A stretch of DNA of 64,000 nt from the NCBI GenBank assembly GCA_003228115.1, contig QEVV01000001.1, positions 124,001-188,000 of the forward strand, given 5' to 3'. Source of the stretch: Chloroflexota bacterium (lineage in GTDB: Bacteria > Chloroflexota > Dehalococcoidia > Lucifugimonadales > SAR202-VII-2). Of this stretch, positions 1 to 64,000 are shown piece after piece; within the stretch, counting starts at the first letter, position 1, and every line of letters starts with the position of its first letter. Below the pieces are notes generated by a model, which saw only the letters and a list, made by a program, of their open reading frames with translations, did no database searches and was not told the DNA's origin. Both the position numbers and the translations under genes were made by a program.

Positions 1-363
1 TCGGCCTACAGCACCTCCAAGGCGGCGTTCATCCACCTCACTGAATGCCTTGCTGAGGCCGTCGAAGAGTACGGCATCAAGGTCTTGGCCTATCACCCAG
101 GGTTGGTCCGCACAGCCATGGTCAAGACCATCACGTCTGGACCAGCGGGCGAACGTTTCCGGGAATACGTCTCCTCCGCCCTTGAGCAAGGGAGAGAAAC
201 TCCCATCGAAAAGTCTGTGGAGTGGTTCATGCTACTGGCTACCGGCCAGGCGGACGCTCTATCTGGCCGCTACTTGGTGTCCAGAGAAATCAACGCCGGC
301 GTGCTCGAACGCATCGACGATATTCTGGCGAATGACCTGCACGTGTTGAGGGTCCGCCGCTAA
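1..363 (+). CDS. Short-chain dehydrogenase/reductase, C-terminal part (truncated by window edge)
   Basis: This is the C-terminal third or so of an NAD(P)-dependent short-chain dehydrogenase/reductase. The reading frame is open from base 1, so the start lies outside the window. The first visible residues, AYSTSK, are the YxxxK catalytic motif with Tyr at residue 3 and Lys at residue 7 of the visible part. It is followed by the usual helix and the PG-x-V-x-T-like segment (HPGLVRTAM) that contacts the cofactor. The Ser of the catalytic triad and the Rossmann glycine motif must lie upstream. The substrate cannot be told. The gene converges on the TRAP transporter operon, with a strong hairpin between them. 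Confidence 0.85.
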   Translation, partial: SAYSTSKAAFIHLTECLAEAVEEYGIKVLAYHPGLVRTAMVKTITSGPAGERFREYVSSALEQGRETPIEKSVEWFMLLATGQADALSGRYLVSREINAGVLERIDDILANDLHVLRVRR

Positions 364-467
364 GCAGCATAATCCCGGCCATCACCCCAATTCTGTTGAG
401 CCTGGTTTCGGCTCGTAGGCTACCCATCGTTCGACAAGCTCACCACGAACGGCCGTAGACTGCCACG

Positions 468-513
468 AAGAAGAAGATGCCCGCCAGTATTGGCGGGCAT
501 CTTCTTCTTTTTC
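468..513. terminator. Bidirectional intrinsic terminator
   Basis: A perfect inverted repeat has 19-nt arms at 468-486 and 491-509 around the 4-nt loop gtat. An A-rich run starts the left arm and a T run follows the right arm. It sits between the convergent SDR gene and the dctM end, so it can terminate both transcripts. Confidence 0.85.
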
Positions 514-563
514 AAGCATTCTGCTGGAGCCTCCGAAGGCCCCTCTCTTAACCGCTAAGCGCG

Positions 564-1877
564 CTAGGTCTGGATGAGACTGGGCAAGTACGTAGCTATT
601 CCCGGTATGAAAATGATAACAGCCACCACTCCCATGTCCATTATCACAAAGGGTATCTGAGCCCGGTAGATATCCCCCATGGTTACATAGGAGGGTACTA
701 CGCCCTTCAGAGCAAACAAGGCCAGTCCAAATGGAGGGGACTCGGAACCAATCGTCATGTTGACCAAGAACAGTATCCAGAACCAAATGGGATCCCACCC
801 AAAGCCATTCACCACCGGCACAAGCACCGGTATCGTGATCATCATGATGGATATCCCATCGATGAAGAACCCGAGGAGAAGGACGGCCATTTGAATTGCG
901 ATCAGGATGATCGTGGGATGAACCGGGAGGCCGGTTAGGAATTCCATGAATTCCCGTGCAGCACCGGTCATTGCCAGCAGTTGGCCAAAGGAAACGGCGC
1001 CGCTGATGATCAACAGCACCATCCCGACGATCTTGACAACGCCTAGGAATGATTTCTTGAGTACGTCCCAAGTCAAACGCCGGTAGATGATGGTAACAAG
1101 GATGGCAATGAGGGCGCCTGTCGCCGCCGCCTCGCTCGGGGTTGCAATGCCGAAGATGATGAAGCCCACCACCCCCACGATGATGAGGAGTAGTGGAGCC
1201 AGGACTACCGTAGCCTTCACCTTTTCGGGGAAGCTAGGGCTTGCCTGATCGTAGGCTGGCGCCAAGTTCGGGTTCATTCGTACACGAATGATGATGTACC
1301 AAAAGTAGAAGAACACCATCAGAAGCCCTGGCCCAATACCTCCGATCAAAAGACCGGAAATGGAGACTTCCGCCAAGCTCCCCAAGAGCACTGCCAGTCC
1401 GCTGGGAGGAATCAAAACCGCAAGCAAACCGGCTGAGGTAATCACTCCGAGGGAGAGGCGTCGGTCGTAGCCTCTCTTTTCAACTTCAGGGAAGATGGTG
1501 GAGCCAAGCAGGGCGGTGTCCGCCATCCCGGCGCCGCTGAGGGCGGCCAGGATCGTGCCTGCTCCTAGGGCTACGAACAAAAGACGGGCACGGACGCCCC
1601 CAATCCACTTGTCCGTGACGTCCATAACCATGCCAAAGACGCCGGAATGGTAGAGTATCTCTCCCAGCAAAAAGAACATGGGAAGAGCAAGTAGAGGAAA
1701 GCTTGCCACGGAGGTATATATCGCCCCAGGGAGCAGGGCGAAGCCCACCGTGCCTCCCGTGACAATGTAGAGGCCAACGATGTTGAGAATCATGAAAGCA
1801 AAGGCAACCGGGATTCCGGTCGCCATGGCCGCCATAAGACTAACGAATATGACTGTTAGGATCAGCCACCATTCCAT
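564..1877 (-). CDS. dctM: TRAP transporter large permease (DctM)
   Basis: This is the large membrane subunit of a tripartite ATP-independent periplasmic transporter, which uses an ion gradient to import a bound organic acid or similar solute. The product is 437 residues of mostly hydrophobic helices, the normal size for DctM, with family-typical GIPVAFAF near the N-terminus and GAGMADTALLGS mid-protein. An ATG two codons upstream (1883) abuts the GGGAGG ribosome site directly, so the ATG at 1877 is preferred. It is the last gene of a minus-strand operon after the isochorismatase-like gene, dctP and dctQ. The substrate is not evident from sequence. Confidence 0.93.
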   Translation of the reverse strand: MEWWLILTVIFVSLMAAMATGIPVAFAFMILNIVGLYIVTGGTVGFALLPGAIYTSVASFPLLALPMFFLLGEILYHSGVFGMVMDVTDKWIGGVRARLLFVALGAGTILAALSGAGMADTALLGSTIFPEVEKRGYDRRLSLGVITSAGLLAVLIPPSGLAVLLGSLAEVSISGLLIGGIGPGLLMVFFYFWYIIIRVRMNPNLAPAYDQASPSFPEKVKATVVLAPLLLIIVGVVGFIIFGIATPSEAAATGALIAILVTIIYRRLTWDVLKKSFLGVVKIVGMVLLIISGAVSFGQLLAMTGAAREFMEFLTGLPVHPTIILIAIQMAVLLLGFFIDGISIMMITIPVLVPVVNGFGWDPIWFWILFLVNMTIGSESPPFGLALFALKGVVPSYVTMGDIYRAQIPFVIMDMGVVAVIIFIPGIATYLPSLIQT

Positions 1878-2020
1878 AGTCATCCTCCCGTAAATTTGCT
1901 GCGAGGGGCACCGTTTCTTAAACAGCGCCCGCCCACTGAGGCGATTCTCTTACCGAACCCTACTGAGCAGCAATGAGACAGACCAGCGTGGCCGCACCGG
2001 TTGGGGCCGCGCGTGTGGGG

Positions 2021-2572
2021 CTACGCCATACCGTGCGTTGCGTCCCCTGGCACAGAAACAATGTCATTCTTAATTTCGTAGGCGCCTTCCATGGTCAGCC
2101 GGATGAACTGAATACCCATGGTGATAAAAGCAAACGGCATGACCCACCAAATGACAGACTGGTTTATGTCGAATCCTTCTTTATAAACCGCACCCCGGTC
2201 TATCGACTCCATGAGCCGAGTCATGGTTTGCCAGGAGAACAGAGTGCATATGGCTACACCTACAAAGTTGGTGATGACATCCACATATCGTGAGTTCCGG
2301 GGACCCATCCTCTCAAGGAGGATGGTCATCTTAGTGTGGCCGCCGTCTCGCAAGATTGGAGCTGCGGCGATGAAGGCAATATACACAAGGCCGTACTCAC
2401 TGCCCTGCAGCACCCACTGTGTCGGGCTGTTCAGGGCATACCGCACGAAGACCTCCCACACCACAAACAGGGTCACCAGGGCTACACACAAACCCGCGAA
2501 GTAGTAACAAGCGTTGAGGAGCTTATCGAAGGCCCTAGTCGAAACGTTGAGGGCGCTCTTTGCGGTATCCAT
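2021..2572 (-). CDS. dctQ: TRAP transporter small permease (DctQ)
   Basis: This 183-residue protein is the small membrane subunit of the TRAP transporter. About four hydrophobic helices are visible, the first around residues 18-42, and the family-typical stretch VRYALNSPTQWVLQGSEY follows it. It lies between dctP and dctM, the canonical order, and forms the membrane complex with DctM. A GGGAG-like site precedes the ATG. The gap of about 140 nt to dctM and the hairpin upstream of this gene suggest separate tuning of permease and binding-protein levels. Confidence 0.9.
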   Translation of the reverse strand: MDTAKSALNVSTRAFDKLLNACYYFAGLCVALVTLFVVWEVFVRYALNSPTQWVLQGSEYGLVYIAFIAAAPILRDGGHTKMTILLERMGPRNSRYVDVITNFVGVAICTLFSWQTMTRLMESIDRGAVYKEGFDINQSVIWWVMPFAFITMGIQFIRLTMEGAYEIKNDIVSVPGDATHGMA

Positions 2573-2654
2573 GAGTCCGTCTCCCGGAAACTCTTTTGAT
2601 CGGTTGCGGCTCGCCGGGGAAGCACCAGCCCTCCCCCCGTCCTAGAACGACAAG

Positions 2655-2692
2655 GATGGAAGCCCGCCAGCAAGCTGGCGGGCTTCCATCCG
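2655..2692 (-). promoter_or_regulatory. Intercistronic stem-loop between dctP and dctQ
   Basis: A perfect inverted repeat with 18-nt arms (2655-2672 and 2675-2692) and a 2-nt centre lies 16 nt after the dctP stop on the minus strand. No T run follows it, so it is a poor terminator. Known binding-protein operons use such hairpins to stabilise the upstream message or attenuate the permease genes; that role is inferred here. Confidence 0.7.
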
Positions 2693-2708
2693 ATCTATCC
2701 GAGGTTGC

Positions 2709-3836
2709 TTACAGGTTCACTACCAAGCCGACCTCTTTCCAGATGCACTGAAGTGCAGTCAATACCCGAGGACCGTCGGGATCCCCAGTCAAAACCGAGG
2801 GGACGTTCTTCTCAAGCCACAGCCCCTGAACTCGGGCTATCTCAGCGTCAGGAGGCGTGATGACCTCAACGCCACGCTCTTCGAGTGTCGCTAGTGCCTC
2901 GGCCTTCCGTGCAGCCAACTCCGGCTCCAACTCTTCAAAGGTGACCACTAGCCCGTTGTACATGGCATCCTGCTGCTGCTTGGTCATGCCAAGCCAGGTG
3001 CTCTTGTTGACGTACACGTGCCCAGACTCATTGTCGAGGTTAACGTTGTAGACGAAGTTCATGATCTCGTCCCACTTCACGTCCCGGGCGTACATCCAGT
3101 CGCCGCCAGCTATTGAGCCCTCAATGACACCACGCTGCACTCCGGTGTAGACGTCGCTCGAAGGCATGTTCACGATCGAACCGCCCAGGGCCTCGGTCCC
3201 ACCCTGGTACAGGGCGTGCCCACGCAGCTTCAGACCCGTCAGGTCCACCGTTGAGCGGTCTTCATTGGCCAACTCAGACAGGTAGATGTGCGCACTGCTG
3301 CGGTAGGCGGAAGGACCAAGGTAGTAGATCCCGATCGATTCGTCGTAGATCTCGCGGAATATGTCCTCAAGTCCGCAGGACTCACGCGTGGCGACCGGAG
3401 CGCCGCCAACCCATGCTTCCACGTTGGGAAGCTGTGTCAGCTCACGGAAGTATGCGCTTGCCGTGTGAACCATCTGGTAGATGTTCTGGCGCACTGCCTC
3501 TGCCTGCTCTGCCTGGTGAACCTCAGCAGGGCCGGCTACCCGGCCTATATCGAGGCTTCCTGCGCTCAACTCGTTCATCTTGGCTATCATGGCGGCCTCT
3601 TGCCAGTCCGTGATAGTAATGCCCTGAGGCCAGGCGCCAATGAGCTTGATTTCCTTTGCCTCAACTGGCGCCATCGTCGGTGCCATTGTGGGCGCCATTG
3701 TGGGCGCACCCGTTGCTTGAGCAGCGGTCGTGCTCGTAGGCGGTACAGATGTAGACGTTGGGTCGGAGCCACAAGCTGCCAACACAACGAGAACGGCGGC
3801 CGTTAACATGCCGCCCCAAACTAGCTTCAACCTCAT
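2709..3836 (-). CDS. dctP: TRAP transporter substrate-binding lipoprotein (DctP)
   Basis: This is the extracytoplasmic solute receptor of the TRAP system, 375 residues from the chosen start. The N-terminus MRLK, a hydrophobic stretch and the lipobox LAAC (Cys22) mark a lipoprotein, fitting membrane anchoring in a Chloroflexota cell. A Ser/Thr/Pro-rich linker follows with three tandem copies of the tetrapeptide PTMA. The C-terminal 300 residues have the DctP fold, including a conserved region around GLKLRG and GVIEGSIAG. An ATG nine codons upstream (3863) would add residues before the basic n-region, so the later start is preferred. It is followed by a hairpin and dctQ. Confidence 0.9.
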   Translation of the reverse strand: MRLKLVWGGMLTAAVLVVLAACGSDPTSTSVPPTSTTAAQATGAPTMAPTMAPTMAPVEAKEIKLIGAWPQGITITDWQEAAMIAKMNELSAGSLDIGRVAGPAEVHQAEQAEAVRQNIYQMVHTASAYFRELTQLPNVEAWVGGAPVATRESCGLEDIFREIYDESIGIYYLGPSAYRSSAHIYLSELANEDRSTVDLTGLKLRGHALYQGGTEALGGSIVNMPSSDVYTGVQRGVIEGSIAGGDWMYARDVKWDEIMNFVYNVNLDNESGHVYVNKSTWLGMTKQQQDAMYNGLVVTFEELEPELAARKAEALATLEERGVEVITPPDAEIARVQGLWLEKNVPSVLTGDPDGPRVLTALQCIWKEVGLVVNL

Positions 3837-3905
3837 CGCGGAACCTCCTGACAGAATTTCCACAAAGCCTAACTGTATCTAGCAGCCAAGTCAATCCTAG
3901 CTACG

Positions 3906-4661
3906 CTAGGTGGTCATCGCCTTGACCTTGAGCGTTGGCTCGGCCTCAGTACTCACATACTCCTTGGCCTCTGCAAGGGAAATTACCTTGCCGTACTTCG
4001 CATGCATGTCCATCAAACTGACCTTGTGGCTGATATCGAACCTGTCGAAACAGCCCTCCTCGACAATGCCGACGAAGAAGTTGTGGCAGGCAGCGTCGAC
4101 CACTGTGGCCCGCACACACCCGCTCGTCGAAGTGCCGGTGATGAGCAGCGTGTCGATGTCCAACTCGTTGAGCAATGCCAACAGAGGGGTATCAGAGAAG
4201 ACGCTAGCCGCCTTCTTCTCCAGAACGATGTCCTGGGGCTGTGGCGCAATCTCTTCCACTATCTTGTTGCCCAACCTACGGTGCTCTAGTTCGTCAGCCT
4301 CAAGGAGTTCCCTCTTGCCGCCGCCCCTTGCGCGGTTGTGCCAGCCAGACCCTTCGTAGTTGAAGGTCACGCTGGTGCTGTAGATGATGGGTACCCCGGC
4401 TTCCCTGGCAACAACCAGTAGCTGCCGGATGCTCTCCACGCCGGCCCACCCCTCCTCGCCGCACGACGTGATGTAGTCGTCGATGGAGTCGAGAATGTTC
4501 TCGCTTTTCACCCCAACGAACGCGTAGTTCACGTCCACAACGATAATGGCGGCTCGTTTCCCTAGGGCTGCATTATCCCCCTGGGGATTGTCGTGCCCCT
4601 TTGAAAACTTCTCAAATACCGCGCGATCTCTATCGCTCAGAACATCGTCCCAGATTGCCAT
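3906..4661 (-). CDS. Isochorismatase-family (cysteine hydrolase) amidohydrolase
   Basis: This is a 251-residue cysteine hydrolase of the isochorismatase/N-carbamoylsarcosine amidase fold. The catalytic triad is visible: Asp43 in VVDVNYAF, a Lys at 149-150 in LEKKAASVF, and the nucleophile Cys182 in TSGCVRATVVDA. Such enzymes split amide or carbamoyl bonds of small molecules; the exact substrate is unknown. A strong GGAGGAGG site precedes the ATG. It is the first gene of the operon with dctP, dctQ and dctM, so it probably acts on the solute that the transporter brings in. It is transcribed divergently from the peroxiredoxin gene. Confidence 0.88.
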   Translation of the reverse strand: MAIWDDVLSDRDRAVFEKFSKGHDNPQGDNAALGKRAAIIVVDVNYAFVGVKSENILDSIDDYITSCGEEGWAGVESIRQLLVVAREAGVPIIYSTSVTFNYEGSGWHNRARGGGKRELLEADELEHRRLGNKIVEEIAPQPQDIVLEKKAASVFSDTPLLALLNELDIDTLLITGTSTSGCVRATVVDAACHNFFVGIVEEGCFDRFDISHKVSLMDMHAKYGKVISLAEAKEYVSTEAEPTLKVKAMTT

Positions 4662-4770
4662 AGACTCCTCCTCCCGGGTCCCACAGGTAGAACCCTGCGC
4701 TCGGTAGCGCCTTTCGAATGGCGTAATTATAGCTATTCAACCTCCTTTGTCAACGAATTCTTGCATTTCT

Positions 4771-4788
4771 TTGAGCCCATTCGCTCAA
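4771..4788. promoter_or_regulatory. Small inverted repeat in the divergent promoter region
   Basis: TTGAGC and GCTCAA flank a 6-nt spacer in the 250-nt gap between the isochorismatase-like gene and the peroxiredoxin gene. The size and place fit an operator for a dimeric regulator, but no partner regulator is nearby and no clear promoter was identified, so this is a tentative call. Confidence 0.25.
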
Positions 4789-4911
4789 GAGAAGTGCCCT
4801 ACTCTTAGAAATTCGTAACAAAGCTCCCCGATGGATCAGTACTCTATGGTTGCGGCTAGGGCTTAACGGAGATTACGCTGCCGGAGAAGGCTGAGCACCA
4901 GAGGAGGCACC

Positions 4912-5532
4912 ATGACCCAAACCGATGAAACCACGCCCAGAGCCATCGTAGGCAAAGAGGCCCCTGACTTCGAAGCGCCCGTCTTTGACCAAGGCGGCTT
5001 CAGGAATCTCAAACTCTCTGACTACCGTGGCCATTGGGTCATGTTGTTCTTTTACCCCGGAGATTTCACCTTCGTTTGACCAACGGAAATCGCAGCGGTC
5101 GCTGCTAGGCACGGCGAGTTTCAGGACCTGGACATCCAGGTCCTTACCATTAGCGTGGACAGCAAGCACGTCCACCAGATGTGGGTCCAATACGAGCTCT
5201 CCAAAATGGTTGGCGGGGACATTCCTTGGCCAATGGTTTCCGATCCCGGCGGACGCGTGGGACGTCTCTACAACGTCTTCGACGAGGATGAGGGCATTGA
5301 TATCCGGGGCCGTTTCATCATTGACCCCGACGGTGTCATTCAGGCAATGGAGGTCTTAACGCCCCCTGTGGGTCGCCGCATAGATGAGACGATCCGCCAG
5401 TTCCAAGGATATCAGCACGTACGCAGCACAGGCGGTGTGGAAGTGTGTCCCGTTGACTGGACCCCAGGCAAGGGGACACTCAAGCCCGGCCCCGAACTCG
5501 TGGGCAGAGTGTGGGAGAGCTTCAAGGGCTAG
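4912..5532 (+). CDS. Peroxiredoxin, AhpC type, selenocysteine-containing (UGA at 5077-5079)
   Basis: This is a 206-residue typical 2-Cys peroxiredoxin that reduces hydroperoxides with a thiol or selenol. The frame starts at ATG 4912 after a GAGGAGG site and runs to 5532 through one in-frame TGA at codon 56. That codon stands exactly in the peroxidatic position: [14 protein letters not shown] matches the family motif FTFVCPTE. The flanking frame is continuous and conserved on both sides (KEAPDFEAP, then [12 protein letters not shown]). The resolving Cys179 lies in VCPVDW, and it is the only cysteine. The call is recoding of UGA as selenocysteine, supported by the hairpin at 5092-5105. A nonsense mutation is the alternative, but hitting precisely the catalytic codon in three genes of one window makes that unlikely. 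Ordinary gene callers would report only a fragment starting near 5155. Confidence 0.9.
5092..5105 (+). promoter_or_regulatory. Putative bacterial SECIS hairpin in the peroxiredoxin gene
   Basis: The stem GCAGC/GCTGC encloses the loop GGTC, and the loop begins 17 nt after the UGA at 5077-5079. A G at the start of the apical loop with adjacent G-U, and a distance of about 16-37 nt from UGA, are the known features of bacterial SECIS elements bound by SelB. Confidence 0.75.
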
Positions 5533-5551
5533 GGCTAGGGAGAGATGCTGC

Positions 5552-6553
5552 CTAGCCAGGGTGCGCGACCGCCAAGGCTCCGACGGCCACCCTGGGCAAG
5601 GCAACATCTAGCAGCCGCCAAGATTCGCCGTGATCGCTGCTCGCATAGATTTTCCCAGCGTCCGTTCCAGCGTAGGCGCGGCTAGGTTCTGCAGGGTCCC
5701 AGGTCCACGCAACCACCATGTCGTCTGAGGAACCAACTCCCTCCAGCCGACGCCAGTCGCGGCCACCATTGATGGAGAGATAGGGTTCGGCATCTTGCCT
5801 CCGCGCACTGCTGGCTGCGCCTACCAGAACCCGCTCAGGGTCATCAGGCGACATTGCCAAAGGAATCGTGTGGCTGCGTTCCAGGCCACTATCGACATAC
5901 TCCCACGAGTCGCCATTGTCTTCCGATCTGTAGGGTCCGGCGGCAGTGGCAACCAGTACTGTTCCACGGTGCACTGAATCAATCTGAATCGTGTGAACAT
6001 CGGGGTCGAGACCGACAAGCTGTTTCCAGTTCCGTCCACCGTCCATAGATCGGATCACGCCACCGACCTCGATCCCTGCGAATATGATATTGGGATCGTA
6101 TGGGGCCATACGAAGATCCCGAACGTGACCATGGCGTCCCTCCCAATGGAATGACCACTGGCCCGCTTCCGGAACCTCTCGGAACGCCGAGCATTCATCC
6201 CATGTGCTCCCTCCATCCATCGTGACGAAGACGGAGGCCGGTTCACTGCCCACGTAGAGAATGTCTGCATTACTGGGATGCGCCGCCAGCGAATGGGCGT
6301 GGGTTGTTGGGTAGCTATCCAGTCTCCACCACGCAACCCCAAAGTCGTCCGAGCGATAGACGCCAGCTTCATAGGCAGCAAGGTACGCCCGCTTCGGGTC
6401 GGACGGACAAGTGGTGATCTTCGCAGCCGCGTGGGCAATGGGCGTGACCGGGCCCTGTCGCCATGAGACTCCTCCGTCGTCGCTGGTCAATGTGACGACG
6501 CCATCGTGCAGGCCAATCAAGAGTGTCGTTACCCGGCAGTCCGCTTCGCCCAT
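5552..6553 (-). CDS. BNR/Asp-box repeat beta-propeller protein (sialidase/VPS10-like glycosidase fold)
   Basis: This is a 333-residue predicted beta-propeller. At least seven Asp-box-like turns (S-x-D-x-G-x-x-W) are spaced through it, for example SDDGGVSW, SDDFGVAWW, TMDGGSTW, RSMDGGRNW, RSEDNGDSW, SINGGRDW and SSDHGESW. Such propellers occur in sialidases, photosystem assembly factors and many uncharacterised exo-alpha-sialidase-like proteins; no catalytic residues could be assigned, so the role is open. No signal peptide is seen. Longer starts exist up to 6829, but they would run antisense into the next gene; the ATG at 6553 follows GGAGGCGGCACC and is preferred. It is divergent from the SRPBCC gene with a 93-nt gap. 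Confidence 0.8.
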   Translation of the reverse strand: MGEADCRVTTLLIGLHDGVVTLTSDDGGVSWRQGPVTPIAHAAAKITTCPSDPKRAYLAAYEAGVYRSDDFGVAWWRLDSYPTTHAHSLAAHPSNADILYVGSEPASVFVTMDGGSTWDECSAFREVPEAGQWSFHWEGRHGHVRDLRMAPYDPNIIFAGIEVGGVIRSMDGGRNWKQLVGLDPDVHTIQIDSVHRGTVLVATAAGPYRSEDNGDSWEYVDSGLERSHTIPLAMSPDDPERVLVGAASSARRQDAEPYLSINGGRDWRRLEGVGSSDDMVVAWTWDPAEPSRAYAGTDAGKIYASSDHGESWRLLDVALPRVAVGALAVAHPG

Positions 6554-6646
6554 GGTGCCGCCTCCAAAGTTCGGTTGATCTGATGGTACATCGGCCCACA
6601 TTAGGGAGTCATCTGAATAGTGGAGCCTGCGCCAAGGGAGCTTCTC

Positions 6647-7140
6647 ATGCCTTATCAACTTCAAGATCGCGACGTACTCATAAAAGCACCCAGAGAATTG
6701 GTCTTCCAAATGCTCGCGGCAATGGGCAATGGCTCCATAGGAGCCAAAGAGAGCGAGGGTGCACGAGTTATAGAAAGGAAGGCTGATGACCATCTGGTCG
6801 TCGAGTTCCGCACCAGGGCCGGGGGCCACTTATGGCGCACCGTCGAAGAGGTTCGCCTGTATCCACCCACCGCCTTACCTTTCACCATCTAGAAGGGCCT
6901 CTGGACAATTCAGAGGAAAGCTTCGACCTTGAGGAACGGGGCGATGCCACACTACTTCGCTACCGGGGAGAATTCGACTACAAGCTGCCGCTTCTGGGTT
7001 GGCTCATAGCTAGGCTCTACATAAAGCCACGTTACAACAAGGCCATCCAAACTCACCTTCATCACCTCAAAGAGGCGGCTGAGGCGAGAGCGGCCCGTAG
7101 CCACCTGTTCAAGCGCCGGCAGTCGACCGACGCCTCCTAG
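6647..7140 (+). pseudogene. SRPBCC (START/Bet v1-like) protein, frameshifted
   Basis: Two overlapping frames together make one small polyketide-cyclase/SRPBCC-like protein. The first starts at ATG 6647 after AAGGGAG (MPYQLQDRDVLIKAPRELVFQ) and ends in a TAG at 6890-6892. The second frame carries the rest, entering near the C-rich run at about 6861-6870 and continuing with RLTFHHLEGPLDNSEESF to 7140. The joined protein has about 165 residues, with the N-terminal strand-helix start and C-terminal long helix of the fold. The shift is -1 in the run CCACCCACC. It could be a true frameshift mutation, a sequencing or assembly error, or, least likely, programmed slippage. No ligand can be named. Confidence 0.65.
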
Positions 7141-7534
7141 CTACGGCGGCCACCAGTCCCCGCAATCTTTTTAAGAGTCTCGTCGTTGCGCGTCTCGGTA
7201 CTCCGAAACGTAGCAACGCTGTGAGGAGGAGGGACCGAAAGGCGAAGAGGCACGAGGAAAGGACCCAAGCCCCAGGCAGGGAGCTGGCTGAATGCCTCGC
7301 CCGCGCGACTAGCCCTCACAAACCCTCTCCAAATCCAACACTAGACCTTTCTCGCTCATGAGCCCTTCGCCTACTCAGGACAGGCTCCGCGAGGGACATT
7401 GCCCGGCCCTCAGAGTACCGCCTCGATCCCGCAATCGACCGCCCCAACTCGCCCTTCTCTCCGTCTCCCGTGCTACACTTTTTGATGGCATTCCATTCGA
7501 TAGAGGAGATCCATCCATTCGATAGAGGAGATCC
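7141..7534. other. Intergenic region, about 390 nt, no gene
   Basis: No open frame here has codon use or a start like the neighbours. It holds a copy of a dispersed repeat (7361-7397), and its right end is a 22-bp tandem duplication carrying the ribosome-binding site of the next gene. The promoter of the PIG-L gene is probably within it but no clear -35/-10 pair was recognised. Confidence 0.6.
7361..7397. repeat. Dispersed intergenic repeat, copy 1
   Basis: This block of about 37 nt starts AGCCCTTCG and contains CTCAGGACAGGCTCCGCG. It matches the block at 14652-14689 with only a few differences. Both copies lie between genes. Confidence 0.7.
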
Positions 7535-7536
7535 AT
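7493..7536 (+). repeat. Perfect 22-bp tandem duplication covering the ribosome-binding site
   Basis: Two identical, directly adjacent 22-nt units (7493-7514 and 7515-7536) each contain GAGGAGATCCAT. The second unit ends within the ATG of the PIG-L gene at 7535, so the Shine-Dalgarno sequence is doubled. The first copy is followed by CATCC and lacks a start codon. Confidence 0.9.
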
Positions 7537-8272
7537 GCAGGAACCCATCAAACACGAAGGCCCCGGCGACCACATCATGGTCATTGTGGCTCACCCAGAC
7601 GATGCCGAATTCATGAAGGCGGGGAGCGTGGCCAAGTGGATCGGGGAAGGCCGCAAAGTCTCTTACCTTCTCTGCACCAGTGGGGACAAGGGAACCTCCG
7701 ACCCTGCCATGACGCCTGACAAGATGGGCCCTGTGCGCCAGGCGGAGCAACGAGCCGCCTGCGCTGTCCTGGGCGTGGAAGAGGTTGTTTTCCTCGGCTA
7801 TCCGGATGGACTGCTGGTGAACAGCCTGGATCTTCGCCGCGATATTTCTAGAGAAATTCGCCGCCTGAAGCCAAGTGCGGTGCTCACTGAGGACCCCACC
7901 TGGCGCTATATAGGCCAGGAGTACATCAATCATCCGGATCATCGGGCCGCTGGGGACGCCGCTCTGGACGCAGTATTCCCATCGGCGCGTGACTACCACG
8001 TCTACCCAGACCTCATTGCAGAAGGATTGCTGCCACACAAGGTGCCCCACGTGTACCTGAGCGCCGGGCCGGGAGATGCCAATGTCCACATCGACATTTC
8101 AGAGGTCATGGACATAAAGATCAAGGCGCTTCACGAACACAAGAGCCAGATGAATGGACGCACCGCCGACGATCCGGAAGCTGGAGATTTCGTCCGGATG
8201 CTGGGTAAGTACATGGCGGGGGACTCAGGCATGGAGTACGCCGAGGCCTTCAAGTACTTCAAATTGGATTGA
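7535..8272 (+). CDS. PIG-L/LmbE-family deacetylase (copy 1)
   Basis: This 245-residue protein belongs to the PIG-L/LmbE family of zinc-dependent N-acetyl hydrolases, which deacetylate sugars such as GlcNAc-inositol or mycothiol precursors. The metal-site motif HPDDAE lies around residues 20-25 and the distal HPDHRAAG supplies the third ligand. It is strongly similar along its whole length to the next gene, so the two are tandem paralogues. At the position where copy 2 has MCSGSVA, this copy has MKAGSVA. The gene ends in TGA, showing that UGA is a normal stop here. The substrate is unknown. Confidence 0.88.
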   Translation: MQEPIKHEGPGDHIMVIVAHPDDAEFMKAGSVAKWIGEGRKVSYLLCTSGDKGTSDPAMTPDKMGPVRQAEQRAACAVLGVEEVVFLGYPDGLLVNSLDLRRDISREIRRLKPSAVLTEDPTWRYIGQEYINHPDHRAAGDAALDAVFPSARDYHVYPDLIAEGLLPHKVPHVYLSAGPGDANVHIDISEVMDIKIKALHEHKSQMNGRTADDPEAGDFVRMLGKYMAGDSGMEYAEAFKYFKLD

Positions 8273-8285
8273 ACAACGGCGTAAC

Positions 8286-8362
8286 CCCCTCTCTAACTAT
8301 CCCCCGAAAAGGGGGGACGGCTAGAGTCCCTTCCCCCTTGAGGGGGAAGGCTAGGATGGGGG
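8286..8362. repeat. G/C-run repeat with hairpins between the PIG-L paralogues
   Basis: The stretch carries complementary runs, CCCCC...GGGGG near 8300-8318 and TTCCCCCTTGAGGGGGAA at about 8330-8348. This looks like a degenerate palindromic intergenic repeat. It may act as a terminator between the two genes but lacks a T tract. Confidence 0.45.
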
Positions 8363-8416
8363 CGAATCCCCTTCTACTAGCTCCAAATACTGAAATCTCA
8401 ATGTTCGCGGAGGACC

Positions 8417-9157
8417 ATGGTTTTCGACCCCATACCCCATGAAGGCCCCGGTGATCACATCATGGTCATCGTTGCCCACCCAGACGACGCCGAATTCATG
8501 TGCTCAGGGTCGGTGGCCCGTTGGGTCCGCGAGGGCCGCAGGGTTTCCTACGTCCTGTGCACCAATGGAGACAAGGGCACCGAAGACCCCGAAATGCCGC
8601 CCGAAAAGCTCGCCCCCCTCCGCCAGGCTGAGCAGCGAGCGGCGTGCGCTGTCCTTGGCGTTGAAGAGGTCGTCTTCCTTGGCTACGCCGACGGTACGCT
8701 GACCAATACCCTAGAACTGCGGAAGAGTCTGGTGCGGGAGATCCGCCGCCTTCAGCCCAGCGCCTTGGTCTGCAATGATCCGACGCGACGCTACACCATA
8801 GGCCGCTATATCAATCACCCCGATCACAGGGCCGCCGGAGACACTGCCCTGGACGCTGCATTTCCGTCTGCAAGGGACTACCACGTCTACCCAGACTTCA
8901 TTGAACAAGGGCTCATGCCCCACAAGATCAGGCACATTTACATGTCCTCTCCCACAGACGAAGCCGACGTTCACATCGACATCGCTCACGTCTTGGATGT
9001 GAAAGTCAAAGCCCTCCATCAGCATGTGAGCCAGATGCGGGGCCGCACTGAGGACTCGCCTGAGGCGCTAGAAGTGGTGCAGCGCATGGCCAGCATGTCC
9101 GCAGGCCAAAGTGGCCTGGAATACGCAGAAGCCTTCCGCTACCTCCGTCTGGACTAA
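8417..9157 (+). CDS. PIG-L/LmbE-family deacetylase (copy 2)
   Basis: This 246-residue zinc-dependent deacetylase is a tandem paralogue of the gene at 7535. HPDDAEF near the N-terminus and NHPDHRAAGDTALDAAFPSARDYHVYPDF mid-protein are shared nearly unchanged with copy 1 and hold the expected metal ligands. A GGAGGACC site directly precedes the ATG. About 145 nt of hairpin-rich DNA separates the copies, so they may be transcribed separately. Both probably act on N-acetylated sugars or related conjugates; differing specificities would explain keeping both. Confidence 0.88.
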   Translation: MVFDPIPHEGPGDHIMVIVAHPDDAEFMCSGSVARWVREGRRVSYVLCTNGDKGTEDPEMPPEKLAPLRQAEQRAACAVLGVEEVVFLGYADGTLTNTLELRKSLVREIRRLQPSALVCNDPTRRYTIGRYINHPDHRAAGDTALDAAFPSARDYHVYPDFIEQGLMPHKIRHIYMSSPTDEADVHIDIAHVLDVKVKALHQHVSQMRGRTEDSPEALEVVQRMASMSAGQSGLEYAEAFRYLRLD

Positions 9158-9362
9158 GCTGCCCGGCCCGATCCGGCCGTAAAAACGCCGCCTCTTAGAA
9201 GACCAGGCTTGGCGACAACGCTGGGGAATTGCTTGTTGCGAGCCTCCTTGGCCCACCCGTGACGACAAACCGGGTGACGAGGCCCTTTGGTTTGGCAGGG
9301 AGGAACCGTTTGCGCATCCACTGACCCATACTCTTCAATCACCCCCCATTTATTTATCCATC

Positions 9363-9371
9363 TGCTATATT
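9363..9371 (+). promoter_or_regulatory. Extended -10 promoter of the AbrB-PIN pair
   Basis: TGC-TATATT matches an extended -10 element 16 nt before the ATG at 9388. No good -35 was seen, as is common for extended -10 promoters. The transcript leader would be very short but includes the AGAGGTGG ribosome site. Confidence 0.4.
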
Positions 9372-9387
9372 GGGCAAGAGGTGGCAC

Positions 9388-9630
9388 ATGAAAACAACCA
9401 TGGCTAAACTTGATGAAGCTGGGAGAATAGTGATTCCTGCCACCTGCAGGAAAGCGCTGGGAGTGAAACCGGGAGATCGGGTCGTTCTAGTCATGGAAGA
9501 GGAAGGCCTTCTTCTTATTACGCTAGAACAGGCGATCAAGAGGGCACAACGAATCCTCAACCTACCAGTACATCGGAGTTTGGTCGACGAACTGATCCAG
9601 GAGCGACGCGAGGAAGCGACACGTGAGTGA
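9388..9630 (+). CDS. vapB: AbrB/MazE-type antitoxin of a VapBC-like pair
   Basis: This 80-residue protein has the swapped-hairpin AbrB DNA-binding domain at its N-terminus: AKLDEAGRIVIPATCRKALGVKPGDRVVLVMEEEG. Its charged C-terminal tail is suited to masking a PIN toxin. The start at 9388 follows AGAGGTGG; an upstream in-frame ATG (9370) would sit inside the likely -10 element. The gene overlaps the toxin start by 8 nt, so the two are co-translated. It probably neutralises the toxin and represses its own promoter. It ends in TGA. Confidence 0.85.
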   Translation: MKTTMAKLDEAGRIVIPATCRKALGVKPGDRVVLVMEEEGLLLITLEQAIKRAQRILNLPVHRSLVDELIQERREEATRE

Positions 9631-10006
9631 GGTCGTGCTAGACGCCTCGGCATTGCTGGCCGTTATCAACAACGAGCCAGGAGGCGATAGAGTGACCGAA
9701 GTGCTCTACGGCGCAGCGATAAGCGCGGTGAACATGGCGGAGGTGTTAGCGAAACTGGTGGACGAGGAGAAAAGCGAGGAGGCTCTCCGCTCGGCGCTTG
9801 GGTCTTTCCCGGTCACTGTCGTTCCCTTCGACGAAGAGCAAGCATATCTGGCGGGCCTCCTCCGCCAAACCACCCGCAGCCAGGGCCTGTCCCTGGGCGA
9901 CTGCTCTTGTCTTGCGTTAGCCCACTCTCTAGGTCTGCCAGCTTTCACCGCAGACCGGGCCTGGTCCAACCTCAACGTTGGAGTCGAGGTGATCTTGGTC
10001 CGGTAA
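9623..10006 (+). CDS. vapC: PIN-domain ribonuclease toxin (VapC-like)
   Basis: This 127-residue PIN-domain protein has the acidic metal-binding residues expected of an active RNase: Asp in VVLDASALLAV at the start, Glu in NMAEVLAKL, and the Asp pair around LGDCSCLALAHSLGLPAFTADRAW. It overlaps the antitoxin gene by 8 nt. VapC toxins cut tRNA or rRNA and stop translation when the antitoxin is degraded. The target RNA cannot be told. Confidence 0.88.
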   Translation: MSEVVLDASALLAVINNEPGGDRVTEVLYGAAISAVNMAEVLAKLVDEEKSEEALRSALGSFPVTVVPFDEEQAYLAGLLRQTTRSQGLSLGDCSCLALAHSLGLPAFTADRAWSNLNVGVEVILVR

Positions 10007-10069
10007 GGCCGGATCACAGGACACAAGCGCACCCAAAAACCACCGCGCCTACATTGCCCCGGAGGAACC

Positions 10070-10888
10070 ATGACAACACTATTGACCGATGAGCACCCGC
10101 TGATGAAGCGTGGTTTGGGGCGACTTGAGGGACAGGTCGCCATTGTCACTGGGGCCAACAGCGGCATTGGCCGAGCCATTGCCCGCCTGTACGCCCGCGA
10201 AGGCGCCAAAGTTTTGGCAGTAGACATCGACGGAGAGGCTATTGAGCCCCGCATTGACGCCTTGATCCAGGCAGATGGTGGAACGGCTACATTCATGCAG
10301 GGGGACCTGACCAAAGCTGAGGTCAATCAGCGAATGCTCGATACGGCCGTGGCAACCTATGGAAAGGTTGACGTATTCGCCCCGATCGCTGGCACGGGCG
10401 TCAGGTCGAAAGCCCATGAGACGACCGATGAGCAGTGGCACTCCGTTATAGACATCAACCTGAACGGGACTTTCTACGGCATTAGGGCCGTCTTAAAGCA
10501 CATGGTCGAGCAGCGATCCGGCAGCATCGTGATGATGGCTTCCAGCTTGGGGACGTTAGGCACCGAGGACTACCCCGCCTATTGCGCCTCGAAGGGCGCG
10601 TTGGTGAATCTTACGCGGCAGCTTGCTATCGACTACAGCCCCCTGGGTATTCGTATCAACAGCCTCTGTCCAGGGCCTGTGGAAACTCCTCGAGGCATGC
10701 GCAACGCCAGGCAGCGGGGCAACTTCGAGGAAGAAATGGAGCGTCGACGGCAGAACGTCCGCGGGCTGCACCGCATCGCCAAGCCCGAGGAAATCGCCTA
10801 CGCCGCCCTCTTTTTAGCCTGTGACGAGTCCTCCTATGTAACCGGCCACAACCTTGTTATTGATGGCGGCCAGACCACGGACGCGTAA
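10070..10888 (+). CDS. Short-chain dehydrogenase/reductase (SDR)
   Basis: This is a 272-residue classical SDR oxidoreductase. The NAD(P)-binding motif TGANSGIG sits near residue 27, the acidic VDIDGE after strand 2 suggests NAD preference, and YCASKGA carries catalytic Tyr and Lys. The C-terminal VTGHNLVIDGGQ is typical of the 3-oxoacyl-ACP reductase-like group. The substrate is unknown. It follows the PIN toxin gene after 63 nt and precedes uvrB, from which it is separated by two overlapping inverted repeats. Confidence 0.87.
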   Translation: MTTLLTDEHPLMKRGLGRLEGQVAIVTGANSGIGRAIARLYAREGAKVLAVDIDGEAIEPRIDALIQADGGTATFMQGDLTKAEVNQRMLDTAVATYGKVDVFAPIAGTGVRSKAHETTDEQWHSVIDINLNGTFYGIRAVLKHMVEQRSGSIVMMASSLGTLGTEDYPAYCASKGALVNLTRQLAIDYSPLGIRINSLCPGPVETPRGMRNARQRGNFEEEMERRRQNVRGLHRIAKPEEIAYAALFLACDESSYVTGHNLVIDGGQTTDA

Positions 10889-10903
10889 AGAGTTCAGCGC
10901 CTA

Positions 10904-10963
10904 CCTGTCTGTTATGATGAAGACAGGCTGGCTCTTCCTTTGCTGTTATTTAGGTAGCCAGCC
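10904..10963. promoter_or_regulatory. Two overlapping inverted repeats upstream of uvrB
   Basis: CCTGTCT and AGACAGG (10904-10910 and 10921-10927) flank a 10-nt spacer containing TGTTATGAT, an extended -10-like sequence. A second perfect repeat, GGCTGGCT/AGCCAGCC (10926-10933 and 10956-10963), overlaps its right arm by two bases. The first could be an operator over a uvrB promoter, for example an SOS-type control, or both could be terminator stems for the SDR gene. Confidence 0.45.
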
Positions 10964-11002
10964 ACATGGTAATCACCCACCCCCTTGTAGCCGACCTAAC
11001 AC

Positions 11003-13051
11003 ATGCCTGACTTCAGAGTAGCTGCCGAATACCAACCCACCGGAGACCAGCCTCAGGCCATTGAACAATTGGCCGAGGGGTTGACCCGCGGGCTGACCCA
11101 CCAGACCTTGCTGGGCGTTACCGGAAGCGGGAAGACCTTCACAATGGCCAAGGTTGTTGAGGCTGTACAGAAGCCTACGCTGGTCATCGCCCACAACAAG
11201 ACGCTAGCAGCCCAGCTGGCCACGGAGTTTCGAGAGTTCTTTCCTGACAATGCCGTCGAATACTTCGTTTCTTACTACGATTACTACCAGCCCGAGGCCT
11301 ATGTCCCTCGGAGCGACACCTACGTCGAGAAGGAGTCGGACGTCAACGACGAGTTGGACAAGCTCAGGCACGCGGCAACCAGGTCTGTGCTCACAAGGCG
11401 GGACGTCCTAGTGGTTGCATCGGTGTCTTGCATCTACGGTCTAGGCTCCCCGGACGAGTATTACAGCTTCGTTATCGAATTGAAGAAGGGTCAAAAAGCA
11501 AGCAGGGATCGCACGATCCGCCGCCTCGTCGATATGCAATACGAGCGCACCAACATGGATATCAGCCGAAGCCACTTCCGGGTCCGCGGCGACACCCTCG
11601 AAATCCTGCCTTCTTACGAAGAAATCGCCCTGAGGGTTGAGTGGTTCGGGGAAAATGTGGAGCGCGTCATGGAGATCGACCCGCTCACCGGCGAGATGCT
11701 GGCCGAGCGCGACAGCGTTGAGATCTACCCCGCCCGCCACTTCGTCACCGGTGAGGAGAAGCTGGCCCTGGCCATGAACGATATCAAGATGGAGCTGGCG
11801 GAACGCCTGGATTGGCTAAGAGATAGGGGCAAGCTCGTGGAGGCCCAACGACTGGAACAACGCACGCGCTATGATCTCGAGATGATCCGGGAAACAGGGT
11901 TCTGCGCTGGCATTGAAAACTATTCATGCCACTTGGCCCAACGCCACTCGCCACAAGACGGTCGTCTCGCTACATCTTGTGGATCGACTCCTTGGTGCCT
12001 CATTGACTACTTCCCCAGCGACTTCCTGCTCTTCATCGACGAATCGCACATGACCGTGCCGCAAGTCCGCGGCATGCACCTTGGAGACGCTAGCCGGAAG
12101 GAAACCCTGGTGGATTTCGGGTTCCGGCTGCCTTCAGCCATCGATAACCGTCCCCTGAACTTCGATGAGTTCAGTCAGCACATCAACCAGGTCGTCTACG
12201 TCTCAGCGACACCCAGCCCCTACGAGCTGAGCCAGAGCCAGCAGGTGGTCCAGCAAGTCATCCGGCCCACCGGCCTCCTTGACCCTACCCTTGAAATCAA
12301 GCCCACCACCGGCCAGATCGACGACCTTCTCGAGCAGGTGAACCTCCGAGTTAAGCTGGGTCACCGATGCCTTGTCACCACCTTGACCAAGCGAATGGCT
12401 GAAGAGTTGGCTGACTATCTGCTGGAGATGGGCGTCAGGACGCACTACCTGCACTCAGAGGTTGACACGTTCGAGCGCTCAGAAATCCTGCGGGACCTCA
12501 GGCTCGGCGTCTACGATGTGGTCGTGGGCATCAATCTTTTGCGGGAGGGACTCGACCTTCCAGAGGTTAGCCTTGTTGCCATTCTCGACGCCGATAAAGA
12601 GGGCTACCTCAGGTCTATCTCCTCGTTGGTCCAAATCATTGGACGGGCGGCCCGTCACGTAGACGGCCACGTCATCATGTACGCCGATACAATCACCAAG
12701 TCCATGCGAGCGGCCATCGACGAGACCGACCGTCGTCGCGAGATACAGAAAGCCTACAACGATGAGCACGGTATTACTCCGCAAGGCATCCGTAAAGCCA
12801 TCAGGGACATCACCGAACGGATTCGTGCCGTAGCCGAGGACAAAGCACCGTATTCGGTCAACAAGGAATTGCCGAGGGATGAGCTGACCCGGGTGGTCAA
12901 GGACCTCGAGGGTCAGATGCGGCAGGCCGGTAAGAGCCTGGAGTTCGAAAGAGCGGCCCTCATTCGAGACGAAATCATGGAACTACGCAAGATACTAGCG
13001 CTCCACAGCGACCCGGCCAAAGATGCTCAATTGGTCAGAGGCAAGCACTAA
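11003..13051 (+). CDS. uvrB: Excinuclease ABC subunit UvrB
   Basis: UvrB is the damage-verifying helicase-like subunit of nucleotide excision repair. The protein has 682 residues, normal length. The P-loop GVTGSGKTF is at about residues 35-43, the beta-hairpin region [12 protein letters not shown] follows, DESHMTVPQ is the Walker B part, and motif VI ([19 protein letters not shown]) is intact. The C-terminal UVR/UvrC-binding domain is present ([24 protein letters not shown]). One oddity: between ENYS and DYFP there are about 26 residues where E. coli UvrB has 16, including three Cys, and the usual Arg after ENYS is Cys. The ribosome site before ATG 11003 is weak. Confidence 0.97.
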
Positions 13052-13080
13052 TTCGTAACAGATATGCCGTTGTTTCACCT

Positions 13081-14094
13081 ATGAGACTCCCCCTTTCCAC
13101 TATTCGTCGCCTAAGAACATCGCGCCGAAAGCTGTCCTTTCGTTGGCTTCTGGCAGTGGCGATCGGCATGACGGCGGCGCTTACGCTAGTTTCCTGCGGA
13201 GGCGATTCTTCTTCGGGAAACCCCGCCCTGCCCAGCGGATTCGCAGAGGCGCCCCTTCCGAAGGCAAATATCTCTGCTTACGTCTACGTTGCCGATCAGT
13301 CGGCCATAGAGATCCCGGGCGCATATTTCGCCGACGGCTCTGGAGCCATTTCCGGGCCCATCATTGTTAATACGGTATCTGCCTGGACTGGCGCTACGGT
13401 TGGAAACTTTGGCGGTAGCCTAAGCCTGGCCAGCGCGGGCGATGCTTCGTCTGTGGAGCGTCTCTTTGGGCTCAATGATGACCGGGCGGTTTGGTCTCGG
13501 ATCATTGGCAGCGCCCTGTACATTGCCCGCGGCAACGGCTTCTGGCGCGAATCTATTGAGAAGTCAGTTCAAGACCACACATTCCGCTCCCTCGAAGAGA
13601 CGAACAAGGAAGCCTGGGAGATGATGAAGGGCCTCCCCGAAAACCCTCCCCTGCCCCCTCTCGCCGCTGGATTCCTCGATATCACCACCCTGGACATTGA
13701 AGGAATGGCTCGGAAGGGAGGCGTGAACCTTTCCGGCGTTACCCCGGCATTGGGAGCCCTTCGGATCAAACAGGTTGCCTTTGGCGTATACGGCGACCCA
13801 ATTAACGCTATTCCGGAGAGGATAGGCCTCGACTATCTCAAGAGCACGGATCTGGGGGCAGTCTTTGTCACCAAATCCGGCTATCCCGGCTTCCTCCTAG
13901 GCTTCCTTTTCAGCAACTTCGCCGGCGATGCCGACCTATCCGGCGTCGACATCGGCGATGGGGTAAAGGCCTACTCCAGAGAACTGGACGGCCTGCACCT
14001 GCTGGTCGCCAATAGCGGAAGTAGCGTCGTGTTTGCCTTGGCTTCGCAGCCAAGCGCGGCCGAGGCATTGCTCCTTAGCGCTCTTCCCAAATAG
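13081..14094 (+). CDS. Hypothetical secreted lipoprotein
   Basis: This 337-residue protein of unknown function has a basic n-region, a hydrophobic core and the lipobox LVSC (Cys39), then a Gly/Ser-rich linker (GGDSSSGNP). The mature part is a globular domain with no motif I recognise; it looks like a family of Chloroflexota lipoproteins of unknown role. It begins 29 nt after uvrB, but the functions are unrelated, so co-transcription may be incidental. The ATG has no strong Shine-Dalgarno sequence. Confidence 0.75.
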   Translation: MRLPLSTIRRLRTSRRKLSFRWLLAVAIGMTAALTLVSCGGDSSSGNPALPSGFAEAPLPKANISAYVYVADQSAIEIPGAYFADGSGAISGPIIVNTVSAWTGATVGNFGGSLSLASAGDASSVERLFGLNDDRAVWSRIIGSALYIARGNGFWRESIEKSVQDHTFRSLEETNKEAWEMMKGLPENPPLPPLAAGFLDITTLDIEGMARKGGVNLSGVTPALGALRIKQVAFGVYGDPINAIPERIGLDYLKSTDLGAVFVTKSGYPGFLLGFLFSNFAGDADLSGVDIGDGVKAYSRELDGLHLLVANSGSSVVFALASQPSAAEALLLSALPK

Positions 14095-14167
14095 TCCTGG
14101 TTTCCAGTTTGGAAGCCCACCCAATCGACGCCGCTGGTGTTACCATATGACCGAGGGTTGATGGTTT

Positions 14168-14195
14168 TTGACATTGTTGATTTACTAACTATACA
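14168..14195 (+). promoter_or_regulatory. Sigma-70-type promoter for the SufT-like gene
   Basis: TTGACA at 14168-14173 and TATACA at 14190-14195 are separated by 16 nt in a locally AT-rich stretch, 40 nt before the GTG start at 14236. This is one of the clearest -35/-10 pairs in the window. Confidence 0.65.
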
Positions 14196-14235
14196 ATCCT
14201 GACATGCAAGGCTATTCGAACTACGGGGGTGCCTG

Positions 14236-14556
14236 GTGGTCCAAGCAAACAAGGTAACGCAGGAAGAGGTCTTCGAGGCCCTTAGAGATGTCTACGACCC
14301 GGAGATTCCCGTCAACATCGTGGACTTGGGCTTGGTCTATGCCGTCGACATTGACGACAGTAACCAGGTTTATGTTGAAATGACCCTCACGGCCGCAGGC
14401 TGCGGCATGGGCCCCTTCATTGCTCAAAACGCCGAATGGGCAATCACAGAAATCGAAGGCGTCGAGGAAGCCCACGTTGAGGTCGTATTCGACCCTCCCT
14501 GGAGTCCAGAGCGCATCACCGATGAGGGGCGCAAGCTCCTAGGCATGGACGACTAA
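14236..14556 (+). CDS. MIP18/DUF59 iron-sulfur assembly protein (SufT-like)
   Basis: This 106-residue MIP18-family (DUF59) protein is related to SufT and PaaD, which help mature Fe-S proteins. The signature DPEIPVNIVDLGLVY lies near the N-terminus, and MTLTAAGCGMGP carries the conserved Cys. The start is GTG at 14236 after a GGGGG site. The Mrp-type ATPase gene downstream belongs to the same pathway, which supports a role in cluster carriage, although 235 nt separate them. A good promoter lies just upstream. Confidence 0.85.
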   Translation: MVQANKVTQEEVFEALRDVYDPEIPVNIVDLGLVYAVDIDDSNQVYVEMTLTAAGCGMGPFIAQNAEWAITEIEGVEEAHVEVVFDPPWSPERITDEGRKLLGMDD

Positions 14557-14651
14557 GAAGCCTTGGCGTAGTCGGCTCGGAAAACTCAGCCGCAACGGAT
14601 TGGATATACAGGAACTAGGCTAGCCCGCGGCCGCTCCCATTGTCGTCCTAG

Positions 14652-14689
14652 AGCCCTTCGGCGTACTCAGGACAGGCTCCGCGAAGGAC
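14652..14689. repeat. Dispersed intergenic repeat, copy 2
   Basis: This is the second copy of the block seen at 7361-7397, starting AGCCCTTCG and containing CTCAGGACAGGCTCCGCG. It lies between the SufT-like gene and mrp. Confidence 0.7.
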
Positions 14690-14791
14690 CCTGTTAGTCT
14701 AAAGTAGCCTTCAGAAGGAGTTCGGGCCTAACCGCCCTTCGTATGCAGGCAGCGAATATCAGTAGAAACCCCAGTTGAGGTAGGCCCATTT

Positions 14792-15637
14792 ATGGCAGAT
14801 GTGCAACGTGGCGCCCCGCGCCAAATGACCCCGCAGGAAAAGCAGCGTCTGGACGCGATGAAGAAGTCGTGGCAGCGCCAGAAGGCCATCAGCGCACAGT
14901 TGAAGCAGATCAAGGTGCGCTTGGGCGTCTACAGTGGAAAGGGCGGCGTCGGTAAGACCACGGTTACCGTGAACTTGGCGGCAAACCTCGCCAGCCGTGG
15001 CTACAAAGTGGGTTTGCTGGACGCTGACATCGACTGTCCCAACGTACCCAAGCTTCTGGGCGTTCCGGAGCGGCCTGCCTACATCAATGGACGCATCCTG
15101 CCCAGTGTGTGCTTCGGGTTCCAGGTAGTCTCCATGGCCTTCTTTCAAGAGCATGAGGACGAGGCCATTATTTGGCGTGGCCCCATGATCCACAACGCCA
15201 TCAACCAATTCCTAGAGGTTACTGACTGGGGCGAGTTGGACTTCCTCCTCATCGACCTGCCCCCCGGCACTTCTGACGCCCCCCTGACCGTTATGCAGCT
15301 CATCAGCCCGGACGGCTTCGTGGTCGTGGCGACACCTCAAGAGTTAGCAAAGCTGGACGCCAAGCGGTCCATAAACATGATCAAAAAGATGAACATCCGC
15401 GTGATGGGTGTCGTCGAAAACTTCTCCGGCGATATGTTCGGCGCAGGCGCAGGCGAGGAGCTATCCGAGGAATTGGGCATCCCATTTCTGGGCCGCTTCC
15501 AGTTGCGCCAGGACTACCGCGACACCTCAAAGCCCGCCGTCCTCGCTTCCAATGCCATCCGCCAAGAATACGACTACGCGGTAGCGAACCTCCTGCCCTT
15601 GGTGGAAGATCTGCTGAAAGGGAAAGAGCAGGACTAA
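14792..15637 (+). CDS. mrp: Mrp/NBP35-family P-loop ATPase, Fe-S cluster carrier
   Basis: This 281-residue Mrp/ApbC-type ATPase carries Fe-S clusters to apoproteins. The deviant Walker A motif SGKGGVGKTT is at residues 48-57, DADIDCPN follows, and LLIDLPPGTSD is the Walker B region. The CxxC that bridges the cluster in many ApbC proteins is not obvious in the C-terminal part (FSGDMFGAGAGEE occupies that region), so this may be a variant of the family. It has a charged N-terminal extension of about 40 residues. The SufT-like gene upstream supports the Fe-S role. Confidence 0.87.
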   Translation: MADVQRGAPRQMTPQEKQRLDAMKKSWQRQKAISAQLKQIKVRLGVYSGKGGVGKTTVTVNLAANLASRGYKVGLLDADIDCPNVPKLLGVPERPAYINGRILPSVCFGFQVVSMAFFQEHEDEAIIWRGPMIHNAINQFLEVTDWGELDFLLIDLPPGTSDAPLTVMQLISPDGFVVVATPQELAKLDAKRSINMIKKMNIRVMGVVENFSGDMFGAGAGEELSEELGIPFLGRFQLRQDYRDTSKPAVLASNAIRQEYDYAVANLLPLVEDLLKGKEQD

Positions 15638-15660
15638 GCCTTCCAGCAAACAAGAACGGA

Positions 15661-15690
15661 GAAAGGCCCGGCAATATTGCCGGGCCTTTC
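15661..15690. terminator. Terminator hairpin after mrp
   Basis: A perfect 30-nt inverted repeat (GAAAGGCCCGGCAAT and its complement) lies 23 nt after the mrp stop, followed by TCTT. It sits between convergent genes and could serve both. Confidence 0.8.
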
Positions 15691-15720
15691 TCTTAGTCCT
15701 CTTTTTGAACCCTCAGTAGG

Positions 15721-15951
15721 TCAGGGACTGCGTCGCAGACCCGCCAACCTCTCCCAGAGTAACGCCCAAACCCGACGCCTCTCCAGGTCAGTGAGTTTGC
15801 GGTTCAGGAGGCGACGGTAGGCCAGCACGCCCTTCCCTGCTAGCGCGCCCCAGCTTCCCGGCTCGTTGTGCAGCCAACGCTGAACGAGGTCGGGATCGCC
15901 GTTGATAGTCTCAGCGACAGCGGATTGAAGAGGGTCAAAGTCAGAGGTCAT
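15721..15951 (-). CDS. Small conserved-looking hypothetical protein
   Basis: This 76-residue protein has no assigned function. The central part GSWGALAGKGVLAYRRLLNRKLTDLERRRVWALLWERL is well structured, with predicted helices and codon use like the neighbours. I recall similar small proteins in Chloroflexota but cannot check. It lies 30 nt after the accDA stop in the same direction, so it may end that operon. No clear ribosome-binding site precedes the ATG at 15951, which lowers confidence. Confidence 0.5.
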   Translation of the reverse strand: MTSDFDPLQSAVAETINGDPDLVQRWLHNEPGSWGALAGKGVLAYRRLLNRKLTDLERRRVWALLWERLAGLRRSP

Positions 15952-15981
15952 GGAGGGAAAAGAGTTGAGCGAAAACCAGCG

Positions 15982-17778
15982 CTATTCGGGGATCCCTTCC
16001 TCCTCCTCTTCCAACTCATTTTCCTTGCGATGGCGAACGCGACGGACACGGTCTGCAAGGTAGCCCGACAATAGCTCTGCCTCTTTGACCATCAGGGCCT
16101 TGAAGCGGGAGCTGTACTCGCCCATGCGGCGGAACTTCTTGTAGCGGTCCTTTAGCAGTTGCTTGATCTTCTGTTGTTCCAGCAGCGACAAATTGTGGAG
16201 CAATGCTCGCTCAAGGTGCCTGGCGGCAGCGGCGGGGTCTGCATGGGCCCCGTCATCGGGCTCCGGCACAACGCCATCAACGATTCCCAACTCCATACAA
16301 TCTGATGCAGTAAGCCTCAGTGATTCAGCAACCTCATTCGCCCTACTCGTGTCCCGGTACAACAGAGCGGCGGCCCCTTCAGGAGAGATGGGGCTGAGGA
16401 TGGCGTTTTCCATCATGATGATCCGGTCGGCGACCCCAAAAGCGATGGCCGCTTCGTTGCCGCCTTCACCTACCACAACGGCTATCGAGGGCACAGGGAG
16501 TTCGGCCATTGTAGCCATCGTGCTCGCCACGGCTTGGCCTATCCCACGTTCCTCCGACTCCAGACTGGCGTTCGCCCCCGGTGTATCGATGAGCGTGATG
16601 AGGGGCAGCTTGAACTTTGCAGCCAGTTTCATCCCCCGCTGCGCCTTGCGGAATCCTTCGGGAAGGGGCTGACCATCGCCGTGGCGACGGTCGTGGCCCA
16701 CGAAAACGACCCCCTGTCCACCCAACGAGCCCACGGCGACGATAACCGACGGGTCGTCTCCATAAGCCCGGTCTCCGTGAAGCTCCACGTAGTTGGAGAC
16801 CATGCGTTCAATGAACTCTTTACCAGAGGGCCTGCGAGCGTGCCGGGCCAACTCGACCTTGCCCCACGCCGGCTTGGCGACAGGATCTTCTATGTGGTGC
16901 GAGCGCCGCACCTTGCCTTCCGGCTTCAGAGAGTAGCGATGGTACAGCAGGTCCAGGAGGGTCTCCAGCGTCTCCTTCAGGTCCTCCCGATCAATGACAA
17001 AGTCGAGACTGCCATGAGCAAGCTGGGCCTCTGCAGTATGGGCTCCGGCGGGCACAGGCTTGCTAGTTGCCTCCTCCATCCCCCGCAGCGATTCAAATCC
17101 AATCAGCGCACCGGTCTCAGCAACGGTGATATCCGCAAGACTGGCAAACGACGTGTACACCTGCCCAGAGGTTGGATTGGCCATGACGCATATGTACGGC
17201 AGGCCCTTTTGGTGAAACCGCGCGGCTGCGACAGATGTCTTGGCCATTTGCATCATGGACAACGGGCCCTCTTGAAGGCGTGTCCCACCGCTGGTCACGA
17301 CAGCGATCAGCGGCATCTTCCGCCTAGCAGCCATCTCGAAGGCGAGGGCCACCTTTTCGCCCACAACGCTGCCCATGCTTCCGCCCATGAAGCCGAAATC
17401 GAGGACGACCAAGGCCGCCGGCAAACCGCCGATGGTTGCCGAACCGGTAACCGCTGCCTCCGTAAGGCCCGTGCGGCGCTGATCCGAGAAGAGACGGCGT
17501 CTATAGGACACCTGACTGGAGAAAGACAGCGGGTCCAACGATATAAGCGAACGGTGAGTTTCCTTAAAGGAGCCTGCATCTGCAAGCTGCTTCACTCGCT
17601 CCCGGGCAGTAACGGAGTAGTGAAAGTGACACTGAGGACAAACCCTGTGTCGCTCGTAGGCAACGTTGTCCTTCAAAGTGGAGTTACAGAACAGGCACGT
17701 TTCCCGCTCCGAGACTTCTGAGCCCTTTGCCGACGCCTCGCGGCCCCGGCGGGCTAGGATGTCGCTGATCTGGCGCAT
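15982..17778 (-). CDS. accDA: Acetyl-CoA carboxylase carboxyltransferase, fused beta-alpha subunits
   Basis: This 598-residue protein joins both carboxyltransferase halves of acetyl-CoA carboxylase, which moves CO2 from carboxybiotin to acetyl-CoA for fatty-acid synthesis. The N-terminal AccD part has the four-Cys zinc ribbon (Cys28, 31, 47 and 50) and then a crotonase-like core. From about residue 310 it continues as AccA, with the typical LARHARRPSGKEFIERM and PLITLIDTPGA. The start at 17778 follows GAGGGGTGG; an earlier in-frame ATG (17796) lies inside ftsK. It begins 4 nt after the ftsK stop, so the two are likely co-translated. Confidence 0.93.
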   Translation of the reverse strand: MRQISDILARRGREASAKGSEVSERETCLFCNSTLKDNVAYERHRVCPQCHFHYSVTARERVKQLADAGSFKETHRSLISLDPLSFSSQVSYRRRLFSDQRRTGLTEAAVTGSATIGGLPAALVVLDFGFMGGSMGSVVGEKVALAFEMAARRKMPLIAVVTSGGTRLQEGPLSMMQMAKTSVAAARFHQKGLPYICVMANPTSGQVYTSFASLADITVAETGALIGFESLRGMEEATSKPVPAGAHTAEAQLAHGSLDFVIDREDLKETLETLLDLLYHRYSLKPEGKVRRSHHIEDPVAKPAWGKVELARHARRPSGKEFIERMVSNYVELHGDRAYGDDPSVIVAVGSLGGQGVVFVGHDRRHGDGQPLPEGFRKAQRGMKLAAKFKLPLITLIDTPGANASLESEERGIGQAVASTMATMAELPVPSIAVVVGEGGNEAAIAFGVADRIIMMENAILSPISPEGAAALLYRDTSRANEVAESLRLTASDCMELGIVDGVVPEPDDGAHADPAAAARHLERALLHNLSLLEQQKIKQLLKDRYKKFRRMGEYSSRFKALMVKEAELLSGYLADRVRRVRHRKENELEEEEEGIPE

Positions 17779-17782
17779 AGTG

Positions 17783-20434
17783 CTACCACCCCTCATCTTC
17801 GAAGGTCATCAAGAGTTCCTCTAGTACGGTCGTCACCACTTCCCCGGTAGGGCTAATGACGCCCTCGTCTTCCAATTCCTCTCGCAAGCGGCTGGCCCGA
17901 GGATAGCCAATGCGAAGCTTTCGCTGAAGAAATGACGTCGATAGTTGGCGCTGGCTCCGAGCGACCTTCAGCGCTTTTTCGAACATCTCATCGCGACCGC
18001 CACCACCACCGCCGCGTTCCTCAATCTTAATGGGGGCGGTGAGGTCTATGTGAGGAGGCGGCGGGCAAGGCTGCGATTGCCAGAACCTCAACACTGCCTG
18101 AATTTCATCATCGGAAACGTAGGTGCTCTGAATCCGCCTCGGCTTGGAGGACTCCGGAGGCAGGAACAGCATGTCGCCCCGCCCAAGAAGCCGCTCAGCG
18201 CCAGGGGTATCCAAAATGGTGCGTGAGTCGATCTGGGAAACAACGTTGAAGCTGGCGCGAGAAGGGAAGTTAGCCTTGATCAGCCCTGTCACCACATCCA
18301 CCGAGGGCCGTTGAGTGGCCACGATAAGGTGAATACCCGTAGCCCTGCCCAACTGGGCAAGCCGGCAAATGGCTTGCTCAGTGTCATGGGGCGCCACCAT
18401 CATAAGGTCGGCCAACTCGTCCAGGCACACTACGATGTGGGGCATGCGTTCTTGTTCCTCCACCGCGCCGTTGTAGCCTTGAATGTTGCGAACTCCTAGA
18501 GCCTCCATCTTCTTGTACCGGTTGGTCATCTCTCGCAACAAGCCGTTGAGGTAGCGCACCACCAACTCCGGCTCCACCACCACGGGCGCCAGCAAATGCG
18601 GGAGCCCGTTGAGGGGAGTCAACTCTACGCGCTTGGGGTCTATAAGCAACAAACGTAGTTGGAGAGGGGTGCACTGGTAGATCAGGCTCAATATCACAGA
18701 ATTCAGGAACACGCTCTTCCCGCTCCCGGTGGAGCCAGCCACCAGCAAATGGGGCATCTTGCCTAGGTCGGCGGCCTCAGCGGCTCCCCCGGGCCCCTTT
18801 CCAAGAGCGAATGCGAGGTGAGAACGGCCGGAATGGCGGCGAAACTCTTCCGCCTCCATGACAGACCGCAAAGTAACGACTGTTTGCGTTGGGTTGGGCA
18901 CTTCCAGCCCCACAATGTTTTCCCCAGGTACCGGCGCCTCAATGCGGAGGTTTGGACAGGCAAGCGCCAGCGCCAAGTCCTTTTCCCTGGCCAGAATGGC
19001 GTCCACTTTGACCCGCAAGCGCTCTTCAACCATGCGGGTAACGGCACGGCCACGCTCGTCTCTAATGGGCTCGCCGCTTGCGTCCCTCTGTTGCTGTTGA
19101 CGGCTCCGCCTGACCCATCCAGGGGTCAACCCGAACATCGTAACAACGGGGCCCGGCCTGATTTGGGTAACAGCAACCTCAATTCCATAGTCAAGGAGCG
19201 TCTGCTCAATCAATTGGGCGCGTTCACGGTTGGCCTTTTCATCAACCGGTGCCTCAACGCCCATTTGGAGAATGTTCGCCGGAGGGAGTTTCCAGCCGCC
19301 ACCGGACCACTTCAGGGCATCATCCTTCTCCTCTCCCCCGAACTGGCCGGATCGAGCGTAGGTTGGCGTGGCGGGCGTCTGCCAAGACTCTTCTTCTTCG
19401 ATGGGAGGTGCGGGTTCGGGAACTGTGCGGGTCAATGGCGTCTGCCAATCCTCTTCCTCGTCCCCAAACATTGGGCCTGATCCAGGCCCAGACCCGGCTT
19501 CCCATTCCAAGACCGGCTCGGCGAAAAGCACCTCATCCGGCTCCGGAATGGGTTGAGGTTGTCCGACGCTTGGCGCCGCCTGCCACGCCTCGCTAACGGC
19601 CCTTGTCCTTTGAGGTTCTGGCCTGGCAGGCTGAGGCGTTACCGGGGGACTCTCGAGAGGCCCCACTCCGTCGTCCCTGCTTTCGCTCGATCGCCGCACG
19701 AAGGGCGGCAAATCGCCTGTCGGGGCAGGGCTCGCAGCCTGAGAGCGATGCGTCCCGCCGAAGGTGGGCTTCCTCAGTGCGCCCCAGCCTCCTATGGGAG
19801 GCTGCTCGACCGCGTCCGTTGACTTGGGCGGAAGGGCAATCAACGGACGAGGAGCCCGCGGCGTGCGCGTTGGAACCAGTGAAGCGATCATCCTAAAGGG
19901 TGCTGAGAACACTCTGCCTATCGGACTGCTTTGCCGTTCCGGTTTTGCAGCTTGGGCTTCGCTGGGCTGATAGGCTGTTCTTGCAACAGACCCTAGGCCA
20001 CCGGCAAGTCCAGCCATGATCCCAGGGCCAATCCCGATCAAACCTATGAGAGCCAAAGGAGCCAGCCTTAGCGGAGCCAGCCAGGCGGTGTCACCAGCTA
20101 TATAGCCGCCTAGCTCACCGCCAACGTTAACATCGGAGAAGCGGCCCCAAGGCAACGTGAAAAACGAAGCAACGCCAGCCGCCATTGCAATGAGCACCAG
20201 GACGCCAATCCATCGATACCAACGTCCAAACGTGCGGCCAGGCTGGAAACGCAGGGCTAGTAAGAGGACCAAGAGCCACAACAGAATCAGGGGCCATGCA
20301 AGGCCGGCCCGCTCGATGAGGAGGTCTCCCACGGAAGCTACGCCGTCAGCAACCCGAGACCACAAAAAGACGGATGCGATCACCACGCCAGCGGTGATCA
20401 GAAGGAGAAATTGAACGTAGCGACTCACTATCAT
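17783..20434 (-). CDS. ftsK: DNA translocase FtsK/SpoIIIE
   Basis: This 883-residue DNA pump moves chromosome ends at division. About four N-terminal membrane helices lie in the first 150 residues, followed by a Pro/Glu-rich linker of about 220 residues. Then come the alpha/beta motor domains with Walker A GSTGSGKSVF near residue 565 and Walker B VVCLDELADLMM. The C-terminal gamma winged helix, which reads KOPS-like sequences, is present (RSQRQLSTSFLQRKLRIGYPRASRL). The order rnj-ftsK-accDA is all on the minus strand. Confidence 0.95.
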   Translation of the reverse strand: MIVSRYVQFLLLITAGVVIASVFLWSRVADGVASVGDLLIERAGLAWPLILLWLLVLLLALRFQPGRTFGRWYRWIGVLVLIAMAAGVASFFTLPWGRFSDVNVGGELGGYIAGDTAWLAPLRLAPLALIGLIGIGPGIMAGLAGGLGSVARTAYQPSEAQAAKPERQSSPIGRVFSAPFRMIASLVPTRTPRAPRPLIALPPKSTDAVEQPPIGGWGALRKPTFGGTHRSQAASPAPTGDLPPFVRRSSESRDDGVGPLESPPVTPQPARPEPQRTRAVSEAWQAAPSVGQPQPIPEPDEVLFAEPVLEWEAGSGPGSGPMFGDEEEDWQTPLTRTVPEPAPPIEEEESWQTPATPTYARSGQFGGEEKDDALKWSGGGWKLPPANILQMGVEAPVDEKANRERAQLIEQTLLDYGIEVAVTQIRPGPVVTMFGLTPGWVRRSRQQQQRDASGEPIRDERGRAVTRMVEERLRVKVDAILAREKDLALALACPNLRIEAPVPGENIVGLEVPNPTQTVVTLRSVMEAEEFRRHSGRSHLAFALGKGPGGAAEAADLGKMPHLLVAGSTGSGKSVFLNSVILSLIYQCTPLQLRLLLIDPKRVELTPLNGLPHLLAPVVVEPELVVRYLNGLLREMTNRYKKMEALGVRNIQGYNGAVEEQERMPHIVVCLDELADLMMVAPHDTEQAICRLAQLGRATGIHLIVATQRPSVDVVTGLIKANFPSRASFNVVSQIDSRTILDTPGAERLLGRGDMLFLPPESSKPRRIQSTYVSDDEIQAVLRFWQSQPCPPPPHIDLTAPIKIEERGGGGGGRDEMFEKALKVARSQRQLSTSFLQRKLRIGYPRASRLREELEDEGVISPTGEVVTTVLEELLMTFEDEGW

Positions 20435-20738
20435 GATGACGAATGAACCGGCAACCCTGACTCGATGTGAGTGCTTGCTTGCTCTATTGTAACGCTAATT
20501 GGGCATCTGCACTACGGATGGAGGCTAAAAGGCAACTTCTAAGCGGTGCTTCACTGGAAAGCGAACTTGGCAACGGTGGTGCCCGAAAGCCGGAGCTGGA
20601 CACTTTGATTAGGGAAACCTTGGCTTCAGCGTCAAGCATTGGACCGGCACGAGTGAGGAACCAGGTTGGTCTCTGATACCTATGGAACGAGCCACCGAAC
20701 GGATTATTCGTTCGGCCCTGAAAAGGGCGGATTGTTAC
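20435..20738. other. Intergenic region between ftsK and rnj, no supported gene
   Basis: A 69-codon plus-strand frame starts at 20467 but has no ribosome site and no recognisable product. Just past the rnj stop are two small stems: CCGAACG/CGTTCGG (20695-20715), and the short CCCTGAAAAGGG beside it. They may end or trim the rnj transcript but lack a T run. Confidence 0.5.
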
Positions 20739-22397
20739 CTAGAACTCGATCGCAATCGGAATGATGGTGGGCCTGCGGCGGATCTCTTTGTGAATGATGT
20801 TTGCGGCAGTTTCCTTGATCCTGACCTGCACATTGGCCAGATCATCCAGCATTGGCTCACCCTGATTGAGGGCATCCTTAATCGCCTGCGCCGTCTTGTC
20901 GTAGAGTTCCCGGGCTTCATCCCCTTCCACTAGGCCGTTGGAGACGATCTCCGGAGGCCGCACCACCTTGCCGGTGCTGCCATCTACCGCCACAACCGCC
21001 ACTAGGATTCCATTCCGGGAAATGCTGCGTCTCTCTTGCAACACCCCACTGGCCATGTCCCACAACCTCAGCCCGTCGACAAATACCATTCCGGCCGGGA
21101 CCTGCTCAACGACTTTGCCGCCTTCAGGCGTAAGTTCCAAGACGTCCCCATCCTCTAAGACGAAGACGTTTTCCGGCTCCACACACACCGCCTTGGCCAA
21201 AGCAGCGTGAGCTATGAGGTGCCGGTATTCGCCATGGACGGGCACGAAGTACTTGGGCCTCACCATGTTGAGCATTAGCTTGAGTTCTTCCTGACTAGCG
21301 TGCCCGTGAACGTGAACAAGGGAAGTGCCAGAGTGAAGCACTCGAGCGCCCTGGCGGCACAAGTTGTCGATGGCTTTGGCAACAGCCATCTCATTGCCTG
21401 GAATGGGATGGGAGGAAAGGATAATGGTGTCGCCCGCCATGACGGTAATGTCCCGGTGGTCTTGATTGGCCACTCTTACCAAGACAGATGTGGGCTCTCC
21501 CTGGCTTCCTGTGGACAGAATCAGTGATTCCTCAGGCGCATAGGCGCCGAGGTCCGCTGGCGAGACGATCGTACCCTCAGGAGCGGTGATGTACCCCATT
21601 TTGGTCGCCATCTGCAGGTTGTTCACCATGCTCCGCCCTACAACCGATACTTTGCGGCCATGATCAACTGCTGCATTGATAACCTGCTGCATCCTGGATA
21701 TTAGGGAGGCGAAGGTCGCGACCATCACCCGCCCAGAGGCATTGCCAATCTCTTGATGGAGGGCGTCGCCCACCACACATTCGGAAAGCGTGTGGCCCCC
21801 GCGTTCAGCGTAGGTAGAGTCAGAAAAAAGAAGAAGAACGCCCTCAGTGGAGAGTGTGGCCAGGCGTGCCAAGTCCATAATCTTGCCATCGGCTGGCGTG
21901 TGGTCGATCTTGAAGTCGCCGGTGTGTACCACAAGGCCCGCAGGCGTCCAAAGCGCAATGCCCATTGCGTCTGGGATGCTATGAGTAACGCGAAACCATT
22001 CCGCCGTCATCTCCCCGAATCGGTACTTCACTCCGGGTTCAATTTCCTCAACCTTGTGTCCCCTGAGAGCCTTGTGCTCTCGAAGCTTCACTGTAATAAG
22101 GCCATGGGCCAGCCGAGATGCATAGACCGGAACGTCCAGGTCTCTTAGGACGTGCGGGAGCGCCCCAATATGGTCCTCGTGACCATGGGTGATGAGGATA
22201 GCCCGGACTCGGTCCTTATTTGCCACCAGGTAACTGATGTCGGGCAGAACCATATCGATGCCAAGCATGTCCTCTTTGGGAAACAAAAGGCCGCAATCGA
22301 TCACAACAATATCGTCGCCGGCCTCAAGGGCCATCATGTTGCGTCCGATCTCGCCAAGTCCTCCCAAGGGAATAACGCGGAGGGTCTCTCGGTTCAT
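20739..22397 (-). CDS. rnj: Ribonuclease J
   Basis: This 552-residue beta-CASP metallo-beta-lactamase ribonuclease matures rRNA and degrades mRNA by endo- and 5'-exonuclease activity. The HxHxDH metal site is at residues 71-76 (HGHEDH), and the beta-CASP region includes GSQGEP and HVHGHAS. The C-terminal domain (residues 450-552) is complete. Length is normal for RNase J1/J2. The ATG is preceded only by a weak AAGAGT site. Confidence 0.95.
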   Translation of the reverse strand: MNRETLRVIPLGGLGEIGRNMMALEAGDDIVVIDCGLLFPKEDMLGIDMVLPDISYLVANKDRVRAILITHGHEDHIGALPHVLRDLDVPVYASRLAHGLITVKLREHKALRGHKVEEIEPGVKYRFGEMTAEWFRVTHSIPDAMGIALWTPAGLVVHTGDFKIDHTPADGKIMDLARLATLSTEGVLLLFSDSTYAERGGHTLSECVVGDALHQEIGNASGRVMVATFASLISRMQQVINAAVDHGRKVSVVGRSMVNNLQMATKMGYITAPEGTIVSPADLGAYAPEESLILSTGSQGEPTSVLVRVANQDHRDITVMAGDTIILSSHPIPGNEMAVAKAIDNLCRQGARVLHSGTSLVHVHGHASQEELKLMLNMVRPKYFVPVHGEYRHLIAHAALAKAVCVEPENVFVLEDGDVLELTPEGGKVVEQVPAGMVFVDGLRLWDMASGVLQERRSISRNGILVAVVAVDGSTGKVVRPPEIVSNGLVEGDEARELYDKTAQAIKDALNQGEPMLDDLANVQVRIKETAANIIHKEIRRRPTIIPIAIEF

Positions 22398-22480
22398 AGG
22401 TGGGTACTCTTTCTAGAAAGGCGAATGAATTGGATAGGCCCGGCAGTAACCGGGTAGAAATTAGACTTCACTTGGAAAGT

Positions 22481-23119
22481 CTAGAACATGGAGAGTTGTT
22501 GTTCATCTTGCTCCTGCGACTCGGGAGCAGGAGGTTTGCGCAACAACTCCGGCAAGCGTTCGAAATCTTTCTCTAGGATGCCCTTCAAGCTTTGCTGTCG
22601 TAGCGCGGCGGCCGGATGGTATACGGGAAAGACTGTAATGTCTCCAACGTTCCGTGCCCGTCCCCGGGCCTTGCTGATGGTCTCCTTAGGGAAGAACCTA
22701 GCCAGGGAGTGCCGTCCCAAGGTCACGATAACCTTGGGCCGCACAAGTTCAATTTGGCGATCCAGGTATTTGCCGCACGCCTGAATCTCACCAGGGAATG
22801 GGTCTCGATTGTCCGTAGGCCGACACTTCACCATGTTGGTGATATAAACGTCTTTGCGCTGCATACCGATCTGTCCAAGAAGCTGCTCCAAGAGCTGGCC
22901 AGCGGGCCCAATGAATGGCCGCCCTTGCTGGTCTTCCCGAAACCCAGGCGCCTCTCCTATGAACATAACGTCCGCCGTCTCAGAACCCTCTCCCGGAACA
23001 GCGCACGTCCGAGTGCGAGACAACTGGCAGTCCTCGCAGGCGTTTATCTGGGCGGAAATGTCCTCAAGCTCGGACAATAGGAAGCATTCCTCGGGGAAAG
23101 TCTGTCGCGATGATACCAC
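22481..23119 (-). CDS. Uracil-DNA glycosylase, family 4-like
   Basis: This 212-residue uracil-DNA glycosylase of the Fe-S-containing type removes uracil arising from cytosine deamination. The catalytic-pocket motif [20 protein letters not shown] and the distal YHPAAAL are present. Cysteines in [11 protein letters not shown], in MVKCRP and in IQACGKYL fit the 4Fe-4S ligands. The start is GTG at 23119 without a good ribosome site; a TTG nearer the conserved region is possible. It lies upstream of rnj with an 83-nt gap. Confidence 0.9.
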
Positions 23120-23503
23120 CCACCCATGAGAGGGTCAAAAACGAGGGGTCTTGATTCGCATGCTAAATGGACTTCTAACAGAGGCATGTTGGTAGGGCTC
23201 AACTGCGGGGGCGCCCGAGAGGTTGGCGGCCAATGACAACGAAAACACAACTACCCAGGTCATGCTGGTTGATGCCGAATCGGGAGCCGGTGGCTCGGCC
23301 TACTTGGACTCATCGACCAACATCAATTTCGACCCCGATCCAGGCAACACGGGTATGGTTGCGTTCACTTACACAACCACAGACCGTCAGGCCATCGTTA
23401 GGGGTGGGGTGACCATGATGATCACGTAGCGCCGCAGACCGCTGCGCCGCAATCGAATTGCTACGCTCCTGCGGCCCAGACTGGCAACGAGAGTAAGCGC
23501 CAG
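23120..23503. other. Intergenic region with one doubtful ORF
   Basis: This stretch separates the glycosylase gene from the osmC-like gene. It holds a plus-strand frame of 68 codons from TTG 23223 to 23429 (MAANDNENTTTQVMLVDAES and on). The frame is Thr/Asp/Gly-rich with beta character, but it has no convincing ribosome site and no family I know. It may be the remnant of a larger secreted protein or chance. Confidence 0.45.
23223..23429 (+). CDS. Doubtful small ORF, unknown function
   Basis: Sixty-eight codons from a TTG start. Composition (Asp, Gly, Thr, Ser) resembles a piece of an extracellular beta protein rather than noise. The frame is closed upstream by TAG at 23193. I could not assign it to any family and it may be a gene fragment. 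Confidence 0.25.
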   Translation: MAANDNENTTTQVMLVDAESGAGGSAYLDSSTNINFDPDPGNTGMVAFTYTTTDRQAIVRGGVTMMIT

Positions 23504-23977
23504 CTACTCTTCTTCGACGATCTCAGCGGCCCATTCCACAGCAATCCCACGCTCCAGGCTGCGATACACCGGGCACCCTTGGGCGTGGACGCTCACCGCT
23601 CGCTCAGCCTCAGCCCGCTTGCCCTTGGGCACCGTCAAATGGTAGTTGAGGCGCACCTTCGAAATGACGATCACCTTCGGCTCCAGCCGCTCGACCTCCA
23701 TCTCCACATCTGTGTAGACCTTGCTGGGTACCGCCGGAATGTCTCTGGCGCTGAGCGCACCGCCCAGCGTTCCGGTCATTCAGGCCGCAAGGGCCATCGC
23801 CACATGGTCCAAGGTTAGGGGTCGTTCCACCTCTGGCTCCACACCATAGTGTTCAGCCACACCACCCCTGACGCCGTACACCACAGGCTGATCCTCAAAA
23901 CCCTCTATGACTGCCCTGCGCACCCGCTCTGGCTCCAAATCAACGTGCATGTGAGAGCGATGAATGATCTCACCCAT
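23504..23977 (-). CDS. OsmC-like peroxidase, selenocysteine-containing (UGA at 23780-23782)
   Basis: This is a 157-residue OsmC/Ohr-fold protein read through one in-frame TGA at codon 66. Before it the frame reads TLDHVAMALAA and after it MTGTLGGALSARDIP. OsmC proteins have their peroxidatic Cys exactly there (AALAxCxxGTL). The second catalytic residue is Cys135 in AQGCPVYRSL, and it is the only other redox residue. The start at 23977 follows GGGGAGGGG. The family reduces organic hydroperoxides with dithiol donors. A hairpin at 23749-23769 fits a SECIS element. Ordinary annotation would show two adjacent short ORFs meeting at 23780. Nonsense mutation is the alternative, less likely because of position and hairpin. 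Confidence 0.9.
23749..23769 (-). promoter_or_regulatory. Putative bacterial SECIS hairpin in the osmC-like gene
   Basis: On the minus strand CGCTGGGC pairs with GCTCAGCG (8 bp, one G-U wobble) around the loop GGTGC at 23757-23761, whose first base is 19 nt past the UGA. G at the loop start and G-U within it match bacterial SECIS rules. Confidence 0.78.
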
Positions 23978-24188
23978 GAACCCCTCCCCAAACAAAATTG
24001 GGCCAACGCTAGCAACAGGCCCAGGGGCTGTCAAGGCGCATCGCCGTTGACACCCGCCCCTACCCCACCTACGATTATCCTAGGCCGTGCTAGATGGGGA
24101 GCTAGCGGTGCCCTGAACCCGCAATCCGCTTTAGCGGGGTTGAATTCCCTCCCGAGGTTCGTCTCCGGTCTTCGTTTGCCTCAGGGAT

Positions 24189-24300
24189 AGCTGGCCGGGC
24201 CCTGCGCGACAGAAGCCTGTGAACCCCGTCAGGCCCGGAAGGGAGCAGCGGTAAACGGAGTCTCTCTGGGTGCCGCAGACAAGCCTGACTAAGGCTCCCC
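24189..24300 (+). ncRNA. ffs: Bacterial signal recognition particle RNA (small type)
   Basis: The universally conserved SRP domain IV is present: GTCAGGCCCGGAAGGGAGCA then GCGGTAA, with the GGAA tetraloop and the asymmetric loop bound by Ffh. The flanks GTGAACCCC and GGGTGCCGCAGA pair in the usual way. Ends are approximate, set by outer pairing. The partner receptor gene ftsY is at 32704. The RNA lies just upstream of rsmA. Confidence 0.9.
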
Positions 24301-24361
24301 TCAGTGCGGCGAGGCTGAAGCTCCGGATCGAAGGAGGGTGCACGGCCTAACAGCCTCCCTT

Positions 24362-25213
24362 ATGAGTACTGAACCCCACGTATCAATCCCTGACCGCGTT
24401 CGCCAAATTCTGCCATTGGCCCGCCCCAAGAAGTCCTTGGGCCAGCATTTCTTGACAAGCCGCTCGATTCTTCAGAATATCGTCTCAGCGGCTGATGTGG
24501 GCCCAGACGACACAGTGGTGGAAATTGGGCCGGGGCTGGGTTCGCTCACTCAATCGCTCGCCGACGCAGCAGGGAAAGTTGTCGCCATTGAGCTAGACGA
24601 CGCTCTGGCTGCAGCCCTGACCGAAGCCTGCCTTGAAACGCCAAACGTCTCCGTGATCCACGCCGACGCCAGAGAAATCGCCATTGATTCGCTTTTGGGG
24701 CCGGGGCACCCTCCCTACAAAGTCGTCGCCAACCTGCCCTATTACGCCGCCCTCCCCATCTTGCGGCGCTTTCTTGAGGCCGAGCACCCCCCCAGCGTCC
24801 TGGTGGTCATGATCCAACTCGAAGTGGCCCGGGCAATGGTGGCCCAGCCAGGAGACATGTCGCTGGTCAGTATTGCCGTGCAGGCCTATGGCACCCCACG
24901 CATGGTTTGCCGGGTCCCCCCCGGAGCGTTCAACCCACCACCTAAGGTGACATCAGCAGTCGTGCGCATCGACATGAACGACAAGCCGATTGTGGGCGCG
25001 CCGCACATGACCAACTTCTTCAAGGTGGTGCGAGGCGGGTTTTCAGCGCCCCGCAAACAACTTCTCAACTCCCTTTCCCAAGGACTGCGCCTACCCAGGG
25101 ATTCGACCGCCGAAGCGCTGACTGAAGCGAGCATCGACGCCAAACTGCGGCCAGAGGACCTTTCCCTGGAGGATTGGGCCAATTTGGCAAATGCCCTCGA
25201 GAGAAAACTATGA
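24362..25213 (+). CDS. rsmA: 16S rRNA dimethyladenosine transferase RsmA/KsgA
   Basis: RsmA dimethylates two adjacent adenines at the 3' end of 16S rRNA using SAM. GQHFL near residue 27, motif I VVEIGPGLGSLTQ near residue 52 and the catalytic NLPYY are intact; the protein has 283 residues. A GTG at 24338 in the same frame overlaps an AAGGAGG sequence too closely, so the ATG at 24362 is preferred, although it lacks its own ribosome site. The stop overlaps the ispE start (ATGA), so the pair is translationally coupled. Confidence 0.94.
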   Translation: MSTEPHVSIPDRVRQILPLARPKKSLGQHFLTSRSILQNIVSAADVGPDDTVVEIGPGLGSLTQSLADAAGKVVAIELDDALAAALTEACLETPNVSVIHADAREIAIDSLLGPGHPPYKVVANLPYYAALPILRRFLEAEHPPSVLVVMIQLEVARAMVAQPGDMSLVSIAVQAYGTPRMVCRVPPGAFNPPPKVTSAVVRIDMNDKPIVGAPHMTNFFKVVRGGFSAPRKQLLNSLSQGLRLPRDSTAEALTEASIDAKLRPEDLSLEDWANLANALERKL

Positions 25214-26094
25214 CAGCCTTGACCTTGAAGGCCCCCGCCAAGATCAACCTCACCTTGGAGGTCCTGCGCAAGCGCCCCGACGGCTTTCACGAAGTAGCGC
25301 TGCTGCTGCAGACCATCTCGTTGTTCGACACCCTCACGCTTGAGGAAGCATCCGAAATCTCGTTGGAGTGCACAGATGCTTCGCTAGCAACATCGGACAA
25401 CCTGGTGGTGAGGGCGGCGCATCTGCTGCAAGAAACCACGGGGTCACAGAAAGGCGTCCGCATGTATTTGAAGAAGGAGATACCAATCGCAGCCGGCCTC
25501 GGCGGCGGCAGCAGCGATGCCGCGGGTGCCCTGCAGGGCCTTAACCAGTTGTGGGAACTGGGTCTCTCCCATAGCGAGCTTGAAGCCCTGGGCGCCACAT
25601 TGGGCTCAGACGTGCCGTTCTTCCTGAATGGGGGCACCAGCCTCTGCTTGGGGCGCGGCGAGCAAGTAGAGCCACTGCCCGCAGCCAACCTCCCATGGAT
25701 CGTCCTGCTTTGCCCAGATATCCTCCTGGAAAGCAAAACGGCGGCTCTCTACGCTCGCCTGCCAGCGGACCGCCGGACTCGCGGAGCGCTCACCTTTAAG
25801 CTGGCCGGCCGCATCCGGTCTGGTGGCGACATCCCCCCCGACCTTCTTTTCAACGCCTTCGAAGATGAGGCCCTACATGCCTTTCCAGGGCTGGCTGACT
25901 ACCGGAGCGAAATGCTTCGGGCCGGAGCAGAAACAGTCCACCTATCCGGGACCGGACCCTCCCTATACGCTCTCTTCTCCGGACGTCCCGCTGCAGTGGC
26001 GGCCCGCGCCCTGCTGGGCCATGCCCGAGGATGGCGCGCCTACCTGGTTGAGGCATGGCAGCCCGACGGCGCTGCGCCTGTCAGCAGCCGCTAG
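25210..26094 (+). CDS. ispE: 4-diphosphocytidyl-2-C-methyl-D-erythritol kinase IspE
   Basis: IspE is the GHMP kinase of the MEP isoprenoid pathway. Substrate-binding Lys11 in APAKINLTLEVL, the ATP loop GLGGGSSDAAGAL at 96-108 and the Asp in GSDVPFF are all present; 294 residues, normal length. The ATG overlaps the rsmA stop by 4 nt. The rsmA-ispE pairing is common in bacteria. It shows that this organism makes isoprenoids by the MEP route. Confidence 0.95.
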   Translation: MTALTLKAPAKINLTLEVLRKRPDGFHEVALLLQTISLFDTLTLEEASEISLECTDASLATSDNLVVRAAHLLQETTGSQKGVRMYLKKEIPIAAGLGGGSSDAAGALQGLNQLWELGLSHSELEALGATLGSDVPFFLNGGTSLCLGRGEQVEPLPAANLPWIVLLCPDILLESKTAALYARLPADRRTRGALTFKLAGRIRSGGDIPPDLLFNAFEDEALHAFPGLADYRSEMLRAGAETVHLSGTGPSLYALFSGRPAAVAARALLGHARGWRAYLVEAWQPDGAAPVSSR

Positions 26095-26140
26095 CCAAGC
26101 CAGCCCTTGATAGCAGAAGATGCCAGGGTTGACCGACCTT

Positions 26141-26168
26141 CCGGTAGGGGCGGTGTCCAAGACCCGCC
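26141..26168. repeat. Palindromic dispersed repeat, copy A
   Basis: CCGGTAGGGGCGGTGTC, two variable bases, then AGACCCGCC. The same 28-nt block with 2 differences occurs at 58468-58495. The arms GGCGG..GTC and GAC.CCGCC can fold. Confidence 0.7.
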
Positions 26169-26216
26169 CGAAACGAATACCCTGCGATGACCCTTCCGCG
26201 TCGAAAGGACAACTTG

Positions 26217-29033
26217 GTGACTCAATCGCCTCAGGTTCAATCTCCAATTCACGAAATATGCGTTGCCGTAGACCTGGAAACTACCGGCCTCGACTCGGAG
26301 CGGGACGAGATCATTGAGATCGGAGCGGTGAAGTTCCAAGGTGATGAGGTTCTGGACACGTTTCAGACCCTGGTCAACCCCGGCAGGCCACTACCCCCTT
26401 TCATTCGGGCACTAACGGGAATTACCCAGAAAGACCTAGACGGCGCACCATACTTCTCAAGCGTTGCGCCCGACCTGATGGCCTTCCTAGGTAGCCACCC
26501 CATCGTTGGGCAAAATATCAGTTTTGACCTGGCGTTCCTGCGTCAGAAGCTCGTTGCCCAATCCAACCCGGCCTATGACACCCGCGACCTGGCATCAGCC
26601 CTGATGCCCTATTTCCCGGAGTACTCGCTTGGCCGTCTTGTTGAGGAGTTGGGTCTCGGCCACGCAAGGCCTCACCGGGCCTGGGACGATGCCGATGTAA
26701 CCCGTCAGGTTTACCTAGCCTTGGTGGAACACGCCTTGGAGGTCCCTGCTCATCAGATATCTGAAATCGCCCGTTGGGCCATGCGCTCCAGGTGGAGTAT
26801 GGCTCAGCTGTTCAAGCGAATAGAGAACGCGGCACTCTCCGCTTCCCCGCCGGCAAAAATGGACCAAGCCTTGGACCTGGAGGCCTTGAGAAAGCGTCTT
26901 CCCCGGTCCCGGCCCCTGAGCGCCAACGTCGACCTAGTGCCCATCGACATCAGCCTCCTGGAGCGTTTGTTTGCCCCGGACGGCCCCCTTTCCCGCCGCT
27001 TCCCAGGCTATGAAGCTCGGCAGGAGCAGCAGCGAATGGCCGTGGAAGTAGCAAAGGCCATCAACGGCGCTGAGCATCTGGTCGTGGAAGCGGGAACTGG
27101 GGTGGGTAAGTCCGTGGCCTACTTGCTTCCTGCCATGCTGTTCGCGGTGGCCAACAACAAAAGGGTTGTGGTCTCAACGGCCACCATCAACCTCCAAGAC
27201 CAGCTCATACGCAAAGACATCCCTGCGCTTATCGAGGCCCTATCGACAGAGCCCGAATTCAGCAACGCCGAAATCAAGGTCGCTCAGCTCAAAGGACGGG
27301 CCAACTACCTTTGCCTGCGCCGCTGGCTCAACCTCAGAGACAGCGAGACGTTGTCGCAGGAGGAAGCTCGGCTGCTCTCGAAGACAATGCTGTGGATGCA
27401 GGACACCACCACCGGCGACCGCGCAGAAATTGGCACCGCGGGCCGGGAACTACAGGCGTGGCCCCACTTTTCCGCAGACGGTGGCGACTGCGTTGCTCCC
27501 GAAGGTGTGTGCTTCTTCCGGCATGCCAAAGACGAAGCGGAAAGCGCTCATATTCTGGTGGTGAACCATTCACTGCTGCTCACTGACCTTGCCAGGGGTG
27601 GTGGCGCAATCCCTCCCTACGACTACCTGATTATCGACGAGGCCCACCACCTGGAGGAGGAAGCCACCAAGCGATTCGGCTTCGACATCATTCACCGGGA
27701 GACGGAGTCGCTCGTCGACGGCCTGGTTAGCGCAGGGGGGATGGTTGAGAAAACCCGTTTCGCCGTCCGCTTGTCATCGTTGGCAGACCATCGGCGCAGG
27801 GACTTCGAAGAGCTACTTACGCGTTTGGCTGAGGACACGCTCCACTGGCGGCAGATGTGGCATCAGTTCCGAAAGGTCATCTACAGCGTCATGCTCCAAT
27901 ACCGTGACGCCTCGGACGACAGTTCCCAGATCCAGGTCACCAGTTCCACCAGGGCCCAGCCAGCCTGGGCCGACGTTGAAATCGCCTGGGAGAACGCTGA
28001 TCTCTCGTTGAAAGAGGCTCTCGACGGGCTCACCGAGGCCCTTGAAGCAATCGAGGATTCCTCCGACATTCAGATCCCGAACCAGGATGCTGTAGCCCTG
28101 GAAGCCTCAGCCTTGTTGCAGCAGGGAACGGACCTTCGAGACCACACCCTAGAGTTCGTCATTCACCCTCGCAAGGAAATGATCTACTGGCTGACTGCTG
28201 GCGTCATTGAGGGCACAGCCGAGATGCATGCCGCCCCGCTATCGGTGGCGCCCGCGCTGCAGGATGGCCTGTTTGCCCAGACGAAGTCCGTGGTGATGAC
28301 GAGCGCCACGCTCAGCGCCGACGGCACCTTCGACTATTTCCGGCGGCGGGTCGGAATCGAGCTAAGCAGTGAGTTATTGGTGGGGTCGCCATTCAACTAC
28401 AAGAAAGCAGTGCTCTTGGCAACGCCGCCAGACATCCCCGAACCGACTACTGGGGGATATCAGTCAGCAGTGGCAGACGCTGTCATCGAGTTGGCCCTCG
28501 CCGCTGAGGGCCGGACGATGGTGTTGTTCACTTCATACAACGCCCTTCGGGCTACTCATGCTGCCGTTCTTGGCCCTTTGAGCGCCGCCGGAATCAGGCT
28601 GCTCGGTCAGGGTATCGAGGCGCCTCCCCGCCAGTTGCTCCGCAGCTTCCAGGACGACCCGAAGGCAGTCCTTTTGGGGACCAACACCTTTTGGGAGGGC
28701 GTCGACCTCCGTGGCGGCCAACTGAAGGTCCTGATTCTGGCCCGCCTACCCTTCAATCCTCCCTCGGACCCAGTCTTTGCGGCGCGGTCCGAGCTCTTCG
28801 AAGACCCTTTCAAGGAATTTGCTGTACCCCAAGCGATACTCAGGTTCCGCCAGGGCTTCGGCCGCTTGATCCGCAGCCAAGAAGACCGCGGTGTCGTCGT
28901 GGTGCTGGACCGGCGGCTTTCTTCACGGGCGTACGGCAAGACCTTCATCGAGGCCATCCCGCCCTGCACCACGACGGATGCCCCCATTACAGCGCTCCGC
29001 GGCCAGGTGCATGAATGGCTCCAACGGCCCTAG
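26217..29033 (+). CDS. dinG: DinG-family helicase with N-terminal 3'-5' exonuclease domain
   Basis: This protein of about 938 residues has a DnaQ-like DEDDh exonuclease domain (DLETTG from Asp19) and then a DinG/XPD superfamily 2 helicase: Walker A AGTGVGKS near residue 292, DEAH near 474, and C-terminal motif QGFGRLIRSQEDRG. It probably processes branched DNA or RNA-DNA structures in repair. Only three cysteines (YLC, GDC and GVCFF) lie where Fe-S DinG proteins carry four, so the cluster may be altered or absent, as in B. subtilis DinG. GTG at 26217 has AAAGGA at proper spacing; ATG at 26187 is the longer alternative. It overlaps the next gene by 19 nt. Confidence 0.92.
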   Translation: MTQSPQVQSPIHEICVAVDLETTGLDSERDEIIEIGAVKFQGDEVLDTFQTLVNPGRPLPPFIRALTGITQKDLDGAPYFSSVAPDLMAFLGSHPIVGQNISFDLAFLRQKLVAQSNPAYDTRDLASALMPYFPEYSLGRLVEELGLGHARPHRAWDDADVTRQVYLALVEHALEVPAHQISEIARWAMRSRWSMAQLFKRIENAALSASPPAKMDQALDLEALRKRLPRSRPLSANVDLVPIDISLLERLFAPDGPLSRRFPGYEARQEQQRMAVEVAKAINGAEHLVVEAGTGVGKSVAYLLPAMLFAVANNKRVVVSTATINLQDQLIRKDIPALIEALSTEPEFSNAEIKVAQLKGRANYLCLRRWLNLRDSETLSQEEARLLSKTMLWMQDTTTGDRAEIGTAGRELQAWPHFSADGGDCVAPEGVCFFRHAKDEAESAHILVVNHSLLLTDLARGGGAIPPYDYLIIDEAHHLEEEATKRFGFDIIHRETESLVDGLVSAGGMVEKTRFAVRLSSLADHRRRDFEELLTRLAEDTLHWRQMWHQFRKVIYSVMLQYRDASDDSSQIQVTSSTRAQPAWADVEIAWENADLSLKEALDGLTEALEAIEDSSDIQIPNQDAVALEASALLQQGTDLRDHTLEFVIHPRKEMIYWLTAGVIEGTAEMHAAPLSVAPALQDGLFAQTKSVVMTSATLSADGTFDYFRRRVGIELSSELLVGSPFNYKKAVLLATPPDIPEPTTGGYQSAVADAVIELALAAEGRTMVLFTSYNALRATHAAVLGPLSAAGIRLLGQGIEAPPRQLLRSFQDDPKAVLLGTNTFWEGVDLRGGQLKVLILARLPFNPPSDPVFAARSELFEDPFKEFAVPQAILRFRQGFGRLIRSQEDRGVVVVLDRRLSSRAYGKTFIEAIPPCTTTDAPITALRGQVHEWLQRP

Positions 29034-29887
29034 GCTTCCTGCCAGTAGCCCAGCCCCTAGACCTGGAAAAGAGCATCGAAAGCGGCCAGGTCTTCCTCTG
29101 GCGACGCCACGACGGCTGGTTCTGCGGGCCGCTGGGTGGAAAGATCGCCCACCTTCGCCAGGTTGAGGGAGGCCTCGAATTTGAGATGGCATCCAACAGC
29201 CAGGAAGAAGTCATCGCCGCGATTCATGCCTTTCTTCGGCTCAACGACCCCATCGAGGAGATACTGCGCCAGCTTCAGGCCGATCCGCACCTTAGGGAGC
29301 CCCTGCAAAGAAACCACGGCCTACGAATACTGCGGCAGGACCCCTGGGAATGCCTGTTGTCGTTTGTCTGCTCCATCGACGCCAATATCCCCCGAATACG
29401 GAGCATGATCAACGCCCTCGCGGGGCATTGCGGCCAGGAACTTTCCTTGGGCGAATGTCGGCTTCCGGCGATTCCTAACCCTGAAACGCTGGCGGAGGTC
29501 GGAGAAGCGAAGCTCCGCGAACTCGGCTTGGGGTTCAGGGCAAAATACGTTGACCCACTGGCCAAGACCATCGCCGCCGGGGAAATTGACCTTGAATCGC
29601 TTCGTTCCCGTCCCACGGATGAGGCGAGAAAAACTTTGATGTTGCTGAAGGGGGTGGGAGAGAAAGTGGCAGACTGCGCCCTGGTCTTCTCGCTGGACAA
29701 GCTAGACGCGTTCCCGTTGGACAGATGGGTGCGGCGGGCAGTGCAGGAGTGGTACTTCGACGGAGAGGCCATTCCGGACAGAGCCATCCAGGCCTGGGCT
29801 AAAGAACACTTCGGAGGATACGCCGGGTACGCCCAGCAGTACCTGTTCTACCGGCGCAGGCTGGATGCGGGTAGGTCAACGTTCTGA
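29015..29887 (+). CDS. ogg: 8-oxoguanine DNA glycosylase/lyase, OGG1-like
   Basis: This 290-residue HhH-GPD glycosylase is of the OGG1 type and removes 8-oxoguanine. The helix-hairpin-helix and catalytic Lys217 lie in LKGVGEKVADC, and the catalytic Asp236 in FPLDRWVRR; both match the human OGG1 pattern (Lys249, Asp268). The N-terminal beta domain (GQVFLWRRHDGWFCGPLGG) is also typical of OGG1. It overlaps dinG by 19 nt, so the two are co-expressed repair genes. Confidence 0.93.
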   Translation: MAPTALGFLPVAQPLDLEKSIESGQVFLWRRHDGWFCGPLGGKIAHLRQVEGGLEFEMASNSQEEVIAAIHAFLRLNDPIEEILRQLQADPHLREPLQRNHGLRILRQDPWECLLSFVCSIDANIPRIRSMINALAGHCGQELSLGECRLPAIPNPETLAEVGEAKLRELGLGFRAKYVDPLAKTIAAGEIDLESLRSRPTDEARKTLMLLKGVGEKVADCALVFSLDKLDAFPLDRWVRRAVQEWYFDGEAIPDRAIQAWAKEHFGGYAGYAQQYLFYRRRLDAGRSTF

Positions 29888-29893
29888 ATCTAC

Positions 29894-31126
29894 CTAGCCT
29901 CTCGACTTTCTAAATTCTCGAACCCATCCCACCTCATCCTCCCGCGTTGACACCTCCCCATCTAGGCGGGCGTCACGAAGGCGCTGCAACATTTCGCCCA
30001 GACGTGGCCCCACCACTACCCCTAGGCCTTGCAAGTCGTCGCCACTCAGCATGGGTTGAATGTGACGCCATTCGCCCAGATAGCTCCGCACTAGCTCAGC
30101 CACCCGATTATTACGCTCCAACGCTGCCGCCACCTGGAGGGCTTTCTCGGACTGGCCTTTAAGTAAGCGGACCACCTTGCTGGGACGGATGTCTTTCTCA
30201 TCCAGCGTCGCCCGGAGTGACGGAAAGGCGGCCACCTGCTCGAGCAAGGCCACGTCCCCTCGACTAAGACTTAGGCGAGATGCCAAGGCCTTGGCATCCT
30301 CCGGTTCGAGGCCCCAGACCATCGCCGCCAGCAACAGGGCCGAATCACGGCTCTGAGCTTGCAGGCTTCGAACGTTGCCGGATATGGCCCTTTGGTCACC
30401 CAAAGCCGGGTGGATGGCTTGAAGCAAACCAAGGTCACCAGCCAAACGAAGGCACGCCGCAGGATCGGGCTCTTGCAGAAGGCGAAACAACTCGTTGTGC
30501 AGGCGATCGCCGCTGATGGTGTCCAACATGCCGGCGTCCCGCCGCAGGAGGGCCTCCGTCTTCGACTCAAAACCAAAGCCCAAGCGAACAGCGAAACGCA
30601 CCCCGCGAAGCATTCGCGTAGCATCGTCCTGAAAACTAATGTCATGGAGGACCCGGAGCAAATGGGAGTCTATGTCCGCCTGACCACCGTGGGGGTCCAG
30701 CAAAAGACCAAACTCCTTGCCGTGTAGCGCCACCGCCATCGCATTGACTGTGAAATCCCGGCGAGCCAAGTCCTCCAGGATAGTTGCGGGCCCAACCGTG
30801 GGGAGTGCTCCGGGATGCTTGTACCGCTCGATACGAGCGCTGGCCACATCAACCTCAATACCGGCTACTGCCACCTTGGCCGTGCCGAACGGAGATTCGG
30901 CAACGAGAGCGCCCCCGGCCCTTTCTGCCAGCGCATGGGCAAAAGCGGCTGCATCGCCAACCACCGAGAAGTCAAGATCAACGACGGCACGCTTCAGCAT
31001 GAGATCTCGCACCGGCCCACCAACCAGGTACAGCTCCACCCCAAGGTTTGAAGCCACCGATTGGGCCTCGGCAACTACATGGTTCAGGTGTGGAGGCAGG
31101 TCATGGAGCAAGGGAGAAACGTTCAT
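29894..31126 (-). CDS. tRNA nucleotidyltransferase/poly(A) polymerase family protein
   Basis: This 410-residue class II nucleotidyltransferase either adds CCA to tRNA or polyadenylates RNA. The head motif LVGGPVRDLML with DLDFSVVGD (catalytic Asp pair), the RRDFTVNAMAV motif and RMLRGVRFAVRLGF are all present. A C-terminal helical tail of about 150 residues is divergent. The track start at 31255 would overlap the opposite gene, so the ATG at 31126 (NVSPLLHDLPPHL) was chosen. It converges on ogg with a 6-nt gap and is divergent from the DsbA-like gene. CCA versus poly(A) specificity cannot be settled from sequence alone. Confidence 0.88.
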   Translation of the reverse strand: MNVSPLLHDLPPHLNHVVAEAQSVASNLGVELYLVGGPVRDLMLKRAVVDLDFSVVGDAAAFAHALAERAGGALVAESPFGTAKVAVAGIEVDVASARIERYKHPGALPTVGPATILEDLARRDFTVNAMAVALHGKEFGLLLDPHGGQADIDSHLLRVLHDISFQDDATRMLRGVRFAVRLGFGFESKTEALLRRDAGMLDTISGDRLHNELFRLLQEPDPAACLRLAGDLGLLQAIHPALGDQRAISGNVRSLQAQSRDSALLLAAMVWGLEPEDAKALASRLSLSRGDVALLEQVAAFPSLRATLDEKDIRPSKVVRLLKGQSEKALQVAAALERNNRVAELVRSYLGEWRHIQPMLSGDDLQGLGVVVGPRLGEMLQRLRDARLDGEVSTREDEVGWVREFRKSRG

Positions 31127-31235
31127 GGCGGCTCTTCGAAAGGAGTAGTGCGATGGTATCACAGGGTCTTTGACGGAGCCTTCAGCCGAGCCTACAATGG
31201 CCCTATCGCAGGGATTGTTGGTACAGGAGGCACAC

Positions 31236-31868
31236 ATGGCCGAACACAAAGACAAGCTGGTGGTCTACTTCGACTACTCCTGACCCTTTGTTTACAATGC
31301 AGCAGTTTGGCTGCAAAGGGTTCAGCAGGCGCTCCCCGGACAGCTTGAGTTGGAATGGAAGAGCTTCGTGCTCCAACAGATCAACAGCAAGGAAGGACCG
31401 GAATGGAAAACATGGGACCAGCCGGAGAGCGAACAGAAGAGCTTTCCATCGCTTCGAGGCGGCGTGGCCGCAAGAAAGCAGGGAAGTGACGCCTCCAACC
31501 GGTTCCACCTAGCCATGCTCAATGCCCGCAACAACGATCGCATAGCCCTCAATGAAAGGGATGCAATCATGAACGTGGCCAGTGACGCGGGGCTCGACAT
31601 GGCACAGTTCGAAAAGGACTACGAGAATCCCGACACCACCAGCACCGTGGTGCAGGAACACGAAGAAGCGGTCAGTGAGCACGGCGTTTTTGGCACCCCC
31701 ACCTTCGTCTTCGAAGGCGGGCACGCTGCTTTCCTCAAGACATTGGTACCCCCCGAGGGCGAGGAAGTAAGCGTCTACGAGGGGTTCATGGCCCTCATCG
31801 GCCGGCATCCCTACATCGGCGAGATCAAGCATCCGCAGCCGCCATGGCCGAAGGGAGTGTTCGACTAA
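31236..31868 (+). CDS. DsbA-like thioredoxin-fold protein, selenocysteine-containing (UGA at 31281-31283)
   Basis: This 210-residue DsbA/FrnE-like oxidoreductase is read through one in-frame TGA at codon 16. The context VVYFDYS-TGA-PFVYNAA matches the family's FxDxxCPxCY site, so the UGA stands at the nucleophilic Cys of CPxC, while the second Cys is Val. The thioredoxin-fold cis-proline loop is intact (GVFGTPTFVF). The rest contains no cysteine at all, leaving the selenol as the sole redox residue. The ATG at 31236 follows AGGAGG. A strong hairpin follows the UGA. It overlaps the rnc start by 25 nt. Without recoding, callers would start at 31350 and lose the active site. Function could be reduction or glutathione-type chemistry rather than disulfide formation; no signal peptide is seen. 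Confidence 0.9.
31284..31320 (+). promoter_or_regulatory. Putative bacterial SECIS hairpin in the DsbA-like gene
   Basis: Directly after the UGA, CCCTTT (31284-31289) pairs with AAAGGG (31315-31320). Inside it, GCAGC pairs with GCTGC around the loop AGTTTG (31304-31309), which starts 21 nt past the UGA. A two-part stem with G-U in the apical loop fits the bacterial SECIS pattern well. Confidence 0.82.
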
Positions 31869-32587
31869 ACCTCGTGAACCTCGCGCACCGGCCGGGTCTG
31901 GAGATTATAGAAGCCAACCTGGGCTATACCTTCAAGGAGCGAAAACTCCTTGAAGAGGCCTTGGTGCATCGCTCCTATCCCAACGAGAATCCAGACGCCG
32001 ATGTCAAAGACAATGAGCGTCTGGAGTTCCTAGGCGACGCCTTCATCGGCCTGGTTATTGCGAACCACCTCTACACTCGCTTCCCCGCTCTACACGAAGG
32101 TCACCTTACAGATCACCGCTCGGCGCTGGTACGGCGGGAAACGCTAGCTCGGTTAGCTATCTCGCTTGATCTCGGAACCCATCTCCTGATGGGTTCTGGC
32201 GAGGAAGCCAGCGGCGGACGGGAACGGTCTTCCATTCTTGCCGGCGTCCTTGAAGCTGTGCTAGGCGCAGTCTTCCAAGACCGTGGCTACGCCGTCGCAC
32301 GCGGCTTCGCTCTACGGCTGTTCAAGGATGAACTACGCCGCCTGATAAGGGACGGCGTGCCCAAAGACCCAAAGAATCACCTGCAAGAAACCATTCAAGC
32401 GCAGGGCATGGCTCCCCCAACCTATCGGACCGTGTCGGAAGAGGGCCCGGAACACGCCCGCCTCTTCGAGATCGAGGTTCTAGTGGAAGATGTCGTCCTG
32501 GGCCGCGGTCATGGCATGCGCAAGGTCGATGCCCAACGGGACGCCGCCCGAGAGGCGCTTCTCAAGCTAGCTGAGGCCCGAGACTAA
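31844..32587 (+). CDS. rnc: Ribonuclease III
   Basis: RNase III cuts double-stranded RNA in rRNA maturation. The signature NERLEFLGDAFIGLV lies near residue 45, with the second acidic site in LEAVLGAVFQDRG. The C-terminal double-stranded RNA-binding domain spans about 170-245. The ATG at 31844 overlaps the DsbA-like gene; a GTG at 31874 is an alternative. The order rnc-ftsY is common because both feed ribosome and SRP function. Confidence 0.95.
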   Translation: MAEGSVRLNLVNLAHRPGLEIIEANLGYTFKERKLLEEALVHRSYPNENPDADVKDNERLEFLGDAFIGLVIANHLYTRFPALHEGHLTDHRSALVRRETLARLAISLDLGTHLLMGSGEEASGGRERSSILAGVLEAVLGAVFQDRGYAVARGFALRLFKDELRRLIRDGVPKDPKNHLQETIQAQGMAPPTYRTVSEEGPEHARLFEIEVLVEDVVLGRGHGMRKVDAQRDAAREALLKLAEARD

Positions 32588-32703
32588 AGTCGGCGCAAAA
32601 GGTTGGCGCACCGGTGAATGTTTCCCCCTCCCTTTGGATCTCTGCGTCTGCATCTCTCCCCGTGTTACGATTATCGAAGCCTTTTTGCCCTGAGGAGTCT
32701 TTC

Positions 32704-33714
32704 TTGGGCTGGCCATTTCGACGGAAAAGCAAAGACGAAGCCCCGGAAGAGCAGCAGCGGGAACAAGAACAGATCCTTGAGCAGTCCCAGCAGGGGCTTG
32801 AAAGGACGCGCCGTACCTGGTTTTCCAAAGTAGCCCACCTTTTCCGATCGGCGGAGATCGGCGACGAACTTTGGGAAGAACTCGAAGAAGCCCTGGTTTC
32901 CGCCGACGTAGGAATGGAGACCACCTCCCGTCTTCTGGAACGTGTGCAGAAACGAGCGGATGAGGAAAACCGCGCCGACCCCCCTTCCGTGCTGGCCTTC
33001 CTCAAGGACGAGATGGTGTCCATGCTGGATGCAGCCAGTCCACCCGATGAATCGACGAGCGAGCCAACAGACGGACCCATGGTGGTCTTGGTGGTAGGCG
33101 TGAATGGAGCGGGGAAGACCACAACCATCGCCAAGTTGGCGAACCGGGCAGTACAGGACGGCAAAAAGGTCATCCTGGGCGCTGCCGACACGTTCCGGGC
33201 CGCCGCCATTGACCAGCTTGAAGCCTGGGGCAAGAGACTGGGAGTCGAGGTAATAGCCCATCAGCCTGGCAGCGACCCCGGCGCAGTGGCCCACGATACT
33301 TTGGAGGCCGCCCGGGCTCGAAAGGCGGATATAGCCATAATCGATACCGCCGGACGGCTTCACACGAAGACCAACCTCATGGAAGAGCTCAAGAAAGTGT
33401 ATCGCGTAGTGCAGCGCCTAGACCCAACAGCGCCCCACCAGACCCTGCTGGTGCTGGACGCTACTACCGGGCAGAACGGCCTGACCCAGGCACATCATTT
33501 CACAGACGCCGTCAACTGCGACGGTGTTGTCTTGGCCAAACTGGACGGTACGGCGAAGGGTGGGATTGTCCTGCCCATTGCCGAGGAGTTGAAACTACCG
33601 GTGCTGTTCGTTGGCACTGGCGAGGGCATCAATGACCTGACGCCCTTTGATCCACGCATCTTTATCGAGGCACTCTTCGCCTCGGAGTATGAGCAAGCCG
33701 CGCCTTCGCGCTAA
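32704..33714 (+). CDS. ftsY: Signal recognition particle receptor FtsY
   Basis: FtsY is the SRP GTPase receptor that docks ribosomes to the membrane. The start is taken as TTG 32704, six nt after AGGAG, giving the usual GWPFRRK opening; an ATG 30 codons upstream (32614) gives an unlikely hydrophobic leader. An acidic N-terminal A region is followed by the N domain, the P-loop GVNGAGKTTT near 133-142, DTAGRLHTKTNLMEEL and LAKLDGTAKGG. Length 336. It works with the SRP RNA at 24189. Confidence 0.95.
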   Translation: MGWPFRRKSKDEAPEEQQREQEQILEQSQQGLERTRRTWFSKVAHLFRSAEIGDELWEELEEALVSADVGMETTSRLLERVQKRADEENRADPPSVLAFLKDEMVSMLDAASPPDESTSEPTDGPMVVLVVGVNGAGKTTTIAKLANRAVQDGKKVILGAADTFRAAAIDQLEAWGKRLGVEVIAHQPGSDPGAVAHDTLEAARARKADIAIIDTAGRLHTKTNLMEELKKVYRVVQRLDPTAPHQTLLVLDATTGQNGLTQAHHFTDAVNCDGVVLAKLDGTAKGGIVLPIAEELKLPVLFVGTGEGINDLTPFDPRIFIEALFASEYEQAAPSR

Positions 33715-33738
33715 TCCCATGCCGGTAGGTTCATCGCC

Positions 33739-36087
33739 GTGCTTCAGGCACTGACCTGGCTCCTAGCCATTGAAGTAATCACCCTGGCGGCGGCGCCTTT
33801 CGCCTTCGTTCTGTTCTCACGTCTCCCCGACCGCGGCCTATCCCTTGCAAAGCCACTGGGGCTACTCCTCCTAGGCTATCCCCTGTGGCTCTTCGGTACG
33901 CTCCACATTTTGCCCCATCGCGCACCCGTCATCTTGGCGTTTGTTGTCGCGATAGCCTTGGGGGGCATGTTCCTTCAGCGGCGCCATTCCACCGAAATGC
34001 GCGAGCACCTACAGAGCCACTGGCGGGTCATCCTCGCTACCGAAATAGTGTTCCTGGTCTTCTTTGTTGGCTGGGTCATCTACCGCACCTACGACCCCGA
34101 CCTTACGTCCACAGAAAAGCCCATGGACTTCGCCTTCCTCAACGCCAACATTGCGACGTCCTATTTCCCTCCTGAGGACCCCTGGCTGCGGGGTCTACCC
34201 ATCAGCTATTACTACATGAGTTACATGCTCTGGGGGACGCTGGCAAAGCTTACGGGCGTGGCTGCCGGAGCGGCCTACTCTCTTTCACTGGCTCTTGTAG
34301 CTGGTATGGCGGCGGCAGCAGTCTTCGGACTGAGCTACAACCTGCTTCGTCTGGCCCGAGCGACTATGGGTAACGCCATTGCAGCTGCGCTTGCGGCGCC
34401 GGCGTTGCTTCTATTGGCGGGCAATCTCGTTAGCGGCCTAGAGTTTCTCCGGGCCCGCGGCTGGGGCACGGAAGGTTTGTGGAATTGGATCGGCGTCAAA
34501 GGGCTGGCCGAGACGTCTCGAGCCGCAACCTTCATACCCACCGACTCCTGGTGGTGGTGGAAGTCCACCCGTGTCATTGATACCCTCCGCCCAGGATGCG
34601 ATGTCGCCGCGCCCGCTGGCGGATGCAGCCTCGACTACACGATCACCGAGTTCCCCTTCTTCAGCTTCCTCCTTGGCGATTTGCACCCTCATGTCAGTGC
34701 ACTGCCCTTCCTGCTGCTGGCAGTCGGCATCGCGTTGGAGGTGTTGGCGGGCCGCGGGATATTGGGCCTTGGCGGACTACGCCGGCGATTGCCCTGGCTG
34801 CTTGTCGCAGGCGTCGCTATTGGCTCCCTGGGGTTCCTGAACGCCTGGGACCTCCCGACAGGGTTAGCCCTGTTCAGCGGCGCCGTGTTGCTCATCGCCT
34901 ACAAATCGTCCACTGGCGGACGTTCTTTGTTGAGGATGGCAGCGCCACCCATCGCAATTGTGGGGACCGTGGCGGTGCTGGCATACCTACCCCAGTACCT
35001 GGTGCTCAGCTCTCAGGTGTCTGGCTTCCTCCCGGTCCACCCGATAGCCAGTAGACCCATTCATCACTTTCTGTTGTGGGGACTCTTCTTATTCATCGTC
35101 TTTCCACTTGTCCTGCTCCAACTTCGAAGCGCGCTCAAGGAGGGTCATCCACGCCGTCAAAAGCTTCTCATTGCGGTGGCGGCGCCATTGGCGCCTTTTC
35201 TCTTGTGGGCACTTTGGCAAACCATAGCCAGCGCCGGTCTAGGAATCATTTTTGAACGCCTGTTGAACCTCTCGCCGTGGATGTTCTTGCTGGCGGCCAT
35301 GATGTATGGCCTTCTCACCTGGGCTGGCGAGGCCGACCACGTCGGACTAACGGGCGCCTTGCTGGTCGGTAGCCTGGGCGTTCTGTTGGTCATCGGCGCC
35401 GACCTCTTCTACATCGTCGATCAATTCAATAATCGGATGAACACCGTCTTCAAGCTGTCCTATCAAGCATGGGTCTTCCTTGCCTTGGCTTCCAGCTTCG
35501 GCCTATATTATGTGTTCGACCGCTGGCGGCCATCCCGATTTGGGTTGTCGATGGCAGGCCGGGGGCTATGGATCGCAGGGCTCGCAGTACTCGTGGCGGC
35601 GGCCCTCTACTATCCAGCGGCTTCGCTACCCAGCAAGACCAATGACTTCAGTTCTCAGCCAATCTTGGATGGCCTCCAAGCCCTAGGCCGGTACCAATCC
35701 GACGAAGTGCTAGCCATCCAGACCCTGCAACGTATCGCATCTCCTGGAGAGGGCATCGTTGAAGCCGTGGGCGGCAGCTACACATCCCATGGAAGGTTCG
35801 CCGCCAGTACGGGGTTGGCCACCGTTCTCAACTGGCCCGGCCACGAGATTCAGTGGCGGGGCAGCGCCGAGCCGTTGGCAGGCCGCGAAGACGATGTCGC
35901 TCTGCTATACAGAACACCCGACATTGAGGAGGCCCAGCGCATCTTGGATAAGTATGATGTCTCCTACGTCATCGTGGGGCAGCGAGAGATGATCGCCTAC
36001 GGTAGCGAGGGCCTCGCCAAGTTCGCGGTCTTTATGGAGCTTCTATTCGACCAAGGAAACATGAAGGTTTACCGCGTTGTTCAGTAG
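33739..36087 (+). CDS. DUF2298 multi-pass membrane protein (Chlor_Arch_YYY type)
   Basis: This 782-residue integral membrane protein has the YYY motif that names the family (ISYYYMSYMLWG, tyrosines at about 157-159) and FPFFSFLLGDLHPHV mid-protein. The family is known from Chloroflexi and archaea and is thought to resemble GT-C membrane glycosyltransferases such as oligosaccharyl or mannosyl transferases; the reaction is not established. The start is GTG 33739 after GGTAGG. The C-terminal 130 residues look soluble and extracellular. It overlaps the Agl23-type gene by 11 nt, so the two probably act together in envelope glycan synthesis. Confidence 0.85.
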   Translation: MLQALTWLLAIEVITLAAAPFAFVLFSRLPDRGLSLAKPLGLLLLGYPLWLFGTLHILPHRAPVILAFVVAIALGGMFLQRRHSTEMREHLQSHWRVILATEIVFLVFFVGWVIYRTYDPDLTSTEKPMDFAFLNANIATSYFPPEDPWLRGLPISYYYMSYMLWGTLAKLTGVAAGAAYSLSLALVAGMAAAAVFGLSYNLLRLARATMGNAIAAALAAPALLLLAGNLVSGLEFLRARGWGTEGLWNWIGVKGLAETSRAATFIPTDSWWWWKSTRVIDTLRPGCDVAAPAGGCSLDYTITEFPFFSFLLGDLHPHVSALPFLLLAVGIALEVLAGRGILGLGGLRRRLPWLLVAGVAIGSLGFLNAWDLPTGLALFSGAVLLIAYKSSTGGRSLLRMAAPPIAIVGTVAVLAYLPQYLVLSSQVSGFLPVHPIASRPIHHFLLWGLFLFIVFPLVLLQLRSALKEGHPRRQKLLIAVAAPLAPFLLWALWQTIASAGLGIIFERLLNLSPWMFLLAAMMYGLLTWAGEADHVGLTGALLVGSLGVLLVIGADLFYIVDQFNNRMNTVFKLSYQAWVFLALASSFGLYYVFDRWRPSRFGLSMAGRGLWIAGLAVLVAAALYYPAASLPSKTNDFSSQPILDGLQALGRYQSDEVLAIQTLQRIASPGEGIVEAVGGSYTSHGRFAASTGLATVLNWPGHEIQWRGSAEPLAGREDDVALLYRTPDIEEAQRILDKYDVSYVIVGQREMIAYGSEGLAKFAVFMELLFDQGNMKVYRVVQ

Positions 36088-38560
36088 CGACCACCAAGAG
36101 GAGCCCCTCCTCGAAGACAACATCAACCCGGAGGACGAGCTAGGACTCCCTGAAGGGCCTTACCTCAGCGAGGTTCTTGTCACGGATGTGGACCTGCCCC
36201 ATCGTGGCTTCCCTCGCCTACCCTTTTCCCGATGGGAACTCGCCATCTTCGGTGCGTTGGTGGCCGTGGCTCTGGGTATGAGGTTATGGGCGCTTGATGC
36301 TCGCTCCCTGAGTCACGACGAAATCCTCCACGCCTGGTTCAGTTGGAGGCTCTACGCTGGCGAGGGGTATGCCCACTCGCCGATGATGCACGGCCCCTTT
36401 CAATTCCACGGAACGGCCCTTTCCCTATTCATCTTTGGCGACAATTTGGTCACAACCCGGCTGCTCCCGGCCCTCTTCGGTACGGCGTTGGTTGGCGTCC
36501 CCCTCCTACTGCGGCCGTACCTAGGCAGAATCGGCACCCTTTTTGCTGCAGCATTCTTGGCCTTCTCCCCCATACTTCTTTACTACAGCCGCTACGCCCG
36601 CAACGACATCTACATGGTGGTGTGGGCCATAGCCCTCGTTGGGGTTATGTTCCGGTATCTCGACTCAGGCCATAAACGATACCTGTTTCTCATGGCCCTC
36701 TTCCTCGCCCTGGCTCTGGCCACCAAGGAGACCGCCTACATGGTTATTGCCATGTTTGGCGTCTACCTGAGCCTTCGCGCCTTGCCCGATCTGGGCGCAT
36801 GGATAGAAAGAGGAACCGGAGGCCGGCAGCGGTCGCTATTCTCCGCCGCGCTGAGGGAAACCGGAGGAGCCATCGCGGCACTTGCCCGCAGGTGGGGAAG
36901 GGTCATCGTGGCTCCGGGAAGGAAAAACGGGTCGCTGTGGAAGGCATTTTTCATTCCCCTAGGACTTGCTTGGCAGACCATCCGTTGGCTGGGAGGGGTA
37001 CCGGTTCCCCGTACATCCAAGCCTGGGGTCCTCCTCCTGATTATCCTGACGCTGACGCTGCCCCAGTGGGCTGCCGGGACGGCGCTTTTCCAAGACATCC
37101 TCCCAGTGACCCTTGCCGTTCCTGATGGCCCCTTGGATCAGGTGGGCCTCCCGGACGGCGATGGATGGACGGTGGGGTTCATCGTCATCGCAGTTCTTGC
37201 CCTCATTTCCATCATTTGGGGGCTGGCGTGGAACTGGCGGATATGGCTGCCGGCCGCCACCCTTTTCTACGTGGTCTGGGGCCTCCTCTACAGCACCTTC
37301 TTCACCAACTTTTTGGGGCTCGGTACGGGCGTTTGGCAGTCGCTGGGGTACTGGGTGGCCCAACACGATGTCGCCAGAGGCAGCCAGCCTTGGTACTACT
37401 ACCTCGTCGTCACGCCGCTCTATGAAGCCCTTCCTTTCATCTTCTTCTTTGTAGGGGGGGCGTACTACGTCTGGCGGAGCGGCATCTGGGGACGCCGCTT
37501 CGGCGGAGGGCTTCTCTTGATAGCCGCCGGATCGCTGATCACTGGCTACATGATTGGTGGGAGCGCTTCCGGTTACTTTGGGTATGCAGCAGTCGGCTTT
37601 ATCCTGGCCGCTGTAGCCATTCCTGCCACCCTTGAACGTCACTATGATCCGTTCGCTCTTTTCATGGTCTTCTGGGCTGGAGTAACGCTGCTGGCCTACA
37701 CCGTCGCCGGGGAGAAGATGCCCTGGCTAGTGGTGAACATAACTGTGCCAATGATCCTACTCAGCGCCCGCTTCCTTGGAGACCTCGTCTCAGCCGTGGA
37801 ATGGCGCCGATCTGTCCGGCTTGGTGGCTGGCTCGTCCTCCTGGGCGCACCGCTCCTAATGTTCTTCGCCGGGCGGATTCTCCTCCAATCACCCACCGCC
37901 AACACTGGCGCATTCTGGGTCGCCGCGGCCATTGGGGCGGCAATCCTAGTCTTGACCGCGCTGCTCATGGCCAGGATCGGATTCCGAAACGGCGCTTCCA
38001 TCTTTGCCGTGGGGATCGCTGCCGTGTTGTTTCTTTACGGCGTTAAGGCCGGAGTCGGAGCCTCTTTCTTCGAGGGCGACGTGGGCAAGGAGATGCTCAT
38101 TTACGCCCACAGCACTCCTGGCGTGCGGGGTTTCACTCACGAACTGGACAGACTGGCGGCCGCCTCCGGCAAAGGCAGCGATCTCTCCATCATCGTGGAC
38201 AATGACGACTATTGGACATGGACTTGGTATGTGCGGAACTACAACAACGTGAACTTCGCCTGTCTGGACGAGCCCGACTGCAAGGTACCGGAAGGGGGCG
38301 ACGTGATCCTCGTAAACGGAACGAACAAGGATTACGTGGAAGGCCAGTTGGAGGGGTTCTCACAGCCCGAAGAAGCCTTGCGCCTCTACTGGTTTCCGGA
38401 GACCTACAAGGGCGTCGATCTGGGCGGCCTATGGGAGGGATTCACCAACGCAGAGTTACGACGAGAGGTGATGGACTACGTGCTTTATCGGGACATCCAA
38501 ACGGACCCCTTACGAGCCGAGAACGTCTACTTGTACTACCGGGATGGGCTCATACCCTAG
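36077..38560 (+). CDS. TIGR03663/Agl23-type membrane protein (glycosyltransferase-like)
   Basis: This 827-residue membrane protein has a first cytoplasmic segment of about 55 residues followed by many transmembrane helices. ALDARSLSHDEILHAWFSW near residues 70-90 is the family's first-loop motif, with the acidic pair characteristic of GT-C enzymes. TIGR03663 proteins (called flippase activity-associated Agl23 in archaea) are linked to N-glycan or lipid-linked sugar export. The start TTG at 36077 lies inside the upstream gene. It converges on the catabolic cluster; a perfect palindrome follows at 38621. Confidence 0.85.
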   Translation: MFSSDHQEEPLLEDNINPEDELGLPEGPYLSEVLVTDVDLPHRGFPRLPFSRWELAIFGALVAVALGMRLWALDARSLSHDEILHAWFSWRLYAGEGYAHSPMMHGPFQFHGTALSLFIFGDNLVTTRLLPALFGTALVGVPLLLRPYLGRIGTLFAAAFLAFSPILLYYSRYARNDIYMVVWAIALVGVMFRYLDSGHKRYLFLMALFLALALATKETAYMVIAMFGVYLSLRALPDLGAWIERGTGGRQRSLFSAALRETGGAIAALARRWGRVIVAPGRKNGSLWKAFFIPLGLAWQTIRWLGGVPVPRTSKPGVLLLIILTLTLPQWAAGTALFQDILPVTLAVPDGPLDQVGLPDGDGWTVGFIVIAVLALISIIWGLAWNWRIWLPAATLFYVVWGLLYSTFFTNFLGLGTGVWQSLGYWVAQHDVARGSQPWYYYLVVTPLYEALPFIFFFVGGAYYVWRSGIWGRRFGGGLLLIAAGSLITGYMIGGSASGYFGYAAVGFILAAVAIPATLERHYDPFALFMVFWAGVTLLAYTVAGEKMPWLVVNITVPMILLSARFLGDLVSAVEWRRSVRLGGWLVLLGAPLLMFFAGRILLQSPTANTGAFWVAAAIGAAILVLTALLMARIGFRNGASIFAVGIAAVLFLYGVKAGVGASFFEGDVGKEMLIYAHSTPGVRGFTHELDRLAAASGKGSDLSIIVDNDDYWTWTWYVRNYNNVNFACLDEPDCKVPEGGDVILVNGTNKDYVEGQLEGFSQPEEALRLYWFPETYKGVDLGGLWEGFTNAELRREVMDYVLYRDIQTDPLRAENVYLYYRDGLIP

Positions 38561-38620
38561 GAGGCCGTCCCAAAAACGGCGGACCGGGACAATGGATAAC
38601 AATTCTCGTCACCAAACGAC

Positions 38621-38650
38621 CGTAGGGGCGTTTAATTAAACGCCCCTACG
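38621..38650. terminator. Perfect 30-bp palindrome between convergent genes
   Basis: Two 15-nt arms (CGTAGGGGCGTTTAA and its exact complement) meet without a loop. The TTTAATTAAA centre makes an A/T-rich hairpin tip. It probably stops transcripts from both sides; it also resembles the GTAGGGGCG dispersed repeats at 26141 and 58468, so it may be a mobile palindromic element. Confidence 0.7.
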
Positions 38651-38718
38651 CCTGTCATTAACGACTTTCGTCCCTGCCGTATTGGATTGCCCAATTGTCG
38701 GACAGGCCCCTAGCGGAC

Positions 38719-39495
38719 CTACATCTCCCCTGCCGCCAGCATCGAATAGTAATCGTAAGTGCCGCTGGTCCGGGGGCGTCCGGTCTCGCCATCAGCGTCC
38801 TTGAGATGTTCCAGGTTTCGCAGGTTTGCAATGGTGGCGTTGAATTCGTCGAGCAGGTCGCCTGAAAGCCCTTCGTAGTTTGGCCCGGCGGCGCAATAGG
38901 CGTACCAGTTCAGCTTCGCCTGTTCTTCCAGTTCCATCATGTCGGAGATGGCCTCCCCGACAGACGCGCCCACCGTGGCGGCGCCATGCCCTCGCAGGAC
39001 AACCGCTTTGCCGCCATTCAGCAACCCTGCCACTGCTACACCGCTTTCCTCAGTTGTGATGAGTGCGGGGCTTGGATAGATAGGCAGTCCGTTCCTGACC
39101 AGAGCGGCCCCATGTACGATCATGGGAGCCAGCCTCGCCCGCAGCACGCTCATGACCACCACGAAGGAGGGATGCACGTGGACGACCGCCTGAACATCCG
39201 GGCGAGCGTTGTAGATGCAGGAGTGCATCTTCACTTCGTTGGGAGGCGTGACGCCCTTGGGGCCCTCCACCTTGGAGCCGTTCATGTTGCAGACCACCAT
39301 GTCCTCAGGCTGCATGACAGCCAAGGAATCAACTTCGTAGCCGCGCCCCTTGACTACAAATTGGTCGGGCTGGTTTGGGACCCGGATGCTAGCGTGCCCC
39401 ATCGATGTCAATATGCCGGTAGCCAGACCCACCTTGGCCAGAACTCGCGTAGCAACGGCAGTCAGATATCGAACGTCTTTGATGTCGGTTGCCAT
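38719..39495 (-). CDS. Class II aldolase/adducin-family protein (cluster 1)
   Basis: This 258-residue zinc-dependent class II aldolase-fold protein has metal ligands in VVHVHPS and RGHGAATVG; a catalytic acidic residue is expected before HVHP. Relatives act on fuculose-1-phosphate, ribulose-5-phosphate or hydroxyketo acids, or as decarboxylases of aromatic acids. It is the last gene of the minus-strand cluster with Gfo/Idh, gentisate-dioxygenase-like and Rieske genes, so a role late in breakdown of an aromatic or related acid is inferred. A GGAGG site precedes the ATG. Confidence 0.85.
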   Translation of the reverse strand: MATDIKDVRYLTAVATRVLAKVGLATGILTSMGHASIRVPNQPDQFVVKGRGYEVDSLAVMQPEDMVVCNMNGSKVEGPKGVTPPNEVKMHSCIYNARPDVQAVVHVHPSFVVVMSVLRARLAPMIVHGAALVRNGLPIYPSPALITTEESGVAVAGLLNGGKAVVLRGHGAATVGASVGEAISDMMELEEQAKLNWYAYCAAGPNYEGLSGDLLDEFNATIANLRNLEHLKDADGETGRPRTSGTYDYYSMLAAGEM

Positions 39496-39515
39496 GAGTC
39501 GTCCTCCGGCGGATT

Positions 39516-40763
39516 CTAAAAATACGTATCGGGCAGTGAAACCTGGTGGCTGAGCCGTACCTCTCGGTCCAGCCTGGCCGAGTCCATGATGGCCAAGACG
39601 GCCTCAAGCGTAGCCATGCCCCACCGAGCGTCATGATAAATAGGCGCTCCATGGACGATAGCGTCGTAGAGCTCGTCGAGTTCAGCTCCGCCCAATGAAT
39701 TGGCCCCTTCGACGGGAATGTCTTCAAGGCCATCGTCGCTATACACATAGAGGCCATGCGCTGATTGCCGGACATCACCCCGTTCACAATTGACCACGAA
39801 GATTCCGAGATGATGCGGGATCCAAGCCCGCTTGGCATTGCTCTGTTCGACTGTGCCTTTCACTTGACTTCCACCGATCCGTTGCATGTCCTTCAGGTTC
39901 GCCTCGTCCATGTCACCCTTGCGAAGGGCTCGCCGAACCTCGCCCCGCTGCTCTGGGTTGTACATCCCAAACAGGCCGGTGGTTGTGCCCCACGGCACGA
40001 GTTCTGAAGTGAGAAAGTAGCCGTAGCCGTTGTAGACCAGCGTGCAGGACACGCCACTTTCGAATTGGATCAACGCAGTGTAGTAGCCAGGGCATGGCCG
40101 CTCAGGCATCCATTGCCCAACGAAGGCACGCACGCTGCGAATGGCCCCACCAATTACCCTGACCGTGTCCATCTGATTGGGGCCCTGGCGGTAGATCAGA
40201 CCACCGCCAATGCTGGGGTCAACCTCATCGGGGTTTCGCGGCATGGTCATCCAATCAGTGTGAGCGACACTGTGCATAGCCCGAAGCTCACCTATCTGTC
40301 CCGAGAGAATGACGCGGCGCATGGCGCGGAACACCGGGCTGAGAGCCGCGGAGTATCCAGCAATTACCTTGACTCCGTACTTCTCCTCCGCCTCCACCAA
40401 CAGAGCTGCTTCTTCCATGGTTGTTGTCATGGGCTTCACCACGACCACGTTCTTACCGTGTTCCACTGCCGCCATGCAGTGGGCAGCGTGGAACTGATTA
40501 GGGGTGCCGATCCACACAACCTCGATGTCTGGATCGGCTACGAGCTTCTCGACGCTATCGTAGCCGGTGGCGTTAGGAAACTGGCTCCGGAACGCCTCGA
40601 CAACCCGCGGATTGACGTCGGCGCCGGCGACTATCTCATATCGGTCTTGGAGCGAGAGTATTTCAGGCAAGGCCATGGACGTGCCCACGCCCAGGCCTAC
40701 CAGACCTAGTTTCAGGCGGCGCTGGACGACTCCATGCTCAATCACTTGATTGCTTTGAACCAT
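39516..40763 (-). CDS. Gfo/Idh/MocA-family oxidoreductase
   Basis: This 415-residue NAD(P)-dependent dehydrogenase has an N-terminal Rossmann fold (LGLVGLGVGTSMALPEI) and a C-terminal alpha/beta substrate domain. EKPMTT-like signature appears as VVKPMTTTMEEAALL, with the usual Glu before Lys replaced by Val, a variant of the family's EKP motif. Such enzymes oxidise sugars, inositols or phthalate-type acids. It follows the gentisate-dioxygenase-like gene by 37 nt and is 20 nt from the aldolase gene, which implies one operon. Confidence 0.85.
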   Translation of the reverse strand: MVQSNQVIEHGVVQRRLKLGLVGLGVGTSMALPEILSLQDRYEIVAGADVNPRVVEAFRSQFPNATGYDSVEKLVADPDIEVVWIGTPNQFHAAHCMAAVEHGKNVVVVKPMTTTMEEAALLVEAEEKYGVKVIAGYSAALSPVFRAMRRVILSGQIGELRAMHSVAHTDWMTMPRNPDEVDPSIGGGLIYRQGPNQMDTVRVIGGAIRSVRAFVGQWMPERPCPGYYTALIQFESGVSCTLVYNGYGYFLTSELVPWGTTTGLFGMYNPEQRGEVRRALRKGDMDEANLKDMQRIGGSQVKGTVEQSNAKRAWIPHHLGIFVVNCERGDVRQSAHGLYVYSDDGLEDIPVEGANSLGGAELDELYDAIVHGAPIYHDARWGMATLEAVLAIMDSARLDREVRLSHQVSLPDTYF

Positions 40764-40800
40764 TCCGCTTTCCTACTTAGATTGACGACTGAATTACAAA

Positions 40801-41880
40801 CTAACGAGAACCCTCTATCACTCCTGCGACCTCTTGCCTGCTACCTTCCTCCACCTTGTAGAGGTCCATCGCCTCAATGACCGGTAGGTCACTAACGGAA
40901 AAGAGGACGGCCTCCTCAGAATAGGAGCCGTTGACATGCTCGTGCCATGCCCATGAAGGCACCACAAAGGTGTCGCCCCTAGCCCAGTCCAGGCGTTGGC
41001 CATTGATGATGATGGAGCCTTGGCCCTGATAGGCGTGATAAACGACGCTTGTTGTGTGCCTGTGAGCCTCCGTGTGCTCCCCTGGGCGAAGCCGCTGAAT
41101 GAAACAGGACATGCCGGGCAAAGTGTGCCCAGCATCAAGCGGATTGGTATATTCGAAGATGGTCCCGTCGAAGGGGCTTCCCTCGGCCTCGGTGGCGCTG
41201 TGGAGGGCGGCGTAGGTGTCCTTCCACTTGTAGATCAACGACAGCGATCTCTCCCTTGGAGGCGCGTACTGGTTTCGCAGGAGGCCGCCTCCCAAAGTGT
41301 CTGCGGTGTGGTTCTCGGGGACCGTCTCCGGCTGAACATCCTCATAGTAGAAGTTGTAGAAATTGGCGTTGAGGTAAAAAACGAGCGGTGCGTCCAGCGC
41401 GTCCAACCAGTAAAGGTCCTGCGCCATGGGGTTTGTGTGGTCGTGCCATACCATCTGCGGCGTGAGCACCAAGTCACCCTCTTCCATCGTGACCTTCTCT
41501 CCGTTCACCACGGTCGTGGCCCCGCTGCCTCGGAGAATGAACCGGATGGCGGCCATGCTATGACGGTGGGCGTTGGCAACTTCGCCCGGCTTGATCATCT
41601 GCATGGCGGCAGCAATGGACGGCGTGGTGCCGGCGAACGGCCCTTCAAAGCCAGGATTGATCATGATAAGGGCTCGCCTTTCGCCCCCCTGATCGATGGT
41701 GTGGTCCATGCGGCCAGCCTCGTCCAGCAATTCAACAACGGAATCCCACCGCCAGACGTACGGCACGGCACGGGGCTTCGGTTCCGGCTGCTGAGGCGGC
41801 ATCTTCCACAGCGGAAAGAGCTTTCCGGCGGCTACCTTGCCGTAATAGGCCTCTTCCTGCTGAACCGAATGCTTAGCCAT
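40801..41880 (-). CDS. Gentisate 1,2-dioxygenase-like bicupin
   Basis: This 359-residue protein has two cupin domains and resembles gentisate/1-hydroxy-2-naphthoate dioxygenases, which split the aromatic ring beside a hydroxyl and carboxyl. The N-terminal cupin has HRHSMAAIRFILRG and the distal WHDH, giving the iron-binding His set. The C-terminal cupin also keeps AHRHTTSVVYHAYQG and WHEH. A GGGG site precedes the ATG. It lies 30 nt after the Rieske gene: hydroxylation followed by ring cleavage is the natural order. The real substrate is inferred, not proven. Confidence 0.88.
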   Translation of the reverse strand: MAKHSVQQEEAYYGKVAAGKLFPLWKMPPQQPEPKPRAVPYVWRWDSVVELLDEAGRMDHTIDQGGERRALIMINPGFEGPFAGTTPSIAAAMQMIKPGEVANAHRHSMAAIRFILRGSGATTVVNGEKVTMEEGDLVLTPQMVWHDHTNPMAQDLYWLDALDAPLVFYLNANFYNFYYEDVQPETVPENHTADTLGGGLLRNQYAPPRERSLSLIYKWKDTYAALHSATEAEGSPFDGTIFEYTNPLDAGHTLPGMSCFIQRLRPGEHTEAHRHTTSVVYHAYQGQGSIIINGQRLDWARGDTFVVPSWAWHEHVNGSYSEEAVLFSVSDLPVIEAMDLYKVEEGSRQEVAGVIEGSR

Positions 41881-41910
41881 AGCCGCCCCCCCTTTCCTAG
41901 CTGCGTTTGC

Positions 41911-43200
41911 CTACTTGGCGGGTTCTTCAATGCCAAGGTGAATGCGCCACGACTTCAGCGTGTCCTCGATAAGGGCCAACGCTGGGTTATCACCATTTTC
42001 CATGGGGATGTGTTGCATGACTACGCTGTTGTTGCCCATACCCTGGTAAACGCGTTCAGTAGCCAGATCGATGTACTCGTTCTCGGCGGGGTCTCTGACC
42101 AACGCCATCGGTTCCCCGCCGTCCATCACGATGTTCATCTGCTCTTCCAGGAGTTTCCGGTACATGATCAAGCCGGCATCCGTCTCTCCCAACCGCTCAA
42201 GGGTGCGGTCCATGGATGGCCCCTGCGCCACCATACCCAGTTTGTCTTGGTCGACGTTACGCTCCCAAAAGAGGCGTCCGTCCTCGTCGTACACGTCAAC
42301 ATAGCGATATGGAATGGAGGTCTGTTTAGGCGCCTTGAAACCTTCGGGCACCCTGTGGACATAGAGCGACGCCTGTAGAGTGTGGGTATCGTCCACGGGG
42401 ACTCGGTATTGCATGAGCCGATTGACTTCCCGCGAGCCAACACAGAGGAAGTTCGGGAAGATCAACGGGTGCCCACGAGCCCAGTCGTCGCTTTCCTCCG
42501 TCTCATCGCCTACGAGCCTTCGCTTGAGAACCCCCCATCGGTAGACGTCAAACCCAATCTTCTTATGTCGGGCATTGGCGGAAGCCGGAAAAGCGGTCAG
42601 CGCCTCTCCCTTCAACTCCTTGATGTATTCAGACAGGCGGGAGTGCAGCCACTCCGTATGAACCGGATCCAATGAGTTCTCTACGCATTGAAGCCAGTTG
42701 GACGGCAGAACCACCAATGTGATCTCTCGTACGACGTTGTCCCACAAGAAGGCATCCCAACGAGGAAGGAGGGGCGCAGGCTCAGGCCCCATGTAGGCGA
42801 AAATCATTCCGCCCAGGGCCTCGGCCTTGTAGCCGTTTAACTTGATCTTGTCCTTAAACCTTGATTCGGGGCGAACCGTTTCCTCAAATGGCTGTTCAAT
42901 GCACTGCCCGGTCTCGTTGTACAGCCAGCCGTGGTACATGCAGCGGAGGCCGTGCTCTTCGGGAATTCCATAAGCAAGGTTGACCCTGCGGTGAGCGCAG
43001 AAGCGGTCAATAAGGCCCAACTTTCCGGACCGATCCTTGTACAACACTAAGTCCTCACCAAGAAGGCGCACCTCTTTAGTCGGGTTCTCCTCCAACTCCA
43101 TTTCCGCGGCGATGGGCTGCCAGTAACGGCGCATCAACTCGCCCATAGGCGTGCCGGGGCCGACCTGCGTCACCCGATCATTCTGTTCGGTAGTTAGCAT
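41911..43200 (-). CDS. Rieske aromatic ring-hydroxylating oxygenase, large subunit
   Basis: This 429-residue oxygenase alpha subunit has the Rieske [2Fe-2S] ligands Cys68, His70, Cys87 and His90 (CAH and CMYH). The mononuclear iron site is Asp178, His181 and His186 (DPVHTEWLH). Such enzymes hydroxylate or demethylate aromatic and other ring acids. No ferredoxin reductase or small subunit is beside it, so it must borrow an electron donor, as many phthalate-type oxygenases do. It opens the minus-strand cluster, with a strong AGGAGGAG site. Confidence 0.92.
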   Translation of the reverse strand: MLTTEQNDRVTQVGPGTPMGELMRRYWQPIAAEMELEENPTKEVRLLGEDLVLYKDRSGKLGLIDRFCAHRRVNLAYGIPEEHGLRCMYHGWLYNETGQCIEQPFEETVRPESRFKDKIKLNGYKAEALGGMIFAYMGPEPAPLLPRWDAFLWDNVVREITLVVLPSNWLQCVENSLDPVHTEWLHSRLSEYIKELKGEALTAFPASANARHKKIGFDVYRWGVLKRRLVGDETEESDDWARGHPLIFPNFLCVGSREVNRLMQYRVPVDDTHTLQASLYVHRVPEGFKAPKQTSIPYRYVDVYDEDGRLFWERNVDQDKLGMVAQGPSMDRTLERLGETDAGLIMYRKLLEEQMNIVMDGGEPMALVRDPAENEYIDLATERVYQGMGNNSVVMQHIPMENGDNPALALIEDTLKSWRIHLGIEEPAK

Positions 43201-43317
43201 AGCTCTCCTCCTTGGAGGGTCGGCTACGGTTTAGCATGCCCTCGATTCAGCGTCAAGTGCGTCGAGCCAACTGATAGCACATGGTGGCGGCGCCGTAGCT
43301 CCACACCAACTCATGTG

Positions 43318-43326
43318 TGTTACAAT
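43318..43326 (+). promoter_or_regulatory. Extended -10 promoter of the second toxin-antitoxin pair
   Basis: TGT-TACAAT matches an extended -10, 37 nt before the antitoxin ATG at 43364. CACAC and GTGTG flank its upstream side (about 43302-43320), a possible operator for autoregulation. Confidence 0.4.
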
Positions 43327-43363
43327 GTGTAGAACCGCATTAGAAGCGAATTGGGAGGGAGCC

Positions 43364-43570
43364 ATGCCTACCAACCTTGCTATTGACGATCGTCTGATTG
43401 AGGAAGCCCGTGATATAGGGGGGCACAAGACCAAGAAAGAAGCAGTGACCGTGGCATTGGAGGAGTACGTCCAGCGGCGCAAACAGTTGGCCGTGCTCGG
43501 GTTGTTCGGTACTATTGAATACGACCCCAAGTACAACTACAAAGAAGCACGGCGACGCAAACAGGCATGA
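43364..43570 (+). CDS. vapB: VapB-type antitoxin (ribbon-helix-helix-like)
   Basis: This 68-residue antitoxin resembles the VapB family carrying a short N-terminal DNA-binding segment (TNLAIDDRLIEEARDIGGHKTKKEAVTVALEEYV). The C-terminal tail (FGTIEYDPKYNYKEARRRKQ) is of the toxin-masking type, with the FG-x-I/W-Y-D pattern seen in VapB partners of PIN toxins. GGGAGGGAGCC precedes the ATG. It overlaps the toxin gene by 4 nt (ATGA). Confidence 0.9.
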   Translation: MPTNLAIDDRLIEEARDIGGHKTKKEAVTVALEEYVQRRKQLAVLGLFGTIEYDPKYNYKEARRRKQA

Positions 43571-43983
43571 TCGTTCTGGTGGACACAAGCGTATGGTCGC
43601 TGGCCTTGCGCCGAAGACCTGGGGACTTGAGCCCAGGGCAGCGAAGGATTGTTGCGGAATTGGAGGAATTGATTAGAGAAGGCCGAGTAGCGCTACCTGG
43701 GCTGGTGCGCCAGGAGCTATTGTCAGGTATAGGCGACAGAGCCACATACGAGCGCCTGCGTGATCGTCTCCGGTCATTCCCAGACCTAACGTTGACAACA
43801 GAGGATCATGAGACGGCAGCAGTTGGCTTCAATCGGTGCCGCTCGGTCGGCCTCGCCGGATCAGCAATCGACTTTCTTATGTGTGCTGCAGCCGAGTTGC
43901 GCAGCCTTGCCGTCTTCACCACCGACGATGACTTCGTCCGGTACGCCTCCCATCTTGAATTCCGCCTCCACCACCCGCGTTAA
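43567..43983 (+). CDS. vapC: VapC-type PIN-domain toxin
   Basis: This 138-residue PIN ribonuclease has Asp6 in VLVDTSVW, Glu in VRQELLSGI, and the C-terminal Asp cluster in DFLMCAAAELRSLAVFTTDDDF, completing the acidic metal site. It is translationally coupled to the antitoxin by a 4-nt overlap. It differs clearly from the PIN protein at 9623, so the two pairs are independent systems. Confidence 0.92.
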   Translation: MIVLVDTSVWSLALRRRPGDLSPGQRRIVAELEELIREGRVALPGLVRQELLSGIGDRATYERLRDRLRSFPDLTLTTEDHETAAVGFNRCRSVGLAGSAIDFLMCAAAELRSLAVFTTDDDFVRYASHLEFRLHHPR

Positions 43984-44133
43984 CTCCAGCCCATTGTGCC
44001 CACAGATGCGGGCTTCAGGCTTGCTCAAAGGACAGGCAGGTACTGCATTGGGCTAGAATAAGGATTCTCGTCGCGATTCCGGTTTCGTATTTCTGGCTGG
44101 AGTTGGGTGAGCAAGCTTTAGGGAGAACTTAGC

Positions 44134-45459
44134 ATGAAAGTCGGCATCATCGGTGGCGGAGCCCTTGGATTGGGCGCCGCCTGGGAGCTAGTCCAGCAGG
44201 GCCACCAACCCGTTGTCTACGAACGCGCCCCCTTTCTGGGAGGCCAAGCATCCACATTCGATGTTGGGGGAGCGCCACTCGAACGGGCCTACCACCATCT
44301 GTTCACCAGCGACACCGCCATCCTCGAGCTCGCGGAGGAGGTGGGGCTAGGCCACAAGATGCGGTGGATTGATTCCAAGATGGGCATCTTCCGCAACGGG
44401 AAGATCTACAAGTTCGTCACGCCCACAGACCTACTAAAGTTCTCCGCCATCCCCCTGATAGACCGCATACGCATGGGGTTTGTCGCCCTGTACCTCAGCC
44501 GCTACAAAAACTGGCGCAAGCTTGAAAACGTCACCGCCTCCGACTGGATCCGCAAATACGCTGGGCCCCGCGCCTATGACGCCGTTTGGGGTCCCCTGCT
44601 TCGCGGAAAGTTCGGCGAATACTACGACAAGGTGGCGATGCCCTGGTTCTGGGGCAAGATGCACACCCGCTTCACTTCGCGGGGCAAGGGCATGGCCAAA
44701 GAGAAGCTCGGTTATCCAGGTGGTAGCTTCGGCGAGATATTTGACAGGACGGCCGAGCTTATACGAGAGAAGGGAGGCGAGGTCCACATCGACGCCGGTG
44801 TAAACAAGGTGTTGATTGAGGACGGCGTAGCTCGTGGCCTTGAGGTCGAGCTGCCGGGACAGGGTGCGAAAGAGGAAAACTTCGACGTGGTGCTGGCGAC
44901 AGTGCCGTCCTACATCTTTCCCAAACTGGTACCGCCACTGCCAGCGGACTACCTGGCAAAGCTGGAGGGCATCAAGTACCTGGCCGCGGTGCTCATAGTG
45001 CTGGAGTTAGATCAGCCCCTGTCATCCGTCTATTGGCTGAATATCGCCGACAACTCAATCCCCTTCGTCGGTGTCATTGAGCACACGAACTTCATCGAAC
45101 CCGAGGTCTACGGGGGCAACCACATCGTCTACATTGCCAACTACCTCAGCAGCGAGCACCCCCTGTTCCACATGAAGGACACGGAGCTACTGGAGGAGTA
45201 TCTGCCCCACCTTCAGCGCATCAACCCCAACTTTGACCGCTCATGGATACGCAAGTGGCACTATCACCGGGTGGCTGCAGCACAGCCCGTTGTGGAAGTC
45301 AATTACTCCCAGCGTATCCCCGACTTCCAGACCCCGTTCGACAACCTTTACCTGGCGAACACAACGCAGATCTACCCAGAGGACCGCGGCACCAACTACA
45401 GCGTGAGGCTCGGTCGGGAGATGGCCAACAGGATCATCAGTGACCACAAGGGCGACTAG
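44134..45459 (+). CDS. NAD(P)/FAD-dependent oxidoreductase (protoporphyrinogen oxidase/amine-oxidase-like)
   Basis: This 441-residue flavoprotein has the FAD-binding GIIGGGALGLGAAWEL at its N-terminus, then the ERAPFLGGQASTF loop and YHHLF. It belongs to the amine oxidase/protoporphyrinogen oxidase/UDP-galactopyranose mutase-like group. Similar genes in bacteria often sit in polysaccharide or glycolipid loci, but here the neighbours are a toxin and a chloride channel. The substrate is unknown. Confidence 0.85.
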   Translation: MKVGIIGGGALGLGAAWELVQQGHQPVVYERAPFLGGQASTFDVGGAPLERAYHHLFTSDTAILELAEEVGLGHKMRWIDSKMGIFRNGKIYKFVTPTDLLKFSAIPLIDRIRMGFVALYLSRYKNWRKLENVTASDWIRKYAGPRAYDAVWGPLLRGKFGEYYDKVAMPWFWGKMHTRFTSRGKGMAKEKLGYPGGSFGEIFDRTAELIREKGGEVHIDAGVNKVLIEDGVARGLEVELPGQGAKEENFDVVLATVPSYIFPKLVPPLPADYLAKLEGIKYLAAVLIVLELDQPLSSVYWLNIADNSIPFVGVIEHTNFIEPEVYGGNHIVYIANYLSSEHPLFHMKDTELLEEYLPHLQRINPNFDRSWIRKWHYHRVAAAQPVVEVNYSQRIPDFQTPFDNLYLANTTQIYPEDRGTNYSVRLGREMANRIISDHKGD

Positions 45460-45568
45460 GAGCCCGACCCACGCGAACAGTGCACTTCCCTGCCCCATCC
45501 ACCTAACGGTCCGGGTGCCTGCCACCTTCGGGATTGACGTCGGCGCGAGGCAAGGCTAGGGTACGGGC

Positions 45569-47365
45569 GTGGACGCAGGTAACACTCAGCCACCCAGCAA
45601 CCTTCCTATGTCTCCCACCTTCCTCGAGCGACCTCTTGTGGCCGCTCTCCTCCGCAGGTTCCGACCTTCTCCCTTCAGCATAGGCGTTGCTTTGGCCGTG
45701 GCTGTTGGCGCCTTGGCCGGCCTCGCTTCAGTCGCCTTCGACTACCTCATCGACATATTTGACACACTCTTCTTCGATGTCCTGTTGGACGGTTTTTCTT
45801 CGTTGGGCCGATACGACGTTCTCCTTCTCCCTGCCATTGGGGGCCTGATAGTTGGACCGATGATCTACTTCCTCGCCAGGGAGGTCCGGGGCAGCGGGAT
45901 CCCGGAAGTGATGCTGGCCGTCGCCCGTGACGGCGGGCGCATCAGGAGCCGGGTATCCCTAGTCAAAATCCTATCAACCTCTGTCTCCATCGGAAGCGGC
46001 GCTTCGGTGGGACGCGAGGGCCCGATTGTTCAGATCGGCTCTTCAATGGGGTCATTCTTGGGCCAGCGCTTCGGCGTTAGCGAGGGATGGCTCAAGATCC
46101 TTGTCGCTTGCGGGGCAGCAGGCGGCATCTCAGCCACCTTCAATGCCCCCATCGCCGGTGTGTTCTTTGCCCTTGAGGTCGTTCTCCGCACCTTCTCCCT
46201 GCAGAACTTCGGCGTGGTGGTCATTAGCTCTGTCACCGCCTCGGCGGTCGCCGTCGGCGCTTTCGGCGACTTCAGGGCGTTTACGGTTCCCGTTTATGGC
46301 CTCAACCATCCGGCAGAGCTAGGCTTGTTCGCCTTATTAGGCGTTGGAGCGGCCCTGTTAGCCCTGGGTTTCATGCAGGCCATCAAGATTGTCGAAGGGG
46401 GCTTTTCGAGGTCCCATTTGCCAGACTACCTAAAGCCTGCGATAGGCGGTCTGGGAGTGGGAGTAATCGGGGTGTTCTACCCCGAGGTCTTCGGCGTCGG
46501 CTACGAAGTTATCACCGAAGCCTTGGTCGATGGCCTTCCGCTGCTCTTGCTGCTGGCGCTGATCTTCCTCAAGCCACTCGCAACCTCCTTGGCCATCGGA
46601 AGCGGCAGCACGGGCGGAGTATTTGCACCCTCGCTGTTCCTTGGAGCGATAGCAGGCGCTGGCTTCGGTGAACTGATGGGCGACGCCTTCCCCGGCATAG
46701 CTGGGGACCCCGGCGGCTACGGTCTTGCCGGAATGGCAGGAGTATTTGCGGCGGCTGCCTCCGCACCGATGACAGCTCTCCTTATTGTGTTCGAGATGTC
46801 CAGAAGCTACTCGATGGTCGTGCCGCTCATGCTGACGGTAGTCATCAGTACAGCCATCTCCCGAAAACTCAGCCGCGAAAGCATCTATACGGCCCGCCTC
46901 ATTCGGCGAGGCTTGGACCTGCGCCGCTTCCTCCGATTCGATCCCGCGTGGAACGTGAAGACCTGGGAAGTGATGACGCGCGACTACCCCACAATTCAAG
47001 CCTCCGCTTCCATCGATGAAGTCCTGCAGACCTTCGAGAAGACAGGGGTGCACGGCCTCCCCGTCTTGGAGGATGGCAATCTTGTGGGAATTGTTACGGC
47101 CACTGACGTGGAGCAGGCGATGATGACAGAATCAGAAGCAAGGTCTGCCGGCGACATCGCCACGCGATCTTTGGTAACGGCGCAAAGGGATCAGACCATC
47201 GCTGAGGTTATGGAGAAGCTGGGAGCACGGGAAGTTGGTTACATACCCGTAGTAGATGCTCAGGAGCCGCTACGGCTGCTTGGCGTTCTGCGCCGCCAGG
47301 ACATCATCAGGGCTTACGCCATGGCGGCCCAGCGCACCCGAGAGGAGCACGAATCTTCTGCCTAG
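45569..47365 (+). CDS. ClC-family chloride channel/antiporter with CBS domains
   Basis: This 598-residue ClC protein has the selectivity motifs GSGIPEV near residue 108, GREGP near 150 (with the gating Glu typical of H+/Cl- antiporters), and GSGSTGGVFAPSLFLG near 345. The final 130 residues hold two CBS domains, which sense nucleotides. The start is GTG 45569; an ATG at 45608 (SPTFLERPL) is a shorter option. It probably exchanges chloride for protons across the membrane, as in acid or ion stress. Confidence 0.92.
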   Translation: MDAGNTQPPSNLPMSPTFLERPLVAALLRRFRPSPFSIGVALAVAVGALAGLASVAFDYLIDIFDTLFFDVLLDGFSSLGRYDVLLLPAIGGLIVGPMIYFLAREVRGSGIPEVMLAVARDGGRIRSRVSLVKILSTSVSIGSGASVGREGPIVQIGSSMGSFLGQRFGVSEGWLKILVACGAAGGISATFNAPIAGVFFALEVVLRTFSLQNFGVVVISSVTASAVAVGAFGDFRAFTVPVYGLNHPAELGLFALLGVGAALLALGFMQAIKIVEGGFSRSHLPDYLKPAIGGLGVGVIGVFYPEVFGVGYEVITEALVDGLPLLLLLALIFLKPLATSLAIGSGSTGGVFAPSLFLGAIAGAGFGELMGDAFPGIAGDPGGYGLAGMAGVFAAAASAPMTALLIVFEMSRSYSMVVPLMLTVVISTAISRKLSRESIYTARLIRRGLDLRRFLRFDPAWNVKTWEVMTRDYPTIQASASIDEVLQTFEKTGVHGLPVLEDGNLVGIVTATDVEQAMMTESEARSAGDIATRSLVTAQRDQTIAEVMEKLGAREVGYIPVVDAQEPLRLLGVLRRQDIIRAYAMAAQRTREEHESSA

Positions 47366-47464
47366 CGTTTACGGCCAACTTCCACCAGCAAATGGTGGAA
47401 TGCCACCACCAGATGCGTTGACCCTCGCGGCCCACGGCTGCTAGAATCGGCTTGTGTTCGCGTG

Positions 47465-47540
47465 GTGAGCGTGGCCAAGAGGTTAAGGCGCCAGGTTGTG
47501 GCCCTGGAGATCGGGGGTTCAAATCCCCTCGCTCACCCCA
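47465..47540 (+). tRNA. tRNA-His (anticodon GTG)
   Basis: A full cloverleaf: acceptor GTGAGCG/CGCTCAC, anticodon stem CCAGG/CCTGG with loop TTGTGGC, T arm GGGGGTTCAAATCCCC, and encoded CCA at 47538-47540. The base before the acceptor (47464) is G opposite discriminator C, the encoded G-1 that identifies tRNA-His. Confidence 0.96.
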
Positions 47541-47562
47541 ACCTGCTCCTACTTAAGCAGTA

Positions 47563-47592
47563 AAGGCTCGGCCAATGGCCGAGCCTTTTGTT
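47563..47592 (+). terminator. Terminator after tRNA-His
   Basis: AAAGGCTCGGCCA pairs with TGGCCGAGCCTTT around a 1-nt-wide centre, followed by TGTTAT. It lies 22 nt past the tRNA. Confidence 0.85.
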
Positions 47593-47691
47593 ATGCAGCC
47601 CATTCACTCGAGCAATCGTTGGGCATCACCAGCGGTTTGGCTCGGCTAGCGCCGTTGCTCCCGCCCACTCCGCCCACGAACGTTTGGATAT

Positions 47692-47735
47692 GTGGGGGAC
47701 TCCCCCACCACCCCCGGCGGGGCTTCGCCCCTGCA
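47692..47735. repeat. G/C-run palindromic repeat
   Basis: GTGGGGG/CCCCCAC (47692-47708) and GGGGC-TTC-GCCCC (about 47718-47731) make two adjacent small stems. The style matches other intergenic repeats in the window. The surrounding 47593-47790 holds no gene. Confidence 0.5.
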
Positions 47736-47790
47736 CCCTGTCCAAGCTTGTTGCGTCGTCGCGGGTGGGGCCATCTGATGGAGCAGCCGA

Positions 47791-48546
47791 TCAATCGCGG
47801 TACGAGGGGTCGTGGTCGTCGAGCCAGCGCACCATGGCTTTCCAGGCACTGCCTCCGGACCTTGCACCCTCAATCTGACTGGCGGCGCGTTCGCAGACCT
47901 CAGGAGAGGGCACTCGCAGCTCTCGTCCCGTAGCCATGGCCTGGAGCTGCGACTGACAAGCCCGTTCAAGGTTGTGCATCCGGGCAAAGGTCTCGCCTAT
48001 CGTCCGGCCCACCGTGAGCAAGCCGTGGTTACGAAGGATCATGGCGTCATGATGGCCAAGGTCCGTGACCAGCCGCTCCCGCTCGTCGATGTCCAGGGCG
48101 ATACCCTCGTAGTCATGGTAGGCAATGCGGTTGTAAAAACCCATGGCGTCCTGACTCAAAGGAAGCAAGCCCTCTTCCAACGCCGAGATGGCCATTCCGG
48201 CCATCGTGTGGGTGTGCATGACGCACTGCACGTCCTCGCGGGCCCCATGGACGGCACTATGTATGACGTACCCAGCGCGGTTCACCGGGCCTTCGCCCCC
48301 GGTAATGTCGCCATCCAGGTTGAGTTTTATCAGGTTAGACGCTGTCATCTCGTCGTAACGCAGGCCGTACTGGTTGATCAGAAACTGGTGCCCCTCGCCT
48401 GGGACCCTGGCGGTGATGTGGTTGTAAACCATATAGGTGTAGCCGTAGTGATGCGCTAGGCGGTACGCAGCAGCGAGTTCCACACGGGTCTGCCGCTCCT
48501 CTTCCAGCACGTCACCGATTTCGTTCTTTTCTACCGAATCGGTCAT
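47791..48546 (-). CDS. Class II aldolase/adducin-family protein (cluster 2)
   Basis: This 251-residue protein has the class II aldolase zinc ligands in CVMHTHTMAGM and LRNHGLLTVG. The N-terminal region (YNHITARVPG and FLINQYGLRYDEMTAS) matches the adducin-like branch, distinct from the copy at 38719. It follows the amidohydrolase gene at 48575 by 28 nt in the same direction, so the two may serve one catabolic step. AGGAG precedes the ATG. Confidence 0.88.
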   Translation of the reverse strand: MTDSVEKNEIGDVLEEERQTRVELAAAYRLAHHYGYTYMVYNHITARVPGEGHQFLINQYGLRYDEMTASNLIKLNLDGDITGGEGPVNRAGYVIHSAVHGAREDVQCVMHTHTMAGMAISALEEGLLPLSQDAMGFYNRIAYHDYEGIALDIDERERLVTDLGHHDAMILRNHGLLTVGRTIGETFARMHNLERACQSQLQAMATGRELRVPSPEVCERAASQIEGARSGGSAWKAMVRWLDDHDPSYRD

Positions 48547-48574
48547 GGCCTATTGCTCCTGCCTTAATTTCATC

Positions 48575-49768
48575 CTATGTCCTCGCGGGGACTTCCAGTC
48601 TGTAGAGCGAAGCGCAGTTGTCCCAGAGAATCTTGCGCTTGTCCTCTTCCGTGATATCCAGCTTTAACAATTGCTCCGTGGCCAGCGGGTACTTGGAGTC
48701 CCCGTGGGGATAGTCAGTGGAATAGACGATCTTGTCATTGCCCAGGAAGTCGATGGCGTAACGCGCAGGTTCTTCGTCCGGTTCCACAGACACCCAGCAC
48801 TGGCGGCGGAAGTAGGCGCTGGGAGGTTCGGTTAGGTCAGGCGCCAGGATGTCGCCTTCCCGTTCCCAGCCTTCATCCATGCGCCAGAGGAGCCAGGGAA
48901 CCCAGCTGCAGTTGGCCTCCAGGAAGGCCGTACGCAGCTTGGGATGCCGGGCCAGCACCCCGCCCAGGCACATGGGCCCAACCGCCAGCATTTGCTCAAC
49001 GGGCTGGGCGTACAAACGGCGGAGCATGAAGTTGTCCGTGAAATTGTCGGCTGTCTGGCTGCTGCCTGACGTGGAAGCTTCATGCCATCCGAGGGGCAAG
49101 TCGAGGTCCTCCAAGGCCGACCACAGAGGCTCGTAGTAGGGTTCGTGCCAGTTGTGCCCGTTGACGATGTTGGCTCGCATGAACACTGAGACGAAGCCCA
49201 AATCCTTGGCGCATCGGTCAGCCTCCTCCACCGCTGAGCCGACATCAAAGGGGGAAAGCATGGCCGCTCCGTAGAGGCGGCCAGGGTCGGCCTGGCAGAA
49301 GTCATAGAGCCAGTTGTTGTAGGCCCGGGCTAGGGCGGCGGCGAACCGGGGTTCCATATTCGGCAGGGTAAGGGCCATGAGCCCCCGGCTTGGGAACAGC
49401 ACAGCCACATCAATACCCTCGGCATCCATGGCCTCGATCTGCACCTCTGGCGACCAGCCCCGTTCAGAATGGGAACGGTACGTCTTCTGGTTGCGCTCAT
49501 AGTTCTGGCCGCGGAAAAGCATATTCTTGTGATGCTGCTTGTCGGGGTTCTCAGGATCAGGGTCGTCCCCAACTAATAACGCCTGGCTCGGGTCGAAACC
49601 CCAGGGAGCACCATCGGATTGCACCATGCGCAGATCGCGCACATTCTCTGTTATGAGTCCCCGGGGCGCCCGGCTGCGGAATTCCGGTTCAAGATAGCGC
49701 TCCCATAGGTCGGGGGGCTCCATGATGTGCATGTCGCTGTCCATCACCTTGAACCCGTTCTTTGCCAT
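48575..49768 (-). CDS. Amidohydrolase_2-family metal-dependent hydrolase (ACMSD-like)
   Basis: This 397-residue TIM-barrel hydrolase/decarboxylase opens with DSDMHIMEPPDLWERYL, where Asp and His are the first metal ligands. The barrel's later ligands include a His in LGWHEAST and the Asp of VYSTDYPHGDSKYP. ACMSD-like enzymes decarboxylate aromatic-ring fission products or hydroxybenzoates without oxygen. Together with the aldolase gene it forms a two-gene unit. AAAGGA precedes the ATG. Confidence 0.88.
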   Translation of the reverse strand: MAKNGFKVMDSDMHIMEPPDLWERYLEPEFRSRAPRGLITENVRDLRMVQSDGAPWGFDPSQALLVGDDPDPENPDKQHHKNMLFRGQNYERNQKTYRSHSERGWSPEVQIEAMDAEGIDVAVLFPSRGLMALTLPNMEPRFAAALARAYNNWLYDFCQADPGRLYGAAMLSPFDVGSAVEEADRCAKDLGFVSVFMRANIVNGHNWHEPYYEPLWSALEDLDLPLGWHEASTSGSSQTADNFTDNFMLRRLYAQPVEQMLAVGPMCLGGVLARHPKLRTAFLEANCSWVPWLLWRMDEGWEREGDILAPDLTEPPSAYFRRQCWVSVEPDEEPARYAIDFLGNDKIVYSTDYPHGDSKYPLATEQLLKLDITEEDKRKILWDNCASLYRLEVPART

Positions 49769-49844
49769 TCTTGTTTTCCTTTGTGGCGCGTTAGGGGATT
49801 AGGCCCGATGTATCACGGCGCGCAAGAAGGTGTCAAGGCAGCCC

Positions 49845-50669
49845 CTATGCTTTGAACGCCTGCACCTTGAGGCTCGTCGCTATGCTCCCGATCGCGTCTA
49901 GTTCAGCTTGCGGCACCTTGAGTTCATCCCTCAGCGCGTCCGCCAAGGCTGGCTCGAAGATCTCATCCATTGGATAGACGGTTTCGTCCACAACCTCCAC
50001 ATCGCTGAAGCCTGCGTCCCGAATGGCCTGCAGATAGGCGTCCTTTAGGACGGCCCCTGAGAGACAACCGACATAGGCGTCGATGGACTGGAGCACGGCA
50101 TCCGGTAAGTCGCCAAGTAGCACGATGTCAGAAACGGCTAGCCTGCCTCCTAGCTTGAGCACTCGGAAGGCCTCCTGAAACACCCTGTCCTTTTCTGGCG
50201 ACAGGTTGATGACGCAGTTGGAGATGACCACATCAACGGATGCATCGGCAACCGGTAGGGCCTCTATCTCGCCCAGGCGAAACTCAACGTTGTCGAACCC
50301 AACCTTGGCAGCATTCTCCCTGGCCCGCTTGAGCATCTCATGGGTCATGTCTACGCCAATCGCTCTGCCTGTAGGCCCTACCCGCTTGGCTGCAAGGAAG
50401 CAGTCGATGCCGGCACCTGAACCCAGATCCAAAACGGTTTCGCCTTCCTTCAAGGAGGCTAGGGCAACGGGATTGCCACAGCCGAGTCCCAGGTTGGCGC
50501 CTTCAGGAAGCTCGGCCAACTCAGCGGCGGAATAGCCGATAGCCTCGCTAGCAGCCTGGGGATTGGCTGCGGCAGTGCCGCAGCAGCCAGGTTCGCAACA
50601 CGAGTCTGAGTAGACAGCTATCTTGCCGTAGGCCTGCATAACCGCACTTCTTACATCTTGCTGGGTCAT
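49845..50669 (-). CDS. arsM: Arsenite methyltransferase (ArsM/AS3MT-like)
   Basis: This 274-residue SAM-dependent methyltransferase matches bacterial ArsM, which methylates As(III) to volatile or excretable forms. SAM motif I is DLGSGAGIDCFLAA near 81. Three conserved arsenic-binding cysteines fit: Cys64 (GLGCGNP), Cys152 (NCVINL) and Cys202 (GCLSGA). The N-terminus has an additional Cys-rich patch (SCCEPGCCG, residues 23-31) that may help load arsenic. AGAAGGAG precedes the ATG at 50669; a longer in-frame start (50723) lies in repeat DNA. An AbrB-type gene lies upstream in the same direction. Confidence 0.92.
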   Translation of the reverse strand: MTQQDVRSAVMQAYGKIAVYSDSCCEPGCCGTAAANPQAASEAIGYSAAELAELPEGANLGLGCGNPVALASLKEGETVLDLGSGAGIDCFLAAKRVGPTGRAIGVDMTHEMLKRARENAAKVGFDNVEFRLGEIEALPVADASVDVVISNCVINLSPEKDRVFQEAFRVLKLGGRLAVSDIVLLGDLPDAVLQSIDAYVGCLSGAVLKDAYLQAIRDAGFSDVEVVDETVYPMDEIFEPALADALRDELKVPQAELDAIGSIATSLKVQAFKA

Positions 50670-50716
50670 AGAAGTTCTCCTTCTTGGTGTGCACTTCCAA
50701 CCGCCGCACCCACTCA

Positions 50717-50821
50717 CCGTCATTCCGGCGAAGGCCGGAATCCAGTGGCGTATCGGCCAATCCGACCTATGCGTACTATAGTCAGACCCTTCCTGGGTTC
50801 CGGCTTTCGCCGGAATGACGG
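50717..50821. mobile_element. Miniature inverted-repeat element (MITE-like)
   Basis: A 105-bp unit is bounded by imperfect 29-nt inverted arms (CCGTCATTCCGGCGAA at one end, its complement at the other) with 27 of 29 pairs. It has no gene. It sits between the AbrB-like gene and arsM, inside what would otherwise be one operon. Such CCGGAATGACGG palindromes are widespread in bacterial genomes. No target-site duplication was established. Confidence 0.65.
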
Positions 50822-50848
50822 AGGGAGCGTGAGAAGGCGCGCCCGGAC

Positions 50849-51136
50849 CTAAGAAGCGTCCTCGAATACCTCACGCATGATGGGGCCTAGGCGCGTCCTC
50901 ACCATCTGGGTCAACTCCTCCACCTTCACGAGGGAAACGCAACATAGGCCTCCCCTATCTTCGAAACCGACAAGAGCGAGCTTGTCCCCCGGGCGAATGC
51001 CGGCCCGGTCTCTTATATCCTTCGGCAAAACAATCTGCCCACGGTCGTCGACGGTGACCACGGCCTCAACCTTGCAGCAATCCACTGCGCCACCGCCACC
51101 GTCGACCATCGCTAGGTTTCTTTTTTCCTTTGCCAT
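50849..51136 (-). CDS. AbrB-fold DNA-binding protein upstream of arsM
   Basis: This 95-residue protein has a SpoVT/AbrB domain in the middle (VEAVVTVDDRGQIVLPKDIRDRAGIRPGDKLAL). Cys pairs occur in VDCCKVEA and GGLCCVSLVK. I recall small AbrB-fold proteins of this type annotated beside arsM or hgcAB genes; this cannot be checked here. Its cysteines and place before arsM suggest a metal- or metalloid-sensing regulator, but that is inference. ATG 51136 was chosen over 51166, as AGGGG precedes it. Its promoter is at 51182-51209. Confidence 0.85.
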   Translation of the reverse strand: MAKEKRNLAMVDGGGGAVDCCKVEAVVTVDDRGQIVLPKDIRDRAGIRPGDKLALVGFEDRGGLCCVSLVKVEELTQMVRTRLGPIMREVFEDAS

Positions 51137-51181
51137 GTCAACCCCTATTGCCCCGACAGACCGCACTTTATGATATTTCTT

Positions 51182-51209
51182 ATTATTCTGAATTTTCTGA
51201 CTTTGTCAA
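51182..51209 (-). promoter_or_regulatory. Sigma-70-type promoter of the AbrB-arsM unit
   Basis: On the minus strand TTGACA (51209-51204) and AATAAT (51187-51182) are 16 nt apart in an AT-rich patch, 46 nt before the ATG at 51136. Direct repeats TCTGA (plus strand 51187-51191 and 51196-51200) fall in the spacer and may be an operator. Confidence 0.6.
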
Positions 51210-51290
51210 GCGGCTGAGGCGGCCACGTTTGACACCCCAACCGTCCACCCATATCATCGTTGGCGTTGCAACAAGAAGGAGGTAGTTCCC

Positions 51291-52382
51291 ATGACAGCCG
51301 TAAAGCGCATTGTTGATGGCGATGGCCACATCATCGAAGAGTTGGACGCCATCGCTAAGTTCATTCCTAGCCCTTATAAAGAGGGCCCCATCAACGAGGG
51401 GAAAATCTTCCCGCCCCTGGACCACCTCCACCAGCACAACCAGGTAACAACCTCCGCTGAGCTCTCGGGCCGCAGCTTCAACCAAGGCCCTGCAGAGTGG
51501 GACAATTTCTTGGCCTACACGGGTATCGATACCACCGTGGTCTACCCCACTCTCGCTCTGTCCTATGGGCGCATCGTTAGTGTGGACTGGGCCATCGCCG
51601 CCACCCGCGCCTACAACGACTGGCTTTACGAGACCTACCTTGCCCGAAGCCCCAAATTCAGGGGCATGGGCCTCATTCCCGGCCAACATGTTGAATCAGC
51701 TGTGCAGGAACTCCGACGCATAGTCGAAGACCTGGGCATGCACGGAGCGATGCTCCCTGCCATGGGCTTCGATGTCCACCCCGGCGCGAACACCTATTGG
51801 CCCATCTTTGAAGAGGCCAACCGCCTTGGCTGCACCATCGCCTACCACGGGGGTGCACACAGCGGCATAGGTCTGGACCGAATGAATCGCTACGCTCCCG
51901 TCCATGCAATGGGACATCCCATCGAGATAATGCTGGCCCTGAGCAGTGTTGTATTCAACGGACTGCTGGAGCGCTACCCCAATGTCCGGCATGTCTTCCT
52001 TGAAGGCGGCGTCGGCTGGATCTTCATGGCCTTGGAGCGTTTCGACCGCTCCCATGTCACCCACCCGGAATACGACGCCTACAAGCAATGGGGTCCCCAG
52101 ATAGAGGACACCATCAGCGACTACATCAAGAAACACATCGACGAAGGCCGCATCTTCTTCGGGATAGAGGGCGACGAGGCCCTGCTGCCCGTAGCCGTGG
52201 ATGAGGTGGGCCACCAGCCCTTCGTTTACTCTTCCGACTTCCCACACGAGGTTTCCAACGAGATGTGCAAAGAGGAAATCCAGGAAGTCCTCGCCAACGA
52301 GGCTCTCTCTGACGAAGCCAAGGAAGGCATTCTGCACGGCAACTCAGAGCAGCTCTACAACCTAGCTCCAGTCCAGGTCTAA
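51291..52382 (+). CDS. Amidohydrolase_2-family metal-dependent hydrolase (tandem copy 1)
   Basis: This 363-residue TIM-barrel metal-dependent hydrolase starts VDGDGHIIEELDAIAKFIPSPY. His-rich barrel motifs include AYHGGAHSGIG, FLEGGVGWIFMALERFDRS and YSSDFPHEVSNEM, the last with the likely catalytic Asp. It is the first of three tandem paralogues and the most divergent, with clear replacements such as IPSPYKEGP where the others have IPYPYNQG. AAGGAGG precedes the ATG. The family includes decarboxylases and hydrolases of carboxylated rings; the substrate is unknown. Confidence 0.87.
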   Translation: MTAVKRIVDGDGHIIEELDAIAKFIPSPYKEGPINEGKIFPPLDHLHQHNQVTTSAELSGRSFNQGPAEWDNFLAYTGIDTTVVYPTLALSYGRIVSVDWAIAATRAYNDWLYETYLARSPKFRGMGLIPGQHVESAVQELRRIVEDLGMHGAMLPAMGFDVHPGANTYWPIFEEANRLGCTIAYHGGAHSGIGLDRMNRYAPVHAMGHPIEIMLALSSVVFNGLLERYPNVRHVFLEGGVGWIFMALERFDRSHVTHPEYDAYKQWGPQIEDTISDYIKKHIDEGRIFFGIEGDEALLPVAVDEVGHQPFVYSSDFPHEVSNEMCKEEIQEVLANEALSDEAKEGILHGNSEQLYNLAPVQV

Positions 52383-52411
52383 GCGGCCAGACACTCTCCG
52401 GAGGAAAATTC

Positions 52412-53506
52412 ATGACTGAGATAAATCTTGAGCGCATCGTGGACGGCGACGGGCATATCCTTGAGGACTTCGCCGGTATCGCTAAGAGGATCCCTTATCC
52501 CTATAACCAGGGAGTGATCCGGCCAGAAAAGATGTTCCCCCAGATCGACCACCTTCACCGCCACAACCAGGTCAAGACGTCCGCCGATTTGGAAGGTCGC
52601 GGCCCCGTCGGTCCCGAGGAGTGGTTCCAGTTCCTCAGCGACGTCAACATAGACGCTACGGTCCTCTATCCCAGTCAGGGCCTGGGCTACGGGCGCATCG
52701 TCAGCGTCGACTGGGCAATCGCCATCTGCAAGGCCTACAACGACTGGCTCTATGAGACCTACATGGGCCGTAGCCCCCGCTTCAAGGGCATGGCCTTAAT
52801 CCCAGGGCAGGACGTCGATGCGGCTGTGGAAGAGCTCCGCAGGGTTGTAGAGGATTTGGGCATGCAGGGCGCAATGCTCCCCGCCAAGGGTTTCGACACC
52901 CAAGTAGGGGCTAAGACCTACTGGCCCATCTACGCAGAGGCCGACCGCCTCGGCTGTGCTATCGCCTTTCACGGCGGCTCCCATGACATGATGGGTATGG
53001 ACAGGTTGAACCGCTATGCCCCAATCCACGGCATAGGCCACCCCCTCAGCGTAATGATCGCTTTTGCCGGCATTGTCTTTAATGGCGTGATGGATCGGTT
53101 CCCCAACGCCCACTACGCCTTTCTGGAAGGCGGCGTCGCTTGGACGATGATGGGGCTGGAGCGCTTTGACCGCTCCCACGAGACCCATCCTGAGTACGAC
53201 CCCTTCCGCCAGTGGGGTCCCCAGGCCGACGAGAAAGTAAGCGACTACATCATCAAGCACATCAGTGAAGGCAGGCTCTTCTTCGGGATCGAGGGTGACG
53301 AGCCCCTGCTGCCCCACGCCGTCAAGGCATTGGGTGAACAGGCCTTCGTTTACTCCTCAGATTTCCCGCACGAAGTCACCACTACCATGTGCAAGGAAGA
53401 GATCCAGGAGGTCTTGGACAACGAGGACCTGACCGACTCCGCTAGGGAAGCTGTCCTACACAAGAACTCGGAGCGCCTTTACACCCTAGCGCCGGTCCCG
53501 GCCTAG
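52412..53506 (+). CDS. Amidohydrolase_2-family metal-dependent hydrolase (tandem copy 2)
   Basis: This 364-residue protein is very similar to copy 3, also at DNA level, and less so to copy 1. It keeps VDGDGHILEDFAGIAKRIPYPY, AFHGGSHDMMGMDRLNRYAPIHGIGHP and YSSDFPHE. The 29-nt gap to copy 1 holds a GGAGG site. Retention of three copies in one operon suggests either dosage or slightly different substrates. Confidence 0.87.
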   Translation: MTEINLERIVDGDGHILEDFAGIAKRIPYPYNQGVIRPEKMFPQIDHLHRHNQVKTSADLEGRGPVGPEEWFQFLSDVNIDATVLYPSQGLGYGRIVSVDWAIAICKAYNDWLYETYMGRSPRFKGMALIPGQDVDAAVEELRRVVEDLGMQGAMLPAKGFDTQVGAKTYWPIYAEADRLGCAIAFHGGSHDMMGMDRLNRYAPIHGIGHPLSVMIAFAGIVFNGVMDRFPNAHYAFLEGGVAWTMMGLERFDRSHETHPEYDPFRQWGPQADEKVSDYIIKHISEGRLFFGIEGDEPLLPHAVKALGEQAFVYSSDFPHEVTTTMCKEEIQEVLDNEDLTDSAREAVLHKNSERLYTLAPVPA

Positions 53507-53539
53507 CTCCTTGGTATTACCCGCCTTCGGAGGCACGCA

Positions 53540-54634
53540 ATGACAGACCTCAACCTGGAACGAATCATAGACGGCGATGGCCACATCATGGAGGACTTCG
53601 CCGGCATCGCTAAGATGATCCCCTATCCCTATAACCAGGGGGTTGTGCGGGCGGACAAGATGTTCCCCTACTACGACCACCTACACCGGAGCAACCAGGT
53701 CAAGACCTCTGCCGATCTTGCTGGTCGTGGGCGTGTCGGCTCTGAGGAATGGTTCGATTTCCTCACGGATGTACACATTGACACCACGGTACTCTACCCC
53801 ACAGCAGGCTTGGCTTATGGGCGCATCGTCAGCGTCGACTGGGCCATAGCCACCTGCAGGGCCTACAACGACTGGCTTAGCGAGACCTACATGGCCCGCA
53901 GCCCTCGCTTTAAGGGCATGGCCTTAATTCCTGGACAGGACGTCGAGGCGGCGGTTGAAGAGCTCCGCAGGGTCGTCGAGGACTTGGGAATGCCTGGCGC
54001 GATGCTCCCCGCCAAGGGCTTCGACACCCATATGGGCGCCAAGACCTACTGGCCCATCTACGCAGAGGCCGACCGCCTTGGCTGTGCCATCGCCTTTCAC
54101 GGCGGCTCCCACGACATGCTGGGCATGGACCGCCTCAATCGTTACGCCCCCATCCACGGCATCGGCCATCCATTGAGCGTAATGATCGCCTTCGCTGGTG
54201 TGGTATTTAACGGCGTCATGGACCGCTACCCCAACGCTCGCTACGCCTTCCTTGAAGGCGGCGTCGCCTGGACGATGATGGGCCTAGAGCGCTTCGACCG
54301 CTCCCACGAGACCCACCCCGAGTTCGACCCCTTCCGTCAGTGGGGTCCCCAGGCCGACGAGAAAGTAAGTGACTACATCATTAAGCACATCAAGGATGGC
54401 AGGCTTCACTTCGGAATCGAGGGCGACGAGCCCTTGCTGCCGCACGCCGTCAAAGCCCTGGGCGAGGAAGCATGGGTCTACTCTTCGGATTTCCCACACG
54501 AAGTCACAAACGAGATGTGCAAGGCGGAGATCCAGGAAGTCCTGGACAACGAGGGCCTCACCGATTCCGCAAGGGAAGCCATCCTCCACAAGAACGGAGA
54601 GCGGCTCTACCGGCTGGCCATGGTTACCGCCTAA
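53540..54634 (+). CDS. Amidohydrolase_2-family metal-dependent hydrolase (tandem copy 3)
   Basis: This 364-residue protein is the closest relative of copy 2, with long stretches identical such as VDWAIA, FKGMALIPGQDV and GIGHPLSVMIAFAG. Differences concentrate near residues 100-130 and the C-terminus, for example VHIDTTVLYPTAG against VNIDATVLYPSQG. It closes the operon and is followed by a terminator shared with the convergent ABC ATPase gene. CGGAGG lies before its ATG. Confidence 0.87.
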   Translation: MTDLNLERIIDGDGHIMEDFAGIAKMIPYPYNQGVVRADKMFPYYDHLHRSNQVKTSADLAGRGRVGSEEWFDFLTDVHIDTTVLYPTAGLAYGRIVSVDWAIATCRAYNDWLSETYMARSPRFKGMALIPGQDVEAAVEELRRVVEDLGMPGAMLPAKGFDTHMGAKTYWPIYAEADRLGCAIAFHGGSHDMLGMDRLNRYAPIHGIGHPLSVMIAFAGVVFNGVMDRYPNARYAFLEGGVAWTMMGLERFDRSHETHPEFDPFRQWGPQADEKVSDYIIKHIKDGRLHFGIEGDEPLLPHAVKALGEEAWVYSSDFPHEVTNEMCKAEIQEVLDNEGLTDSAREAILHKNGERLYRLAMVTA

Positions 54635-54674
54635 AGACCCAACAATGACCCTGTTGCAGCCATGAATCAAAGAA

Positions 54675-54717
54675 GGAAAAGAGAAAAGAGGCGGAACATC
54701 CGCCTCCTTTCCTTTTC
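54675..54717. terminator. Bidirectional terminator
   Basis: GAGGCGG and CCGCCTC (54688-54706) around AACAT, with an A-rich left flank and T-rich right flank that extend pairing. It lies between the convergent amidohydrolase operon and ABC ATPase gene. Confidence 0.8.
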
Positions 54718-54742
54718 AAAAGCTGGGTGAGAGACGGCTAGT

Positions 54743-55891
54743 TTAGGCTGTGACCCTGGCCACCTGAGGGGTGACTGCTACGCTGTCGAAGGGCAGAACC
54801 CGGCAGTCAGAAGTTAGCATAGCCAGGTAGACCGTATCACCGGCCTGCACAGAGGACGATGGGTGAAGATGCGACCTCACCAAGTAGTCGCCGACCCTAA
54901 TCCGACAGTCCAAAGCGTCTCCAAGAAAGACGACGGTTTCCACCTGCCCTTCAAGAACATTGCCGTCCACGTTGGCGGGCTGATCGACTGTCACTCGGCA
55001 GTTCTCTGGCCGAACTGCCACCGCCACGGCGTCCCCCACCGCAAAGGTGTGCAATGAAGAGCAGTCAAGGTTAGCTACTCCCACGTTGACCTGCAGACCA
55101 TCAGCGGACGACGACGTTACCTTCCCCTCAAACATGTTGGTGTTTCCGATGAACTCCGCAGCAAACTTGGAGGCCGGAGCGGAATAGATATCCTGTGGAG
55201 TCCCTAACTGAATGATGTGTCCCTCTTGCATGATGGCAATCTGATCGGACAGGGTCAGCGCTTCCAACTGGTCGTGAGTCACGAAGATGGTGGTGATGTT
55301 GAGCCTTTGGGTTAGAAGCTTAAGCTCAATGCGCATCTCGTCTCTAAGCTTCGCGTCGAGGTTGGACAGGGGCTCATCGAGAAGCAGCGCCTTGGGCTCC
55401 CTGACGAGCGCCCGCGCTAGGGCGAGTCGCTGTTGCTGACCTCCCGATAGCTGAGGCGCAGGCCGCTTTTCCAACCCCTCCAAACGCACAAGCTGCAATG
55501 CCTCAAGCACTCTGTCGCGCACCTGAGATTTTGGCAACCGGACGCTGCCCTGCGTCAAAGGAAACGCCACGTTGTCAAAGACATTCATGTGGGGCCAAAT
55601 GGCGTAGGACTGGAAGACCATGCCAATCGGCCTCTTGTGCGTCGGCATGAAGAATTTACGGTCTGCAGACACCACAACGGTGTCCTCAATGACGATATCT
55701 CCTCCATCCGGGCGTTCCAGGCCTGCTATGCAGCGCAGGGTAGTCGACTTCCCACAGCCAGATGGACCAAGGAGCGTGAAGAAATCCCCGGACTCAACGT
55801 TGAAGTTGATCCCCTGAACCGCCTTGACCCCGCCTTGGTCAGTTGTGAACAGCTTGAAGAGATCGGAGACGCTAAGGGCGACGGAACTCAT
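54743..55891 (-). CDS. ABC transporter ATP-binding protein (CUT1/spermidine/Fe3+-type)
   Basis: This 382-residue ATPase has Walker A GPSGCGKSTTLRC, signature LSGGQQQRLALARALV, Walker B LLLDEPLSNLDAKLR and H-loop VTHDQLEAL. Its C-terminal 140 residues form a TOBE/MOP-like domain, as in PotA, MalK or FbpC. AAAGGAG precedes the ATG at 55891. No permease or binding-protein gene is beside it within the window, so it is an orphan subunit here that must pair with permeases elsewhere, and its substrate is unknown. Confidence 0.9.
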   Translation of the reverse strand: MSSVALSVSDLFKLFTTDQGGVKAVQGINFNVESGDFFTLLGPSGCGKSTTLRCIAGLERPDGGDIVIEDTVVVSADRKFFMPTHKRPIGMVFQSYAIWPHMNVFDNVAFPLTQGSVRLPKSQVRDRVLEALQLVRLEGLEKRPAPQLSGGQQQRLALARALVREPKALLLDEPLSNLDAKLRDEMRIELKLLTQRLNITTIFVTHDQLEALTLSDQIAIMQEGHIIQLGTPQDIYSAPASKFAAEFIGNTNMFEGKVTSSSADGLQVNVGVANLDCSSLHTFAVGDAVAVAVRPENCRVTVDQPANVDGNVLEGQVETVVFLGDALDCRIRVGDYLVRSHLHPSSSVQAGDTVYLAMLTSDCRVLPFDSVAVTPQVARVTA

Positions 55892-56041
55892 AGGCACTCC
55901 TTTCGCGCTGAGCTTGATCCCATTCGGCCAAGCCAGCGAATGAGCAGATAGTGGAGAACCCACCGCTCCGTGTCAAGTCAGGCCAAAGCATTTATTAGAT
56001 ACGAGAGGACAATGCGATGGCCGCGCCCAAGGTTGTACCAT

Positions 56042-56977
56042 ATGCTCATGCCTCCACTGCCATTGCTATCTCTTATAGGCAACACGCCTCTGGTGGAACT
56101 TACAAGGCTCTCCCCAAAGCCTGGTGTGCGCCTCTTCGCCAAGCTCGAGGGGCAGAACCCCAGCGGGAGCGTTAAGGACCGCATCGTCAAAGCTATCGTA
56201 GAGAAAGCTGAGCGGGAAGGACGCCTCAAGCCAGGCGACACGCTCATTGACGCGAGCAGCGGGAACACAGCTATTGCACTCGCTATGGTGAGCAGGCAAA
56301 AGGGGTACAACGCTCGGGTCGTGATCCCGCAGGGCGTGCCGCCCAGCATCGTCGACCTCCTCCGGCTGTTTGGGGCCGAAGTCACCTGGTGCGACTCCCA
56401 CGCTGGCATGAAGGGAGCCGTTGACGAAGCTCAGCGGCAGGCGGATGCCAACGGCTACTACGCACTGAGCCAGTTCACGGACGAAGAGAATATCCTGGCT
56501 CATTATGAAGGCACTGGGTTTGAAATAGCCGAAGCGCTTCCCAAGGTAGACGCGTTCGTAGCAGGCATCGGCACCGGTGGCACCATCATGGGGGCTGGGA
56601 AGCGGCTTCGAGAAGCAAACCCCAACGTGCGCGTCATCGGAGTTGAGCCCCGCCTGGGAGAGCGGCTTCAAGGCCTGCGAAGTCTGTCAGAAGGCTTCGC
56701 ATCGCCGCTGCTGGACATCGGTCAGATCGACGGCAGATTCCTTGTCGATAGTGCAAGCGCCCTGAAGATGGTTCGAACCGTAGTAGGTACCGAGGGCATT
56801 GTGGCAGGAGTATCGTCCGGCGCCTGTCTTTCAGCAGCACTTCGTGTCGCCGACCGAATGGAAGAGGGCAACATTGTGATGATGTTCTCTGATGGTGGTT
56901 GGAAGTACCTGCCGTCCCGCCCCTGGGACGCAACCGAGGAAGACGCCGCGGCGCTGGATGAAACCCACTGGTGGTAA
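56042..56977 (+). CDS. cysK: Cysteine synthase family protein (O-acetylserine sulfhydrylase-like)
   Basis: This PLP enzyme of about 311 residues makes cysteine from an activated serine and sulfide. The PLP Lys lies in NPSGSVKDRI, the substrate loop is SSGNTAIALAM, and the phosphate site is GIGTGGTIMGAG. CysK versus CysM-type cannot be settled. The start is uncertain: ATG 56042 was used, though ATG 56012 (RWPRPRLYHM) has a GAGAGGA site. It is divergent from the ABC ATPase gene. Confidence 0.9.
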   Translation: MLMPPLPLLSLIGNTPLVELTRLSPKPGVRLFAKLEGQNPSGSVKDRIVKAIVEKAEREGRLKPGDTLIDASSGNTAIALAMVSRQKGYNARVVIPQGVPPSIVDLLRLFGAEVTWCDSHAGMKGAVDEAQRQADANGYYALSQFTDEENILAHYEGTGFEIAEALPKVDAFVAGIGTGGTIMGAGKRLREANPNVRVIGVEPRLGERLQGLRSLSEGFASPLLDIGQIDGRFLVDSASALKMVRTVVGTEGIVAGVSSGACLSAALRVADRMEEGNIVMMFSDGGWKYLPSRPWDATEEDAAALDETHWW

Positions 56978-57024
56978 AGCAGCCAAGTCTCTGCTCTTGC
57001 CTGACCCGCTTCTTCGAAAGAGCC

Positions 57025-57033
57025 TGCTATACT
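57025..57033 (+). promoter_or_regulatory. Extended -10 promoter for the amidase gene
   Basis: TGC-TATACT lies 55 nt before the ATG at 57089 in the gap after the cysteine synthase gene. No clear -35 is seen. Confidence 0.4.
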
Positions 57034-57088
57034 TGCGCCGCCATCGGGCGGAACCGAGACTACCGGCCCACGATGAATGGAGGTTTGA

Positions 57089-58447
57089 ATGGCCACGAAC
57101 GACCCTTTTGAACTAACGGCCTCAGAGGCCCGAGCGCAGATCGACCGGGGCCACCTATCACCGGTGGAACTGGCCGAATCTTGCTTGTCACGCATCGAGG
57201 CACTGGACAGTACCATCCACGCTTGGGCTTACGTGGATACCGCTGGGGCCACAGAAGCTGCCCGTCGCGCAGAAGAGGAGTTGAAGCAGCAGGGGCCAAA
57301 GTCGCCCCTACACGGGATACCAATTGGTATCAAGGACATCTATCGCACCGCTGGGGTGCCCACAGAAATGGGGTCCAAGAGTTGGGCCGGCTATGTCCCC
57401 GACTACGATTGCACAGTGGTATCCAAGCTGAAGGGCGCCGGAGTGGTAGTGCTAGGCAAAACCGTGACCACTGAATTCGCAGTTTTGCAGCCGTCCCCAA
57501 CGCTGAATCCATGGAACACCGCCCACACACCCGGCGGCTCCAGCAGCGGGTCCGGGGCCTCAGTGGCAGCGCGGATGACACCCCTGGCCATTGGCTCACA
57601 GACCGGCGGCTCCGTGCTTCGGCCCGCTGCCTACAACGGCGTCGTGGGACTCAAGGCCACGCTCGGCAGAATTAGTTGCTACGGCGTGTTGCCCATCAGC
57701 CACATCATGGACCATCCTGGCACGTTCACCCGTTCGGTCGAAGACGCAGCCGATCTTCTTGCGATCATAGCCGGGTACGACCCTCTGGACGTGTACACCG
57801 TCGATGTGCCGGTGCCCGACTACCGGGCCTCTCTGGAGCGCCAGCAGTCGCCTCCGCGCATAGGCCTAGCCCGAGGTTTCTTCTTCGACAACGCCGATGA
57901 GGAAATGCGCCGCCACACGGAAGAGATGGCCCAGCGCCTTGCCAAGGCAGGAGCGATCATTGAAGAGGTCGATATCCCGGAGAGCCTTGCCGCCGTCAGG
58001 ACATTCCACAAGGTCATCATGGACACGGACGCGGCGACGGTCCACAAAGAGACCTACGCCACTCGCAAGGATGACATCGGCCCAAAGACCCAGGAAATCA
58101 TCCAACACGGACTGGAGACCACAGGCTACGAATACTCGATGGCCCTGCAGTACCGCCAGCAGCTCATCGCTGAACTGGTCCCAGTGGTGCGGTCCTTCGA
58201 CGCGTTGCTCACCCCTTGCATTCCCGCACCGGCGCCAGACCTGAGCACCACAGGCAACATGATCATGCAGGTGCCTTGGTCCATCACCGGCCTTCCTTCT
58301 CTAGGCCTTCCCACCGGTCTCAGCGATGGCGGACTACCGTTGGCCATTCAATTGATAACGGGGCCTTGGCAGGAAGAGCAGCTGTTCGCCGTGGGCCGCT
58401 GGTGCGAGCAGGCGCTGGACACCACCTGGCGTCCCCCGCTGGACTAA
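57089..58447 (+). CDS. Amidase-signature family hydrolase
   Basis: This 452-residue amidase has the Ser-cisSer-Lys triad: Lys in GIPIGIKDIY near residue 79, the cis-Ser in GGSSSGSGASVAA and the nucleophile Ser in GSQTGGSVLRPA. The family includes GatA and many aryl or acyl amidases; there are no gatB or gatC neighbours, so a catabolic amidase is more likely than the tRNA-dependent enzyme. GGAGG lies 6 nt before the ATG. Confidence 0.9.
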   Translation: MATNDPFELTASEARAQIDRGHLSPVELAESCLSRIEALDSTIHAWAYVDTAGATEAARRAEEELKQQGPKSPLHGIPIGIKDIYRTAGVPTEMGSKSWAGYVPDYDCTVVSKLKGAGVVVLGKTVTTEFAVLQPSPTLNPWNTAHTPGGSSSGSGASVAARMTPLAIGSQTGGSVLRPAAYNGVVGLKATLGRISCYGVLPISHIMDHPGTFTRSVEDAADLLAIIAGYDPLDVYTVDVPVPDYRASLERQQSPPRIGLARGFFFDNADEEMRRHTEEMAQRLAKAGAIIEEVDIPESLAAVRTFHKVIMDTDAATVHKETYATRKDDIGPKTQEIIQHGLETTGYEYSMALQYRQQLIAELVPVVRSFDALLTPCIPAPAPDLSTTGNMIMQVPWSITGLPSLGLPTGLSDGGLPLAIQLITGPWQEEQLFAVGRWCEQALDTTWRPPLD

Positions 58448-58467
58448 CGGTGGCTTGTTGAATGGCT

Positions 58468-58495
58468 CCGGTAGGGGCGGTGTCTCAGACCCGCC
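58468..58495. repeat. Palindromic dispersed repeat, copy B
   Basis: The same 28-nt block as at 26141-26168, with two differences. Its right end overlaps the last codons of the convergent HAD gene. Confidence 0.7.
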
Positions 58496-59210
58496 TGACG
58501 CGTTTCCCATCCACGGGCCGCGCCACTCCCAGGATGTCCAAAACGCCGTACAGATCGTCGATTACGTAGTCCGGGGCCACGGCCTCCACCTCTGCGCGGG
58601 GCAAGGTGCCCACCCGCATCGCAACCTTCATGCCCGCCTCTCTGGCGACATGTACATCATGGGCCCCATCACCAACGAAGAGGCCCTTTCCAGCCAACTC
58701 CCCGGTCGAAACGCCATAGTGAGCCGACAGGGCAGCGAAATGCCGCGGGCCTTTGACCGTTTCCGGATCGGCAGGGTCCTGCCCCAAGCACAGGTCCACC
58801 AAGTCTAGGAGCCCCGACCTGGCCAGCTTCATCCGTAAAATGTCCGGCCGGTTCGCCGAAGATACGGACAACCGGCACCCCGCCTCCCTCAGCGCCTTGA
58901 AGCACTGCGGGACCTCCGGGAACACATCCACCGGACCCTCCATTATTCCCCGGAAGAAAGCCTCCATCAAGGAAGTAACGTCAACGCGGTTAATCCCTGC
59001 CAGGTCTCGCAGAGCCCCCTCGAAGCGTGGCCCCATCTCCCGGCCGGCAGTGTCGATGAAGTAACGGCGGCTCTCCTCAAGCGGGAGTCCGAAGCCCTGC
59101 TCCAACAACTCAGCGAACCGGACAGCGTTGGCCGTCACAGAATCGGCAAGGGTCCCATCGAAATCAAAGATCACGAAGCGTATCTGTTCATCCGAGAAAG
59201 GTGCTGACAT
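58485..59210 (-). CDS. HAD-superfamily phosphatase
   Basis: This 241-residue haloacid dehalogenase-type phosphatase resembles phosphoglycolate phosphatases. The nucleophile Asp lies in VIFDFDGTLADS near residue 14, motif II appears as LSVSSANRPDI, and motif III and IV are GPRHFAAL and FVGDGAHDV. Residue 241 lies inside the dispersed repeat. It is convergent with the amidase gene. The substrate is unknown. Confidence 0.88.
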   Translation of the reverse strand: MSAPFSDEQIRFVIFDFDGTLADSVTANAVRFAELLEQGFGLPLEESRRYFIDTAGREMGPRFEGALRDLAGINRVDVTSLMEAFFRGIMEGPVDVFPEVPQCFKALREAGCRLSVSSANRPDILRMKLARSGLLDLVDLCLGQDPADPETVKGPRHFAALSAHYGVSTGELAGKGLFVGDGAHDVHVAREAGMKVAMRVGTLPRAEVEAVAPDYVIDDLYGVLDILGVARPVDGKRVRRV

Positions 59211-59571
59211 AAGCCTCGAAGGGTCGTTGTAGGTGAGGGTGCCAGGTCATTCTACCAGCGCTCCCGGAGCGGGCCGTGGCGAACCTCACCTCCGGTATGC
59301 ATCCCCAACCAATTTGTTAGCGTTCTGTTGGCCTTGCAAGAGGATTTTCCAGCTTAAAATTAGTACCCTTTACCCTTGACGATGTAGCTGTTGCATGATA
59401 GCCTAAGCTTGTTTTCGTGCGTGTCTTGGAGAACCTATGTAGTCTAGGAGCCAAGCAGGTTCGTACCAGTAGACGACGAGCAACATAATGCGTCCCTAAT
59501 TCCGCGGGTGCACTGCGCCGCAATTAGGATGACCCGGCCCAAACTCGATCAACCGCCCAGGAGTGTCCTTC
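59211..59571. other. Intergenic region with likely divergent promoters, no gene
   Basis: This 360-nt stretch lies between the HAD phosphatase (minus) and the surface protein (plus). It is AT-richer than the flanks around 59330-59410, with TTGACG near 59376, but no matching -10 was certain. An AGGAG site near its right end serves the surface protein start. Confidence 0.5.
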
Positions 59572-61002
59572 ATGCAAGCAGCAGCTCTACGCCGACTAGT
59601 CCTAGTCTCCATCATTGTTGGTCTTGCCGGCCTTCTGGCCACCCTATACACGACGGTCTGGGCCCAGCCGGGCCAGCAGGGGTCCGTAACAGTGCCCGGA
59701 GACCAGGGGCCCGGCATTGTCTGGGGCTACGTCTACGATGACCTGAACCGCAACGGGGTCAGGAATGAAGGCGAACCCGGCATCGAAGGTGCCCTCGTCA
59801 GCTTTACATCCACTTCAATGATCGCAACCACAGGTACGGATGGCTCCTACGGCTTCTTCGACCTGGCCTTGGGAGATCTCCTTTTCGTGTTCGACCTCCC
59901 GGCGGGCTACGTTGCCCTCCCCCCGAGTTCCGTGACCGTTACTGTAGTGGATGACCAACCGATCAGAGTAGACTTCCGCGCCTTCGGCGTGCCGGAACAG
60001 CCCACGAGCGTCGTCGCAACTGCTGGGGAGCTACAGGCCACAGTGACATGGGTTGCGCCAGGCAATGACGGAGGAAGCGCAATCACCGGCTACACCATCA
60101 CGTCCAGCCCGGCCAGCGTGACCAAGGACGTGGGGGCAACAACCCTCACCGTCACCTTCACGGGACTGACCGGCAACACGGTCTACACCTTCTCCGTGTT
60201 GGCCACAAACGCAGAGGGCAACGGTCTGCCGACTGTGTCCAACGAGGTCACGGTAACGGCGCCGGTGGGGACCCCAGTCCCACCGACAAACACGCCGCGG
60301 CCTACGCTAACGCCAACGCCAGAGCCAACCGGCCCAACGCCTACGCCGTCCAAGCCTGATGTTGCTGTGACGGCAGAGCCTGGCGGTGACGTTGTGGTCA
60401 TCGACGCCGACGTGGACACGGAACAGACGTCCGGTGACACCATTGTCACGATCAAGATTGATGCCGGCACCGTGGCATCGGCACGGCGGGTGTTGGTATA
60501 CAGCCCCACCACCGTCGATGACACGAAGGATGACGTTCCAGGCCTGCCGGCAGGCACCAGCTACGGCACAACCATCTTCCGGATCAACCTGGTTGAGCCG
60601 GACGGCACTGTGACAGTCGGTGAGCGGTTGGCCAAGCCAATAAAGCTGACGGTCAAGTACTCTGACGCAGACTTGGCAGCGGCCAACAACAACCCGCTCA
60701 ACATGCGCATCTTCGTCTACCGCGAAGGTGAGGGCTGGGTGGGCCTGGACACCCTCGTCAACATCGCAAACAAGACGTTGACGACCCACGTCAGCCGGTT
60801 CTCCCTGTTCGCCATCCTGGGAGCAGAGCCCGCTGTAGCACCCACTGCGATACCGGTCAACCCCACCGCCACGTTCATTCCCCCCAGTGTGGGTGACGTG
60901 AGCCTTGGATCCGGCATGATGATGGCGTTCTTGGCTCTTGCAGTCGCCTTCATCGCCACCGGCGCCTACTACCTGCGGCCACGCCGCAAGCAGCAGGGCT
61001 AG
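59572..61002 (+). CDS. Cell-surface protein with SdrD-B-like and fibronectin type III domains
   Basis: This 476-residue secreted protein has a signal peptide (LVLVSIIVGLAGLLATLYTTVWAQ). Domains in order: an SdrD-B/Cna-B-like repeat (GYVYDDLNRNGVRNEGEPGIEGALV) to about residue 145, an FN3 domain (QPTSVVATAGELQATVTWVAP) to about 230, a Pro/Thr linker (PTNTPRPTLTPTPEPTGPTP), a beta domain of about 170 residues, and a C-terminal membrane helix with a basic tail (YYLRPRRKQQG). Together they make an anchored stalk protein. ATG 59572 follows AGGAG by 8 nt. Confidence 0.85.
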   Translation: MQAAALRRLVLVSIIVGLAGLLATLYTTVWAQPGQQGSVTVPGDQGPGIVWGYVYDDLNRNGVRNEGEPGIEGALVSFTSTSMIATTGTDGSYGFFDLALGDLLFVFDLPAGYVALPPSSVTVTVVDDQPIRVDFRAFGVPEQPTSVVATAGELQATVTWVAPGNDGGSAITGYTITSSPASVTKDVGATTLTVTFTGLTGNTVYTFSVLATNAEGNGLPTVSNEVTVTAPVGTPVPPTNTPRPTLTPTPEPTGPTPTPSKPDVAVTAEPGGDVVVIDADVDTEQTSGDTIVTIKIDAGTVASARRVLVYSPTTVDDTKDDVPGLPAGTSYGTTIFRINLVEPDGTVTVGERLAKPIKLTVKYSDADLAAANNNPLNMRIFVYREGEGWVGLDTLVNIANKTLTTHVSRFSLFAILGAEPAVAPTAIPVNPTATFIPPSVGDVSLGSGMMMAFLALAVAFIATGAYYLRPRRKQQG

Positions 61003-61028
61003 CCACTGGTCCAGTGTTAGGAAAGTAA

Positions 61029-61063
61029 GAGAGGCCCCTGCCTAGGCAGGGGCCTCTCTTTTT
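61029..61063 (+). terminator. Intrinsic terminator after the surface protein
   Basis: GAGAGGCCCCTGCCT and its complement form a perfect stem (61029-61058), followed by five T residues. Confidence 0.92.
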
Positions 61064-61200
61064 AACGAAAGGGGATGCGGGTATCTGCTATGGTGTTGGC
61101 GTTGCTATCGGTGTTCAGGAAGGCGCTTATATTCCAGTCGACACAATGGACTAGTCGCCCTGAAGACTCCCAACCATGGAACCGAAGTTGGAGATGAGGT

Positions 61201-62796
61201 TTGTACGGTCTCCTCACAGTCCTTAGAGTAAACCTACGCCCCCACGCGCACCCCCTCACCCTCGGGGTCGCTGCGTTGGCCCTCTACCTCACGGGACTGC
61301 CGCAGTCCATCACCTGGGCCCACTCAGCCGCCGACAGCGGCGAGTTGGCAGCGGCAGCGGCTACCTGGGGTGTGCCCCACCCGCCTGGCTACCCCGTCTA
61401 CATCCTCCTCGGCAAGTTGTTCCTATTCATACCATGGGGTGACCCCGCCCATAGACTGGCGGTGATGTCAGCCGTCGCTGGCACTGGGGCGGTCGTGCTG
61501 ATCTGGTACCTCATCAGAGAGATGCAGTACCTCACATCTAACGGGAAAGAGAGCCCGTCCCGCTGGCCTGCCACCGTTGGAGCAGGCGCCCTGGTTGTTT
61601 CGCCCATCTTCTGGTCGCAAGCCATCGTCGTGGAAGTCTACGCGCTGAATGCTCTGTTCTTCGCAGGCGTGGCGTTTCTTCTGGCAGGATGGTGGCGCAG
61701 ACAGCAATCGTGGCCGGCCCGCAAGCACAACTACTTGTGGCTGCTCGCAGGCGCAACCCTCCTGGGCTTGGGGCTGGGGAACCACCTGACACTTGCTTTG
61801 TTGGTCCCCCTAGTTGGCGGGGCGGTTTGGTGGGGAGCATGTAAGGGCTTTCTTTCAATACGCAGAATCGGATTCGTAGCACTAGCCCTGCTGACGGGGC
61901 TAGGACTCTACGCCTACCTGCCCATCGCTTCAAGCCAGGGCCCCCCCATCAACTGGGGAATTCCATCCAATTGGACAGGCTTTGTATGGACCGTCAGTGG
62001 AACGCCATACCAACCCTATCTGTTCGGCCTCCCGATCGACGCCCTGCCCGACCGTATAGTCTCATGGCTGCGGCTCGTGTTCTTGGAGCAGTTCACACCT
62101 GTTGGCGCAGGCCTGGCTCTGCTGGGGGCCCTGCATCTTTGGGAACGAAACCGTCCGTTGCTCCTGGCCAGCGCCTGGGTGGTGCTGTCTCTGACCTTGT
62201 ACGCCATCACCTACGACAGCAAAGACTCAGACGTGTTCTTGATACCTGTCTTTATGGCCCTGGCTACCTGGCTAGCTTTAGGGGTGGATTGGGCGCTTCA
62301 GGTTGTCGGCCAATCCAGCCTTGGCCGAGGGCGGCCCTCGGAAATTCGGGTTTCGGGAATGGTTATTGCCGCAGTTCTGATTATGGCGCCGGGAGTTACA
62401 TTCGCGGCTAACTTGAGCAACGTTCCACTTAGAGGAGATGCGGCAGCCTACAGGTACGCCCAGGAGACCCTAGCTGGAGTCGAGCAAGGAGCAGTCATCT
62501 TCGCTGAAACAGATGAGGAACTCTTCTCGCTATGGTATGGGCGGTATGCATTGGACGAGAGGCCCGATGTCACCGTGGTATCCAGCCGCTTGCTTCAGTA
62601 TGACTGGTACTGGGAACAGTTGGAGCGAAGGTATCCCTCAATCGTTCCAGAACAAATCCCGCTTGGCGCTTCGCCGCGCCTGGCAGCCCTGATTGAGGAA
62701 TCTATTGGAGTGAGGCCCATATACGCCACGATGCAGGTCCGCGGAGTGCAGGCGTACGAGCAAGAGCGGGTTGGCAATCTGTTAAGACTCAGGTAA
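61201..62796 (+). CDS. DUF2723 multi-pass membrane protein (glycosyltransferase-like)
   Basis: This membrane protein of up to 531 residues shows the DUF2723 signature DSGELAAAAATWGVPHPPGYPVY near residues 45-65, which resembles the GT-C/PMT group of mannosyltransferases; the acidic Asp-Ser-Gly-Glu in the first loop is the conserved feature. About ten helices follow, with a soluble C-terminal part. The start TTG 61201 has a purine stretch too close to it, so the exact start is uncertain. Together with the two large genes at 33739 and 36077 it hints at a glycan-coated envelope. Confidence 0.83.
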   Translation: MYGLLTVLRVNLRPHAHPLTLGVAALALYLTGLPQSITWAHSAADSGELAAAAATWGVPHPPGYPVYILLGKLFLFIPWGDPAHRLAVMSAVAGTGAVVLIWYLIREMQYLTSNGKESPSRWPATVGAGALVVSPIFWSQAIVVEVYALNALFFAGVAFLLAGWWRRQQSWPARKHNYLWLLAGATLLGLGLGNHLTLALLVPLVGGAVWWGACKGFLSIRRIGFVALALLTGLGLYAYLPIASSQGPPINWGIPSNWTGFVWTVSGTPYQPYLFGLPIDALPDRIVSWLRLVFLEQFTPVGAGLALLGALHLWERNRPLLLASAWVVLSLTLYAITYDSKDSDVFLIPVFMALATWLALGVDWALQVVGQSSLGRGRPSEIRVSGMVIAAVLIMAPGVTFAANLSNVPLRGDAAAYRYAQETLAGVEQGAVIFAETDEELFSLWYGRYALDERPDVTVVSSRLLQYDWYWEQLERRYPSIVPEQIPLGASPRLAALIEESIGVRPIYATMQVRGVQAYEQERVGNLLRLR

Positions 62797-62836
62797 AGGA
62801 AAAGGCGGCCTCGTTAACGAAGCCGCCTTTTCCTTT
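62795..62836. terminator. Shared terminator between convergent genes
   Basis: AAAGGAAAAGGCGGC pairs perfectly with GCCGCCTTTTCCTTT around a 12-nt loop. A/T-rich outer ends suit both directions. Its left arm overlaps the stop of the DUF2723 gene. Confidence 0.9.
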
Positions 62837-62849
62837 ACCTCACAGTGGT

Positions 62850-64000
62850 CTAGCCTCGGTAGAGGTATTTGCCCCCCACCACCTCTCGGTTCAGCCGCCG
62901 GTTGAGATGGAGGCCTTCCAAAATGAACTCCATTGCGGAGGCCGTCGCTTCAGGGTCTCCGCCTAAACCTAAGGAAGCAATCGAACTGGAGAGACCGTCC
63001 AGCCTAGGAAGCAGGTCAACGTAAGCCTGAGAACTTACCTCACTTCCAAACTCAGCAACCAAGCCCTCCTCAAAGCTCATGACGACGCTCTGCATATCAT
63101 CGGCCGAGAAGTGACGGTTGAATACGCCGAGTATGGCTTTTTTGGTCAGATCCTCGACAACCTTTGGCTCCCGCCCGTCCTCCACGCTCTCAAGCTCAAT
63201 CTTTCCGCTGGTCGTGGCGTGCATAGCCGTAAGGTCGCTGACCCGCGGCACAATGTGTTTCTCCCCTAGTCGCAGGGACCGACGAAGGGCATTGCTTATA
63301 ACACTCTCGTAGTTAGCGATAGAAACGCGAACGCTGACGCCAGACCGCTGGTTGATCTCTGCGCTACGTCGCGCTTGGGCTGTAAATTCACCAATGATCT
63401 CTTGCATGAATGCCGGCATCTGAAGCCGCTTTTCTACGTCCTCAAATCGAGTTATCTCCGCCTCAACAATACCGATCTCCTCCCCAACCGTGCGGGGGTA
63501 GTGTGTGCGGATCTGAGCGCCATACCGGTCCTTGAGCGGCGTGATAATGCGCCCTCTGTTCGTGTAGTCCTCTGGGTTGGCGCTGGCCACCACGAACACA
63601 TCAAGGGGAAGCATGACCCGATACCCCTTGATCTGGACGTCCCGCTCTTCCATGAGGTTGAACAGCGCCACCTGGATACGTTCGGCCAAGTCTGGTAGCT
63701 CGTTGATGCAAAAGATGCCCCGATTGCTCCTGGGGATAAGGCCGTAGTGAATGGTCAGCTCATCCGAGAGATAACGTCCCTCAGCGACCTTTATCGGGTC
63801 GACCTCGCCGATCAGGTCGGCTACGGAGATATCTGGCGTGGCCAGCTTCTCTCCAAAACGATCCTTGCGGGGAATCCAATGAATGAGCGTCTTGTCGCCA
63901 TTCTCAGCGATAAGGTCCTTCGCATAGCGACTGATCGGGTCGAAGGGATTGTCGTTCAGCTCGCTGCCCGCGACAGCGGGGATCTCGTCATCCAACAAGC
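62850..64000 (-). CDS. AAA+ ATPase, magnesium-chelatase ChlI/MoxR-like, N-terminus beyond window
   Basis: This is the C-terminal 383 or so residues of an AAA+ ATPase of the ChlI/MoxR group; the frame is open to the right edge, so the start and Walker A motif lie outside. Visible are Walker B GIFCINELPDL, sensor 1 VVASANPEDYT and the arginine-finger region RIITPLKDRYG. The extended C-terminal domain (SLRLGEKHIVPRVSDLTAMHATTSGKIEL) is like that of ChlI-related proteins of unknown role in Chloroflexi. Such ATPases often partner with VWA-domain proteins, to be sought outside the window. Confidence 0.88.
   Translation of the reverse strand, partial: LLDDEIPAVAGSELNDNPFDPISRYAKDLIAENGDKTLIHWIPRKDRFGEKLATPDISVADLIGEVDPIKVAEGRYLSDELTIHYGLIPRSNRGIFCINELPDLAERIQVALFNLMEERDVQIKGYRVMLPLDVFVVASANPEDYTNRGRIITPLKDRYGAQIRTHYPRTVGEEIGIVEAEITRFEDVEKRLQMPAFMQEIIGEFTAQARRSAEINQRSGVSVRVSIANYESVISNALRRSLRLGEKHIVPRVSDLTAMHATTSGKIELESVEDGREPKVVEDLTKKAILGVFNRHFSADDMQSVVMSFEEGLVAEFGSEVSSQAYVDLLPRLDGLSSSIASLGLGGDPEATASAMEFILEGLHLNRRLNREVVGGKYLYRG

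Follow-up and report, generated by a model that had tools for sequence, protein, structure and literature searches.

Many thioredoxin-fold selenoproteins retain an internal resolving cysteine (UxxC), and two kinds of DsbA-like enzyme, kappa-class GST and HCCA isomerase, use a Ser nucleophile and depend on glutathione. The DsbA-like selenoproteins described in the Sargasso Sea study ('DsbA form 1') are of the UxxC kind (PMC1088965). The Global Ocean Sampling survey of 2008 tabulated another kind, 'DsbA 3', under pfam01323 with the motif UxxV, comprising 5 sequences with 72 Cys homologues, and its text, as far as searched, carries nothing on Cys absence, distribution, synteny or function of 'DsbA 3' (PMC2398784). 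A 2026 review lists a 'DsbA-like protein form 2' with the motif DxxUP and the domain PF01323 (PMC13188914). Two cysteine proteins are also relevant here: DR2335, described as having a single conserved Cys and as being without a known function (PMC8945050), and NCgl2478 of C. glutamicum, in which removal of Cys24 abolishes the reduction of insulin but leaves that of mycothiol mixed disulfides (PMC8280269).

We analyzed a DsbA-like gene in a 64,000-nucleotide stretch of DNA, hereafter the window. The features of the locus are collected in Table 1.

Table 1. Features of the DsbA-like selenoprotein locus, in window positions
Feature	Positions	Strand	Evidence
tRNA nucleotidyltransferase / poly(A) polymerase family gene, divergent, upstream	29894..31126	-	Pfam PF01743, PF12627
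AGGAGG, ribosome-binding-like, 5 nt ahead of ATG 31236	31225..31230	+	sequence read directly
DsbA-like selenoprotein gene, motif D-Y-S-U-P-F-V, no Cys	31236..31868	+	translation with TGA=U; Pfam PF01323
Sec16, in-frame TGA (single U of ORF 31236-31868)	31281..31283	+	translation; 53 orthologues
SECIS candidate, apical loop with G31305 and U31306	31283..31321	+	inverted repeats; fold z; family-wide z
Val19 codon (+3), site of the resolving Cys in CxxC relatives	31290..31292	+	orthologue comparison
Pro155 in G-V-F-G-T-P-T, cis-Pro position of thioredoxin folds	31698..31700	+	invariant in alignment A1
G-E-I-K-x-P-Q-P-P-W-P, C-terminal family signature	31821..31850	+	alignment A1
rnc (ribonuclease III), directly downstream, possible 25-nt overlap	31844..32587	+	Pfam PF14622, PF00636, PF00035
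ftsY-type SRP receptor gene, after rnc	32704..33714	+	Pfam PF00448, PF02881

The gene and its surroundings

Translation of positions 31236-31868 with TGA read as selenocysteine (U) yields 210 residues, MAEHKDKLVVYFDYSUPFVYNAAVWL...KHPQPPWPKGVFD, in which Pro17, Phe18 and Val19 follow Sec16 and zero Cys codons occur. This agrees with the original prediction of a UGA-coded Sec, a Val in the place of the second Cys and no Cys elsewhere. The protein matched the Pfam DSBA family PF01323 at 67.8 bits (cut-off 25.6), a domain present in 43/43 family members scanned, and its sole NCBIfam match was weak and partial. Invariant positions of alignment A1 include D13-x-x-U16-P17 near the N-terminus and E196, K198, P200, P202, W204 and P205 in the C-terminal signature. 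Residue 99 (positions 31530-31532) is Asn in the window protein and His in 49/54 aligned sequences (ARHxxR). No signal sequence was seen, and on balance we place the product among cytoplasmic members of the DsbA superfamily, of the UxxV type.

The gene rnc is the same-strand downstream neighbor in 26/30 orthologous loci and ftsY lies downstream in at least 11/30, with flanks limited to 1.5 kb. Upstream neighbors vary, and a homologue of the window's upstream gene was found in 6 loci only. Neither rnc nor ftsY offered a functional hint, and the position beside them probably reflects a housekeeping transcript more than function.

Two further selenoprotein genes were seen in the window. A PrxU-type Sec peroxiredoxin gene lies at 4912-5532 (+), with the motif F-V-U-P-T-E, its TGA at 5077-5079 and a match to NF040737 of 332.9 bits (cut-off 270). 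An OsmC-like selenoprotein candidate with A-A-U-M-T-G-T (PF02566) occupies 23504-24034 (-), and its product resembles the known UxxT OsmC-like type. The window also encodes an ArsM-type arsenite methyltransferase at 49845-50723 (-; PRK11873, 353.7 bits), whose Cys-rich N-terminus SCCEPGCC comes from Cys codons and not from TGA, and a bacterial large signal recognition particle RNA at 24085-24345 (+; 163 bits). A SufT-like protein is encoded at 14137-14556 (+; TIGR03406, 126 bits, below cut-off), and the TGA in the upstream open-frame extension of its gene, ahead of the domain, is probably a plain stop.

The TGA codon in orthologues

Orthologues were sought in 98 genomes of the same order and, after removal of one UxxC cousin, 53 full-length sequences were obtained. 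The codon at the Sec16 position is TGA in 48/53 of these and Cys in the remaining 5, a distribution at odds with the lineage-specific nonsense mutation that the original prediction had held up as its possible refutation. By this comparison, the UGA at the nucleophile position is held by selection. The removed cousin (L069, 126-731, - strand, in G004) is a separate DsbA-like selenoprotein of the same order that has the motif UPFC, with its second Cys kept, and aligns at 28% only.

The source genome has a tRNA-Sec, named by ARAGORN too, together with SelA, a SelB over its cut-off and a Sec-containing SelD, whose gene itself holds a TGA. SelB is over cut-off in nearly all TGA genomes; in G046, the exception noticed, the contigs carry no more than a fragment of it. 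Two of the five Cys-form genomes, G027 and G057, are without SelA and SelB over the cut-offs, and G085, a member of the same taxonomic family, has SelB and the Sec form. In the other three Cys-form genomes (G007, G044 and G076) the Sec machinery is still there. That the locus is no selenoprotein gene at all, its TGA being a nonsense mutation or lying ahead of a shorter gene (ORF 31350-31868, open from TTG 31350), is extremely improbable and is contradicted by the exact codon TGA in 48 orthologues, besides the Cys codon in the other five, the conservation that extends upstream of the TGA to the invariant D13 and the full Sec machinery of the genome.

A candidate SECIS element

A SECIS candidate with paired outer and inner stems had been proposed for this gene. 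Its outer arms, ACCCTTTG (31283-31290) and CAAAGGGT (31314-31321), pair at 8/8 positions and its inner arms, TGCAGC (31298-31303) and GCTGCA (31310-31315), at 6/6, as the proposal requires. The RNA folds at -16.4 kcal/mol with a z of -2.80 against dinucleotide shuffles, and an equally good fold is reached by just 1.8% of synonymous recodings. By itself this signal is suggestive; together with the orthologues, the Sec machinery and the family-wide signal it is well beyond chance.

The family-wide signal came from comparing the 42 nt after the TGA with synonymous recodings. Across the 48 Sec forms the natural sequence was more stable (mean z -1.18, SEM 0.13), whereas seven segments farther down the same genes gave z values of -0.35 to +0.09 and the same 42-nt test on the five Cys forms gave +0.14. 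The inner-stem pairs 19-32, 20-31, 21-30 and 22-29 persist in 45-47 of the 48 Sec forms, compared with 1-3 of the five Cys forms, and pair 21-30 shows a double change from G-C to A-T in 5 sequences, some of them related. When the 3′ arm was slid by -3, 182/240 cells were still paired, against 200 in the SECIS register. The pairing percentage alone does not discriminate, so the synonymous-recoding test was used and inner-stem pairing was dropped as sole proof of a SECIS.

Counted from the U of UGA, loop positions 25 and 26 are G in 43/48 and T in 48/48 Sec forms. The E. coli fdhF element has G23 and U24 in its loop, and the candidate resembles it in position and in this G and U. Taken together, these features qualify the in-frame hairpin after the UGA as a candidate bacterial SECIS element. 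Since 48 orthologues carry the TGA, the Sec machinery is complete and the fold signal extends across the family, 31236-31868 is almost certainly a genuine selenoprotein gene.

The hairpin also appears to leave a mark on the protein. Positions +5 to +10 in the order's Sec forms are largely N-A-A-V-W-L, with Ala at +7 in 38/48 and Val at +8 in 43/48. Only one of the five Cys forms keeps A-V at these two positions (L049, which branches within the Sec forms in the tree), and the other four read Y-M, Y-I, G-Y and Y-P. In other families of the phylum, A-A-V at +6 to +8 was found in 7/7 UxxV and 0/16 CxxV proteins among the matches listed. With A-A-V marking the Sec forms and largely missing from the Cys forms, some of what looks like protein conservation downstream of Sec probably stems from constraint on the RNA. 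Val +3 is no such imprint, since every Cys form of the order retains it. The putative Ala-Ala-Val imprint is new here and makes the UxxV family a neat example of protein sequence shaped by an RNA element within its coding region.

The absence of a partner cysteine

The +3 position, where a resolving Cys would stand, is Val in 48/53 orthologues and Ala in the other 5, which belong to one genus, and elsewhere in the phylum, Cys orthologues from other families have Val +3 too, as CPFV or CPYV. The Cys homologues with CxxV number 5 in the order and 16 among the phylum loci listed. The original prediction had been prepared to yield to a variable Val position; Val or Ala is found in 53/53, and CPFV and CPYV in the other families point the same way. 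The reading of Val as a loss of Cys peculiar to this gene was rejected on these grounds. Nor is a second Cys conserved at any other site: even the most frequent Cys column unites only 9/54 sequences, and at least 31 of the 48 Sec forms are without any Cys. The comparison identifies Val (or Ala) at +3 as a family hallmark and the lack of a resolving Cys as a conserved family property. The CxxC or UxxC pair of a classical DsbA/FrnE dithiol enzyme is missing from the window protein, with Val19 and no other Cys, and the earlier claim that disulfide exchange by a Cys pair is impossible here is supported by the Cys-free sequence and by the family.

A search for homologues with other motifs, which had been suggested as a check, found UxxV, CxxV and UxxC forms. 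The nearest clades in the wider phylum carry CPFV, CPYV and UPYV, followed by CPxA and one UPWA (L129), and CPWC and UPWC forms (the latter L131 and L132, further Sec forms) are among the more distant phylum matches. Deep nodes of the tree are weakly supported, and one CPWC group is placed among CPxA proteins; the motif of L082 is CPYA, its tree label CPMH being mis-picked. One genome (G059) has a tandem pair of UPWV selenoprotein genes, at 492-1142 and 1451-2080 of L046. A contig scan with the single window protein as query returned distant CxxC proteins only, and searches of viral contigs and of phages gave nothing useful.

Fold

A family profile run against the PDB gave as its best match 7dk9/7dka, which are the native and C24S forms of DR2335 of Deinococcus radiodurans, at an E of 4.8e-25 over 196 residues. 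In the alignment to 7dk9, Sec falls on the Cys of that protein and Val19 on an Ala. An AlphaFold model built from five sequences, those of the window protein and of four remote CxxC proteins, reached a pLDDT of 64.5 with an unreliable tail, and a single-sequence model (pLDDT 41.8) was of no use. In a structure search, the five-sequence model also returned DR2335 first (TM about 0.58, with 26-27% identity in the alignment to the model). Lower places went to kappa GST and to HCCA isomerase and FrnE, the latter two having been named for comparison in the original prediction.

We also considered membership of the Rv2466c-like family PF22234, which 24/43 family members match at E<=0.001. The window protein scored 24.0 bits, under the Pfam cut-off of 27, and has no CPWC motif, and this assignment was rejected.

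Proposed mechanism and alternatives

The protein offers a single selenolate and a cis-Pro loop but has no resolver of its own, and on this anatomy we favor, as the overall explanation, a one-selenol redoxin of the UxxV DsbA type with an external resolver. The selenolate would attack an oxidized sulfur of the substrate, such as a mixed disulfide or sulfenic acid, to form a selenenyl-sulfide, which an external thiol, either a low-molecular-weight thiol or thioredoxin, would open to restore the selenol. An external thiol would be needed because there is no internal resolving Cys, and in a family conserved across the order without one it must be such a thiol that closes the cycle; we consider resolution by an external thiol very likely. 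The proposed cycle is like the one-Cys half-reaction of glutaredoxins and of Rv2466c/NCgl2478, and since that half-reaction is documented for NCgl2478, action on mixed disulfides is favored. Sec may add a faster rate and keep over-oxidation reversible, which would suit an enzyme without a protective internal disulfide.

As for the reductant, the bacillithiol gene BshC was found in 0/59 genomes and GCS2-type glutathione synthesis in 0/30 relatives, and matches to MshC stayed under the cut-off and probably represent cysteinyl-tRNA synthetase. Candidate donors that remain are thioredoxin, coenzyme A, cysteine, glutathione made by other types of synthesis and some undescribed thiol. With BshC and GCS2 absent and MshC under cut-off, the UxxV family gives a clean handle on which thiol resolves.

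The protein seems somewhat better explained as a thiol-exchange reductase than as a peroxidase or a transferase. A one-Sec peroxidase modeled on glutathione peroxidase or the one-Cys peroxiredoxins, in which the selenolate reduces peroxides to give a selenenic acid that two external thiols resolve, would not require a second Cys, and the Sec peroxiredoxin and OsmC-like Sec protein encoded in the same window indicate that Sec-based peroxide defense is in use here. However, dedicated peroxidases are already there, the protein has neither the TxxU motif of peroxiredoxins nor the UxxT of GPx, and the invariant cis-Pro loop and the DsbA fold are features of thiol exchangers; we judge a peroxidase unlikely.

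The lack of a second Cys is shared with kappa GST and HCCA isomerase, both members of the DsbA superfamily, and weak profile matches to 3fz5 (E 1.2e-8) and 1r4w (E 8.6e-4), with model matches to 3rpp and 3fz5, would fit a transferase- or isomerase-like role without net redox change, in which the selenolate, or the pocket around it, either activates a thiol cofactor or holds an electrophile in covalent linkage. Yet the nucleophile of those enzymes is Ser and here it is Sec or Cys in 53/53, the GCS2 result in the relatives speaks against a glutathione cofactor, and both enzymes match far less well than DR2335. Membership of these families was rejected on the nucleophile and on the poorer match, and the role itself is improbable. 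Handling of soft metals or metalloids, with the single selenolate binding As(III), Hg(II) or selenite species, is very improbable: the ArsM gene in the same window is 18 kb off and unlinked, there is no second conserved soft ligand, and the conserved neighbor is rnc.

Comparison with known systems

Returning to the one-selenol redoxin, the closest structural counterpart is DR2335, which shares the DsbA-like fold and a single conserved nucleophile (CPYA) and differs in its Cys for Sec, its Ala for Val and the absence of a full GEIKRPQPPWP tail. With one conserved selenol or thiol on a DsbA-like fold, the window family is of the same one-Cys design, and DsbA-like relatives with a single Cys, in the motif CPxA, are frequent in the phylum and in Deinococcus. 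We tentatively raise the possibility, which we hold to be doubtful at present, that the CPxV, UPxV, CPxA and UPxA proteins of the phylum and Deinococcus form a separate one-nucleophile class, resolved by low-molecular-weight or protein thiols, in which Sec was repeatedly gained and lost and the SECIS dictates the Ala-Ala-Val of the active-site helix at +6 to +8.

Rv2466c and NCgl2478 (the DsbA-Mrx1 cluster, PF22234) are likewise cytoplasmic DsbA-like reductases; they use mycothiol and have a resolving Cys in CPWC or CPFC, whereas the window protein has UPFV. FrnE and the UxxC DsbA-like selenoproteins belong to the same superfamily and share the Sec or Cys followed by Pro, but their motif includes a resolving Cys of its own. 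In kappa-class GST and HCCA isomerase the DsbA-like fold likewise lacks a CxxC pair, and their sequence match is weak.

Among described selenoproteins, 'DsbA 3' has the same Pfam domain, Sec at the nucleophile position and Val at +3, a likeness at the level of motif and domain. The window family shows PF01323, a TGA-coded Sec with Val +3 and CxxV Cys homologues, as 'DsbA 3' does. The invariant D13-x-x-U16-P17 fits DxxUP, so 'DsbA-like protein form 2' is probably the same kind as the window gene. The original prediction thus stands as to the selenoprotein and the absence of a resolving Cys, which proves to be conserved, but not as to the implied singularity of the gene, since UxxV was in the 2008 table and one-Cys CPxA relatives are common. 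Assigned by motif and domain, the gene would belong to a known, uncharacterized UxxV kind, to which this sequence comparison adds an order-wide distribution, the lack of a conserved second Cys and a position upstream of rnc.
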